Below are positions 1 to 43,294 of a DNA stretch of 43,294 bases, piece by piece; position 1 is the stretch's first letter, and each line of letters begins with the position of its first letter. A program made the position numbers and the translations under genes. Source of the DNA: an uncultured Clostridia bacterium (GTDB taxonomy: Bacteria > Bacillota > Clostridia > Christensenellales > Borkfalkiaceae); the NCBI GenBank assembly GCA_947177975.1, contig CAMWWH010000003.1, positions 1-43,294 on the forward strand, written 5' to 3'. The notes under the pieces were generated by a model that worked only from the letters and a program-made list of their open reading frames with translations, did no database searches and had not been told where the DNA came from.

Positions 1-2
1 TA

Positions 3-269
3 AGGGTCGGCTTCAAGGTTATCGAGGGTACGAAGGAAAGAATTCAGAACTTCGAAGGCGTGGTTATCGCCAAAAAGCACGGCGGTATCAGAGAGAGCTT
101 TACCGTTCGCCGTTTATCTTTCGGCGTAGGCGTAGAGAGAACCTTCCCCGTTCATTCCCCCAAAATCGCGTCCATCTCGGTCGTTAAGAAAGGTAAGGTA
201 AGAAGAGCTAAGCTCTACTACCTGAGAGGGCTGACCGGTAAGGCTGCGAAGATACAGGAAATAAGATAA
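3..269 (+). CDS. rplS: 50S ribosomal protein L19, 5'-truncated by the window edge
   Basis: In-frame reading from base 3 gives [55 protein letters not shown]..., the L19 signature; the ORF-track GTG start at 60 is internal. Confidence 0.97.
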
Positions 270-274
270 TAAAT

Positions 275-303
275 AAGCTCCCGCTACGCGCGGGAGCTTT
301 TAA
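275..303 (+). terminator. Rho-independent terminator after rplS
   Basis: AAGCTCCCGC-TACGC-GCGGGAGCTT followed by T-rich sequence. Confidence 0.85.
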
Positions 304-320
304 ATTTTACGGTAATTTAA

Positions 321-1850
321 ATGCTATCGAAGATTACAAGCTACGCGCTTATCGGGCTGGACGGAGTGCCCGTCGAGGTCGAAACGGATATAAATAAAGG
401 TATGGTTTCCTACGAGCTGGTCGGCTTGCCCGATACCGCCGTAAAGGAGAGCAAGGAAAGGGTGTATTCGGCTATCCGTAACAGCCTTCTGCACTTTCCC
501 GTCAACAAGATAACCGTAAACCTTGCGCCCGCCGACGTCAGAAAAGAGGGCGGTCAGTACGACCTGCCCATAGCCGTATCGTTGCTTGCCGCAAGCGGTC
601 AGCTAACGGCAAACGCCGACGGTATAGTAATGCTCGGCGAACTTGCCTTGGACGGCTCTCTGCGCGCGGTCAACGGAATTTTACCCGTGCTCATTTCCGC
701 GAAGAGCCGCGGTTACAAAAAATTCATCGTTCCCGCGGGCAACGCGGGCGAGGCGAGCTATATCGAGGGCATAGAGGTCTACGCGCTCAAAACGCTTCGC
801 GAAACGTTCGAGTTTTTATCCGGTACGCCGTTCGAGCCTGTGAAGGTGCGTTCCTTCGAGGCGGCGAAGAGCCGCACCTCGTACGGCTGCGATTTAAGCT
901 ACGTGCGCGGTCAGGCTATGGCGAAAAGGGCTTTGGAGATTGCCGTTGCGGGCGGTCACAACATACTTTTGGCGGGTCCGCCGGGTACGGGTAAAACCAT
1001 GCTTGCCCGCTGTATCCCCACGATTATGCCAGATATGACCTTCGAAGAGGCTTTGGAAGTCACGAAAATATTATCCGTGTCGGGCGAGCTGGGCGAAGAG
1101 GGCATAGTGTCATTGCGCCCCTTCCGAACGCCCCACCATACGGCGAGTGCCGTGTCGTTGTGCGGCGGCGGTTCTTCCAGAATCCGCGCGGGCGAAATTT
1201 CCAAGGCGCACCGCGGAGTGCTGTTTTTGGACGAACTGCCCGAATACACGCGAAGCGCTCTCGAAGCTTTAAGACAGCCCTTAGAGGACGGCAAAATCAC
1301 GGTTACCCGCTCGGGCGGAGCGATTACATTTCCCGCCGACTTCATTTTATGCGCGAGTATGAACCCCTGCCCTTGCGGCAATTTGGGGTCGAAGGAAAAG
1401 CAGTGCAACTGCACCGCCGCGCAGATAAGAAGATACCGCAGTAAAATTTCGGGACCGCTTTTGGACCGCATAGATTTGCAGGTTGAGGTGGACGCGGTCA
1501 AGTACGAGGAGCTTGCGGGCGACGCCGACGGCGAGAAGAGCAGTGAGGTGAAAGCGCGCGTAGAGCGTGCCCGCGCAATTCAACGGGAGCGTTTTTCGGC
1601 GGAAGAAAGCGTGACAGTCAACGCAGATATGGGCGAGGCGCAGATAAAAAAATACTGCCGCTTAACTTCCGACTGCGAGAATATACTGCGCACCGCGTTC
1701 GAGCGGCTGAGCCTTTCGGCAAGGGCGCGTTCGAGGATAATCAAGGTTGCGCGCACGATTGCCGATCTGGACGCGTCGGAGGAAATCAGACCAAAGCATA
1801 TTTTAGAAGCGACTTCCTACCGTAATTTTGACAGCACTAAACAGCTATGA
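321..1850 (+). CDS. comM: YifB/ComM family Mg-chelatase-like AAA+ ATPase
   Basis: GPPGTGKTMLARCIPTIMP Walker A, FRTPHHTAS, CSMNPCPCG and Mg_chelatase C-terminal region; full length. Confidence 0.95.
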   Translation: MLSKITSYALIGLDGVPVEVETDINKGMVSYELVGLPDTAVKESKERVYSAIRNSLLHFPVNKITVNLAPADVRKEGGQYDLPIAVSLLAASGQLTANADGIVMLGELALDGSLRAVNGILPVLISAKSRGYKKFIVPAGNAGEASYIEGIEVYALKTLRETFEFLSGTPFEPVKVRSFEAAKSRTSYGCDLSYVRGQAMAKRALEIAVAGGHNILLAGPPGTGKTMLARCIPTIMPDMTFEEALEVTKILSVSGELGEEGIVSLRPFRTPHHTASAVSLCGGGSSRIRAGEISKAHRGVLFLDELPEYTRSALEALRQPLEDGKITVTRSGGAITFPADFILCASMNPCPCGNLGSKEKQCNCTAAQIRRYRSKISGPLLDRIDLQVEVDAVKYEELAGDADGEKSSEVKARVERARAIQRERFSAEESVTVNADMGEAQIKKYCRLTSDCENILRTAFERLSLSARARSRIIKVARTIADLDASEEIRPKHILEATSYRNFDSTKQL

Positions 1851-2923
1851 GTTACTCTGAAAGCGAAATCGATTTAATAGTTGCCGACAGTATCGGGCAG
1901 TTATATTACAATCATAAAAAGATGCTGCTTGCGGCGACTAATCCGTTTGCCGAAGACAGACAAAAATGTGAAAGTCAACTGATTAAAATATTCGGCGACG
2001 GAGTATATAATAAAGTAAAGGCGCAATTTTCGGACGGAAAATACCGCGAAAGTGTTCTCGCCGATTTAAAGCGGCGCGGCATTGAGTGTTCTACTTTTAA
2101 AAGTGCCGACTATCCCGAATTGTTAAAGCATACGCCCTCGCCGCCGTTCGTTTTATACCTTCGCGGCAGACGTGAGCTTTTATCCACGCGAATGTTTGCG
2201 GTTGTCGGTTCGCGCAGAACTCCTGCGCAGATTTTGGAGGAGTGTAAGAGGTATTGCTCCGAGCTTTCCTCTTTCGTCACGGTGGTAACGGGTGTTGCCG
2301 ACGGCGGCGACAGTGCGGCGATTTCGGGCGCGCTTTCAACGGGTAACGTAGTCTGCGTTCTGCCCGGCGGTCACGACACGAAGTGCTATCCCAACGTCAA
2401 CTTATATAAAAAGGTTGAGAGCGCGGGGTTGATTGTTTCCGAGTTCGCGCCGACCGTTCCCGTGCAAAGGCATACGTTTACTCTGCGCAACCGCATAATC
2501 GCGGGGCTATCCGAGGGAGTTTTGGTTGTGTCGGGCAACGAAAAGAGCGGTACTATGTCGACCGCGGGATATGCAACCGACTACAACCGCGACGTGTTCG
2601 CTTTTCCTTACAACGTGGGCGCAGCCGCTGGTAAGGGCTGTAACAGGCTGATAAAGACGGGCGCGAACCTTTGCGACAGCATTGAAGACATATTCCTCGC
2701 GCTCGGAATAGAGCGTAAAACCCAAACGGTCGAAACGTACGACGAGGCGGACGGCGACGAGGCGGCGGTACTCAATCTGTTAAAAGAGCAGGGCGAAATG
2801 CACGCCGAGAAAATTGCCTCGGAACTTAAACTGAAACTGACCGACGTCGTGACGGCTTGTTCGATGTTAGAGATAAAAGGATTGATAGTCCGCACAGGCG
2901 GAAATTCATATACAATAATTTAA
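1847..2923 (+). CDS. dprA: DNA-processing protein DprA/Smf
   Basis: VVGSRRTP...VTGVADGGDSAAISGAL...LPGG Rossmann-like DprA core; ATGA overlap with the upstream gene. Confidence 0.93.
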   Translation: MSYSESEIDLIVADSIGQLYYNHKKMLLAATNPFAEDRQKCESQLIKIFGDGVYNKVKAQFSDGKYRESVLADLKRRGIECSTFKSADYPELLKHTPSPPFVLYLRGRRELLSTRMFAVVGSRRTPAQILEECKRYCSELSSFVTVVTGVADGGDSAAISGALSTGNVVCVLPGGHDTKCYPNVNLYKKVESAGLIVSEFAPTVPVQRHTFTLRNRIIAGLSEGVLVVSGNEKSGTMSTAGYATDYNRDVFAFPYNVGAAAGKGCNRLIKTGANLCDSIEDIFLALGIERKTQTVETYDEADGDEAAVLNLLKEQGEMHAEKIASELKLKLTDVVTACSMLEIKGLIVRTGGNSYTII

Positions 2924-2936
2924 AACAGGTGAAACA

Positions 2937-5270
2937 ATGGACTTAATAATCGTAGAATCGCCCTCGAAGGCGAAAACCATTTCGAAATACTTGAAAGGCA
3001 AGTTCCGCGTGGACGCTTCGGGCGGGCACGTAAGGGATTTGCCCGAAAAGACGCTCGGCGTTAAGATAACCGAAAATTTCGAGCCTCACTACGAAATCAC
3101 GCCCAACAAAAAGGACGTTATAAAGAGGCTGACGGACGCGGCTAAAAAGGCAGACCGCGTATATCTCGCAACCGACCCCGACCGCGAGGGAGAGGCAATA
3201 AGCTGGCATTTGCAGACGGTTCTCGGAATGGACCCCGACGGCGCGCACAGGGTGGAGTTCAACGAAATTTCTCCCCGCGCGGTGCAGAACGCTCTGAAAT
3301 CGCCGAGGAAGATAGACTACAATCTCGTCGACGCTCAACAGGCAAGGCGCGTACTCGACAGACTTGTCGGCTACAAGCTTTCGCCTTTCCTCAATAACCG
3401 TATTCAGGACGGGCTTTCGGCGGGGCGCGTGCAGTCGGTAGCTCTCCGCTTAATCGTCGACAGAGAGCGCGAAATTACGTCCTTTATTCCCGAGGAATAC
3501 TACACGTTCAACGCTCAGCTTTGCGATTTGGACGCCAAGTATGCGCCGTTCAAGGCGGTTTACCAGTTAAAAAAGAACGGCACTTCGATAAGTCTTTCTA
3601 ATGCGGAAGAAGAGGAAAAGCAAATCCGCAGCGGCAATTTCGTCGTTACCAAAGTCAAGAACGGAGTGTCCAAACAGCACGCTCCCGCACCTTTTACGAC
3701 CTCGTCACTTCAACAGGACGCGTCGAATAAGTTCGGTATGTCCTCGCCCGAAACCATGCTGGTTGCCCAGCACCTGTACGAGGGTATGGACGTCGGCGGC
3801 GACCATATTGCGCTGATTACCTATATAAGAACCGACTCGGTGCGCGTTGCCGTCGAGGCACAGCAGAGCGCGCTCGAATTTATAGGGCGCACGTACGGCG
3901 AAGAATACGTGCCGCAAAAGCCAAACTTCTACGCGACCAAGAAGGGCGCGCAGGACGCGCACGAGGCAATCCGCCCCATAAATTTAGAGGTCACTCCCGC
4001 GAGCGTAAAGGGATATCTCGACAGAAAACACTACAATATTTACAAGCTCATTTACGACCGCTTCGTTGCTTCGCAGATGGCGGAGGCGCAGTACAACTCT
4101 ATGCAAATCGAGGCGACCAGCGCGGGCTACGTCTTTAAGGCGAGCGGCAAGGCGCTCCTTTTTGCGGGCTTTACCGCCGCGTACAGCCTCTCGCAGAGCG
4201 GCGAAAACGACGAGGAAGAGAGCGGAAAATTACTGCCGCCTTTAAACGAAGGCGACGGGCTCAATCTCGTATCGCTTACCAAGGAACAGAAGTTCACCCG
4301 CCCGCCTTTGAGGTACACGGACGCGTCGCTGGTTAAAGCTATGGACGAGCGCGGCATAGGCAGACCGTCCACCTACGCGTCGATAATTTCCGTGCTCACA
4401 AAGCGCAAGTACGTCGAAAAGGACGGCAAGTATATGCTGCCTACCGACGTCGCGTACAAAATTACGGATATTTTAGTGCACTATTTTTCCGACATTATGG
4501 ACGTCGATTTCACGGCGAAAATGGAAGAGGATTTGGATAAAATCGAGGAAGGCGGCGTCGACTGGCACAAGATAATCTCCGATTTCTATCCGTCGTTTGC
4601 CGACAAGCTCAGGGCGGCGGCGTGCGACGGCGACGAGGAAACGGACGTCAAGTGCGAAAAGTGCGGCTCGGTTATGATTAGGCGCATAGGCAAGTACGGC
4701 AAGTACCTTGCGTGCTCGAACTATCCCAAGTGCTCGAATATCGTGTCCGAGAGCGAGGTGGAAATTTCCGACGTGCGCTGTCCAAAGTGCGGCGCGAATA
4801 TGGTGGTAAAAAGCGGCAAGTTCGGCAAGTTCCTCGCCTGCCCCAACTACCCCGAATGCTCGCAGATTTTGCCCATAGACGTAAAAGTCACGCAGGAAAA
4901 ATGTCACGAGTGCGGCAGCTTTATGTTCATAAAGAAGGGCAAGTACGGCGACTATTACGAGTGCTCCTCCTGCGGGGCGAAACAGCCCGTAAACAAGCCC
5001 GACGGCAACGCGAAGGCAAACGAGCACACCGACGGCAAGTGCCCCGAGTGCGGCAAGCCTATGCGCAGAATGCGCTCTAAAAACGGCAAGATTTACTACG
5101 GCTGCACGGGCTATCCCGAATGCAAATTTTTGAGCTGGGATATCCCCACGGGCGATAAATGCCCCAAGTGCGGCAAGGGCTACGTGATAAAGCGGGGCAA
5201 TTCGTTGAAGTGCTCCGAAAAGGATTGCGACTATTCCGCACCCGCACCCAAGCAAAATGACGAAAATTAA
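2937..5270 (+). CDS. topA: DNA topoisomerase I with several C-terminal zinc-ribbon domains
   Basis: MDLIIVESPSKAKTISKYL..., TDPDREGEAISWHL, YIRTDS, repeated CxxC...CSNYPKC motifs. Confidence 0.98.
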   Translation: MDLIIVESPSKAKTISKYLKGKFRVDASGGHVRDLPEKTLGVKITENFEPHYEITPNKKDVIKRLTDAAKKADRVYLATDPDREGEAISWHLQTVLGMDPDGAHRVEFNEISPRAVQNALKSPRKIDYNLVDAQQARRVLDRLVGYKLSPFLNNRIQDGLSAGRVQSVALRLIVDREREITSFIPEEYYTFNAQLCDLDAKYAPFKAVYQLKKNGTSISLSNAEEEEKQIRSGNFVVTKVKNGVSKQHAPAPFTTSSLQQDASNKFGMSSPETMLVAQHLYEGMDVGGDHIALITYIRTDSVRVAVEAQQSALEFIGRTYGEEYVPQKPNFYATKKGAQDAHEAIRPINLEVTPASVKGYLDRKHYNIYKLIYDRFVASQMAEAQYNSMQIEATSAGYVFKASGKALLFAGFTAAYSLSQSGENDEEESGKLLPPLNEGDGLNLVSLTKEQKFTRPPLRYTDASLVKAMDERGIGRPSTYASIISVLTKRKYVEKDGKYMLPTDVAYKITDILVHYFSDIMDVDFTAKMEEDLDKIEEGGVDWHKIISDFYPSFADKLRAAACDGDEETDVKCEKCGSVMIRRIGKYGKYLACSNYPKCSNIVSESEVEISDVRCPKCGANMVVKSGKFGKFLACPNYPECSQILPIDVKVTQEKCHECGSFMFIKKGKYGDYYECSSCGAKQPVNKPDGNAKANEHTDGKCPECGKPMRRMRSKNGKIYYGCTGYPECKFLSWDIPTGDKCPKCGKGYVIKRGNSLKCSEKDCDYSAPAPKQNDEN

Positions 5271-6558
5271 GGTTATAGGCGCGGGGCTTGCAGGGTCGGA
5301 GGCGGCTTTCTATCTTGCCGAACACGGCTTTAAGGTCGAGCTCTACGATATCAAACCGCACGCGTTTACTCCCGCGCATAAGAGCGCAGACTTCGGCGAG
5401 TTGGTGTGTTCCAACTCTTTAAAGGGCAGGGACCCGTTGTCCAATGCGTGCGGACTTTTAAAGCAGGAAATGCGCACGATAGGCTCGCTTACGATGGAAG
5501 CGGCGGCCTATGCTGAGATACCCGCGGGCGGCGCTCTTGCCGTCGACAGGGATAAATTCGCGGCTTTTATCACCGATAAATTGCGCAGTCACCCCAATAT
5601 CGAAATAGTGAGTGAAGAGGTTAAAAAAATCCCCGAAAGCCCTTGCATTGTGGCGACAGGACCTCTGACGTGCGAAAGCTTGGCGGAGGATATTAAGGGA
5701 AAATTCGGCGGCGCGCTGCACTTTTACGACGCGTCGGCTCCGATTGTTTCGCGCGACAGCGTTGATTTAACTCGCGCGTTTTTCGGCGACAGATACGGCA
5801 AGGGCGGCGACGATTATCTGAACTGCCCGTTGAATAAAGAGGAATACGAGAAGTTTGTTTACGAGCTTGTCAACGCGGAAAAGGCGGTGTTGCACGAGTT
5901 CGATAAGCGCGAGATTTTCGAGGGGTGTATGCCCGTCGAGGTAATGGCGGCGCGCGGCGCGGAAACGCTGCGGTTCGGACCGTTCAAGCCCGTGGGTTTG
6001 CGCGATAAAGACGGCAACAAGTTTTATGCGGTATTGCAGCTTAGAAAGGAAACGGCGGACGGCGAGGCTTACAATTTAGTCGGCTGTCAGACCAACTTAA
6101 AGTTCGGCGAACAGAAGCGGGTGTTCTCGCTTATCCCCGCTTTGGCGAACGCGGAATTTCTGCGCTACGGAGTTATGCACCGCAATACGTATCTCAATTC
6201 GCCCGAAATTTTAGAGGCGGATTTTTCGGTAAAGGGCGAGCCGCTCTTATTTTTCGCGGGGCAGATGACGGGGGTCGAAGGGTACGTCGAAAGCGCGGCG
6301 AGCGGACTTTTGGCGGCTGTGCATATGGCAAGAAAGCTTGAAGGAAAGCCCGTAATTATTCCCGACCAAACTACCGTTTGCGGGGCTTTGTCGGCACATA
6401 TATCGGGGGTAACCGATAATTTTCAGCCTATGAACGCCAATTTCGGTATCTTAAAACCGCTTGAAAAAACCGTGCGCGACAAAAAGCAGAGGTACGCGCT
6501 TTTAGCCGAACGCGCTCTTGAAAGTATCAAAAATTTCACAATAAAAACACGTGAGTAA
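5257..6558 (+). CDS. trmFO: Methylenetetrahydrofolate-tRNA-(uracil-5-)-methyltransferase TrmFO
   Basis: VIGAGLAGSEAAFYLA FAD motif, VCSNSLKGRDPLSNACGLLKQEMR, NFQPMNANFGIL; overlaps the topA end. Confidence 0.97.
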   Translation: MTKIKVIGAGLAGSEAAFYLAEHGFKVELYDIKPHAFTPAHKSADFGELVCSNSLKGRDPLSNACGLLKQEMRTIGSLTMEAAAYAEIPAGGALAVDRDKFAAFITDKLRSHPNIEIVSEEVKKIPESPCIVATGPLTCESLAEDIKGKFGGALHFYDASAPIVSRDSVDLTRAFFGDRYGKGGDDYLNCPLNKEEYEKFVYELVNAEKAVLHEFDKREIFEGCMPVEVMAARGAETLRFGPFKPVGLRDKDGNKFYAVLQLRKETADGEAYNLVGCQTNLKFGEQKRVFSLIPALANAEFLRYGVMHRNTYLNSPEILEADFSVKGEPLLFFAGQMTGVEGYVESAASGLLAAVHMARKLEGKPVIIPDQTTVCGALSAHISGVTDNFQPMNANFGILKPLEKTVRDKKQRYALLAERALESIKNFTIKTRE

Positions 6559-6619
6559 TTTGCTCTTTGCGTTTAACGTAACGCGCAAAGAGTTTATGTA
6601 TATATCGAGGTGAACGATT

Positions 6620-7156
6620 ATGACTGAATTTCACGCAACGACCATTTGCGGAGTTAAAAGGAACGGCAAAACGGCTATCGCGGGCGACGGACAAGTCACC
6701 ATGGGCGAAAGCGTAATATTTAAAAACAGCGCGACAAAGGTAAGAAGAATTTACGGCGGCAAGGTCATTTTAGGCTTTGCGGGTTCGGTATCCGACGCGT
6801 TCTCTTTAAGCGAAAAGTTCGAGGGTATGCTCAATAAATTCTCGGGCAATCTGATGCGTTCGGCGGTAGAGCTTGCCGAGCTTTGGCGCGGCGACAAGAT
6901 GGGCAGAAAGTTGGAGGCTTTAATGATTGTAGCCGACAGCGAGACCATGCTCATTGTATCGGGCACGGGCGAGGTAATAGAGCCGGACGACGGCATTGCG
7001 GCAATCGGAAGCGGCGGAAACTACGCTTTGGCGGCTGCACGCGCCTTGGTGCAGAACACCGAATTTACGGCGGAAGAGATTGCGCAGAAGTCGCTTAAAA
7101 TCGCAAGCGAAATCTGCGTTTATACCAACGATAACATTAAGGTAGAAACTATTTAA
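6620..7156 (+). CDS. hslV: ATP-dependent protease subunit HslV (ClpQ)
   Basis: [23 protein letters not shown] with short MTEFHA propeptide before Thr1; [24 protein letters not shown]. Confidence 0.97.
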
Positions 7157-7170
7157 AAGAGGTAATTACC

Positions 7171-8481
7171 GTGGACTTAACACCCAAACAAATCGTACAC
7201 GAGTTAAATAAATATATCATAGGTCAGGACGACGCGAAAAAGGCTGTGGCAATAGCTTTGAGAAACCGTTACCGCCGCTCTCAGCTTTCCCCCGAATTGC
7301 AGGACGAGGTCACTCCCAAGAACATTATTATGAAGGGACCTACGGGCGTTGGTAAAACCGAAATCGCGCGTAGGCTTGCAAAGCTTGTCAAAGCGCCCTT
7401 TTTGAAGGTCGAGGCGACCAAGTACACCGAGGTCGGCTACGTCGGCAGGGACGTGGAGAGTATGGTTCGCGACTTAGCCGAGTGCGCTATCCGCCTCGTC
7501 AAAGAGGAAAAGACGCAGGAGGTCAGCTACAAGGCGACCGCCATTGCCGAGCGCAAAATCGCCAAGGTGCTTGCAGAGAATATGAAGTCCGAGCGCGGTG
7601 ATACGTCCAAAGAACTGTTCGAGCAGAATTTGGTCGACGGCATACACGCGGGCAAGTACGACAACACGGTAATCGAGATAGAGGTTGCCGACAACCCCAA
7701 GCCGTTGGAGCTTTCCCCCGGGCAGGGCGCGGCAATCGATTTGGGCTCGATATTCTCGGGGCTCGGCATGGACAAAAAGAAGAAGCGCAAAATCTCGGTC
7801 AAGGAAGCTAAAACTCTTTTAATTGCAGAGGAAGCGGACAAGCTTATCGACAACGACGCGGTCAATACCGAAGCTATCCGCCGCGCCGAAAACGACGGCA
7901 TAATCTTTATCGACGAGATAGACAAGATTGCGGGCAAGGGCAACCACGGCGCGGACGTATCGCGCGAGGGCGTTCAGCGCGACATTCTGCCCATCGTCGA
8001 GGGCTGTACGGTTATGACCAAGTACGGACCTATCCGCACCGACTATATCTTATTCATTGCGGCGGGCGCGTTCCACGTATCTAAAGTCGAGGACTTAATC
8101 CCCGAACTTCAGGGCAGGTTCCCCATTCAGGTCGAGCTTAAAAGCCTTACCAAGCAGGATTTTATCAACATTTTAACCCAGCCGCAGAACGCGATTACAA
8201 TGCAGTACGCGGCGCTTCTTAAGGTGGATAATATCGACTTGCAGTTCAAGCCCGACGCTATCGAGAAGATTGCGGAGATTTCCGAGGACATCAACGCGAC
8301 GAGCGAGGACATCGGCGCGCGCCGTCTGCACACGGTTATGGAATATCTTTTGGAGGACATTTCCTTCAACGCGGGCGGCAACGACTACCCCGTCATCACG
8401 GTGGAGGTCAACGCGAAGTACGTCGAGGAGCACCTTTCGAGTATTTCCAAGAACCGCGATTTGAAGAAGTATGTCTTATAA
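7171..8481 (+). CDS. hslU: ATP-dependent protease ATPase subunit HslU (ClpY)
   Basis: LTPKQIVHELNKYIIGQDDAKKAVAIALRNRYRR, GPTGVGKTEIARRLA, IIFIDEIDKIA; GTG start. Confidence 0.97.
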   Translation: MDLTPKQIVHELNKYIIGQDDAKKAVAIALRNRYRRSQLSPELQDEVTPKNIIMKGPTGVGKTEIARRLAKLVKAPFLKVEATKYTEVGYVGRDVESMVRDLAECAIRLVKEEKTQEVSYKATAIAERKIAKVLAENMKSERGDTSKELFEQNLVDGIHAGKYDNTVIEIEVADNPKPLELSPGQGAAIDLGSIFSGLGMDKKKKRKISVKEAKTLLIAEEADKLIDNDAVNTEAIRRAENDGIIFIDEIDKIAGKGNHGADVSREGVQRDILPIVEGCTVMTKYGPIRTDYILFIAAGAFHVSKVEDLIPELQGRFPIQVELKSLTKQDFINILTQPQNAITMQYAALLKVDNIDLQFKPDAIEKIAEISEDINATSEDIGARRLHTVMEYLLEDISFNAGGNDYPVITVEVNAKYVEEHLSSISKNRDLKKYVL

Positions 8482-9277
8482 GTACGAAGACTTTCTGCAC
8501 GACTACGACGATGACGAGGACTATATCGGTTTGGAGGACGAGCTTGCGTTCGTACATTCTCTCGACAGGGCTTTTGCGGGCGACACGGAGTATATGCGCG
8601 TACTCGCCGATGTATATTCGTCGAACGGTCACGGAGTAAAGCTCGACTACAATAAAGCCATATTCTGGCTTGAAAAGCTGGTCGAGTGCGGCAAAATTTT
8701 CGCCGCCGTTCGGCTTGGCGATATGTACTTAGAGTACGATAAGGAAGGCGTTCCGAACGACTTTGACAAGTCGTTCGAGTATTATAAAATTGCGGCAAAA
8801 AAGGGCAATGCGAAGGCAATTGCCCGTCTTGGCGTAATGTTTCTTTACGGTATCGGACCCGAAAAGGATTGCGGTCTTGCCCGCGAGCTTTTGGAGCGCG
8901 CCGCCGAAGAGGGCGACGGGGAAGGGTGTTATTATTTCGCCCGCATTTTGAAAGAAGAGGGGGCGGACGATTGGTTCGATTACCTCAAAAGGGCGGCGGA
9001 AAAATCTAACGGAAAGGCTTGTTGGGAGCTTGCAAAATATTTTGCCGCCACTTTGACCGACAACAGATTTTTAATTAGTCTTGCGTGCGCCGCAAGCTAT
9101 TACTCTTTCGACTTCGACCCGACTTATGCGCAGCTCAGGCTTGCCGACTGTTTTATGGTAGGCTACCGTATGAGAAAGAGCGCGTCGAGCGCAAAAAGCT
9201 ATTACAAAATGGCGGCGGAAGGCGGCAGTCAGGAAGCGAAGGAAAAGCTGAAAAAGTACTTTAATATAGAGAGTTAA
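8471..9277 (+). CDS. Sel1-like repeat protein (A)
   Basis: Repeats of type A..LG.MY..G.G...D..KA..YYK.AA..GN.KA; start lies inside the hslU 3' end (11-bp overlap). Confidence 0.85.
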   Translation: MSYKYEDFLHDYDDDEDYIGLEDELAFVHSLDRAFAGDTEYMRVLADVYSSNGHGVKLDYNKAIFWLEKLVECGKIFAAVRLGDMYLEYDKEGVPNDFDKSFEYYKIAAKKGNAKAIARLGVMFLYGIGPEKDCGLARELLERAAEEGDGEGCYYFARILKEEGADDWFDYLKRAAEKSNGKACWELAKYFAATLTDNRFLISLACAASYYSFDFDPTYAQLRLADCFMVGYRMRKSASSAKSYYKMAAEGGSQEAKEKLKKYFNIES

Positions 9278-9301
9278 TTCGACCATATATCGGGGGTAAT
9301 T

Positions 9302-9937
9302 ATGTTTTTTAAGAGGAAAAAGGAAAAACAGAAGTCGGTTGAGGAGCTTGCGCGCGAGGGCGACGCCGAAGCTCAGTATAAGCTCGGTATGACTTTTTAT
9401 AAAAATGAAACCCGCAGAAGCTTCGCCTATTACGACGCGGTTTTATGGCTTGAAAAAGCTGCCGCGGGCGGTTATAAAAAGGCAAATTTTACGCTGGGCG
9501 AAATATATCGGTGGGGCGGCTACGGCGTGGAAAAAGACTATAAAAAAGCCGTAGAATGCTATTTGAAGGCTTACAATTTCTGTGAAAGCGACGAGAAAGG
9601 GAAAATAGAAGAAGCACTCGGCGACTGTTACTATATGCTGGACGAAGAGGAAAACGCTCTTGTCTGGGCAAGAAGATACGCCGAGCGCGGCTCGGAAGAC
9701 GCTATAAGCTCATACGGTTGTATGCTGTACGACTTTGAAAGGTACGGCGAAGCGGTCGAAGCCTTTAAACGCTTGGACGAATCGACAGGTCGTTTTGGGG
9801 TTTTTACTTTGGGCGAGTGCTATTTCTACGGCCGCGGCGTAGCCGAAGACAAGGCGGAAGCCAAAAGGCTGTGGCAGATAGCGGCGGATAACGGAATCGA
9901 AGATGCGCAGGAAGCGCTTGAAAAGTATTTCAAGTAA
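9302..9937 (+). CDS. Sel1-like repeat protein (B)
   Basis: AEAQYKLGMTFYKN...AVLWLEKAAAGGYKKANFTLGEIYRWGGYGVEKDYKKAVECYLKA repeats; C-terminus LEKYFK. Confidence 0.87.
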   Translation: MFFKRKKEKQKSVEELAREGDAEAQYKLGMTFYKNETRRSFAYYDAVLWLEKAAAGGYKKANFTLGEIYRWGGYGVEKDYKKAVECYLKAYNFCESDEKGKIEEALGDCYYMLDEEENALVWARRYAERGSEDAISSYGCMLYDFERYGEAVEAFKRLDESTGRFGVFTLGECYFYGRGVAEDKAEAKRLWQIAADNGIEDAQEALEKYFK

Positions 9938-9969
9938 AAAGGGTAAATGAGGGACGAGCTTTAATTATG
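9915..9969 (+). repeat. 55-bp direct repeat, copy 1 (3' end of Sel1-B, intergenic, ATG of Sel1-C)
   Basis: cgcttgaaaagtatttcaagtaaaaagggtaaatgagggacgagctttaattatg; identical to 10703-10757. Confidence 0.97.
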
Positions 9970-10725
9970 TCTGATGAAGAAAAGTTTAATGAAGCGTTAA
10001 AACGTGCTGAAAGCGGTGACGCGCAGGCTCAGTGGGAAACAGGTGAAAACTATTATTGCGCTTTCGGTGTGAAAGAAGACCACAAAAAAGCGGTCTACTG
10101 GTATTTGAAGTCTGCGGAAAACGGCTTTGCCGAGGCTCAATACGAGATGGGCGAGTTTTATTGGTACGGCGATAGTCAAGCCAACCTTGACACGGACTAC
10201 GAAAAAGCCGCTTACTGGTATGAAAAAGCCGCACAGCAAGGGCACAAATTGGCCCAACTCCAATTAGGCAATTTATATTGCGATGGTTTAGGCGTTGAAA
10301 AGGACGGCGAGAAAGCTTTCTATTGGTTCACTAAATCCGCCGAACAAGATTATTCCTCTGCTGTTTACAATCTCGGACTATGTTACTTTGACGGCATAGG
10401 CGTTAATAAAGATTATAAAAAAGCGCTTGAACTTTGTTTCAAGGCAATAGAAATGACAGACGGCGAAACAGCTCGTCCATACACTACGATAGGTTATTGT
10501 TATGAAATGGGCTACGGCGTTGAAAAAGATACGCAAAAAGCAGTTGAGTTTTATTTGAAAGGTGCCGAAGGCGGTTGCGAAGTGGCAATGTATAATCTCG
10601 GAGATTGTTACAAGGACGGCGTTGGAGTAGAACAAGATTTGTATGTCGCAAAAAAATGGTATGAAAAAGCCGCGGAACACGGCGATAGTGACGCGCGTGA
10701 TACGCTTGAAAAGTATTTCAAGTAA
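9967..10725 (+). CDS. Sel1-like repeat protein (C)
   Basis: About six Sel1 units (AQYEMGEFYWYGD...YEKAAYWYEKAAQQGHKLAQLQLGNLYCDGLGVEKD...); bounded by 55-bp direct repeats. Confidence 0.9.
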   Translation: MSDEEKFNEALKRAESGDAQAQWETGENYYCAFGVKEDHKKAVYWYLKSAENGFAEAQYEMGEFYWYGDSQANLDTDYEKAAYWYEKAAQQGHKLAQLQLGNLYCDGLGVEKDGEKAFYWFTKSAEQDYSSAVYNLGLCYFDGIGVNKDYKKALELCFKAIEMTDGETARPYTTIGYCYEMGYGVEKDTQKAVEFYLKGAEGGCEVAMYNLGDCYKDGVGVEQDLYVAKKWYEKAAEHGDSDARDTLEKYFK

Positions 10726-10757
10726 AAAGGGTAAATGAGGGACGAGCTTTAATTATG
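10703..10757 (+). repeat. 55-bp direct repeat, copy 2 (3' end of Sel1-C, intergenic, ATG of next gene)
   Basis: Base-for-base identical to 9915-9969; offset 788 bp, one gene plus spacer. Confidence 0.97.
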
Positions 10758-11393
10758 GATAAACTGCCATACGAATATGACGGACTTCAGTCCGATTTAG
10801 AGTGCAAAGTGGGCGAGCCCGACCCGCTTATTCCCGACGGTGAAGTTAAGCCGTATCTTAAAGAAAAGATTACCGTTCCCGAAGAGGCGAACGGCAAGCC
10901 AAAGGGCAGCTGGAAAATACTCTTATGCATACTCGCGTGCGCCGCGCCGCTTATTGCCGCGGCGGTGTTGCTTTTTTTAAAACTTATCGTTCCCGCCGCA
11001 ATTTGCGCAGGCGTGTTCGTCTTGGGTGTAACCGTTTTTATTGTTGCTTTGGTTACGGCAGAAAAGCGGCTTTTAAGCGGAGTTAGTGTTTTAAACAAGC
11101 CCGACACCCGAAGAATAATTGCAACTGTAACGGAAAGCGTATGTGTAAAGCAAACTTACCGACCCTACCGCAAAGGCTGGCACGGCCCTCACGGGTACGA
11201 CCTTGTGGGCGCGGTTTACGTAATTACCGTTAAAGAAAACGGCGAAGAAAGTCAAAAAACATACGTTGCTAAAACAACGAGATATTACGCAAAAAACGAA
11301 GAAGTTGCGGCATATGTGCGAGGCAAATACGCATATATTGACGAAACAGACCGCTTTAACGAGAAAAAAACGGCTATGAGGAAAAATATATGA
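10755..11393 (+). CDS. Two-TM membrane protein of unknown function
   Basis: Two hydrophobic segments (ILLCILACAAPLIAAAVLLFLKLIVPAAICAGVFVLGVTVFIVALV), then a soluble domain; overlaps hisS start by 4 bp. Confidence 0.75.
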   Translation: MDKLPYEYDGLQSDLECKVGEPDPLIPDGEVKPYLKEKITVPEEANGKPKGSWKILLCILACAAPLIAAAVLLFLKLIVPAAICAGVFVLGVTVFIVALVTAEKRLLSGVSVLNKPDTRRIIATVTESVCVKQTYRPYRKGWHGPHGYDLVGAVYVITVKENGEESQKTYVAKTTRYYAKNEEVAAYVRGKYAYIDETDRFNEKKTAMRKNI

Positions 11394-12640
11394 TTAACAT
11401 ACCCAAGGGCACAAAAGACGTTCTGCCCGAACAAAGTTATATCTGGCAGTTTGTCGAGGACACGGCGAGAAGCACGGCGAAGTGCTTCGGATTAAAGGAA
11501 ATTCGCACGCCCGTCTTCGAGCATACCGAGCTTTTCCTTCGCGGAGTGGGCGAAACGACCGACGTCGTGACTAAGGAAATGTATACCTTCGAGGACAAGG
11601 GCGGCAGGTCGATAACCTTGAAGCCCGAGGGCACTGCGGGCGTTGCGCGGTCGTTTATCGAGAACGGACTTGCAAATTCTCCGCTGCCCTTAAAGGCTTA
11701 CTATATAACTCCCTGCTACCGCTACGAAAGACCGCAAAAAGGGCGCCTTCGCGAGTTCCACCAGTTCGGCATCGAGATGTTCGGAAGCGCCAAGCCCGAG
11801 GCGGACGCGGAAGTCATATTCGCCGCGCATACGTTTTTGGACAAGCTTGGCATAAAGGGCGCGCGTCTTGAAATCAATTCGATAGGCTGCAAGACCTGCC
11901 GCGCGGAATACAACAAGGCGCTTAAAGAATATTTCCGTCCCAACCTCGAAAATATGTGCGGAACGTGCCGCGACAGGTTTGATAAAAACCCTCTGCGTAT
12001 GCTCGACTGCAAGGAAGAGGAGTGCAAAAAGTACACGGCGGGCGCGCCGAAAATTCTCGATTATCTCTGTCCCGACTGCAAAGAGCATTTTGAAAAGGTC
12101 AAGGAATTTTTAACCGTTCTCGGAGTGGAATATACGGTTAATTCGGGCATAGTAAGGGGTTTAGACTACTATTCGCGCACGGTTTTCGAGTTTGTGTCGA
12201 CCGAAGTGGGCACGCAGGGAACAATCTGCGGCGGCGGAAGATACGACGGACTTATATCCGAACTCGGCGGCGGCAACGTGCCCGCGGTCGGCTTCGGTGC
12301 GGGAATAGAGCGGCTTATGCTTGCGGGCATTGATTCGCCTTCCGCACCCGTGCCCGACGTTTATATTGCCGGTATGGACGAGGCTACCCGCAAAAAAGCG
12401 TTTGAAATAGTAAACGGCTTGCGCACGCAGGGTATTGCGGCGGAGTGCGATTTAATGGAGCGTTCGGTCAAGGCGCAGTTCAAGTACGCGGACAAAATCT
12501 GCGCGAAGTACACCGCGGTTATCGGCGAAAGCGAGATGGCAAGCGGCAAGTGCAATTTAAAGAAAATGTCGGACGGAAGCGTATCCGAAGTTGCGTTCGC
12601 GGATATTTACGCGTATTTGACAAATAATAATCAGGGGTGA
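11390..12640 (+). CDS. hisS: Histidyl-tRNA synthetase
   Basis: PKGTKDVLPEQS, TLKPEGTAGVARSFIE, YRYERPQKGRLREFHQFGIE, GGGRYDGL. Confidence 0.97.
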   Translation: MINIPKGTKDVLPEQSYIWQFVEDTARSTAKCFGLKEIRTPVFEHTELFLRGVGETTDVVTKEMYTFEDKGGRSITLKPEGTAGVARSFIENGLANSPLPLKAYYITPCYRYERPQKGRLREFHQFGIEMFGSAKPEADAEVIFAAHTFLDKLGIKGARLEINSIGCKTCRAEYNKALKEYFRPNLENMCGTCRDRFDKNPLRMLDCKEEECKKYTAGAPKILDYLCPDCKEHFEKVKEFLTVLGVEYTVNSGIVRGLDYYSRTVFEFVSTEVGTQGTICGGGRYDGLISELGGGNVPAVGFGAGIERLMLAGIDSPSAPVPDVYIAGMDEATRKKAFEIVNGLRTQGIAAECDLMERSVKAQFKYADKICAKYTAVIGESEMASGKCNLKKMSDGSVSEVAFADIYAYLTNNNQG

Positions 12641-12647
12641 AAAAAAT

Positions 12648-12959
12648 ATGGTAGAAAAAATTGACGTTAAAAAATTCGACGAACTTATAAAGGGTGAAAC
12701 GCCCGTCGTGTGCGACTTTTACGCAGACTGGTGCGGTCCTTGCAAGATGCTTGCGCCCGTCATCGACAAGTGCAGCGAAAAGTTTACCGACGCGAAATTC
12801 GTAAAAGTGAACGTGGACGAGTGCTTCGAGCTTGCGGCGCGCTACGGAGTTATGAGTATTCCTATGATAGGCGTGTTCAAGGGCGGCGAGCTTGCGGACA
12901 AGTCGGTGGGCTTTACCTCGCAGTCGGAAACCGAAGAGTTTTTGAACGGCGTTTTGTAA
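12648..12959 (+). CDS. trxA: Thioredoxin
   Basis: VVCDFYADWCGPCKMLAPVIDK active site; SIPMIGVFKGG cis-Pro. Confidence 0.95.
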   Translation: MVEKIDVKKFDELIKGETPVVCDFYADWCGPCKMLAPVIDKCSEKFTDAKFVKVNVDECFELAARYGVMSIPMIGVFKGGELADKSVGFTSQSETEEFLNGVL

Positions 12960-13011
12960 GGTTCGATATAATAAAAAGTTTTATACTTTTTTTCATTAAA
13001 ACGGTAAATAA

Positions 13012-13395
13012 ATGTTAAATTTGGTCAATTCAATTGTGGCATTAGTTGCTTGTTTAATTTTATGGGCAATACTCAGCGGATCAATGATGCTTGCGGTAAG
13101 GCATAACGGCACTAAAAAAAGTTGGAAAAAAGTCGAGGAAAATTATCCGTATTTCAGCTACCGATTTTATAAAAAAGCGTTTTTCCTTGGTTTAAACCGC
13201 GCTATGCCGCTTAGCGTAGTTGTGCTGTCGTTTATCGTAAATATAGCTTTAATAATAATTGTGATTGCCTGCGTATGGAATATGATTCTAATGAATATCG
13301 TCGCTTCATACACTGCAAGAATATGTATGGGGGTATATTTTATTACAATATTGATTAGAGGAATCATATTTATCGTGAGAGGATTTAAAATTTAG
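13012..13395 (+). CDS. Small membrane protein of unknown function
   Basis: 127 aa with several hydrophobic helices; lower GC than neighbours; no clear SD. Confidence 0.6.
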   Translation: MLNLVNSIVALVACLILWAILSGSMMLAVRHNGTKKSWKKVEENYPYFSYRFYKKAFFLGLNRAMPLSVVVLSFIVNIALIIIVIACVWNMILMNIVASYTARICMGVYFITILIRGIIFIVRGFKI

Positions 13396-13423
13396 AAGTA
13401 CATAAACAATTTGCTTTAATCAA

Positions 13424-13463
13424 TTGCAAACAATGCCATACGGGTGTATAATATCCGTATGGC
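13424..13463 (+). promoter_or_regulatory. tsaE promoter: TTGCAA - 17 bp - TATAAT, -10 inside an inverted repeat that contains the ATG
   Basis: TTGCAA 13424-13429, TATAAT 13447-13452, GCCATACGG/CCGTATGGC arms 13435-13443 / 13455-13463, ATG at 13459. Confidence 0.7.
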
Positions 13464-13863
13464 AATCTTTTTATCTTGTAGCGAAAAGGCTACGGTTTCT
13501 TTTGCAAAAGAGTACGCAAAAACTCTGCGTGCGGGTGACGTCGTTTTATTGAACGGCGAAATGGGCGTGGGCAAAACTGTCTTCGTTAAGGGCGTCGCGC
13601 AGGGAATGGGTATTAAGGACGAAATTTTAAGCCCCACCTACGCGTATATGAACGACTACGACGGCAAGCTCTATCATTACGACTGTTACCGCTTGAAAAA
13701 CGGCGAGCAGGCGGAAAGTTTAGGCTTAACCGACTACTTCGGCGGCAAGGGCGTCTGCCTTATCGAGTGGGCGGAAAATATTTCGGACGTTCTGCCCGAG
13801 GATTGCAAAAAGGTGACGATTAAAAAAATCGGCACCGTAAACAGGGAGATTATCTGTGAGTAA
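13459..13863 (+). CDS. tsaE: tRNA threonylcarbamoyladenosine biosynthesis ATPase TsaE
   Basis: LNGEMGVGKTVFVKGVAQGMG, SPTYAYMNDY...HYDCYRL, LIEWAENI; ATG at 13459 preferred over the GTG at 13444 inside the promoter. Confidence 0.93.
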   Translation: MAIFLSCSEKATVSFAKEYAKTLRAGDVVLLNGEMGVGKTVFVKGVAQGMGIKDEILSPTYAYMNDYDGKLYHYDCYRLKNGEQAESLGLTDYFGGKGVCLIEWAENISDVLPEDCKKVTIKKIGTVNREIICE

Positions 13864-14479
13864 TTTTTTAGCGGTCGACACCTCGTCGCACTATCTGACC
13901 GTGGCGGCGTGCAAGGGTGAAAAACAGGTCGTAAAATTCGTCGGCGACTGCGCTATGCAGCACTCCGTCGTGCTTATGGACGAAATCGAAAAGGCTCTTA
14001 GCGAAGTGGGTTTAACTCCCGCGGACTGCGACTTTTTCGCCGCGGTGACCGGTCCCGGCTCGTTTACGGGTATACGCATAGGGCTGTCGTGCATAAAGGG
14101 CTACGCGGTAGCCTTGGGCAAACGCGCGGTGGGCGTAACCACGTTCGACATGCTTTCATATAATGTCAACAGCGGTTGTAATTACCTTATTGCCATCGAC
14201 GCTCTGCACGGCAACTACTACGTCTGCGGCTACGATGAAAACGGCGCGTGCAATCTGTCTCCCTGCTGTCTTTCGGCGGAAGAGATAATTGCGCTTGCCC
14301 GCCCCGTGTATGGCACGGAAGAGCTGACTTTGCCTTTATATACGCAGCTCGAACCCGATAAATGTCTGGTGTCCGCAGTTATTAAAGCGGAGGCGAGCGG
14401 AGGCGGCGCGCTCTCGGCGCTGTACGTTAAAAAGTCGCAGGCGGAGGAGGAGCGCGAAAAGCGCATACAGGGGCAATGA
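13856..14479 (+). CDS. tsaB: tRNA threonylcarbamoyladenosine biosynthesis protein TsaB
   Basis: FLAVDTSSHYLTVA, GPGSFTGIRIGLSCIKGYA; GTG start overlapping tsaE. Confidence 0.93.
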   Translation: MSNFLAVDTSSHYLTVAACKGEKQVVKFVGDCAMQHSVVLMDEIEKALSEVGLTPADCDFFAAVTGPGSFTGIRIGLSCIKGYAVALGKRAVGVTTFDMLSYNVNSGCNYLIAIDALHGNYYVCGYDENGACNLSPCCLSAEEIIALARPVYGTEELTLPLYTQLEPDKCLVSAVIKAEASGGGALSALYVKKSQAEEEREKRIQGQ

Positions 14480-14919
14480 ACGTTCGCAAGTGCAAATATG
14501 AGGACATTTTAGCGGTATCCGAGCTTGAAAAGGAATGTTTTAAGGGCGAGAGCTGGAACTTCGGCACGATTGCTTCTGCGTTCGGAAATTCTTCCTACGA
14601 GATGCTTGTCGCCGAAGAGGGCGGCGAGATTATCGGCTACGGCTGTACGTGCACAACTCTCGACACGTGCGATTTGGAAAACGTTTTGGTTGCCGAGGAG
14701 TACAGGCGCGGCGGCGTGGGCAGAGCGATTTTAAATGCTCTTTTGGATAACGCAAAGGAGCGCGGCGCGGAGAAGGTGTTTTTGGAGGTGCGCGTGTCCA
14801 ACTCGGCGGCAATGCGGTTGTACCTTTCCTGCGGGTTTTATGGGGTGCACGCGCGTACGCGTTACTACTCGGACGGCGAAGATTGCCTCGTAATGGTTAA
14901 GGAATTGAACCGCGAATAA
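14476..14919 (+). CDS. rimI: Ribosomal-protein-alanine N-acetyltransferase RimI (GNAT)
   Basis: ENVLVAEEYRRGGVGRAILNALLDNAKERGAEKVFLEVRVSNSAAMRLY. Confidence 0.92.
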   Translation: MNVRKCKYEDILAVSELEKECFKGESWNFGTIASAFGNSSYEMLVAEEGGEIIGYGCTCTTLDTCDLENVLVAEEYRRGGVGRAILNALLDNAKERGAEKVFLEVRVSNSAAMRLYLSCGFYGVHARTRYYSDGEDCLVMVKELNRE

Positions 14920-14937
14920 ATTTCGGGGTGAAGTTCC

Positions 14938-15663
14938 ATTTTTTTAAACGGCGGCTATTTAAGCGTCACCGACAGGGGCGCAGGCGATAGTGTGCTTTTT
15001 CTGCACGGCTATCTTTCGAACAAGGAAAGTTTTTATTATCAGACCCGATTTTTAGAGCAAAACGGCTACCGCGTGATTGCGCCCGATATGCCCGCGTTCG
15101 GGCAGAGCTCTCCAATTGATACGGCTTGGTCGGTGGGTGATTACGCCCGCTGGCTCGAAGATTTTATGGTGGCAAAGGAGCTTGACGGCTGTGCGGTCGT
15201 TGCACATTCTTTCGGCGCAAGGGTGATTTTCAAACTGCTCGGAAAGGAGCGGGGGCTTGTAAAAAAGCTTGTAATTACGGGCGGCGCGGGGCTTGTAAAA
15301 CCGCGTTCACCCGCATATATGCGGCAGGTAAAGCGGTACAGGCGCATAAAAAAGCTGTTTCCGAGGTATGCGGAAAGGCACTTCGGCAGCGAGGAATACC
15401 GTTCGCTTTCGCCGCTTATGCGCGAGAGCTACAAACTGATTGTAAACGAGGATTTGCGCGACTGCGCCGCAAAGGTGAGCGTGCCGACTCTGCTTATATA
15501 CGGCAACGGCGACACGGTGACTCCGCCGAACGAAGAGGGCGAAATTTTTCACTCGCTCATTGCGGACAGCCGACTGGAAATAATCGACGGCGGACATTTT
15601 TGTTTCAGCGAAAACAGCGAAAAGTTCAACGGACTTTTGCTGGAATTTTTAAAGAATAATTAA
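14938..15663 (+). CDS. Alpha/beta hydrolase, apparent ATT start codon
   Basis: In-frame reading from 14938 gives IFLNGGYLSVTDRGAGDSVLFLHGYLSNKESF...; VAHSFGARV nucleophile elbow, GGHFCF His; SD GGTGA 6 nt upstream of ATT; in-frame stop at 14929. Confidence 0.8.
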   Translation: MFLNGGYLSVTDRGAGDSVLFLHGYLSNKESFYYQTRFLEQNGYRVIAPDMPAFGQSSPIDTAWSVGDYARWLEDFMVAKELDGCAVVAHSFGARVIFKLLGKERGLVKKLVITGGAGLVKPRSPAYMRQVKRYRRIKKLFPRYAERHFGSEEYRSLSPLMRESYKLIVNEDLRDCAAKVSVPTLLIYGNGDTVTPPNEEGEIFHSLIADSRLEIIDGGHFCFSENSEKFNGLLLEFLKNN

Positions 15664-15671
15664 TGTAGCAA

Positions 15672-15839
15672 GCAAAACCGCGTTTTTGCGCAGCGCGACC
15701 CAATTTGCGCATATTTGCGGCTGACTGGGTGAATTGCCCCATTTTCTGATAATCGAGGGCACTTAAATAATGGGGCAAGAGGGCAACGCCCTAAAAATCG
15801 TCGGATTTATTTTGCGCCCCAAGCAAAAGAAATCGACGA
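15672..15839 (+). promoter_or_regulatory. Candidate structured leader / cis-regulatory RNA upstream of the MurF-like gene
   Basis: Inverted repeats: GCAAAA/TTTTGC (15672-15689); ACCCA/TGGGT (15698-15730); TTGCCCCATT/AATGGGGCAA (15734-15778); AGGGC/GCCCT (15780-15792); TCGTCG(G)ATTT..TTTTGC/GCAAAA..AAATCGACGA (15798-15839). Confidence 0.5.
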
Positions 15840-15851
15840 GAAAGGAAGATT

Positions 15852-17453
15852 ATGTTTTTTATCAACTGGCAAACAACATTGGAATGTGTGCTCATCGCGG
15901 TTGTGTTCGCGTGCTTTTTAAGCCTGACCGCCTTTAAAACGCTGGGCATTTTGCAGGGCTTCGGCTATAAAGGCGGTAAGCTCTTCGGCTGGGCGGGGCG
16001 CAAGAGCAACTTAACGCAGGCGCGCTTTTCTCTGCTTGCCATAGCCACGGCGCTCGCCTCGGCGGTAATCGCGCTGTGCTTCGGCTTTGCCGGCGCTCAC
16101 TGGTCGGCGGTTATAGGTCTGACCGCGTACCTTATATTCTTCGTTCTGTATCTGGTTGCCGAAAGCCGCCGCGCAATTAAAAACAGCGCAACGCTCACTC
16201 CGCGGTTCAAGCGGCTTTTAGTTACTTTCTGGCTGACGTTCGCGGTTATAACATATCTCGTAGTAACGCTTTTAAACTTCGGCGAATACGCGTGGGGCGC
16301 GCGGCTGTTTGCAACCTTAAAATACAGCGTACTCGCGGTTCTGCCGCTTTTGATTATCCCCGTTGTCTGCCTTGCCAATTGCATAACTCTCATTTGGGAA
16401 ACGCCGATAAATAAGTCGTACGTAAAGAAAGCCAAACGCGCGGTTGCGGCGGCAGATATAAAGGTAGTTGGCATCACGGGCAGCTACGGCAAGACGGGAG
16501 CGAAAAATATTCTAGCCGCTATGCTTGCCAAAAGTTATCGAGTGCTTTCGACCCCCTCGTCGTTCAACACACCTTTGGGTATCGCCCGCACGGTCAACGG
16601 CAACGACCTCAAAAACTTTGACGTACTGATTGCCGAAATGGGCGCAAGGCACAAGGGCGACATTGCCGAGTTGTGCGCAATCTGCCCGCCAGATTACTCG
16701 CTTATTACGGGTATCTGCCCCCAGCATTTGGAAAGCTTCAAGACTATCGAAAACATTGTAGCCGCCAAGGGCGAAATACTTACGGGCACAAAAATTAAGT
16801 GCGTGATAGCCGCGGACTGCTTCGAACACTTCAAGGATTTCGACGGAAACAAGGCTGTTTGCGACTGCGTGTCGGACGTCAAAGCCGACTGCACGGGTAC
16901 GGAATTTACGTTGAAGTTAGGCGGCGAGAGCAAGCGCGTCAAGACGGTGCTTTTAGGCGAACACAGCGCGTACAATATCGGGTTATGCGCGCAAGCCGCT
17001 TACGAAATGGGAGTGGGCTTAGAGCAAATCGCAGAGGCGGTCGGGGAGCTTAATTTCACCGAACACCGCTTACAGCTCATCGAGAACAACGGAGTTTTCA
17101 TTCTGGACGACGGCTACAATTCCAACGTCGTGGGCGCGAGGGCTGCGATAAAAGTTTTAAAATATTTCGGCGGCAAAAAGATTGCCGTCACTCCCGGTCT
17201 TGTGGAACTCGGCATTTTAGAGGAGAGAGAAAACGCGGCGCTCGGCGGTGAACTCGTCGGACTCGACTACGTGATTTTAGTCGGCGAAACGCTTGTGACC
17301 GCGGTTAAAAACGGTTACTTACAGGCGGGCGGCGACCCCGAAAAAATGGCCGTCGTTCCCAGCCTTGCGGCGGCTCAGGACGTGTTGAAGGACCTGCTTG
17401 CAAAGGGCGATTGCGTGTTGTTCTTAAACGACTTACCGGAAATTTATAATTAA
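15852..17453 (+). CDS. MurF-like Mur ligase with N-terminal transmembrane region
   Basis: GITGSYGKTGAKN P-loop, TPSSFNTPLGIARTVN, EMGARHKGDIAELC, DDGYNSN; four or five hydrophobic helices before residue ~190. Confidence 0.85.
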   Translation: MFFINWQTTLECVLIAVVFACFLSLTAFKTLGILQGFGYKGGKLFGWAGRKSNLTQARFSLLAIATALASAVIALCFGFAGAHWSAVIGLTAYLIFFVLYLVAESRRAIKNSATLTPRFKRLLVTFWLTFAVITYLVVTLLNFGEYAWGARLFATLKYSVLAVLPLLIIPVVCLANCITLIWETPINKSYVKKAKRAVAAADIKVVGITGSYGKTGAKNILAAMLAKSYRVLSTPSSFNTPLGIARTVNGNDLKNFDVLIAEMGARHKGDIAELCAICPPDYSLITGICPQHLESFKTIENIVAAKGEILTGTKIKCVIAADCFEHFKDFDGNKAVCDCVSDVKADCTGTEFTLKLGGESKRVKTVLLGEHSAYNIGLCAQAAYEMGVGLEQIAEAVGELNFTEHRLQLIENNGVFILDDGYNSNVVGARAAIKVLKYFGGKKIAVTPGLVELGILEERENAALGGELVGLDYVILVGETLVTAVKNGYLQAGGDPEKMAVVPSLAAAQDVLKDLLAKGDCVLFLNDLPEIYN

Positions 17454-17513
17454 GTTAATCAAAAAAACTGATTTCACCAAAGCGAAAAAATATTTTGCGG
17501 AGGTGATTTTTTT

Positions 17514-18614
17514 ATGCAAAAAAACTATGACGTCGCCGTAATATTCGGCGGAATTTCATCGGAAAACGAGGTGTCCGTAATTACGGGTACGATGGTCTGC
17601 AACGTTCTTTTAAAGGGCGGCAAAAGCGTACTGCCCGTGTATATCGACCACGGCGGCAAGCTGCACGCGGACGAGAAGCTTGCGGACGTATCCATATACA
17701 AAAACGGCGGATTCGAAAAATATCCGCAGTGCGGTTTTTACGGCGGTGGGGTGGTAGTTTTCAACACTCACGGCAAGCCGAAAACCGCCGCGGAGGTCGG
17801 GTGCGTAATCAACTGTTGCCACGGCGGCGCGGGCGAGGGAGGCGCGGTCGCGGGACTGTGCAATATTTTAAATATTCCCGTAGCCTCGGCGGGAATGTTC
17901 GAAAGCGCCGTATTTATGGATAAATATTACACAAAACTTGTGCTTCAGAGTTTGGGCGTAAAAATCGCAAAATACGCTTATTCGCGGCATATTACGGGGG
18001 CAATCGAGGGCGCAAAGGCGCTCGGATACCCCGTAATTGTCAAACCTGCCACTTTGGGCTCAAGTATAGGCATAGCCAAATGCGACGACGAAAAGGAGTT
18101 GAAAGAGGCGCTTATAACCGCGTTCGAGTTAGACGGCGGAGTGCTTATCGAGGAGTACTTTTCACCCATAAAAGAGATAAATTGCGCGGTTTATTGCTCG
18201 AACGGTGTGGCAATAACCTCGCAATGCGAAGAGGTTTCGTCCGACGGCGAGCTGCTTTCCTACGACGATAAGTATTGCGGGGGAGGTAAAAGAAAATTCC
18301 CCGCCGAACTTGAAAGCGAGGTTGCGGAAAGCATAAAAAACGAGACCGCGCGGGTATATTCGGCGCTGAATATGCGGGGTATTGTGCGGTTTGATTACAT
18401 AATATGCGGGGGGCAATGCTATTTAAGTGAGATAAATACGGTGCCCGGCTCGCTTTCGCAGTACTTGTTATCCGACAGCTATAAGAGCTTTTACAAGGTG
18501 CTTTGCTCGGTAATCGAGCAGGCGAAAGCCGATTTTACCGCACATAAAAAGAAGCGGGTAATTTCCACGGGCATTTTAAACGATATAAAACCTAATAAAA
18601 ATATTAAGAAATAA
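17514..18614 (+). CDS. ddl: D-alanine--D-alanine ligase
   Basis: VAVIFGGISSENEVSVITG, PVIVKPATLGSSIGI, FDYIICGGQCYLSEINTVPG; SD GGAGGTG. Confidence 0.95.
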   Translation: MQKNYDVAVIFGGISSENEVSVITGTMVCNVLLKGGKSVLPVYIDHGGKLHADEKLADVSIYKNGGFEKYPQCGFYGGGVVVFNTHGKPKTAAEVGCVINCCHGGAGEGGAVAGLCNILNIPVASAGMFESAVFMDKYYTKLVLQSLGVKIAKYAYSRHITGAIEGAKALGYPVIVKPATLGSSIGIAKCDDEKELKEALITAFELDGGVLIEEYFSPIKEINCAVYCSNGVAITSQCEEVSSDGELLSYDDKYCGGGKRKFPAELESEVAESIKNETARVYSALNMRGIVRFDYIICGGQCYLSEINTVPGSLSQYLLSDSYKSFYKVLCSVIEQAKADFTAHKKKRVISTGILNDIKPNKNIKK

Positions 18615-18617
18615 CGC

Positions 18618-18647
18618 TTGCCACGCTTTGCACTTTTATAGTAAAAT
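18618..18647 (+). promoter_or_regulatory. Promoter for icd: TTGCCA - 18 bp - TAAAAT
   Basis: Sigma-A-like hexamers followed by SD GAGGAAA and ATG 18673. Confidence 0.55.
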
Positions 18648-18672
18648 ATAGAAAAGCAAAGAGGAAAGCAAA

Positions 18673-19878
18673 ATGGAAAAGATAAAGATGACGACGCCGC
18701 TCGTCGAGATGGACGGCGACGAAATGACCCGCGTTCTGTGGAAGTGGATTAAAGAAATTTTAATAGAACCTTACGTCGATTTAAAGACCGAGTATTACGA
18801 TTTGGGTCTACCCGAAAGGGACAGGACCGAAGACAAGGTCACCGAGGACAGCGCTTACGCGACGCTCAGATACGGAGTTGCCGTAAAGTGCGCGACCATA
18901 ACTCCCAACGCACAGAGGGTTGAAGAATACAACCTCAAAAAAATGTGGAAGAGCCCCAACGGCACAATCCGCAAAATTTTGGACGGCACGGTTTTCCGCG
19001 CGCCCATTCTGGTAAAAGGCATAACCCCGTACGTTCCCTCGTGGAAAAAGCCCATAGTTCTCGCCCGCCACGCTTACGGCGATATTTACAACTCGGTCGA
19101 AAGCCGCGTCGAGGCGGGGCAAAGCGCGTATCTCGTCGTCACCGATAAGGACGGTAACGAGGTGGAGCGCAAGCTCATACACGATTTCAGAGGCGACGGC
19201 ATTATTCAGGGCGTGCACAATCTCGACAAGTCGATAGCGGCGTTTGCGCGCAGCTGTTTCAAATACGCGCTGGAGAATAAAATCCCTATGTGGCTGGGCG
19301 CGAAAGACACCATTTCCAAGACGTACGACCACCGCTTCAAGGATATCTTCGCCGAGATTTACGAGAGGGAGTACAAGACCGACTTCGAGGCGGCGGGCAT
19401 CTATTATATGTACACTTTAATTGACGACATCGTTGCGCGCATAGTGCGTTCGGAGGGCGGAGTTCTGTGGGTATGCAAGAACTACGACGGCGACGTCATG
19501 AGCGATATGGTCGCAACCGCTTACGGCTCTTTGGGTATGATGAGTTCGGTGCTCGTTTCGCCCGACGGCAAGTACGAGTTCGAGGCGGCGCACGGCACGG
19601 TCACGCGGCATTATTACAGGTGGCGCGATGGCGAGAGCACTTCGACCAACTCGGTTGCAACGATATGGGCTTGGACGGGCGCGCTTGCAAAACGTGGCGA
19701 GCTGGACGAAATTCCCGAGCTTGTCGACTTTGCAAAGAAGCTTGAAAGAGCCACAATCGAAACAATCGAGAGCGGCTATATGACGGGCGATTTAATTCCT
19801 TTGTTCAAGCGCGAGGGGATAACTCCCGTCAAGCTCGACAGCGAAGGCTTTTTAAGAAAGATTGCCGAGAAGCTTTAA
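18673..19878 (+). CDS. icd: NADP-dependent isocitrate dehydrogenase, eukaryotic-like homodimeric type
   Basis: [56 protein letters not shown]. Confidence 0.95.
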
Positions 19879-19882
19879 CGAT

Positions 19883-20494
19883 ATGCCGAAATCCGAAATA
19901 AGAGAGAAGACAGAGTTCAGGGAAAATTGCGAGTACCGTTTTGTCGAAGCTATCGGCGGCGGGCTCGGGGCACTTGTGTTTCTCTGCGCGGCGGTGCTTT
20001 TGGTGCTGTATCTCGTCTACCGTGACGTAGACACGAGTGCGGTGGTCGGTATAATAATATCGCTGATTTTCACGATTATTCTGGAAATTGCCTGCGTGAA
20101 AATGTTTATTGCGGGGCTGAACGAGTTTTATAACCACGGTAAAACGGGGCTTGTCATCGACGAGTACGGCGTGCAGATTGCAGTGCGCACCGGACTTTTC
20201 AAGCGGGAACTGGTTTTCGTGCCATATTCGGATATGCAGAAGTTCTGCGTTTACAGGGACAGGTGGGAGCATTACCACGGTGACCCGTACAAGGATATAG
20301 ACCTTAGTTTAAAGCCGTATAAAGTAACCGTTTTGAAAAAGGGGTGGATAACCTTTTGCGATTTGTGCGGCAACGAATATTCGATGCACATAAAGGAGTG
20401 TATGGAGGCGGGAGCGCAGATTACGGTGCACCTCGACGAAAGCCAGATTAACCGCGGTATAAGCGATATCCGCAAAGGCAGAAAAAGAAAGTAA
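19883..20494 (+). CDS. Membrane protein, possible PH-like C-terminal domain
   Basis: Two TM segments then a beta-rich soluble segment; start at 19883 just after icd. Confidence 0.65.
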   Translation: MPKSEIREKTEFRENCEYRFVEAIGGGLGALVFLCAAVLLVLYLVYRDVDTSAVVGIIISLIFTIILEIACVKMFIAGLNEFYNHGKTGLVIDEYGVQIAVRTGLFKRELVFVPYSDMQKFCVYRDRWEHYHGDPYKDIDLSLKPYKVTVLKKGWITFCDLCGNEYSMHIKECMEAGAQITVHLDESQINRGISDIRKGRKRK

Positions 20495-20503
20495 ATAAAA
20501 TAA

Positions 20504-20535
20504 GCCCCGCGGCGCAAGCGCCGCGGGGCGTTTCT
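20504..20535. terminator. Bidirectional terminator between convergent genes
   Basis: GCCCCGCGGCG-CAAG-CGCCGCGGGGC, perfect 11-bp stem between convergent stops. Confidence 0.9.
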
Positions 20536-21720
20536 TTACTCGTTTCCGGCTTTGAAATTATACACGGGTTTTATTATTTTTTCTATCTCGACGGTGGGAG
20601 AGATGAGCCCGATTATTTCGTCCATAGGCTTGTAAGCCATAGGCGATTCGTCAATCGTCGCTTCGGTGGCGGTGGTAGTGTACACGCCGCGCATTTCCTC
20701 TTTGAATTCCTGCTCGGTAAAAAGCAGCTTCGCCTCGCTGCGCTTTAAGAGCCTCCCCGCGCCGTGGGGTGCGGAATTGTTCCAGTCGGGGTTGCCCTTG
20801 CCGCGCGCAATAACGCAGCCGTCGCGCATATTCATGGGTATCAGCACGCGCTGTCCCGCGTGCGCGGGGATTGCGCCTTTTCGGATAACGTTGTCGTCGT
20901 CGATAAAGTTATGCACGGTCTCGAAGCTTTCGCTGCGGTAAATTTTCAGGAATTTCAATATATCGTCAGCCATCTTTCTGCGGCTCAAAACGGCAAACTT
21001 CTGACAGATACGTAAATCGTGCATATAGTCCTGCATATGTTTGCCCTCGAGGTAGCAAAGCTCGGCGGGAATCTTGGTTTTATGCGCGTATTTTGCGTTG
21101 ACCTCGGCAATTGCCTCGGGGATATCCCCTTGCTTACCGCTGTTTTTCAGCTTTTCCGTGACCGCCGCGCGTTCCTCTTCGGCGCAGAATTTACAGTCGT
21201 TTACGGCAAGCTTCTGATAGATTTTCGCCACCTGCAACCCTAAATTCCGCGAGCCGCTGTGAATAACTAAATAGCCGTTGCCGTCGTCGTCGCGGTCAAT
21301 TTCTATAAAATGGTTGCCGCCGCCCAGCGTGCCCAAAGAGCCGTACAGTCTGTCGAAGTCGCGCAAGTCCTTAAAGCAGTATAACTGTTTAATGAGGTCT
21401 ACGCCGTTGAATTCTTTTCGGCACGCCGTACCGCTGGGTATCTTGGCTTTGATAAATTTGTCAAGCTCTTCGAGAGAAAAATCCGCCTTGCCGAGCTCGA
21501 CGGTCAGCATACCGCAGCCCAAGTCGACGCCTAAAACGTTGGGGATAATCTTGTCGGTCAGTTGCGCGGTAAAGCCGACAACGCAACCCGTGCCCGCATG
21601 CACATCGGGCATAATTCTCACCCGCGACCCCGCAAAGGGGGGCTGGGCAATCAGCGTATAAATCTGGTTGACCGCCTCGGGCTCTATATTTTCAGTAAAA
21701 ATCTGCAAATCGTAATTCAT
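20536..21720 (-). CDS. rtcB: RNA-splicing ligase RtcB
   Basis: GVDLGCGM, GTLGGGNHFIEIDRD, VIHSGSRNLG, NNSAPHGAGRLL. Confidence 0.95.
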   Translation of the reverse strand: MNYDLQIFTENIEPEAVNQIYTLIAQPPFAGSRVRIMPDVHAGTGCVVGFTAQLTDKIIPNVLGVDLGCGMLTVELGKADFSLEELDKFIKAKIPSGTACRKEFNGVDLIKQLYCFKDLRDFDRLYGSLGTLGGGNHFIEIDRDDDGNGYLVIHSGSRNLGLQVAKIYQKLAVNDCKFCAEEERAAVTEKLKNSGKQGDIPEAIAEVNAKYAHKTKIPAELCYLEGKHMQDYMHDLRICQKFAVLSRRKMADDILKFLKIYRSESFETVHNFIDDDNVIRKGAIPAHAGQRVLIPMNMRDGCVIARGKGNPDWNNSAPHGAGRLLKRSEAKLLFTEQEFKEEMRGVYTTTATEATIDESPMAYKPMDEIIGLISPTVEIEKIIKPVYNFKAGNE

Positions 21721-21771
21721 AATCTCACCTTATCGACATTATGATAACATTCGCAGTTTTATAATGTCAAT

Positions 21772-22596
21772 TTATTTGTTAAGCACCTTTTCGAAGTTGA
21801 CGCCGTAGAAGTGAGCGCGGTCTGTGTTTTTAAGACAGTCGATAACAAACCGACTTGCCAAACTGCAGCTGTCGGAAAGCGATTTCCCGCCAAGATAGCT
21901 TGCTGTAAAGACGGATGCGAAAATATCGCCTGTGCCGTGCCGCTTTTCGGGCAGCTTTTCAAGCAGAACGTATGTGCCCTTGCGGGTGGGTTTTTTTGCG
22001 CGCATTATTTCGGTCAGAATGTATTCGCCTATATAGCCGCCACTTTCTACACCCGTAATAATAACCGTCTTGCCCGTCATTTCAAAAAGCTTGTTTGCAA
22101 GCTCTTTAATATACTCGTCGCCTTGCTCTTCGCGGTATTCCGTTTCGGTTAAAAAGCAAGCCTCGGTGACATTGGGCAGAATAATGTCCGCGCGCTTTAT
22201 AAGCTTTCGCATTTCGGCAACGTAGTTTAAGTCGAACCCGCCGTAAAGCTTGCCGTTGTCGGCAAACACGGGGTCGATAATAACCGGCGCGCCGTCCTCC
22301 GAAAATTCGTCGAAGCACTTTTCAGCCAGTGCCATAAGCTCGGCTTTGCCTAAATAGCCCAAAAGGAACGCGTCGAATTTGATATTGTTGTTCTTCCAGT
22401 TCTCGTAGATTACGGGTATTTCGGGGGTGAGGTCGAGGTAGCTCCAGCCCTTGAACATAGTGTGGTTTGAAAGCACCGCCGTGGGCAGTACGCACGTCTC
22501 TATTCCGTAGCGCGAGAGTATGGGTAGCGCAACGGTCAGTGAGCACTGTCCTACGCACGATAAATCCTGCATAGTCAAAATTCTTTTGGTTTTCAT
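21772..22596 (-). CDS. Pyridoxal/pyridoxamine kinase (PfkB/ribokinase fold)
   Basis: RILTMQDLSCVGQCSLTVALPILSRYG, HTMFKGWSYLDL, DPVFADNGKLY, LLEKLPEKRHGTGDIFASVF; SD GAGGAAG precedes the ATG at 22596 rather than the ORF-track start. Confidence 0.9.
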   Translation of the reverse strand: MKTKRILTMQDLSCVGQCSLTVALPILSRYGIETCVLPTAVLSNHTMFKGWSYLDLTPEIPVIYENWKNNNIKFDAFLLGYLGKAELMALAEKCFDEFSEDGAPVIIDPVFADNGKLYGGFDLNYVAEMRKLIKRADIILPNVTEACFLTETEYREEQGDEYIKELANKLFEMTGKTVIITGVESGGYIGEYILTEIMRAKKPTRKGTYVLLEKLPEKRHGTGDIFASVFTASYLGGKSLSDSCSLASRFVIDCLKNTDRAHFYGVNFEKVLNK

Positions 22597-22632
22597 AATT
22601 TCTTCCTCGTTGTTTGACATTATAAGGTAATA

Positions 22633-22674
22633 TTGATATTATTAAAATATCCAAATCAGATATTTTTGATAGTA
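22633..22674. promoter_or_regulatory. Candidate MocR/PdxR operator in the divergent intergenic region
   Basis: TTGATATTA (22633-22641) and TTGATAGTA (22666-22674) as direct repeats 33 bp apart; also GATATT-ATTAA-AATATC. Confidence 0.4.
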
Positions 22675-22681
22675 CCAGATT

Positions 22682-24052
22682 ATGTTGACCTACGACCTTT
22701 CCGAAAAGAATAAATATTACGATTTGTACCGTGCGATACGCGGCGATATTTTAAGCGGCAATTTAAAGCACGGCGACAAACTGCCGTCCAAGCGCAGCTT
22801 AGCCGAGCACCTTGGAGTAAGCGTTATCACCGTGCAGACGGCGTACGAACAGCTACTTGCCGAGGGATATATCCAAAGCGAACAGCGGCGGGGCTACTTC
22901 GTCGCCGAGGTCAACCCGCAGAGCGAACTATTATATTCGCCGTTAACGCACGTTGAAGAGCGGGAGGAACGCTATGATTTAGACCTCTGCTCCGGTCGTG
23001 CGCCTGTAAAATTGTTCCCCTTTTCGACTTGGTCTAAGCTTATGCGCGAGACTCTTTCCGAGGAGGGCGACCACCTTTTGGAGCGCGTTCCGTGCGACGG
23101 CGATTTTGCGCTTAAAGAGGCAATCGCGGCGTATCTGTACCGTTTTCGCGGGTTCAAGGTGGACGCGCGGCACATAGTTATAGGCGCGGGCGCGGAGTAT
23201 CTGTACGGAGTTATAGTTCAGCTACTTGGCAGGGAAAAACCGTACGCGGTGGAAAACCCCGCCTATGCGCGAGTGCCTCAAACCTACGCTTTGAACGGAG
23301 CAAAATGCAAGTATATTGCCGTGGACGGCTGCGGGGTAAAGGTGGACGAGGTGGAAAAGAGCGGCGCGTGCGCACTGCACATATCGCCCTCGCACCAATA
23401 CCCCACGGGCGCGGTTATGCCCGCGGCAAACCGCTCGAAGCTTTTAGCCTGGGCGCAGGATGAGAGCGCGTATATAATAGAGGACGACTACGACAGCGAA
23501 TTCCGCTTATTCGGCAAACCGTTGCAGACGATGGCGGGTATGAACGGCGAAAGAGTGATATATTTAAACACCTTTTCCAAGACGCTCGCGCCGTCGCTGA
23601 GAATGGGTTATATGGTGTTACCCCCCCGACTATACGCCGATTACCGCAGATTATTCGGCAATTCGGCGAACGTCGTGCCGCTGTTCGAGCAGAAAACTCT
23701 TGCGAAAATGTTAGACGGCGGTTACTTCGAAAGGCACGTCAACAGATTGCGCAATTATTACCGCACCGTTCGCGCAAAGCTTTTGGAAATAATAGAAAAA
23801 TTGCCCTTCGAAAAGGAGATAATAGAAACGGGCGGGGGGTTGCACCTGACCGTGCGGTTGCCGTCGTTTGAGAGCGACGAGGAAATCAAGGCGACGGCGA
23901 AAAAGCGGGGAATAAAGATAAAGTGCGTGTCCGACTATCTTTCCGCGCCCGATGAGCAGTACGACCGCGTTGCCGTGATCAACTATTCGAGCGTGGAAGA
24001 GGAAGCTTTATCCACACTTTGTAGACAACTTTCCACACATAATTCCTTGTAA
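22682..24052 (+). CDS. MocR/PdxR-like regulator (GntR wHTH + aminotransferase-like domain)
   Basis: LYRAIRGDILSGNLKHGDKLPSKRSLAEHLGVSVITVQTAYEQLLAEGYI; SPSHQYPTGAVMP, EDDYDSEFR, YLNTFSKTLAPSLRMGYMVLP. Confidence 0.94.
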   Translation: MLTYDLSEKNKYYDLYRAIRGDILSGNLKHGDKLPSKRSLAEHLGVSVITVQTAYEQLLAEGYIQSEQRRGYFVAEVNPQSELLYSPLTHVEEREERYDLDLCSGRAPVKLFPFSTWSKLMRETLSEEGDHLLERVPCDGDFALKEAIAAYLYRFRGFKVDARHIVIGAGAEYLYGVIVQLLGREKPYAVENPAYARVPQTYALNGAKCKYIAVDGCGVKVDEVEKSGACALHISPSHQYPTGAVMPAANRSKLLAWAQDESAYIIEDDYDSEFRLFGKPLQTMAGMNGERVIYLNTFSKTLAPSLRMGYMVLPPRLYADYRRLFGNSANVVPLFEQKTLAKMLDGGYFERHVNRLRNYYRTVRAKLLEIIEKLPFEKEIIETGGGLHLTVRLPSFESDEEIKATAKKRGIKIKCVSDYLSAPDEQYDRVAVINYSSVEEEALSTLCRQLSTHNSL

Positions 24053-24099
24053 AACCGTTCGTTGTAATGTAGAATTTTAAGCGTTGAGAGGTAAAAATT

Positions 24100-25632
24100 A
24101 TGAAACAGACCACGGGTGAATTTCTTGAAACGCTTAGAAAGGCTAGCGGATTTACACAGCTCGAAGTTGCCGAAAAGTTAGGCGTTTCCAACCGCACGGT
24201 ATCGAGTTGGGAAACCGACCGCACCGCGCCCGACCTTCTGATACTGCCCGCAATCGCCGATTTGTACGGCGTTACGGTGGACGAGATTCTGCGCGGCGAA
24301 AGAAGAGCGGCGGTTGAGCGCGGCGAGGAAATTTCGGAAAAAGCCAAGCGTGATTTGCGCAAAAGACGGTACGCCAAATACGGAACGAGGCGCGCGTTCT
24401 GTCTGGGCTTCGGGCTTTTGGGCAGTCTGATATTTCTTGCCGCGTGCGCGGTTATGCTGTATTCTTCCGCACCGCTTTGGCTGTCGGTTGTTTTAATGGT
24501 TTTGGGCGCGGGCGGGTGCATATCGTGCGTGATACTGCTTGCGTGCTTTGCCTTTTCGGCGGAGCGTAGCGAGGGAATTGTTCTCAAAGAGGACTACACC
24601 GAGGAAAACAAGCCGTATATTCAGTGCGTCCGTTGTAGTGTGTCAAAATCGCTTTTTTGGCTTTCGTTGCCGCATATTGCGGGGGTAATCGTCTTTTTAG
24701 TAGTGTTTTTCGCTATGGGATACTACGATTACTCGGTTACGGTCGGTAACGTTAACATACATTTGGACTACACAACGCCTACCGTAACGCTGGTTTGCCT
24801 TAACGCGGTATTCGCGCTCGCATTTATAATTTCGGGGATTGTTTTAAACCTTACGGGCATTTTTGGTCTGGGTACTGACGAGCAGAAGTCGGCGGTAAAA
24901 GCCAACGGTAAACTGCTCGGCAAAATATGCGGCTTCGGCGCAATCCCCGTCGCAATCGCGTTTGTGCTTATGATTGTGTTCTGTTCGGTTTTGCCGAGGG
25001 AAACCACAGAAATTTATTTCGAAACAAAGAGCAAGGAAGAGTTATATAGATTATTTCAGACTTTCAAAACGGAAGAAATTACCGCCGAGCAAGAGGACGG
25101 AAGCGTGCAAACGCTCGTGCCCGCGGGCGAGTACTATTTAAACTTTCAAAGCGAAAGTTGCGTGTCGCTGAGGGATAGCGACGGAAGTTATTATAACGTG
25201 CATAATTATTACGACCTCGGCAACGGCTTTTACGGAAGGCACTATTTGTACGGCGGGTGGACTCTTTACCATCTCGACTACGGTATAAGCGCCGAGGATT
25301 TAGTAAGCGAAGAAGTGTACTGGAATTATTTAGTCTATATCGGGTCTTGCAACGACGAAATTTATTTATACGAGTATGGCAAATATGCGGTAAACGTTGC
25401 TTATCCGTCTTCGTTTGTGAGCGAATTCGAAGTAGTCGACACCGTCGGAACACAAACAATCAGGGATTTGGTTTACTATGAAGATAAAGATTTATACCGT
25501 TACGAAACGTATTATTATTGCGATTTGTCTATGACTTTCGCCGTAGTGTTCTGGAGCGTTGTCGGCGCGACGGTCATTGCGGGAACGATTTCGTATTTTG
25601 TAAAGAGAAAGAAAACGGAATATTCATTTTAA
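24100..25632 (+). CDS. XRE-type HTH membrane protein with Tyr-rich C-terminal ectodomain-like region
   Basis: TGEFLETLRKASGFTQLEVAEKLGVSNRTVSSWETDRTAPD followed by several TM helices, a soluble region of about 180 aa and a terminal TM. Confidence 0.8.
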   Translation: MKQTTGEFLETLRKASGFTQLEVAEKLGVSNRTVSSWETDRTAPDLLILPAIADLYGVTVDEILRGERRAAVERGEEISEKAKRDLRKRRYAKYGTRRAFCLGFGLLGSLIFLAACAVMLYSSAPLWLSVVLMVLGAGGCISCVILLACFAFSAERSEGIVLKEDYTEENKPYIQCVRCSVSKSLFWLSLPHIAGVIVFLVVFFAMGYYDYSVTVGNVNIHLDYTTPTVTLVCLNAVFALAFIISGIVLNLTGIFGLGTDEQKSAVKANGKLLGKICGFGAIPVAIAFVLMIVFCSVLPRETTEIYFETKSKEELYRLFQTFKTEEITAEQEDGSVQTLVPAGEYYLNFQSESCVSLRDSDGSYYNVHNYYDLGNGFYGRHYLYGGWTLYHLDYGISAEDLVSEEVYWNYLVYIGSCNDEIYLYEYGKYAVNVAYPSSFVSEFEVVDTVGTQTIRDLVYYEDKDLYRYETYYYCDLSMTFAVVFWSVVGATVIAGTISYFVKRKKTEYSF

Positions 25633-25646
25633 ATAAAGGTGAAATT

Positions 25647-26072
25647 ATGAAGCTTAATTTCGAGCTTGTGCCCGACAGCTGCTGGTATTCGAATCTCAGA
25701 AGCGAACTGCCGCAGGAGGTATGGGATAAAATAAGAAAAAAGGCGTACGCGCGTGCGGGCGGGAAATGCATGATTTGCGGCGCGCCGACTTCGCGGCTCG
25801 AAGCTCACGAACAGTGGGAGTACGACGATAAAAACGGAGTTCAGCGATTAAAGAACGTCGTTGCAATCTGCCGTCCCTGTCACGAGGTTATTCATATCGG
25901 CAGAACGCAGCTAATGGGCAGGGAGCGCGAAGCAAGCGAACACTTTATGAAGGTCAACGGTTGCACTTACGCGGAGTACAGAAAAGCTCTCGGCGAGGCT
26001 AATGAAAAGCACCGCGAGAGAAGCCGTCGCGAATGGCAGCTCGACGTTTCGGAATTGCCGAAATTTATGTAA
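25647..26072 (+). CDS. HNH endonuclease-like protein
   Basis: GGKCMICGAPTSRLEAHEQWEYDDKNGVQRLKNVVAICRPCHEVIH; SD AAAGGTG before ATG 25647; the ORF-track start at 25518 lies in the upstream CDS. Confidence 0.82.
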   Translation: MKLNFELVPDSCWYSNLRSELPQEVWDKIRKKAYARAGGKCMICGAPTSRLEAHEQWEYDDKNGVQRLKNVVAICRPCHEVIHIGRTQLMGREREASEHFMKVNGCTYAEYRKALGEANEKHRERSRREWQLDVSELPKFM

Positions 26073-26079
26073 ATAAAAA

Positions 26080-26113
26080 AAGCCGCCCGCGGAAAAATTT
26101 CCGCGGGCGGCTT
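26080..26113. terminator. Bidirectional terminator
   Basis: AAGCCGCCCGCGGAAA-AA-TTTCCGCGGGCGGCTT, 16-bp perfect stem between convergent genes. Confidence 0.92.
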
Positions 26114-26124
26114 CTTTCAAATTT

Positions 26125-27018
26125 TCATTCTGCTGCTTCTTTGAGCTTTTTGCCTTCGAGGGTCCGCTTAATTGCGGCGAAGGGAAGTATGAATACAGCC
26201 GCAACGGGCGTGAATAATAAACCGAAGAGGAATACTAATACCGAAAGTATCGCGCCTAAAATCGCGCCGCCGATTTTTACCAACAAAAGAAATATAAGTC
26301 CGTCCAAATCGAGAGTAAAGATAACGCCCGGCATTCTGAACGATTTCAGAAAGAAGAAGAAAATGTCGGTTACTACGCTGTCCTCCCAGAATACCTGTAT
26401 GCCGAAAGCAGTCCAGCCGACAAATACCCCGACCGCCAGAAGCGCCGCCGCCCACAGCGGGTCGAGCTTGACTATTACCATAAACAATATACAAAACAGC
26501 AATGTTGCGCCCGCGCCGATAAGCGGTCCGAATATTACCGACCTCTTGTTTTGCCTTTTATAGTCGTAGTATTCCGAAACGTGCGATGCGTGTATGCGCT
26601 TTTTATTGCAGTCGTTGCAGTAAATGTGCTGCATACTGCGCCCGCCGCCCGTGACTACGTATTCGCCCGGACCTACGGGCTTTTTGCAGTCCTCGCAGTA
26701 ACCGTTTATTATCTTCTGTTCCACAACCGTTTCCCTCACGACCTGCGGAGCGGGCGCGGGAGCAAGTGCGGGCGCGGGCGTTTCGACGGCGGCTGTCGCC
26801 GCGGTTTCGTCCGCGGGCGGAGTGTTGCCCAAAAGCTCGTCGGTGGAAATTTTGAAAATTTCGCACAGCTTTATTATAGTGGAGGCGTCGGGTTCCGTCT
26901 GACCGTTTTCCCATTTGGATACGGCCTGCGCCGAAACGTTGAGCTTGTCGCCCAGCTCTTTCTGCGTCATACTCAGTTTTTTGCGTTGCTCGGTAATCGT
27001 CTGTCCTAAGTTTTCCAT
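26125..27018 (-). CDS. XRE-family regulator fused to Pro/Ala linker, zinc-binding segment and TM region
   Basis: ENLGQTITEQRKKLSMTQKELGDKLNVSAQAVSKWENGQTEPD; PAPALAPAPAP linker; CEDC...CNDC; C-terminal TM helices. Confidence 0.82.
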   Translation of the reverse strand: MENLGQTITEQRKKLSMTQKELGDKLNVSAQAVSKWENGQTEPDASTIIKLCEIFKISTDELLGNTPPADETAATAAVETPAPALAPAPAPQVVRETVVEQKIINGYCEDCKKPVGPGEYVVTGGGRSMQHIYCNDCNKKRIHASHVSEYYDYKRQNKRSVIFGPLIGAGATLLFCILFMVIVKLDPLWAAALLAVGVFVGWTAFGIQVFWEDSVVTDIFFFFLKSFRMPGVIFTLDLDGLIFLLLVKIGGAILGAILSVLVFLFGLLFTPVAAVFILPFAAIKRTLEGKKLKEAAE

Positions 27019-27146
27019 TTTCTTCTCCTGTCATAACTCACGCGGAGTACGCAAGTGCCGCGTGTTTCGTAATTTATTATAACATTTAAACTTGCGGTTG
27101 TATAATTTTTACGCTCAACCAAAAGTTGAATTTTATATAAAAAAGG

Positions 27147-27176
27147 TTGATATGCGCTTTTTTTTATCATTATAAC
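27147..27176 (+). promoter_or_regulatory. nrdD distal promoter P1: TTGATA - 18 bp - TATAAC
   Basis: 27147-27152 and 27171-27176. Confidence 0.45.
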
Positions 27177-27278
27177 GCAGCTTTTTATTAAATTTCGGCT
27201 ATTTTGCGCGAATTGCGGCTTTTGTTAGATTTTATCAAACTAACACATACTACATTTGGAAACGTGTTAAAAACTTTC

Positions 27279-27294
27279 ATACAAGATATTGTGG
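27279..27294 (+). promoter_or_regulatory. NrdR-like box A
   Basis: ATACAAGATATTGTGG, 14/16 identical to box B. Confidence 0.55.
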
Positions 27295-27302
27295 TCAAAA
27301 GG

Positions 27303-27331
27303 TTGACTTAAAGCGGGCAGGGGCATATAAT
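27303..27331 (+). promoter_or_regulatory. nrdD promoter P2: TTGACT - 17 bp - TATAAT
   Basis: 27303-27308 and 27326-27331. Confidence 0.65.
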
Positions 27332-27365
27332 GTTAAACGTTGCGGCATAAAGACGGATAAAAATT

Positions 27366-27381
27366 ATACAATATATTGTGT
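27366..27381 (+). promoter_or_regulatory. NrdR-like box B
   Basis: ATACAATATATTGTGT, near-perfect palindrome matching the known NrdR-box form ACACWATATMTWGTGT. Confidence 0.75.
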
Positions 27382-27389
27382 CTGTACTA

Positions 27390-27418
27390 TTGACAAGCAA
27401 CAATATATGTGTTATAGT
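27390..27418 (+). promoter_or_regulatory. nrdD promoter P3: TTGACA - 17 bp - TATAGT
   Basis: 27390-27395 and 27413-27418. Confidence 0.75.
27398..27413 (+). promoter_or_regulatory. Degenerate NrdR-like box C
   Basis: CAACAATATATGTGTT shares the CAATATAT core, exactly 32 bp downstream of box B and within the P3 spacer. Confidence 0.5.
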
Positions 27419-27476
27419 GGAAACGTTCCACGTCAAGACAAACTAATTTACAAAAGTACAGGGGAAGGTGAGAATT

Positions 27477-29603
27477 ATGAAGGTAATTAAAAGAGACGGT
27501 TCGACCGTAGATTTTGACAGAAGCAAGATAGTAAAGGCTATAAGCAAGGCAAACGAAGCCGTCGATATCGAGGACAGAGTAACCGACAAGCAAATAGAGC
27601 AGATTGTCGACGAAATTTCGCACCGTCACAGAACGCGCCTTCTCGTAGAAGACATACAGGATATGGTCGAGGAAAAGCTGATGGAACGTCAGAAGTACCG
27701 TCTTATGAAGGCGTACATCCTCTACCGTTACGAGCGTGCTTTGGTCAGAAAGGCGAACACCACCGACGAGAGCATACTTTCCCTTATAAAGAACGCCAAC
27801 AAGGACGTTATGGAGGAGAACTCCAACAAGAACGCCCGTACTGCGTCCACCCAGCGCGACCTCATTGCGGGCGAGGTTTCCAAGGACTTAACCCGCCGTA
27901 TTCTTCTTCCCGAATACATTTCCAAGGCTCACGACGAGGGTGCAATTCACTTCCACGACGCCGACTATTTCTTACAGCCCATTTTCAACTGCTGTCTTGT
28001 AAATATTAAGGATATGCTCGAAAACGGCACGGTTATGAACGGCAAGATGATTGAAAGCCCCAAGTCGTTCCAGGTTGCGTGCACAATCGTAACGCAGATT
28101 ATAGCGTCGGTTGCGTCGTCGCAGTACGGCGGTCAGTCGGTAAACGTCGCGCACCTCGGCAAGTACCTGCGCCGCACCCGTGAAAAGTACGAGCGCGAGT
28201 GCAAGGAGCAGTTCGGCGACTCGCTTTCCGCCGAGGACACCAAGAAGATTGTGGACATGCGCCTTAAAAGCGAACTCAAAGCGGGCGTGCAGACCATACA
28301 GTATCAGATTAACACTTTAATGACGACCAACGGTCAGTCGCCGTTCGTAACTCTTTTCTTATATCTCGACGATAACGACGAGTATATCGAAGAGAACGCA
28401 ATGATAATCGAGGAGATTTTAAAGCAGCGTTACGAGGGCATAAAGAACGAGGTGGGCGTTTACGTCACCCCCGCGTTCCCCAAGCTCATATACGTTCTGG
28501 ACGAAAACAACTGCTTGAAGGGCGGCAGGTACGACTACCTTACGAGAATGGCGGTCAAGTGCTCGTCCAAGAGATTGTACCCCGACTACATTTCGGCAAA
28601 GAAGATGCGCGAAAATTACGAGGGTAACGTGTTCTCGCCTATGGGCTGCCGTTCGTTCCTTTCCCCCTGGAAGGACGAAGAGGGCAACTACAAGTTCGAG
28701 GGCAGATTCAATCAGGGCGTCGTTTCCATCAACCTTCCGCAGTGCGGCATTCTGGCTAAGGGCGACGAGAAGAAGTTCTGGGATATTTTAGAGGAAAGAT
28801 TGCAGCTCTGCTACGACGCGCTTATGTGCAGACACGACTCTTTAATGGGTACGCTGTCGGACGTTTCGCCCGTTCACTGGCAGTACGGCGCAATCGCAAG
28901 GCTGCAAAAAGGCGAGAAAATCGACAAGTACCTTTTGGACGGTTATTCGACGATATCTTTGGGATATATAGGGCTCTACGAGGTCACGAAGCTTGTAAAA
29001 GGCTGTTCGCACACCACTCCCGAGGGTCAGGAATTCGCGCTGAAAGTTATGAACACGCTGCGCGCTCACTGCGAGAAGTGGAAGAAGGAAACGGGGCTCG
29101 GCTTCGGTCTTTACGGCACGCCCGCGGAATCGCTCTGCTACCGCTTTGCGCGTATCGATAAGGAGCGTTTCGGTACGATTAAGGACGTCACCGACAAGGG
29201 CTATTACACCAACAGCTACCACGTCGACGTGCGCGAAAAAATCGACGCGTTCACTAAGTTCACGTTCGAGAGCCAGTTCCAGAAAATCTCTTCGGGCGGC
29301 GCGATTTCGTATATCGAGATACCCAATATGCGCCAGAACCTCGACGCGATGGAGGACGTCGTTCAGTATATCTACGACAACATTCAGTACGCCGAGTTCA
29401 ACACCAAGTCGGACTACTGCCATATCTGCGGCTTCGACGGCGAGATTATTATCAACGACGACAACGAATGGGAGTGCCCGATTTGTCACAATAAGGACCA
29501 GCGCAAGATGAACGTAACCCGCCGTACGTGCGGTTACCTCGGCGAAAATTTCTGGAACGTCGGCAAGACCAAGGAAATCAAGGCAAGAGTACTTCACTTA
29601 TAA
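27477..29603 (+). CDS. nrdD: Anaerobic (class III) ribonucleoside-triphosphate reductase
   Basis: N-terminal ATP-cone (VIKRDGSTVDFDRSKIVKAISKAN), C-terminal CHICGF...CPIC zinc site, TRRTCGYLG glycyl-radical motif. Confidence 0.96.
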   Translation: MKVIKRDGSTVDFDRSKIVKAISKANEAVDIEDRVTDKQIEQIVDEISHRHRTRLLVEDIQDMVEEKLMERQKYRLMKAYILYRYERALVRKANTTDESILSLIKNANKDVMEENSNKNARTASTQRDLIAGEVSKDLTRRILLPEYISKAHDEGAIHFHDADYFLQPIFNCCLVNIKDMLENGTVMNGKMIESPKSFQVACTIVTQIIASVASSQYGGQSVNVAHLGKYLRRTREKYERECKEQFGDSLSAEDTKKIVDMRLKSELKAGVQTIQYQINTLMTTNGQSPFVTLFLYLDDNDEYIEENAMIIEEILKQRYEGIKNEVGVYVTPAFPKLIYVLDENNCLKGGRYDYLTRMAVKCSSKRLYPDYISAKKMRENYEGNVFSPMGCRSFLSPWKDEEGNYKFEGRFNQGVVSINLPQCGILAKGDEKKFWDILEERLQLCYDALMCRHDSLMGTLSDVSPVHWQYGAIARLQKGEKIDKYLLDGYSTISLGYIGLYEVTKLVKGCSHTTPEGQEFALKVMNTLRAHCEKWKKETGLGFGLYGTPAESLCYRFARIDKERFGTIKDVTDKGYYTNSYHVDVREKIDAFTKFTFESQFQKISSGGAISYIEIPNMRQNLDAMEDVVQYIYDNIQYAEFNTKSDYCHICGFDGEIIINDDNEWECPICHNKDQRKMNVTRRTCGYLGENFWNVGKTKEIKARVLHL

Positions 29604-29614
29604 AAACAAAGCTA

Positions 29615-29654
29615 ATTCGCCGCCGCGCAGCCGCGCGGCGGCGAAATTAAGTTT
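29615..29654 (+). terminator. Terminator after nrdD
   Basis: TTCGCCGCCGCGC-AGCC-GCGCGGCGGCGAA (13-bp stem) followed by ATTAAGTTTT. Confidence 0.85.
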
Positions 29655-29683
29655 TACGCGGTACGGATAAAGGGGGATAAAAG

Positions 29684-30283
29684 TTGAGTTCTTGTTTACT
29701 TGTCGAGAGTGACGTTGTTTCAAATATTGTGTCGTTAACAATTCTCTGCGTTTTATTACTGTCGGTTTTTATTTGGGCTTACTTTCTGGAACGGTCAATT
29801 TATAAAGAGAAAAAAATATACGAAACCGAAGGTGTCAAAGATAATTTCGAAATAAAAATTAACCGCTACTTTATCGGCATAATGATATTTTTCGCCGTCA
29901 TTTTCGGTGTTATTGCAATAATGTGTTTAATTTTGTACCTTGCCAAAGTACCCGATTATTTTTCGTTGGGAGAAACTTTGGGTATAACTTGCAGTTTCGG
30001 TATTTGTGCCGTAATTATCGGAATTTTCACGGTTTGTGTTAAGAGATGGCGCGTATCGGTAAGCGGTGAAAAAATTACTAATGTACCAGCCATTGGCAAA
30101 AGGCGTGAATTTTCTATAAAAGATATTTCGAATGTAGAAAAAAAGCAACCGCCGATGGGTGACAACATAATACTCAAAATTTATATAAATCAGGAAAAGA
30201 AGCTCGCGTTGACAGTTAACGTCAATTTGACAAGAGGCGGCGGGCAGTTAATTAAAAAACTTGAAAAGTCAGGAATAATATAA
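29684..30283 (+). CDS. Membrane protein, possible PH-like domain, probable TTG start
   Basis: Three hydrophobic segments, then WRVSVSGEKITNVPAIGKRREFSIKDISNVE...; SD GGGGG 5' of TTG; stop overlaps the nrdG start. Confidence 0.7.
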   Translation: MSSCLLVESDVVSNIVSLTILCVLLLSVFIWAYFLERSIYKEKKIYETEGVKDNFEIKINRYFIGIMIFFAVIFGVIAIMCLILYLAKVPDYFSLGETLGITCSFGICAVIIGIFTVCVKRWRVSVSGEKITNVPAIGKRREFSIKDISNVEKKQPPMGDNIILKIYINQEKKLALTVNVNLTRGGGQLIKKLEKSGII

Positions 30284-30816
30284 TGCATTACGCTACAATA
30301 AAGTACAACGATATATCCAACGGACCGGGCGTGCGCGTAAGTCTGTATGTGTCGGGTTGCCGCAATCACTGCAAAAACTGCTTCAACCCCGAAACGTGGG
30401 ATTTTAACTACGGCGAGCCGTTTACCAAAGAAGTCGAGGACAAGATTATCGAGGCAATGAAGCCCGCCCATATAAAGGGCTTTACGCTTTTGGGCGGCGA
30501 CCCGTTCGAGCCCGAAAACGCAAAGGCGCTTGCGCCGTTTATGAAAAGATTGCGCAAAGTTTATCCGCAAAAATCCTTCTGGTGCTTTACGGGCTACGAC
30601 TACGAACGCGACCTTTTAACGGGCAAGCAAGGCGACCCCGATGACGTTATGGCGATTTTAAAGACCCTCGACGTGCTTGTCGACGGCAAGTTCGTAGAGA
30701 GTTTAAAGGACTTGAACCTGCGCTTTAAAGGCTCGTCAAATCAGCGTACCATTTTAGTGCAGAAGTCTTTGGAAACGGACGAAGTGGTTCTTTGGGATAA
30801 CACGACTTTTATTTAA
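30283..30816 (+). CDS. nrdG: Anaerobic RNR activating protein (radical SAM)
   Basis: GPGVRVSLYVSGCRNHCKNCFNPETWDF: CxxxCxxC radical SAM motif. Confidence 0.95.
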   Translation: MHYATIKYNDISNGPGVRVSLYVSGCRNHCKNCFNPETWDFNYGEPFTKEVEDKIIEAMKPAHIKGFTLLGGDPFEPENAKALAPFMKRLRKVYPQKSFWCFTGYDYERDLLTGKQGDPDDVMAILKTLDVLVDGKFVESLKDLNLRFKGSSNQRTILVQKSLETDEVVLWDNTTFI

Positions 30817-30828
30817 GGAAACATACAT

Positions 30829-31266
30829 ATGAAAATCAACGTTAAGAAGTTAAACGAAAAGGCTGTAATGCCCTCGTACGGCAGCGAGTTTGCGGCGGGT
30901 GCGGATTTATATGCTTGCATCGAAAGCGACGTCACGGTTGCTCCGCACACGACGGTTATGATACCCACGGGTATTGCAATCGAGCTTCCCGTAGGATACG
31001 GCGGGTTTATTTACGCGCGCAGCGGACTTGCAAGTAAGCGTAATCTTGCGCCCGCAAACAAGGTGGGAGTGGTCGACTGCGACTACCGCGGCGAGGTCAA
31101 GGTGGCACTTCACAATCACGGCGAAACGGCGCAGACGGTTGCCGTCGGTGAGAGGATTGCGCAGCTTGTTGTTGCGCCCTATATAACCGCCGAGTTCGTC
31201 GAGGCGGACGAGCTGTCCGACACGGTTCGCGGCGCGGGCGGCTTCGGTTCTACCGGTACTAAATAA
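30829..31266 (+). CDS. dut: Deoxyuridine 5'-triphosphate nucleotidohydrolase
   Basis: GADLYA, ARSGLASK, GVVDCDYRGEVKVALHNHG, GERIAQLV, GAGGFGSTG. Confidence 0.96.
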   Translation: MKINVKKLNEKAVMPSYGSEFAAGADLYACIESDVTVAPHTTVMIPTGIAIELPVGYGGFIYARSGLASKRNLAPANKVGVVDCDYRGEVKVALHNHGETAQTVAVGERIAQLVVAPYITAEFVEADELSDTVRGAGGFGSTGTK

Positions 31267-31286
31267 AAAACAGAGGGATAAAAGAT

Positions 31287-32747
31287 ATGGAATGTAAAAA
31301 CTGTGGAATCTTAAATCCTGATGACGCCGTCTATTGCAAGAATTGCGGTAAGCGACTCGACGGCAGGAAAAACTGTCCTGCCTGCGGCTCGGTTATTGAT
31401 GAAGATTCGGTGTATTGCAACGCTTGCGGAGCAAGGGTAGACGGTAAGATTGTCTGCAAAAACTGCGGCACCGCTCACGACGGAGCGTTCTGTCCTCAGT
31501 GCGGCAGCAAAAGCCGAGCAGTCGGAGTGAACGTCAAAGAGCGTGCAAGCGGCGCCTCATCCCAAGCGGCAATTAAGGCAAGTAAAATTATTAACTACGT
31601 TTCTCTTGCCCTTGTTTTAGCCGTTACCGTGCTATCGATAATTTTCGTTTGCTTAACGGGCGTTAAGGTAGGTTCGCAAGAAGGCGAGAGTGTTTCACTC
31701 GGCATATTCGACTATTTCGGCAAAGAATTCAGCGATGCTAAGGACGCGCTGAGTGAGATTACGATAGGTGCAAGCTCCGCATATAAAGCTTCACTTTATA
31801 CGCCTGCGGTATTGGGATTGATTTCGGTTATAATAGGTCTTGCGGGAACGGTGGCTTTTGCCATAACAGGCGCCGTAAAAGCTATTTTGAATTTGGTCAG
31901 GAAAAAGGATAAAAGCGCTACCGTGTGGGCGTTGCTTGCGTTCGTTTGCTATATGTTCTGTGCAAGTATGATCATGTCTATTAACGCTGCATCGGCATCG
32001 GTATCTTCTTCGGTCATTTCCGTCAGTACGAAGGTAGAGTTTAACGGCGCAACCGTTGCGGGAATAGTGCTCTGCACGGTAATGGTTGTCGGCTCTGTCG
32101 GTTGCGACGCAACAATTTATTTTATGAAGGAAAAACTTAACGCATACAAGATTGTCGAGCGTGTGCTGGCGGTCGTTGTTGCGGTTGGTGCGGTTATTGT
32201 GGTCGCTATGTTTGCCTCTCCTATGGTAACGTGGATTAACACTTACACTAATATTGATCGTTACGATACTGTGACTGTAAAGACTAAGACGGGTATGGGA
32301 CTTTTGGGTTTGTTAGCGGTATATATCGCGGGAAACGATTACCAAATTGAAAGCAATGTGCCTTCAACCGCATCAAAAGATTTAAATTTGATGGAATTTT
32401 ACAGCATATTCGGTCAGTTGTGTATTTTTATCGCGATTATTGCGGCGCTGCTGTTCGTTGTAGTTGTTCTGAGCAAAGACGGAAAGAAAAGCAGATGCTT
32501 ATCGATTATAGGTTCGAGTGTATTTTTGGCGTCTACTCTGGTTGCGTTGATTACGTCCGTACTTGCCGGTAAAATGTTCATTACGTCAGTAAACTCTTCG
32601 CCGTATAACGATAGCACGAATAAAATGACTTACGCGCCTGTTATAGTGGCGTTTGTGTTTGCGGTACTTACGTTTGCGGGTAACATATGCCGCGCCGTTT
32701 TCGGCGTTAAGAATAAAGAAAAACTCGAAGAGTGTTCTGCCGAGTGA
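31287..32747 (+). CDS. Zinc-ribbon multi-pass membrane protein
   Basis: Three or four N-terminal CxxC...CxxC ribbons (ECKNCGILNPDDAVYCKNCGKRL...) then multiple TM helices. Confidence 0.8.
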   Translation: MECKNCGILNPDDAVYCKNCGKRLDGRKNCPACGSVIDEDSVYCNACGARVDGKIVCKNCGTAHDGAFCPQCGSKSRAVGVNVKERASGASSQAAIKASKIINYVSLALVLAVTVLSIIFVCLTGVKVGSQEGESVSLGIFDYFGKEFSDAKDALSEITIGASSAYKASLYTPAVLGLISVIIGLAGTVAFAITGAVKAILNLVRKKDKSATVWALLAFVCYMFCASMIMSINAASASVSSSVISVSTKVEFNGATVAGIVLCTVMVVGSVGCDATIYFMKEKLNAYKIVERVLAVVVAVGAVIVVAMFASPMVTWINTYTNIDRYDTVTVKTKTGMGLLGLLAVYIAGNDYQIESNVPSTASKDLNLMEFYSIFGQLCIFIAIIAALLFVVVVLSKDGKKSRCLSIIGSSVFLASTLVALITSVLAGKMFITSVNSSPYNDSTNKMTYAPVIVAFVFAVLTFAGNICRAVFGVKNKEKLEECSAE

Positions 32748-32759
32748 GCTGAATAATTT

Positions 32760-33695
32760 ATGAAATATTTTTTAGGTATAGATATCGGCGGCACTAATAT
32801 CAAAGGAGTGCTGGTTGACGGAAGCGGTAAAATTTTAAGCGAGGGCAGCGTGCCTACGGGGTGCGAGGGCGGCGGCGAAAATATGTGTAAGAACATAGCT
32901 TTGCTGTGCGCGGACTTGCAGACCCGAGCGAATGTTGCGGCGGAAGCGGCGGGCGTAGGTTGCCCCGGTATGATTGCTGATAGCGGCACGGTGTTGTTCG
33001 CAGGCAATCTCGGCTTGAAGAATTTTCCGCTTAAAGAGAAGCTGTCCGCTCTTTTGAATATGCCCGTCGACGTCACAAACGACGCGAACGCGGCGGCTCT
33101 CGGCGAGTCGGCTTTCGGCGCGGGCAAGGGTTACTCGGACAGCGTGTTCATAACCCTCGGCACGGGAGTGGGCGGCGGCATTATCATAGGCGGAAAGATT
33201 TTCGGTGGCGGCAAAAACGTCGGTGCGGAAATCGGGCATATGGTAATCAAGCACGGCGGCGAAAAATGCACCTGCGGAAGGAAGGGGTGTTTCGAGGCGT
33301 ACTCCTCGGCAACCGCGCTTATACGCGACACGAGGAAAGCTATGGAAGAGGACAAATCGTCGGCAATGTGGAGTTGCGGCGGGCTTGAAAAGGTCACGGG
33401 TAAAACAGCGTTCGACTTCGCCGACAGCGACCCCGCGGCAAAAAACGTGGTCGACGGATATATCTACGACCTCGCGTGCGGGATAATAAATCTTGCGAAC
33501 ATTTTCAGACCGCAAGCCGTCATTCTGGGCGGAGGAGTAGCCGAGCAGGGCGAGCACCTTATCGCTCCCTTGCAGGAGAGGTTAGACGCTAAAATTTTCG
33601 GCGGGCAGGGTTACGCTCCCGTAAAGATTGTAAAGGCGAGCCTTGGCAACCTTGCGGGCGCGTTGGGCTCGGCTAAGCTTGTGATGAATTCATAA
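32760..33695 (+). CDS. ROK-family sugar kinase (glucokinase-like)
   Basis: FLGIDIGGTNIKGVLVDG, TLGTGVGGGIIIGGKIFGG, EIGHMVIKHGGEKCTCGRKGCFEAYSSATAL. Confidence 0.93.
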   Translation: MKYFLGIDIGGTNIKGVLVDGSGKILSEGSVPTGCEGGGENMCKNIALLCADLQTRANVAAEAAGVGCPGMIADSGTVLFAGNLGLKNFPLKEKLSALLNMPVDVTNDANAAALGESAFGAGKGYSDSVFITLGTGVGGGIIIGGKIFGGGKNVGAEIGHMVIKHGGEKCTCGRKGCFEAYSSATALIRDTRKAMEEDKSSAMWSCGGLEKVTGKTAFDFADSDPAAKNVVDGYIYDLACGIINLANIFRPQAVILGGGVAEQGEHLIAPLQERLDAKIFGGQGYAPVKIVKASLGNLAGALGSAKLVMNS

Positions 33696-33703
33696 ATAAA
33701 TTC

Positions 33704-33734
33704 AGCCGTCATAGTATAATAAACTATGGCGGCT
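33704..33734 (+). promoter_or_regulatory. Inverted repeat with TATAAT in the loop and start codon in the right arm
   Basis: AGCCGTCATAGT-ATAATAA-ACTATGGCGGCT (11/12 complementary arms); TATAAT 33715-33720; ATG 33726; -35 weak. Confidence 0.55.
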
Positions 33735-34841
33735 AAAAAATTTAAGGGCAAAAACGGAATATTCGCGGCTGTCGGCGCGGCAACGGGCTTGGGCAACGCG
33801 TTCAGATTTCCCGCGCTGTGCGTAAAGTACGGCGCGGCGTTTGTTATTGCGTACGCGGTCGTTCTCGCCGCCGTGTGCTTTCCCTTGCTTGTTGCCGAAC
33901 TCGGTTTCGGAAGAAAGCAAGTGAGCGGGAAAAGGGCTAAAATATGGGCGGTTATAATGCGTGCGGCGGCGGCAAATTCCGCGTTGATTGCGCTATATTA
34001 CGGGGTCATTGCCGCAAAATTAGGCTCGGCAAGCCTGTCTTTCGCCCTCTTTTCGACCGCGGAAGGCGGAGGCAATTATCTGTTCGTTTTTGCCGTATTT
34101 TTAGTGTTGGGTGCCGCATATGCCCTGTTGAAAGGCTCTTCCAAGGCGCTTTCAGTGTCGGGAAAGCTGTCCGTAACGCTTTCACTTTTGCTTTTTTGCG
34201 GTCTTGCGGTGGCGGGAATTAAGCGCGGCGGCGCGTTTTCTTCGTTCGAATTTAGCCGACTTTTGAGCGTTGATATATGGATTGACGCACTGGGGCAGTC
34301 GCTTTTGGCGCTGTCTTTGGCGGCGGGAGTTATGCCGTCCTACGCAAAAACACTGCCCGAAGGCTCGTCCTCGGTTGCCGCCGCGCTCAAAATAGTTGTT
34401 GCGAATTTCGTAATCTGTATGCTCGCAACCCTGTCGATTTTGCCTTTTTCGGTCACTTTTTCCCGAACGGTCGGGGTATTATGCGCAATAGACGCGTATT
34501 CGCAGGTAATTTTCGCACTATGCTCGGGCGGTGCGGGAGCGCGTATTTTCGGTTTTCTGCTGTTTGCGGTTTTAACCGTGGTGGCTGTTCACTCTCTTTC
34601 GTCGCTGGCTTTCCCCGCGGTATCGGGCGCGGAGGCGAAGATAAAGCGCGCGCCACTCGTCTTCTGCATAGCCGCCGCGTGCCTTGCTCCGCTCTTTTCG
34701 TGCGATAATATGTTGGTTTTAAACGTCTGTGATAAAATAGCGTGTTCGGTAAACGCAGTCGCAATAGCCGTCGCGGAAGTGCTGTTTTTCCTTTCAAAGC
34801 GGCATATTACGGGGGCAATCGCCGTTTCGGACGGTATTTGA
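33726..34841 (+). CDS. Short sodium:neurotransmitter symporter (NSS/SNF) family protein
   Basis: GIFAAVGAATGLGNAFRFPALCVKYG N-terminal NSS signature; about 10 TM helices in 371 aa. Confidence 0.82.
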   Translation: MAAKKFKGKNGIFAAVGAATGLGNAFRFPALCVKYGAAFVIAYAVVLAAVCFPLLVAELGFGRKQVSGKRAKIWAVIMRAAAANSALIALYYGVIAAKLGSASLSFALFSTAEGGGNYLFVFAVFLVLGAAYALLKGSSKALSVSGKLSVTLSLLLFCGLAVAGIKRGGAFSSFEFSRLLSVDIWIDALGQSLLALSLAAGVMPSYAKTLPEGSSSVAAALKIVVANFVICMLATLSILPFSVTFSRTVGVLCAIDAYSQVIFALCSGGAGARIFGFLLFAVLTVVAVHSLSSLAFPAVSGAEAKIKRAPLVFCIAAACLAPLFSCDNMLVLNVCDKIACSVNAVAIAVAEVLFFLSKRHITGAIAVSDGI

Positions 34842-34866
34842 CAAATTTTTCGCGTAGTATTAAAAT
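34838..34866 (+). promoter_or_regulatory. ABC-exporter promoter: TTGACA - 17 bp - TAAAAT
   Basis: 34838-34843 and 34861-34866; ATG at 34879 leaves only a few nt of leader. Confidence 0.7.
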
Positions 34867-34878
34867 ATAAATTGACGT

Positions 34879-36576
34879 ATGAAGAGAACTTTAAAATACT
34901 TAAAACCGTATTCGGGTACGGTGGCGGCGGGACTTATATTCAAGTTTATCGGCAGTGTTGCCGAGCTGTTTCTGCCCTTGATACTCGATTACATAATAGA
35001 CGAAGTCGTGCCTGTAAAAGATACGGACATGCTTATAATTCTCGGCGCGGTAATGCTCGGGTTCTCTTTAATCGCGCTGTTCGGCAACATAATCGCCAAC
35101 CGCTTAGCCGCAAAGTCGTCGGGTAAAATGACGAGGGATTTGCGCTACGACTTATTCAAAAAGACCTCCTCGCTGACGGGAGCGCAGGTGGACGGATTTA
35201 CTCTGCCGTCGCTCGTGTCGAGGCTGACCTCCGATACCTATTACGTCAATCAGGCTGTTGCCCGTTCGCTGCGCCTCGGAGTGCGCGCGCCCATACTTTT
35301 AATCGGCGGGCTTGTCCTGACCTTTCTTTTAGACTGGCGACTTGCTCTCGTGCTGTTAGCTTGCGTGCCCCTCGTCACGGTTGCGGTCGTAGTTATCACG
35401 AAAAAGAGCGTGCCGATGTACACCAAGGTACAGAGAAGCGGCGACAAAGCGGTGCGGACGATGCAGGAAAACATTTCGGGAGTGCGCGTCATAAAGGCGC
35501 TTTCGAGGAGCGACTTCGAAGTGGAAAAATTCCGCGCGGTCAACGACGAGCTGACCGCCGACGAGTTTAAAACCAACCGTTTAACCTCGCTTACAAACCC
35601 GTTGGCAACTCTCATTTTAAACGCGGGACTTGTGGGCGTAATTGCCGTCGGCGCGGTGATAGGGGCGCAGGCGGGCACGGTGCTCGCGTTTTTGCAGCTG
35701 TTCGTAATAATGCTCAACGCAATGCTGGGCATCTCGAAAATTTTCGTCACCCTCTCGCGCGGCGTGGCGAGTGCCGAGCGCGTAGAAAGAGTGCTCGAAA
35801 CCGATGGCGCTATGCCCTCGGGCGAATATCCCGAAAGCGACGGAAAGTACGCGTTCGAGTTTAAGGACGTAAGCTTTTCTTACAACGGCAAAGAGAGCAA
35901 CCTCAAAGGCGTGAGCTTTGCCGTAAAGCGCGGGCAGACGGTTGGAATAATCGGCGGCACCGGCAGCGGCAAGACGACGCTCATTTCTCTTTTAATGCGC
36001 TTTTACGACGTGGACTGCGGCGCGGTATACGTAAACGGTAAGGACGTGCGCTCCTATCCCGAGGGCGAGCTTCGCAGAAAATTCGGCGCGGCTTTCCAGA
36101 ACGACTTTTTAATCGCCACGACCGTGCGAGAAAATATCGACTATTTCCGAGACCTTCCCGAAGAAAATATTTTAAAGGCGGCGGAGGTAGCCTGTGCGGC
36201 GGAATTTATAGAGGTCCTGGAAGGCGGGCTGGATTATCCTCTCGCGCAGAAGGCGGCTAACCTTTCGGGCGGACAGAAACAAAGACTTTTGATTGCGCGT
36301 GCGCTTGCCGCCGAGCCCGAAATTTTAATATTGGACGACAGCTCGTCCGCGCTCGACTACGCAACCGACGCAAGACTGAGAAAGGGATTAAAAGAGAGTT
36401 ACCCCGACTGTACCAAGCTAATCGTCGCGCAGAGGGTGAGCGCGGTAATGAACGCCGACCTCATAATCGTTATGGACGACGGTGAAATCGTCGGGGCGGG
36501 CACTCACGAGGAGCTTAAAAATACCTGCGAGGAGTACGGGCAGATTTGCCTCGTGCAGACGGGAGGCGACTTATGA
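34879..36576 (+). CDS. ABC exporter, fused TM + ATPase (half-transporter 1)
   Basis: GIIGGTGSGKTTLISLLMRFYD Walker A, LSGGQKQRLLIARAL signature, ILILDDSSSALD Walker B. Confidence 0.95.
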   Translation: MKRTLKYLKPYSGTVAAGLIFKFIGSVAELFLPLILDYIIDEVVPVKDTDMLIILGAVMLGFSLIALFGNIIANRLAAKSSGKMTRDLRYDLFKKTSSLTGAQVDGFTLPSLVSRLTSDTYYVNQAVARSLRLGVRAPILLIGGLVLTFLLDWRLALVLLACVPLVTVAVVVITKKSVPMYTKVQRSGDKAVRTMQENISGVRVIKALSRSDFEVEKFRAVNDELTADEFKTNRLTSLTNPLATLILNAGLVGVIAVGAVIGAQAGTVLAFLQLFVIMLNAMLGISKIFVTLSRGVASAERVERVLETDGAMPSGEYPESDGKYAFEFKDVSFSYNGKESNLKGVSFAVKRGQTVGIIGGTGSGKTTLISLLMRFYDVDCGAVYVNGKDVRSYPEGELRRKFGAAFQNDFLIATTVRENIDYFRDLPEENILKAAEVACAAEFIEVLEGGLDYPLAQKAANLSGGQKQRLLIARALAAEPEILILDDSSSALDYATDARLRKGLKESYPDCTKLIVAQRVSAVMNADLIIVMDDGEIVGAGTHEELKNTCEEYGQICLVQTGGDL

Positions 36577-38372
36577 AAGAACCCCGTATGAACGTGAGCG
36601 ACCGCCGCTCTTTCGCAAACAAGAAGGTCGACGTTAAACACACGTTGAAAAGACTTCTGTCCTATCTCAGACCCTCGCTGCCGCTCTTCATTATCGTATT
36701 TATCGGCAACCTGCTGTCGGTTGTGCTGTCACTGCTCGGACCGTATATCTGCGGGCTTGCGGTGGGCGAAATAAAGACGGACGGCAGTACGGATTTCAAC
36801 GCGATTACTTATTACTGCATAATACTCGCGGCGGTATATATCGCGTCGGAGCTTATAAATTACGCGACGACGGTGGGTATGGCGTACGTCGCGAGGAAGA
36901 TGACCAACAAGATGCGCGGCGACCTTTTCAAAAAGCTCGTGCACCTGCCCGTGGGGTATTTCGACAACCGTCAGGCGGGCGACGTCATATCCGTTTTATC
37001 CTACGATATCGACACGGTGGGCACGTCGCTTGCAACCGACGTTCTGCTCGTGCTGAAGAGCGCGGTTTTGATAGTCGGCTCGCTGACTATGATGCTCATT
37101 ATCGCCGCGCCGCTTGTCGCCGTGTTTGCCGTCACCGTGCCGCTGTCGCTGATTATGACGCGCATTATCGCCAAAAAAGTACAGCCGCTATACCGTAAGC
37201 GCTCGGCAAAGCTGGGCGAGCTGAACGGCTTCGCCGAAGAGGTGCTCGCGGGGCAGAAGACTACCAAGGCGTACAACCGCGAGGAGGAAATCTTGCAGCG
37301 CTTCCAAGCCAAAAACGAGGAGGCGAACGACGCATACACGACCGCCGAATACTACGGCACTATTTCGGGACCCTGCGTAAATCTTGTTAACAATCTCTCG
37401 CTCACGCTTATAAGCGTGTTAGGCGCTTTAATGTTCGCGTTCGGCTGGGGCGGCGTCGGTATAAGTCAGATTTCCTCGTTCGTGCTGTACTCGCGCAAGT
37501 TCTCTGGCCCTATCAACGAAATAGCCAACGTTATCGGCGAATTCCAGTCGTCGATAGCCGCCGCCGAGAGGGTGTTCGCCGTGCTCGAAGAGAAGGAAGA
37601 GGAGCTTGAATGCGAGGGCGCGGGCAAGCTCGAAAACGTTAAGGGCGACGTTGAAATCGACGGCGTGGACTTCGGATACGTGCCCGAAAAACCCGTGCTT
37701 AAAAACTTTTCGCTTAAAGCGGACAGCGGCGGTCTGATTGCAATCGTCGGCAAGACGGGCGCGGGCAAGACGACGGTTATCAATCTTTTAATGCGCTTTT
37801 ACGACGCGGACGCGGGCACGATTAAGATAGACGGTCACGACATAACCGAAGTGACGCGTTCGTCGCTTCGCGGAGCGTTTACTATGGTGTTGCAGGACAC
37901 CTGGCTGTTTGCGGGCACGGTGTACGAAAACATAGCCTACGGCGCGGAGAACGCCACGCGCGAGCAGGTGGAAGAGGTCTGCAAAAAGGCGAGGATACAT
38001 TCGTTTATCACCCGTCTGCCGCAGGGCTACGACACCTATCTTTCGGACAACGCGGTGAACATATCCAAGGGGCAGAAGCAGCTTCTGACCATAGCGCGGG
38101 CAATGCTCTCGCCGTCGCCCATGCTCATTTTGGACGAGGCGACGAGCAACGTCGATACGCGCACCGAGCAGATTATTCAGGGCGCAATGACCGAGCTTAT
38201 GAAGGGCAAGACGTGCTTTGTAATAGCGCACAGACTGTCGACCGTAAAAAACGCGGATAAAATCTTGGTTATGGACGGCGGCAACGTCGTGGAACAGGGC
38301 ACGCACGCCGAGCTTATGGAACAAAAAGGTTACTATTACAGACTGTATAACAGTCAGTTTGAGAGCTATTGA
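36573..38372 (+). CDS. ABC exporter, fused TM + ATPase (half-transporter 2)
   Basis: AIVGKTGAGKTTVINLLMRFYD, ISKGQKQLLTIARAM, LILDEATSNVD; ATGA overlap with partner. Confidence 0.95.
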   Translation: MKEPRMNVSDRRSFANKKVDVKHTLKRLLSYLRPSLPLFIIVFIGNLLSVVLSLLGPYICGLAVGEIKTDGSTDFNAITYYCIILAAVYIASELINYATTVGMAYVARKMTNKMRGDLFKKLVHLPVGYFDNRQAGDVISVLSYDIDTVGTSLATDVLLVLKSAVLIVGSLTMMLIIAAPLVAVFAVTVPLSLIMTRIIAKKVQPLYRKRSAKLGELNGFAEEVLAGQKTTKAYNREEEILQRFQAKNEEANDAYTTAEYYGTISGPCVNLVNNLSLTLISVLGALMFAFGWGGVGISQISSFVLYSRKFSGPINEIANVIGEFQSSIAAAERVFAVLEEKEEELECEGAGKLENVKGDVEIDGVDFGYVPEKPVLKNFSLKADSGGLIAIVGKTGAGKTTVINLLMRFYDADAGTIKIDGHDITEVTRSSLRGAFTMVLQDTWLFAGTVYENIAYGAENATREQVEEVCKKARIHSFITRLPQGYDTYLSDNAVNISKGQKQLLTIARAMLSPSPMLILDEATSNVDTRTEQIIQGAMTELMKGKTCFVIAHRLSTVKNADKILVMDGGNVVEQGTHAELMEQKGYYYRLYNSQFESY

Positions 38373-38541
38373 TTTGCTGATGTTAGTTCGTGTTTTAGCG
38401 CAAGCAATTAAAGGACTTGGCAGCGGTGCCCACCGCAGAAAATATTTTACAATAACCGACAAAACCCGTCAAACTTCTTGCTTTTTATTATAATAGTGTG
38501 ATAAAATCTACGAGTAAGTATTTATAAATAGGAGTGTTTGT

Positions 38542-39030
38542 ATGTCACAAAATAGTTTCAACGGTACGAACGAGCAGGAAAAGGCTCTGCGTGAAGTTAT
38601 CGCAAAGCACCGCTCGGAACGCGGCTGTCTTATGCCCATATTGCACGAGGCGCAGGGCATTTACGGCTATCTTCCCGCGGAAGTACAGACCATTATCGCC
38701 GAAGAGCTGAACATACCTCTTTCGGAGGTTTACGGCGTTGCCACCTTCTACACGCAGTTTTCGCTGCAACCCAAGGGCAAGCACCGCGTATCGGTCTGCC
38801 TCGGCACGGCGTGCTACGTCAAGGGCAGCGACAAAATTCTTGCCGCGGTTGAGAGGGAACTCAGAATTTCCTGCGGCGAATGTACTCCCGACGGTATGTT
38901 TTCAATCGACAGCTGTCGTTGCGTAGGAGCGTGCGGTCTTGCGCCCGTAATGATTGTCGACGACGACGTTTACGGCAGGCTCACCGAAAAGGACGTTCCC
39001 GGAATACTCAAAAAGTATATGGAGGAATAA
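38542..39030 (+). CDS. hydC: NuoE/HydC-like [2Fe-2S] subunit of NAD-linked [FeFe]-hydrogenase
   Basis: EVYGVATFYTQFSLQPKGKHRVSVCLGTACYVKG...CGECTPDGMFSIDSCRCVGACGLAPVMIVDD. Confidence 0.92.
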   Translation: MSQNSFNGTNEQEKALREVIAKHRSERGCLMPILHEAQGIYGYLPAEVQTIIAEELNIPLSEVYGVATFYTQFSLQPKGKHRVSVCLGTACYVKGSDKILAAVERELRISCGECTPDGMFSIDSCRCVGACGLAPVMIVDDDVYGRLTEKDVPGILKKYMEE

Positions 39031-39043
39031 GGGGGTAAGACAA

Positions 39044-40936
39044 ATGACTGTACAAGAACTTGAAAAAAGAGCGGCTAAAAAAGCCGACCTCATTAAGGTA
39101 AGAAGAATTATAAGAGAGCAGGCGGAAGCGCTTTCCGTCAATACGGGATATAGAAAGCAGGTGCTCGTGTGCGGCGGTACGGGCTGTACCTCGTCGAGCT
39201 CGCTTAAAGTTATCGAACAGCTCGAAGCAAGCTTCAAGGAGCTGGGTATCGACGACGTTTTAATCGTAAAGACGGGTTGCTTCGGTCTGTGCGCCTTAGG
39301 CCCTATTATGATTGTTTATCCCGAGGGTGCGTTCTATTCGCAGATGACCCCCGAGCACGCCAAGACGGTTGCCGAAAAGCACCTCGTCAAGGGCGGCAAT
39401 ATCGTAAAGGAACTTCTTTACGCGCCCACCGTTCACGAGGACGGCAGCGTAATTCCCTTTGCGGAAATTCCTTTCTACAAGCACCAGATGCGTATAGCGC
39501 TTAGAAACTGCGGCGTTATCGCGGCGGAGGATATCGACGAGGCGCTTGCGGCGGGCGACTATCAGGCATTGAAGAAGGTGCTGTTCGAGATGACCCCCGA
39601 CCAGGTTATCGATACGGTTTTAGCTTCGGGCTTACGCGGACGCGGCGGCGCGGGCTTCCCCACGGGACGCAAGTGGGCGTTTACCAAGGCTTCGCAGGGC
39701 GACGTCAAATACGTCTGCTGTAACGCCGACGAGGGCGACCCCGGCGCGTTCATGGACAGGTCGGTTCTGGAAGGCGACCCTCATACCGTGTTAGAGGCGA
39801 TGACCATAGCGGGCTATGCGATAGGCGCGCATCAGGGCTACATATACGTCCGCGCGGAGTATCCCATCGCGGTTGAAAGACTTAACATTGCCATAAGTCA
39901 GGCGAGAGAAGCGGGACTTTTGGGCAAGAATATTTTGGACAGCGGCTTCGATTTCGATATCGATATCCGTCTGGGCGCGGGCGCGTTCGTCTGCGGCGAG
40001 GAAACGGCGCTTATGCGCAGTATCGAAGGCGGCAGAGGCGAACCCCGTCCCCGTCCTCCGTTCCCCGCGGTAAAGGGACTTTTCGACAAGCCTACGCTTT
40101 TGAATAACGTGGAAACCTGGGCAAACATTTCGCCCATCATCTTAAACGGCGCGGAGTGGTTTGCGAATATCGGCACCGAAAAGAGCAAGGGTACCAAGGT
40201 ATTCGCGCTCGGCGGTAAAATCAATAACGTAGGTCTTGTGGAAGTTCCCATGGGAACCAAGCTTTCGACCATAATCAACGACGTCGGCGGCGGCATACCC
40301 CACGGCAAGAAATTCAAGGCGGCTCAGACGGGCGGTCCTTCGGGCGGCTGTATTCCCGCAAAGTATATCGATATCGAGATGGACTTCGACAACCTCGTCG
40401 CTATCGGCTCTATGATGGGCTCGGGCGGACTTATCGTAATGGACGAGGACACCTGTATGGTCGACATTGCGAAGTTCTATCTTGAATTCACCGCGGACGA
40501 GAGCTGCGGCAAGTGCACGCCCTGCCGTATCGGCACAAAGCGTATGCTCGAACTGCTCACGAAGATTACCGAGGGCAACGGCGAGGAGGAAGACCTTGAA
40601 AATATCAAGGAAATCGCCGAGCATATGAAGAGCTCGTCGCTGTGCGCGCTCGGACAGTCGGCGCCCAACCCCATCTTATCGACGCTGGCGCATTTCGAGG
40701 ACGAGTACGTTGCGCATATCCGCGACAAGCACTGCCCCGCTGGCGTGTGCAAATCGCTTTTGAACTACTACATCAACCCCGACAAGTGCCGCGGCTGTAC
40801 GCTCTGCGCGCGCAACTGCCCCGCAAACGCTATAAGCGGCGCGGTCAAGAATCCTCACGAGATAGATTTGAAGAAGTGTATCAAGTGCGGACAGTGTATT
40901 TCGCATTGCAAGTTCAACGCAATCGAGAAGAAGTAA
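39044..40936 (+). CDS. hydB: NuoF/HydB-like flavoprotein subunit of [FeFe]-hydrogenase
   Basis: N-terminal CGGTGC...GCFGLC, GLRGRGGAGFPTGRKW, NADEGDPGAFMDR, ESCGKCTPCRIGTKR, C-terminal 2x[4Fe-4S] ferredoxin; ATG 39044 chosen. Confidence 0.94.
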   Translation: MTVQELEKRAAKKADLIKVRRIIREQAEALSVNTGYRKQVLVCGGTGCTSSSSLKVIEQLEASFKELGIDDVLIVKTGCFGLCALGPIMIVYPEGAFYSQMTPEHAKTVAEKHLVKGGNIVKELLYAPTVHEDGSVIPFAEIPFYKHQMRIALRNCGVIAAEDIDEALAAGDYQALKKVLFEMTPDQVIDTVLASGLRGRGGAGFPTGRKWAFTKASQGDVKYVCCNADEGDPGAFMDRSVLEGDPHTVLEAMTIAGYAIGAHQGYIYVRAEYPIAVERLNIAISQAREAGLLGKNILDSGFDFDIDIRLGAGAFVCGEETALMRSIEGGRGEPRPRPPFPAVKGLFDKPTLLNNVETWANISPIILNGAEWFANIGTEKSKGTKVFALGGKINNVGLVEVPMGTKLSTIINDVGGGIPHGKKFKAAQTGGPSGGCIPAKYIDIEMDFDNLVAIGSMMGSGGLIVMDEDTCMVDIAKFYLEFTADESCGKCTPCRIGTKRMLELLTKITEGNGEEEDLENIKEIAEHMKSSSLCALGQSAPNPILSTLAHFEDEYVAHIRDKHCPAGVCKSLLNYYINPDKCRGCTLCARNCPANAISGAVKNPHEIDLKKCIKCGQCISHCKFNAIEKK

Positions 40937-40951
40937 GGGGAGGTAAGACTA

Positions 40952-42667
40952 ATGGTAAATTTAAAGATTAACGGCATAGCGGTAAGCGTGCCCGAAGGTT
41001 CGACTATTTTAGAGGCGGCAAAGCTCGCCAACGTGCGTATCCCCACCCTCTGCTATTTAAAGGAAACCCAGTGCATCGGTTCCTGCCGTATGTGCCTCGT
41101 TGAGGCTACGGGCGCAAGAGGTCTGGTTGCCGCGTGCGTATATCCCGTTGCCGAGGGTATGGAAGTAAGGACTAATACCCCCAAGGTAAGAAAGTCGAGA
41201 AAAACTACGCTCGAACTCATTCTGTCCACGCATAAGAAAAAGTGCTTATCCTGCGTGCGCTCCATGAACTGCGAGTTGCAGAAGCTCGCTTTGGAGTACA
41301 ACGCCGAAGAGGACAAGTTCGGCACCGACCACGACATTAAGCCCATCGACGACCTTTCGCCGTCGGTTGTTAGGGACAATTCCAAGTGTATTATGTGCAC
41401 CCGCTGCGTTGCGGCTTGCGAAAAGCAGACCATAGGCGCAATCGGTCCCAAGAAAAGAGGTTATGCAAAGACTATCGGCTCGCCGTTCGACGTTTCGCTG
41501 GCACATACTCCCTGCGTAAACTGCGGACAGTGTGTAGTTGCCTGCCCCGTAGGCGCGCTGTATGAAAAGAGCTCGGTTGCCGACGTATGGGGCGCAATCG
41601 TAGACCCCAACAAGAAGGTCGTGTTCTTCACCGCGCCTTCCGTAAGGGCAACCTTGGGCGAGGCTTTCGGTCTGCCCGTAGGCACCAACGTCGAGGGCAA
41701 GATGGTCACGGCTATAAAGCAGCTCGGCGACGTAGAGTGCTTCAATATGGACACCACCGCCGACCTCACGATTATGGAAGAGGCTAACGAGCTTTTGGCA
41801 AGACTTAAAAACGGCGGCACGACGCCCATGTTCACGAGCTGCTGCCCCGGCTGGATTAAATTCTGCGAGCATTACTATCCCGAATTTTTACCCAACCTTT
41901 CAACCTGCAAATCGCCGCAGGAAATGTTCTCGGCACTGCTTAAAACGTATTACTGCCAGAAGAACGGCATAGACCCCAAGAACCTGTACGTCGTATCGGT
42001 TATCCCCTGCACGGCGAAGAAGTTCGAGGTCACGAGGGAGGAGCTGGGCAATTACACCGACAGCGCAATCACCACGCGCGAGCTTGCCAAGATGATTAAG
42101 GAAGCGGGCATCGACTTTGCCAACCTTTCCGACTCTCCTTACGACGATCCGTTCGGCTTAGCTTCGGGCGCGGGCGCAATCTTCGGCGCAACCGGCGGCG
42201 TTATGGAAGCGGCGCTCAGAACGGCGGCTAAGGCTCTCGGCGATAAGGACGAACCCATCGTGTTCAACGAGGTGCGCGGAACTGCCGGCTTGAAGGAAGC
42301 GGAGTTCACTCTCGGCGGAGTTAAGGTCAGCGTTGCGATTGCAAACGGACTTGCAAACGCTCGTAAGATTATCGAGAGCATAAAGAGCGGCGAAAAGAAC
42401 TACACGTTCGTAGAAGTTATGGCTTGCCCCGGCGGCTGTATCAACGGCGGCGGACAGCCCTACGTTCACGACGAAGTGCGCAACTCGGTCGACCTTAAAA
42501 CTCTGAGGGCGCAGGCTCTGTACGATTACGATAACGACAGCAAGGTACGCTGCTCGCACGACAACGCGACGGTAACCGCGCTGTACAAGGAGTTCTTCGG
42601 CGAACCCAACAGCCACAAGGCTCACGAGTTATTGCATACGACCTACGTTGCAAGACCCAAGTACTAA
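40952..42667 (+). CDS. hydA: [FeFe]-hydrogenase catalytic subunit HydA
   Basis: NuoG-like [2Fe-2S]/[4Fe-4S] N-terminus; H-cluster motifs TSCCPGWIKFCE, VIPCTAKKFE, VMACPGGCINGGGQP. Confidence 0.96.
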   Translation: MVNLKINGIAVSVPEGSTILEAAKLANVRIPTLCYLKETQCIGSCRMCLVEATGARGLVAACVYPVAEGMEVRTNTPKVRKSRKTTLELILSTHKKKCLSCVRSMNCELQKLALEYNAEEDKFGTDHDIKPIDDLSPSVVRDNSKCIMCTRCVAACEKQTIGAIGPKKRGYAKTIGSPFDVSLAHTPCVNCGQCVVACPVGALYEKSSVADVWGAIVDPNKKVVFFTAPSVRATLGEAFGLPVGTNVEGKMVTAIKQLGDVECFNMDTTADLTIMEEANELLARLKNGGTTPMFTSCCPGWIKFCEHYYPEFLPNLSTCKSPQEMFSALLKTYYCQKNGIDPKNLYVVSVIPCTAKKFEVTREELGNYTDSAITTRELAKMIKEAGIDFANLSDSPYDDPFGLASGAGAIFGATGGVMEAALRTAAKALGDKDEPIVFNEVRGTAGLKEAEFTLGGVKVSVAIANGLANARKIIESIKSGEKNYTFVEVMACPGGCINGGGQPYVHDEVRNSVDLKTLRAQALYDYDNDSKVRCSHDNATVTALYKEFFGEPNSHKAHELLHTTYVARPKY

Positions 42668-42678
42668 GAATAAAAACG

Positions 42679-42713
42679 AAAAGCGCCGTGGTGATTTCAC
42701 CGCGGCGCTTTTT
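42679..42713. terminator. Terminator after hydA
   Basis: AAGCGCCGTGGTGA-TT-TCACCGCGGCGCTTTTT stem with one G-T pair and T-tract. Confidence 0.9.
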
Positions 42714-42714
42714 A

Positions 42715-42999
42715 TTATTCTTCGTTTTCAAGAATTTCAAGTATCTGTGTAAGCTTTTTTCGCATATCGGATATTTCTTTACGAATACTCACGTTTCGTT
42801 CAAAGGTATTGTCCTCGCATTGTTCCCGAAAGTCGCAGTGCTTGGCAGTGGGGGAAATACTTCGTGTATTGCGCTTAGTTATCTCGTGATGCATACAGTG
42901 CCCGATAAGCGTTTTAAAACGCATTTTTCTTTTTGTGTATAAAGCCTGATAGTATTTGCAGTTTTTACAGATATCGTTTGAAGTTAATACTAATCCCAT
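42715..42999 (-). CDS. Small Cys/His-containing protein of unknown function
   Basis: MGLVLTSNDICKNCKYYQALYTKRKMRFKTLIGHCMHHEITKRN...HCDFREQCE; consensus promoter plus SD GGTGAG before ATG 42999. Confidence 0.65.
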   Translation of the reverse strand: MGLVLTSNDICKNCKYYQALYTKRKMRFKTLIGHCMHHEITKRNTRSISPTAKHCDFREQCEDNTFERNVSIRKEISDMRKKLTQILEILENEE

Positions 43000-43015
43000 T
43001 GTGCTCACCAAAAAG

Positions 43016-43059
43016 ATAATACTACTAAATTTTAGTATTGTCAACTAATTTTTAGTAGT
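43016..43059. promoter_or_regulatory. Divergent promoter/operator with tandem palindromes
   Basis: TACTAAA-T-TTTAGTA (43023-43037), ACTAA-TTT-TTAGT (43044-43056), outer arms ACTACTAA/TTAGTAGT; minus-strand TTGACA-17-TATTAT flanks the first palindrome. Confidence 0.75.
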
Positions 43060-43077
43060 TCCTGATATTATTAAGAT

Positions 43078-43284
43078 ATGAAATACGAAATAAAATATAG
43101 GATAAAAGAACTTAGGAAAGAGAAGGGGCTAACGCAAAAACAACTTGCGGTTTTAATGAATAAATCGGAAACGGGTTTGGCGAGTTGGGAACAAGGTTTA
43201 TCCGAACCAAATGTAAACGATTTGCGGCTACTGTGCCAAATATTCGAAGTTTCGGCAGATTATTTGTTGGGTTTAACCGATTAA
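43078..43284 (+). CDS. Small XRE/Cro-type transcriptional regulator
   Basis: YRIKELRKEKGLTQKQLAVLMNKSETGLASWEQGLSEPNVNDLRLLCQIFEVSADYLLGL. Confidence 0.9.
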   Translation: MKYEIKYRIKELRKEKGLTQKQLAVLMNKSETGLASWEQGLSEPNVNDLRLLCQIFEVSADYLLGLTD

Positions 43285-43294
43285 ATTAAATAGC

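Follow-up and report, generated by a model that had tools for sequence, protein, structure and literature searches.

What is the folded stretch of DNA that separates an alpha/beta-hydrolase gene from a Mur-ligase-family (MurF-like) gene in the 43,294-nt stretch analysed here (the window)? A sequence-only reading of the intergenic region 15664-15851 described five inverted repeats, recognised no known riboswitch class, and proposed a possible cis-regulatory RNA acting on the MurF-like gene. The spacer sequence and a repeat search confirmed all five repeats where they had been placed, and the last hairpin does end ~12 nt before the ATG, beside the Shine-Dalgarno site. A structured element is indeed present in this region, but a covariance model sets its limits at 15661-15839, its graded 5' edge reaches the last codons of the hydrolase gene, and the comparisons below bear out a conserved, covarying structure without bearing out regulation of the MurF-like gene.

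Results

Architecture of the window copy

The element of the window is ~180-190 nt long, has no ORF, and consists of the parts listed here. Its hairpins are named P1 to P5, corresponding to P0 to P4 of the sequence-only reading.

14992-15663: alpha/beta-hydrolase gene, upstream of the element
15646-15665, + strand: graded T/A-rich 5' edge, TTTTTAAAGAATAATTAATG (family consensus TTTTaAAATAATTAACGG), defined by information content over 110 copies
15661-15839, + strand: whole element, covariance-model match (147.2 bits, E 2e-37)
15666-15691, + strand: P1, an outer stem plus the inner hairpin GCAAAA (15672-15677) / TTTTGC (15684-15689); formerly P0
15698-15730, + strand: P2, ACCCA (15698-15702) / TGGGT (15726-15730) around a conserved ATTT and CGCA-TATT-TGCG (15708-15719); formerly P1
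15727-15731, + strand: J strand, GGGTG, which may be the third strand in a triple helix with P4, from covariation with the mirror-read P4 left arm
15734-15778, + strand: P3, 10-bp stem TTGCCCCATT (15734-15743) / AATGGGGCAA (15769-15778) with a 25-nt loop carrying the conserved ATAATnGnGnGCnCTTA; formerly P2
15779-15792, + strand: P4, (G)AGGGC-AAC-GCCCT (AGGGC-AAC-GCCCT at 15780-15792), candidate partner of the J strand; formerly P3
15798-15839, + strand: P5, long terminal hairpin TCGTCGGATTTATTTTGC ... GCAAAAGAAATCGACGA with a sharp 3' edge; formerly P4
15840-15848, + strand: GAAAGGAAG, Shine-Dalgarno region of the Mur-ligase-family gene, abutting the 3' end of the element
15852-17453: Mur-ligase-family (MurF-like) gene, 533 aa, downstream of the element, with its ATG at 15852

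Downstream of the MurF-like gene lies a D-Ala-D-Ala ligase gene (window 15852-18614 for both), and the two make an ordinary cell-wall gene pair. When the 191-nt stretch of the window was folded alone, its stability exceeded that of shuffled versions only modestly (z = -1.72, with 10 of 200 shuffles equally good). Since this stability is weak, the reading of a single sequence is unable to settle the structure, and it is the comparison of copies that establishes structure beyond chance.

Copies and taxonomic range

The genome of the window holds ~7 copies, i.e., the window copy and six others matched over 44-180 bp at 75-92% identity, and their alignment shows entire stems altered on both sides. 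The sequence-only reading had suggested a genome-wide search for copies, of which many would speak against a regulatory leader; the locus proved to be one member of a multi-copy repeat. A first BLAST survey found the element in 31 of 61 relatives, and a covariance model built from 14 aligned copies and their consensus structure found it in 80 of 93 genomes of one genus, whose record titles give Candidatus Coproplasma and other uncultured Clostridia. Summed over these 93 genomes, the matches amount to at least ~1,070 copies between genes, a lower bound because up to 29 candidates were scored per genome; on deeper scoring, the 1.7-Mb genome G073 yielded 55. Related genomes thus differ in copy number from 0 to 55; G011, the nearest relative, scored zero in the covariance-model survey. 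Occupancy of more than 1,000 intergenic places in one gut-bacterial genus argues for a small selfish or mobile element and not for a single-gene switch.

In an order-wide search, matches fell within the bacterial family of the window, and the exceptions were a small number of weak matches from two further families. A sister genus (G379) carries a longer, ~217-nt variant in at least nine copies (e.g., L289, G379:C8 12483-12699). Head-to-tail arrays of 3-4 elements with a period of ~180-196 nt occur at L057 (G027:C17 37713-38268), L166 (3043-3831), and L157 (3834-4366), the next copy starting within a few bases of the preceding 3' end. Six copies (L346, L168, L161, L108, L138, and L150) have a P4 loop enlarged by a block of at least ~100 nt containing GAGATGAGCGAGCACC...GTGCGAGCGGTGACCGA, which looks like a different repeat nested within the element. 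In several genomes, a second dispersed sequence (CGACGCTTATATGCGTTTAGCGGCAGCC-like) lies near stop codons and near the element; such sites occur in the 3' flanks of L114, L117, L126, L143, L154, L156, L275, and L283 and in the guaA flanks L349, L351, and L359.

The family appears to be undescribed. No Rfam family was matched at gathering or relaxed thresholds, which agrees with the failure of the sequence-only reading to recognise a riboswitch class; phages and plasmids gave no element match, and an IMG/VR scan for the exact core pattern gave none. We found no description in the literature, and the element may be listed as an unnamed motif in large RNA-motif surveys such as PMC8040213.

Filled and empty sites

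Among 30 MurF-like loci, only that of the window carries the element, and 29 are without it (that of L024 gives a marginal 14.8-bit match). Relatives whose junction is readable have 0 to ~20 bp between the stop codon of the hydrolase gene and the start of the Mur-ligase gene, or an overlap of the two, so that in the window the element fills a spacer that is near-absent in these relatives. Comparison of reading frames with G011 showed that the 5' edge of the window copy reaches the last hydrolase codons and provides the hydrolase stop codon. Together with the copies elsewhere in its own genome, absence from 29 of 30 loci refutes a riboswitch specific to the MurF-like gene.

Other sites are likewise filled in some species and empty in others. 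Most genomes have an empty pyrH-frr spacer, but G005, G023, and G027 (the last as a tandem run) hold the element there in antisense and G077 in sense; a third site contains it in G001 and G026 but not in G107, and the edges of topA and guaA carry the element in some species only. The empty sites come from divergent relatives, which makes the exact insertion junction a putative one. The topA, guaA, pyrH-frr, and prfA edges are occupied in several species, and this repeated occupancy of the same gene edges could alternatively reflect retention by selection. The element is short, ORF-less, dispersed, and present at filled and empty sites, as MITEs are. Neither terminal inverted repeats nor a target-site duplication were found at the defined edges or in the empty-site alignment, which relies on divergent relatives.

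Covariation of the fold and its strand

The covariation that the sequence-only reading had proposed looking for is extensive. Across 74 copies, 43 of 50 pairs underwent two-sided compensatory changes and 93.9% of cells pair, a value that drops to 37-54% when the partner is slid by 1-3 columns and that was equalled by none of 500 shuffles. All five hairpins contribute. The inner helices of P1 (99% of cells paired; two-sided changes in 5 of 6 pairs) and P2 (99%; 4 of 5 pairs covarying) are strong and their outer helices weaker (76 and 75.5%, respectively). P3 is paired in 96.6% of cells with two-sided changes in 10 of 11 pairs, and such changes affect 5 of 5 pairs in P4 and 14 of 16 in P5.

In the inner stems of P1-P4, G.T mismatches far outnumber A.C mismatches (103 vs. 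14 cells; binomial p 6e-18, an optimistic value because related copies entered as separate cells). A two-strand cruciform would give equal numbers; therefore, the + strand, in the orientation of the window, is the folding strand under selection. P5 has no such asymmetry (63 vs. 47). The P5 tip often reads GCGCAGAATAGC (L054, L069, L070, L071, L072, and others) over a freely varying stem, and is a possible recognition site for a protein or other partner.

The sequence-only reading had also proposed a switch, in which the loop of the last hairpin would contact the right arm of the 10-bp stem. This complementarity is lost even in the nearest copies: in C78 the loop is CGCCTCAAG and the stem arm AATGCGGCAA, in C5 they are GCGCCCCAAGC and AATTGCGGGCA, and in most copies the loop is unrelated (e.g., GCAGAATA).

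A triple-helix-like code between J and P4

The strongest non-nested signals between alignment columns link P4 with J, the five bases before the AA that precedes P3. When J is read 5' to 3' against the P4 left arm read backwards, G stands opposite G, A or T opposite A, and T opposite C, as in the J/P4 combinations GTGTG/GAGCGG, GAGGG/GGGAGG, AAGTG/GAGAAA, and GTTTG/GAAAGG; the window copy (GGGTG against GAGGG) matches the code perfectly. Over 142 non-redundant copies, the code is true at 92.6% of positions, vs. 65.2% when partners are shuffled (z 18.7), and 109 copies outside the discovery alignment gave z 14.8. Watson-Crick pairing of J with either P4 arm describes the data more poorly; a helix of J with the right arm accounts for 72% of cells, well below the 93% of the triplex code. 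The G.GC and A(T).AT code, with the third strand running antiparallel to the purine one, is that of the purine motif, seen here as a pattern of covariation. From this pattern, J and P4 probably form a local triple helix.

Position relative to genes

Conservation over 110 copies stops sharply one base past P5 and fades across the T/A-rich stretch upstream of P1, where information content falls to background near position -14. The 3' end is also the one that is tightly placed. In 50 of 188 copies, the window copy included (P5 end 12 nt before the ATG at 15852, adjoining GAAAGGAAG), the element is sense to the following gene, ends 7-28 nt (mode 10-11) before the start codon, and has the Shine-Dalgarno site directly next to it. 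Another 58 of the 188 are antisense, with the stop codon mostly 1-10 nt (mode 6) from the 3' end, and several of the remainder lie just upstream of a -35-like box. The 5' side is placed loosely (medians of 67 and 138 nt in the automatic set). Compared with uniform insertion into spacers, this polarity is pronounced in both the hand-filtered set (KS p 5e-17) and an independent automatic set (2e-11); gene positions are simple ORF calls, which may put single distances in error but not the pattern. The polarity may arise from target choice, from deletion of the 3' flank on insertion, or from selection. Genes beside the placed copies are unrelated, share no common pathway, and occur in both orientations, which, like the dispersal and the empty MurF-like loci, disagrees with the proposed regulation of the MurF-like gene.

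Spread and the search for a mobiliser

Of the 69 copies whose genome contributed at least one further copy to the sample, 25 had their nearest neighbour in that genome, vs. 2.5 expected; resemblance within genomes at ten times chance indicates amplification within lineages. The mobiliser search covered the Y1 transposase, reverse transcriptase, and TnpB families. A Y1 transposase is encoded in only 26 of the 93 genomes, is absent from many high-copy ones, and does not correlate with copy number. Reverse transcriptase is absent from most high-copy genomes and TnpB from those tested, and neither tracks copy number; G073, G034, G015, and G002 are among the high-copy genomes that lack all three. 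Replication-strand bias was also absent over 175 copies (oriented GC skew -0.004 +/- 0.004), and an apparent strand bias on one 823-kb contig of G073 is treated as noise because of these 175 copies. An IS200/IS605-type or REP/RAYT element, for which a Y1 HUH transposase and a bias to the lagging-strand template are expected, was rejected on both counts.

Discussion

The element is dispersed in many copies and has amplified in particular lineages; its sites are filled in some genomes, in either orientation, and empty in others, its fold covaries, and it shows strand asymmetry and polarity. We consider it likely that it represents a new family of short, dispersed mobile elements whose selected form is the + strand folded as a single strand, either RNA or ssDNA. 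In the mechanism we propose, the + strand would fold into five hairpins and a probable local triple helix of J with P4, and this folded single strand would be the form recognised or copied as the element spreads, which would explain why the fold is conserved. Mobilisation would be carried out in trans by an enzyme, and insertion would be directed to short intergenic spacers with a polarity that sets the P5 end against a convergent stop codon or a Shine-Dalgarno site and occasionally against the -35 box of a promoter. If the MurF-like gene is affected at all, this would then be a by-product of insertion into an operon spacer.

The remaining explanations differ in what they make of the strand and of the neighbouring genes. 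It is conceivable, though we lean against it, that the element moves specifically as a folded single DNA strand, with a genuine purine-motif triplex (J.P4) in the recognition fold and recombination by host enzymes in place of a dedicated transposase. The strand-specific tolerance of G.T, the scarcity of G.U-type pairs, and a third-strand code like that of class I purine-motif intrastrand triplexes, which reportedly do not form in RNA (PMC4666352), would together make it a single-stranded DNA recombination substrate of new architecture. Of the stem pairs of the element, 2% are of the G.U type, vs. 8.4% for tRNA stems at the same loci; with only 19 tRNAs behind it, this difference hints weakly at a DNA form and speaks against RNA. 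The same tolerance of G.U over A.C in P1-P4 would also suit a trans-acting small RNA in many copies or an RNA-level retroposon, with + strand RNA as the functional and spreading form, and in the 5' edge, AAATAAT is similar to a -10 box. Since tRNA is known to contain single triples of this type (G.G-C and A.A-U), the J-P4 code is compatible with RNA as well. However, no -35 box is conserved and most high-copy genomes lack a reverse transcriptase; we regard this explanation as unlikely.

Slightly harder to sustain is a large cis-regulatory regulon, in which the element would be a riboswitch- or attenuator-like 5' leader of many genes with P5 as the expression platform. It would account for the strong structural constraint on the + strand, for the 50 copies that adjoin a Shine-Dalgarno site at their 3' end (some of them closely preceded by a promoter at the 5' edge), and for the essential genes downstream (tsf, hisS, topA, ftsY, and ruvX, assigned by reading N-terminal sequences). 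Yet antisense copies behind stop codons are as many as sense ones, the downstream genes have no pathway in common, and one and the same gene carries the element in some species but not in others. Nor is the terminal hairpin consistently terminator-like: P5 as an intrinsic terminator fits some copies (e.g., L061) but not AT-rich ones, and essential operon genes downstream argue against it. A riboswitch confined to the MurF-like gene fits the position and Shine-Dalgarno spacing of the window copy and is otherwise contradicted by dispersal, by the orthologous loci, and by the loss of the proposed loop contact, leaving it with almost no credibility. The mobile element thus remains our preferred explanation.

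For the gut Clostridia, this adds a very abundant, apparently undescribed dispersed element and removes a false riboswitch candidate. Its natural mutants supply base-by-base covariation evidence for a triple helix, and the close fit of one end to stop codons and Shine-Dalgarno sites follows a rule of either insertion or selection. With copy numbers of 0-55 among related genomes and no obvious mobiliser, a search for the responsible enzyme is feasible.

Comparison with known systems

Several known systems share parts of this description. HEARO and IscB-TnpB omega-RNA elements combine structured RNA with dispersed, ORF-less copies, as the present element does; in contrast, it has no Rfam match, and TnpB is absent from the high-copy genomes tested. 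With REP/BIME sequences mobilised by RAYT and with IS200/IS605 miniature elements it shares hairpins on one strand, dispersal, and the lack of a visible target-site duplication, but not the Y1 transposase, found in a minority of genomes, or a replication-strand bias. The enterobacterial small mobile sequences RU-1, RU-2, and RU-3 are ~100-170 bp, intergenic, and MITE-like (PMC2229807, PMC2759123), and our element is similarly small and intergenic. MITEs can fold as RNA (PMC4666352), whereas here five separate covarying hairpins replace a single long one, and neither terminal inverted repeats nor target duplication were seen.

Class I purine-motif intrastrand DNA triplexes have the strand order third strand (reverse-Hoogsteen), purine, pyrimidine and occur as repeats in bacterial genomes (PMC4666352). 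The element has the same strand order and the triplets G.GC, A.AT, and T.AT, but its putative third strand is only ~5 nt long, is split from the duplex by the whole hairpin P3, and uses T.CG at C-G pairs, and the triplex would be one module of a larger fold.

The bcr1-bcr18 repeats of the Bacillus cereus group are chromosomal repeats of 100-400 bp (bcr1 at ~39 per strain) and are reported to be mobile, possibly by a site-specific mechanism (PMC6542083). Their TTTAT motif was not identified as such in our element, which has only the graded T/A-rich 5' edge; we found no record for bcr repeats of a 3'-end polarity or a triple-helix code, and the sequence and fold of our element match no Rfam family. 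Both, however, are restricted to one bacterial group and reach tens of copies per genome (PMC6542083), and by this analogy the lifestyle of the element appears most like that of the bcr repeats.
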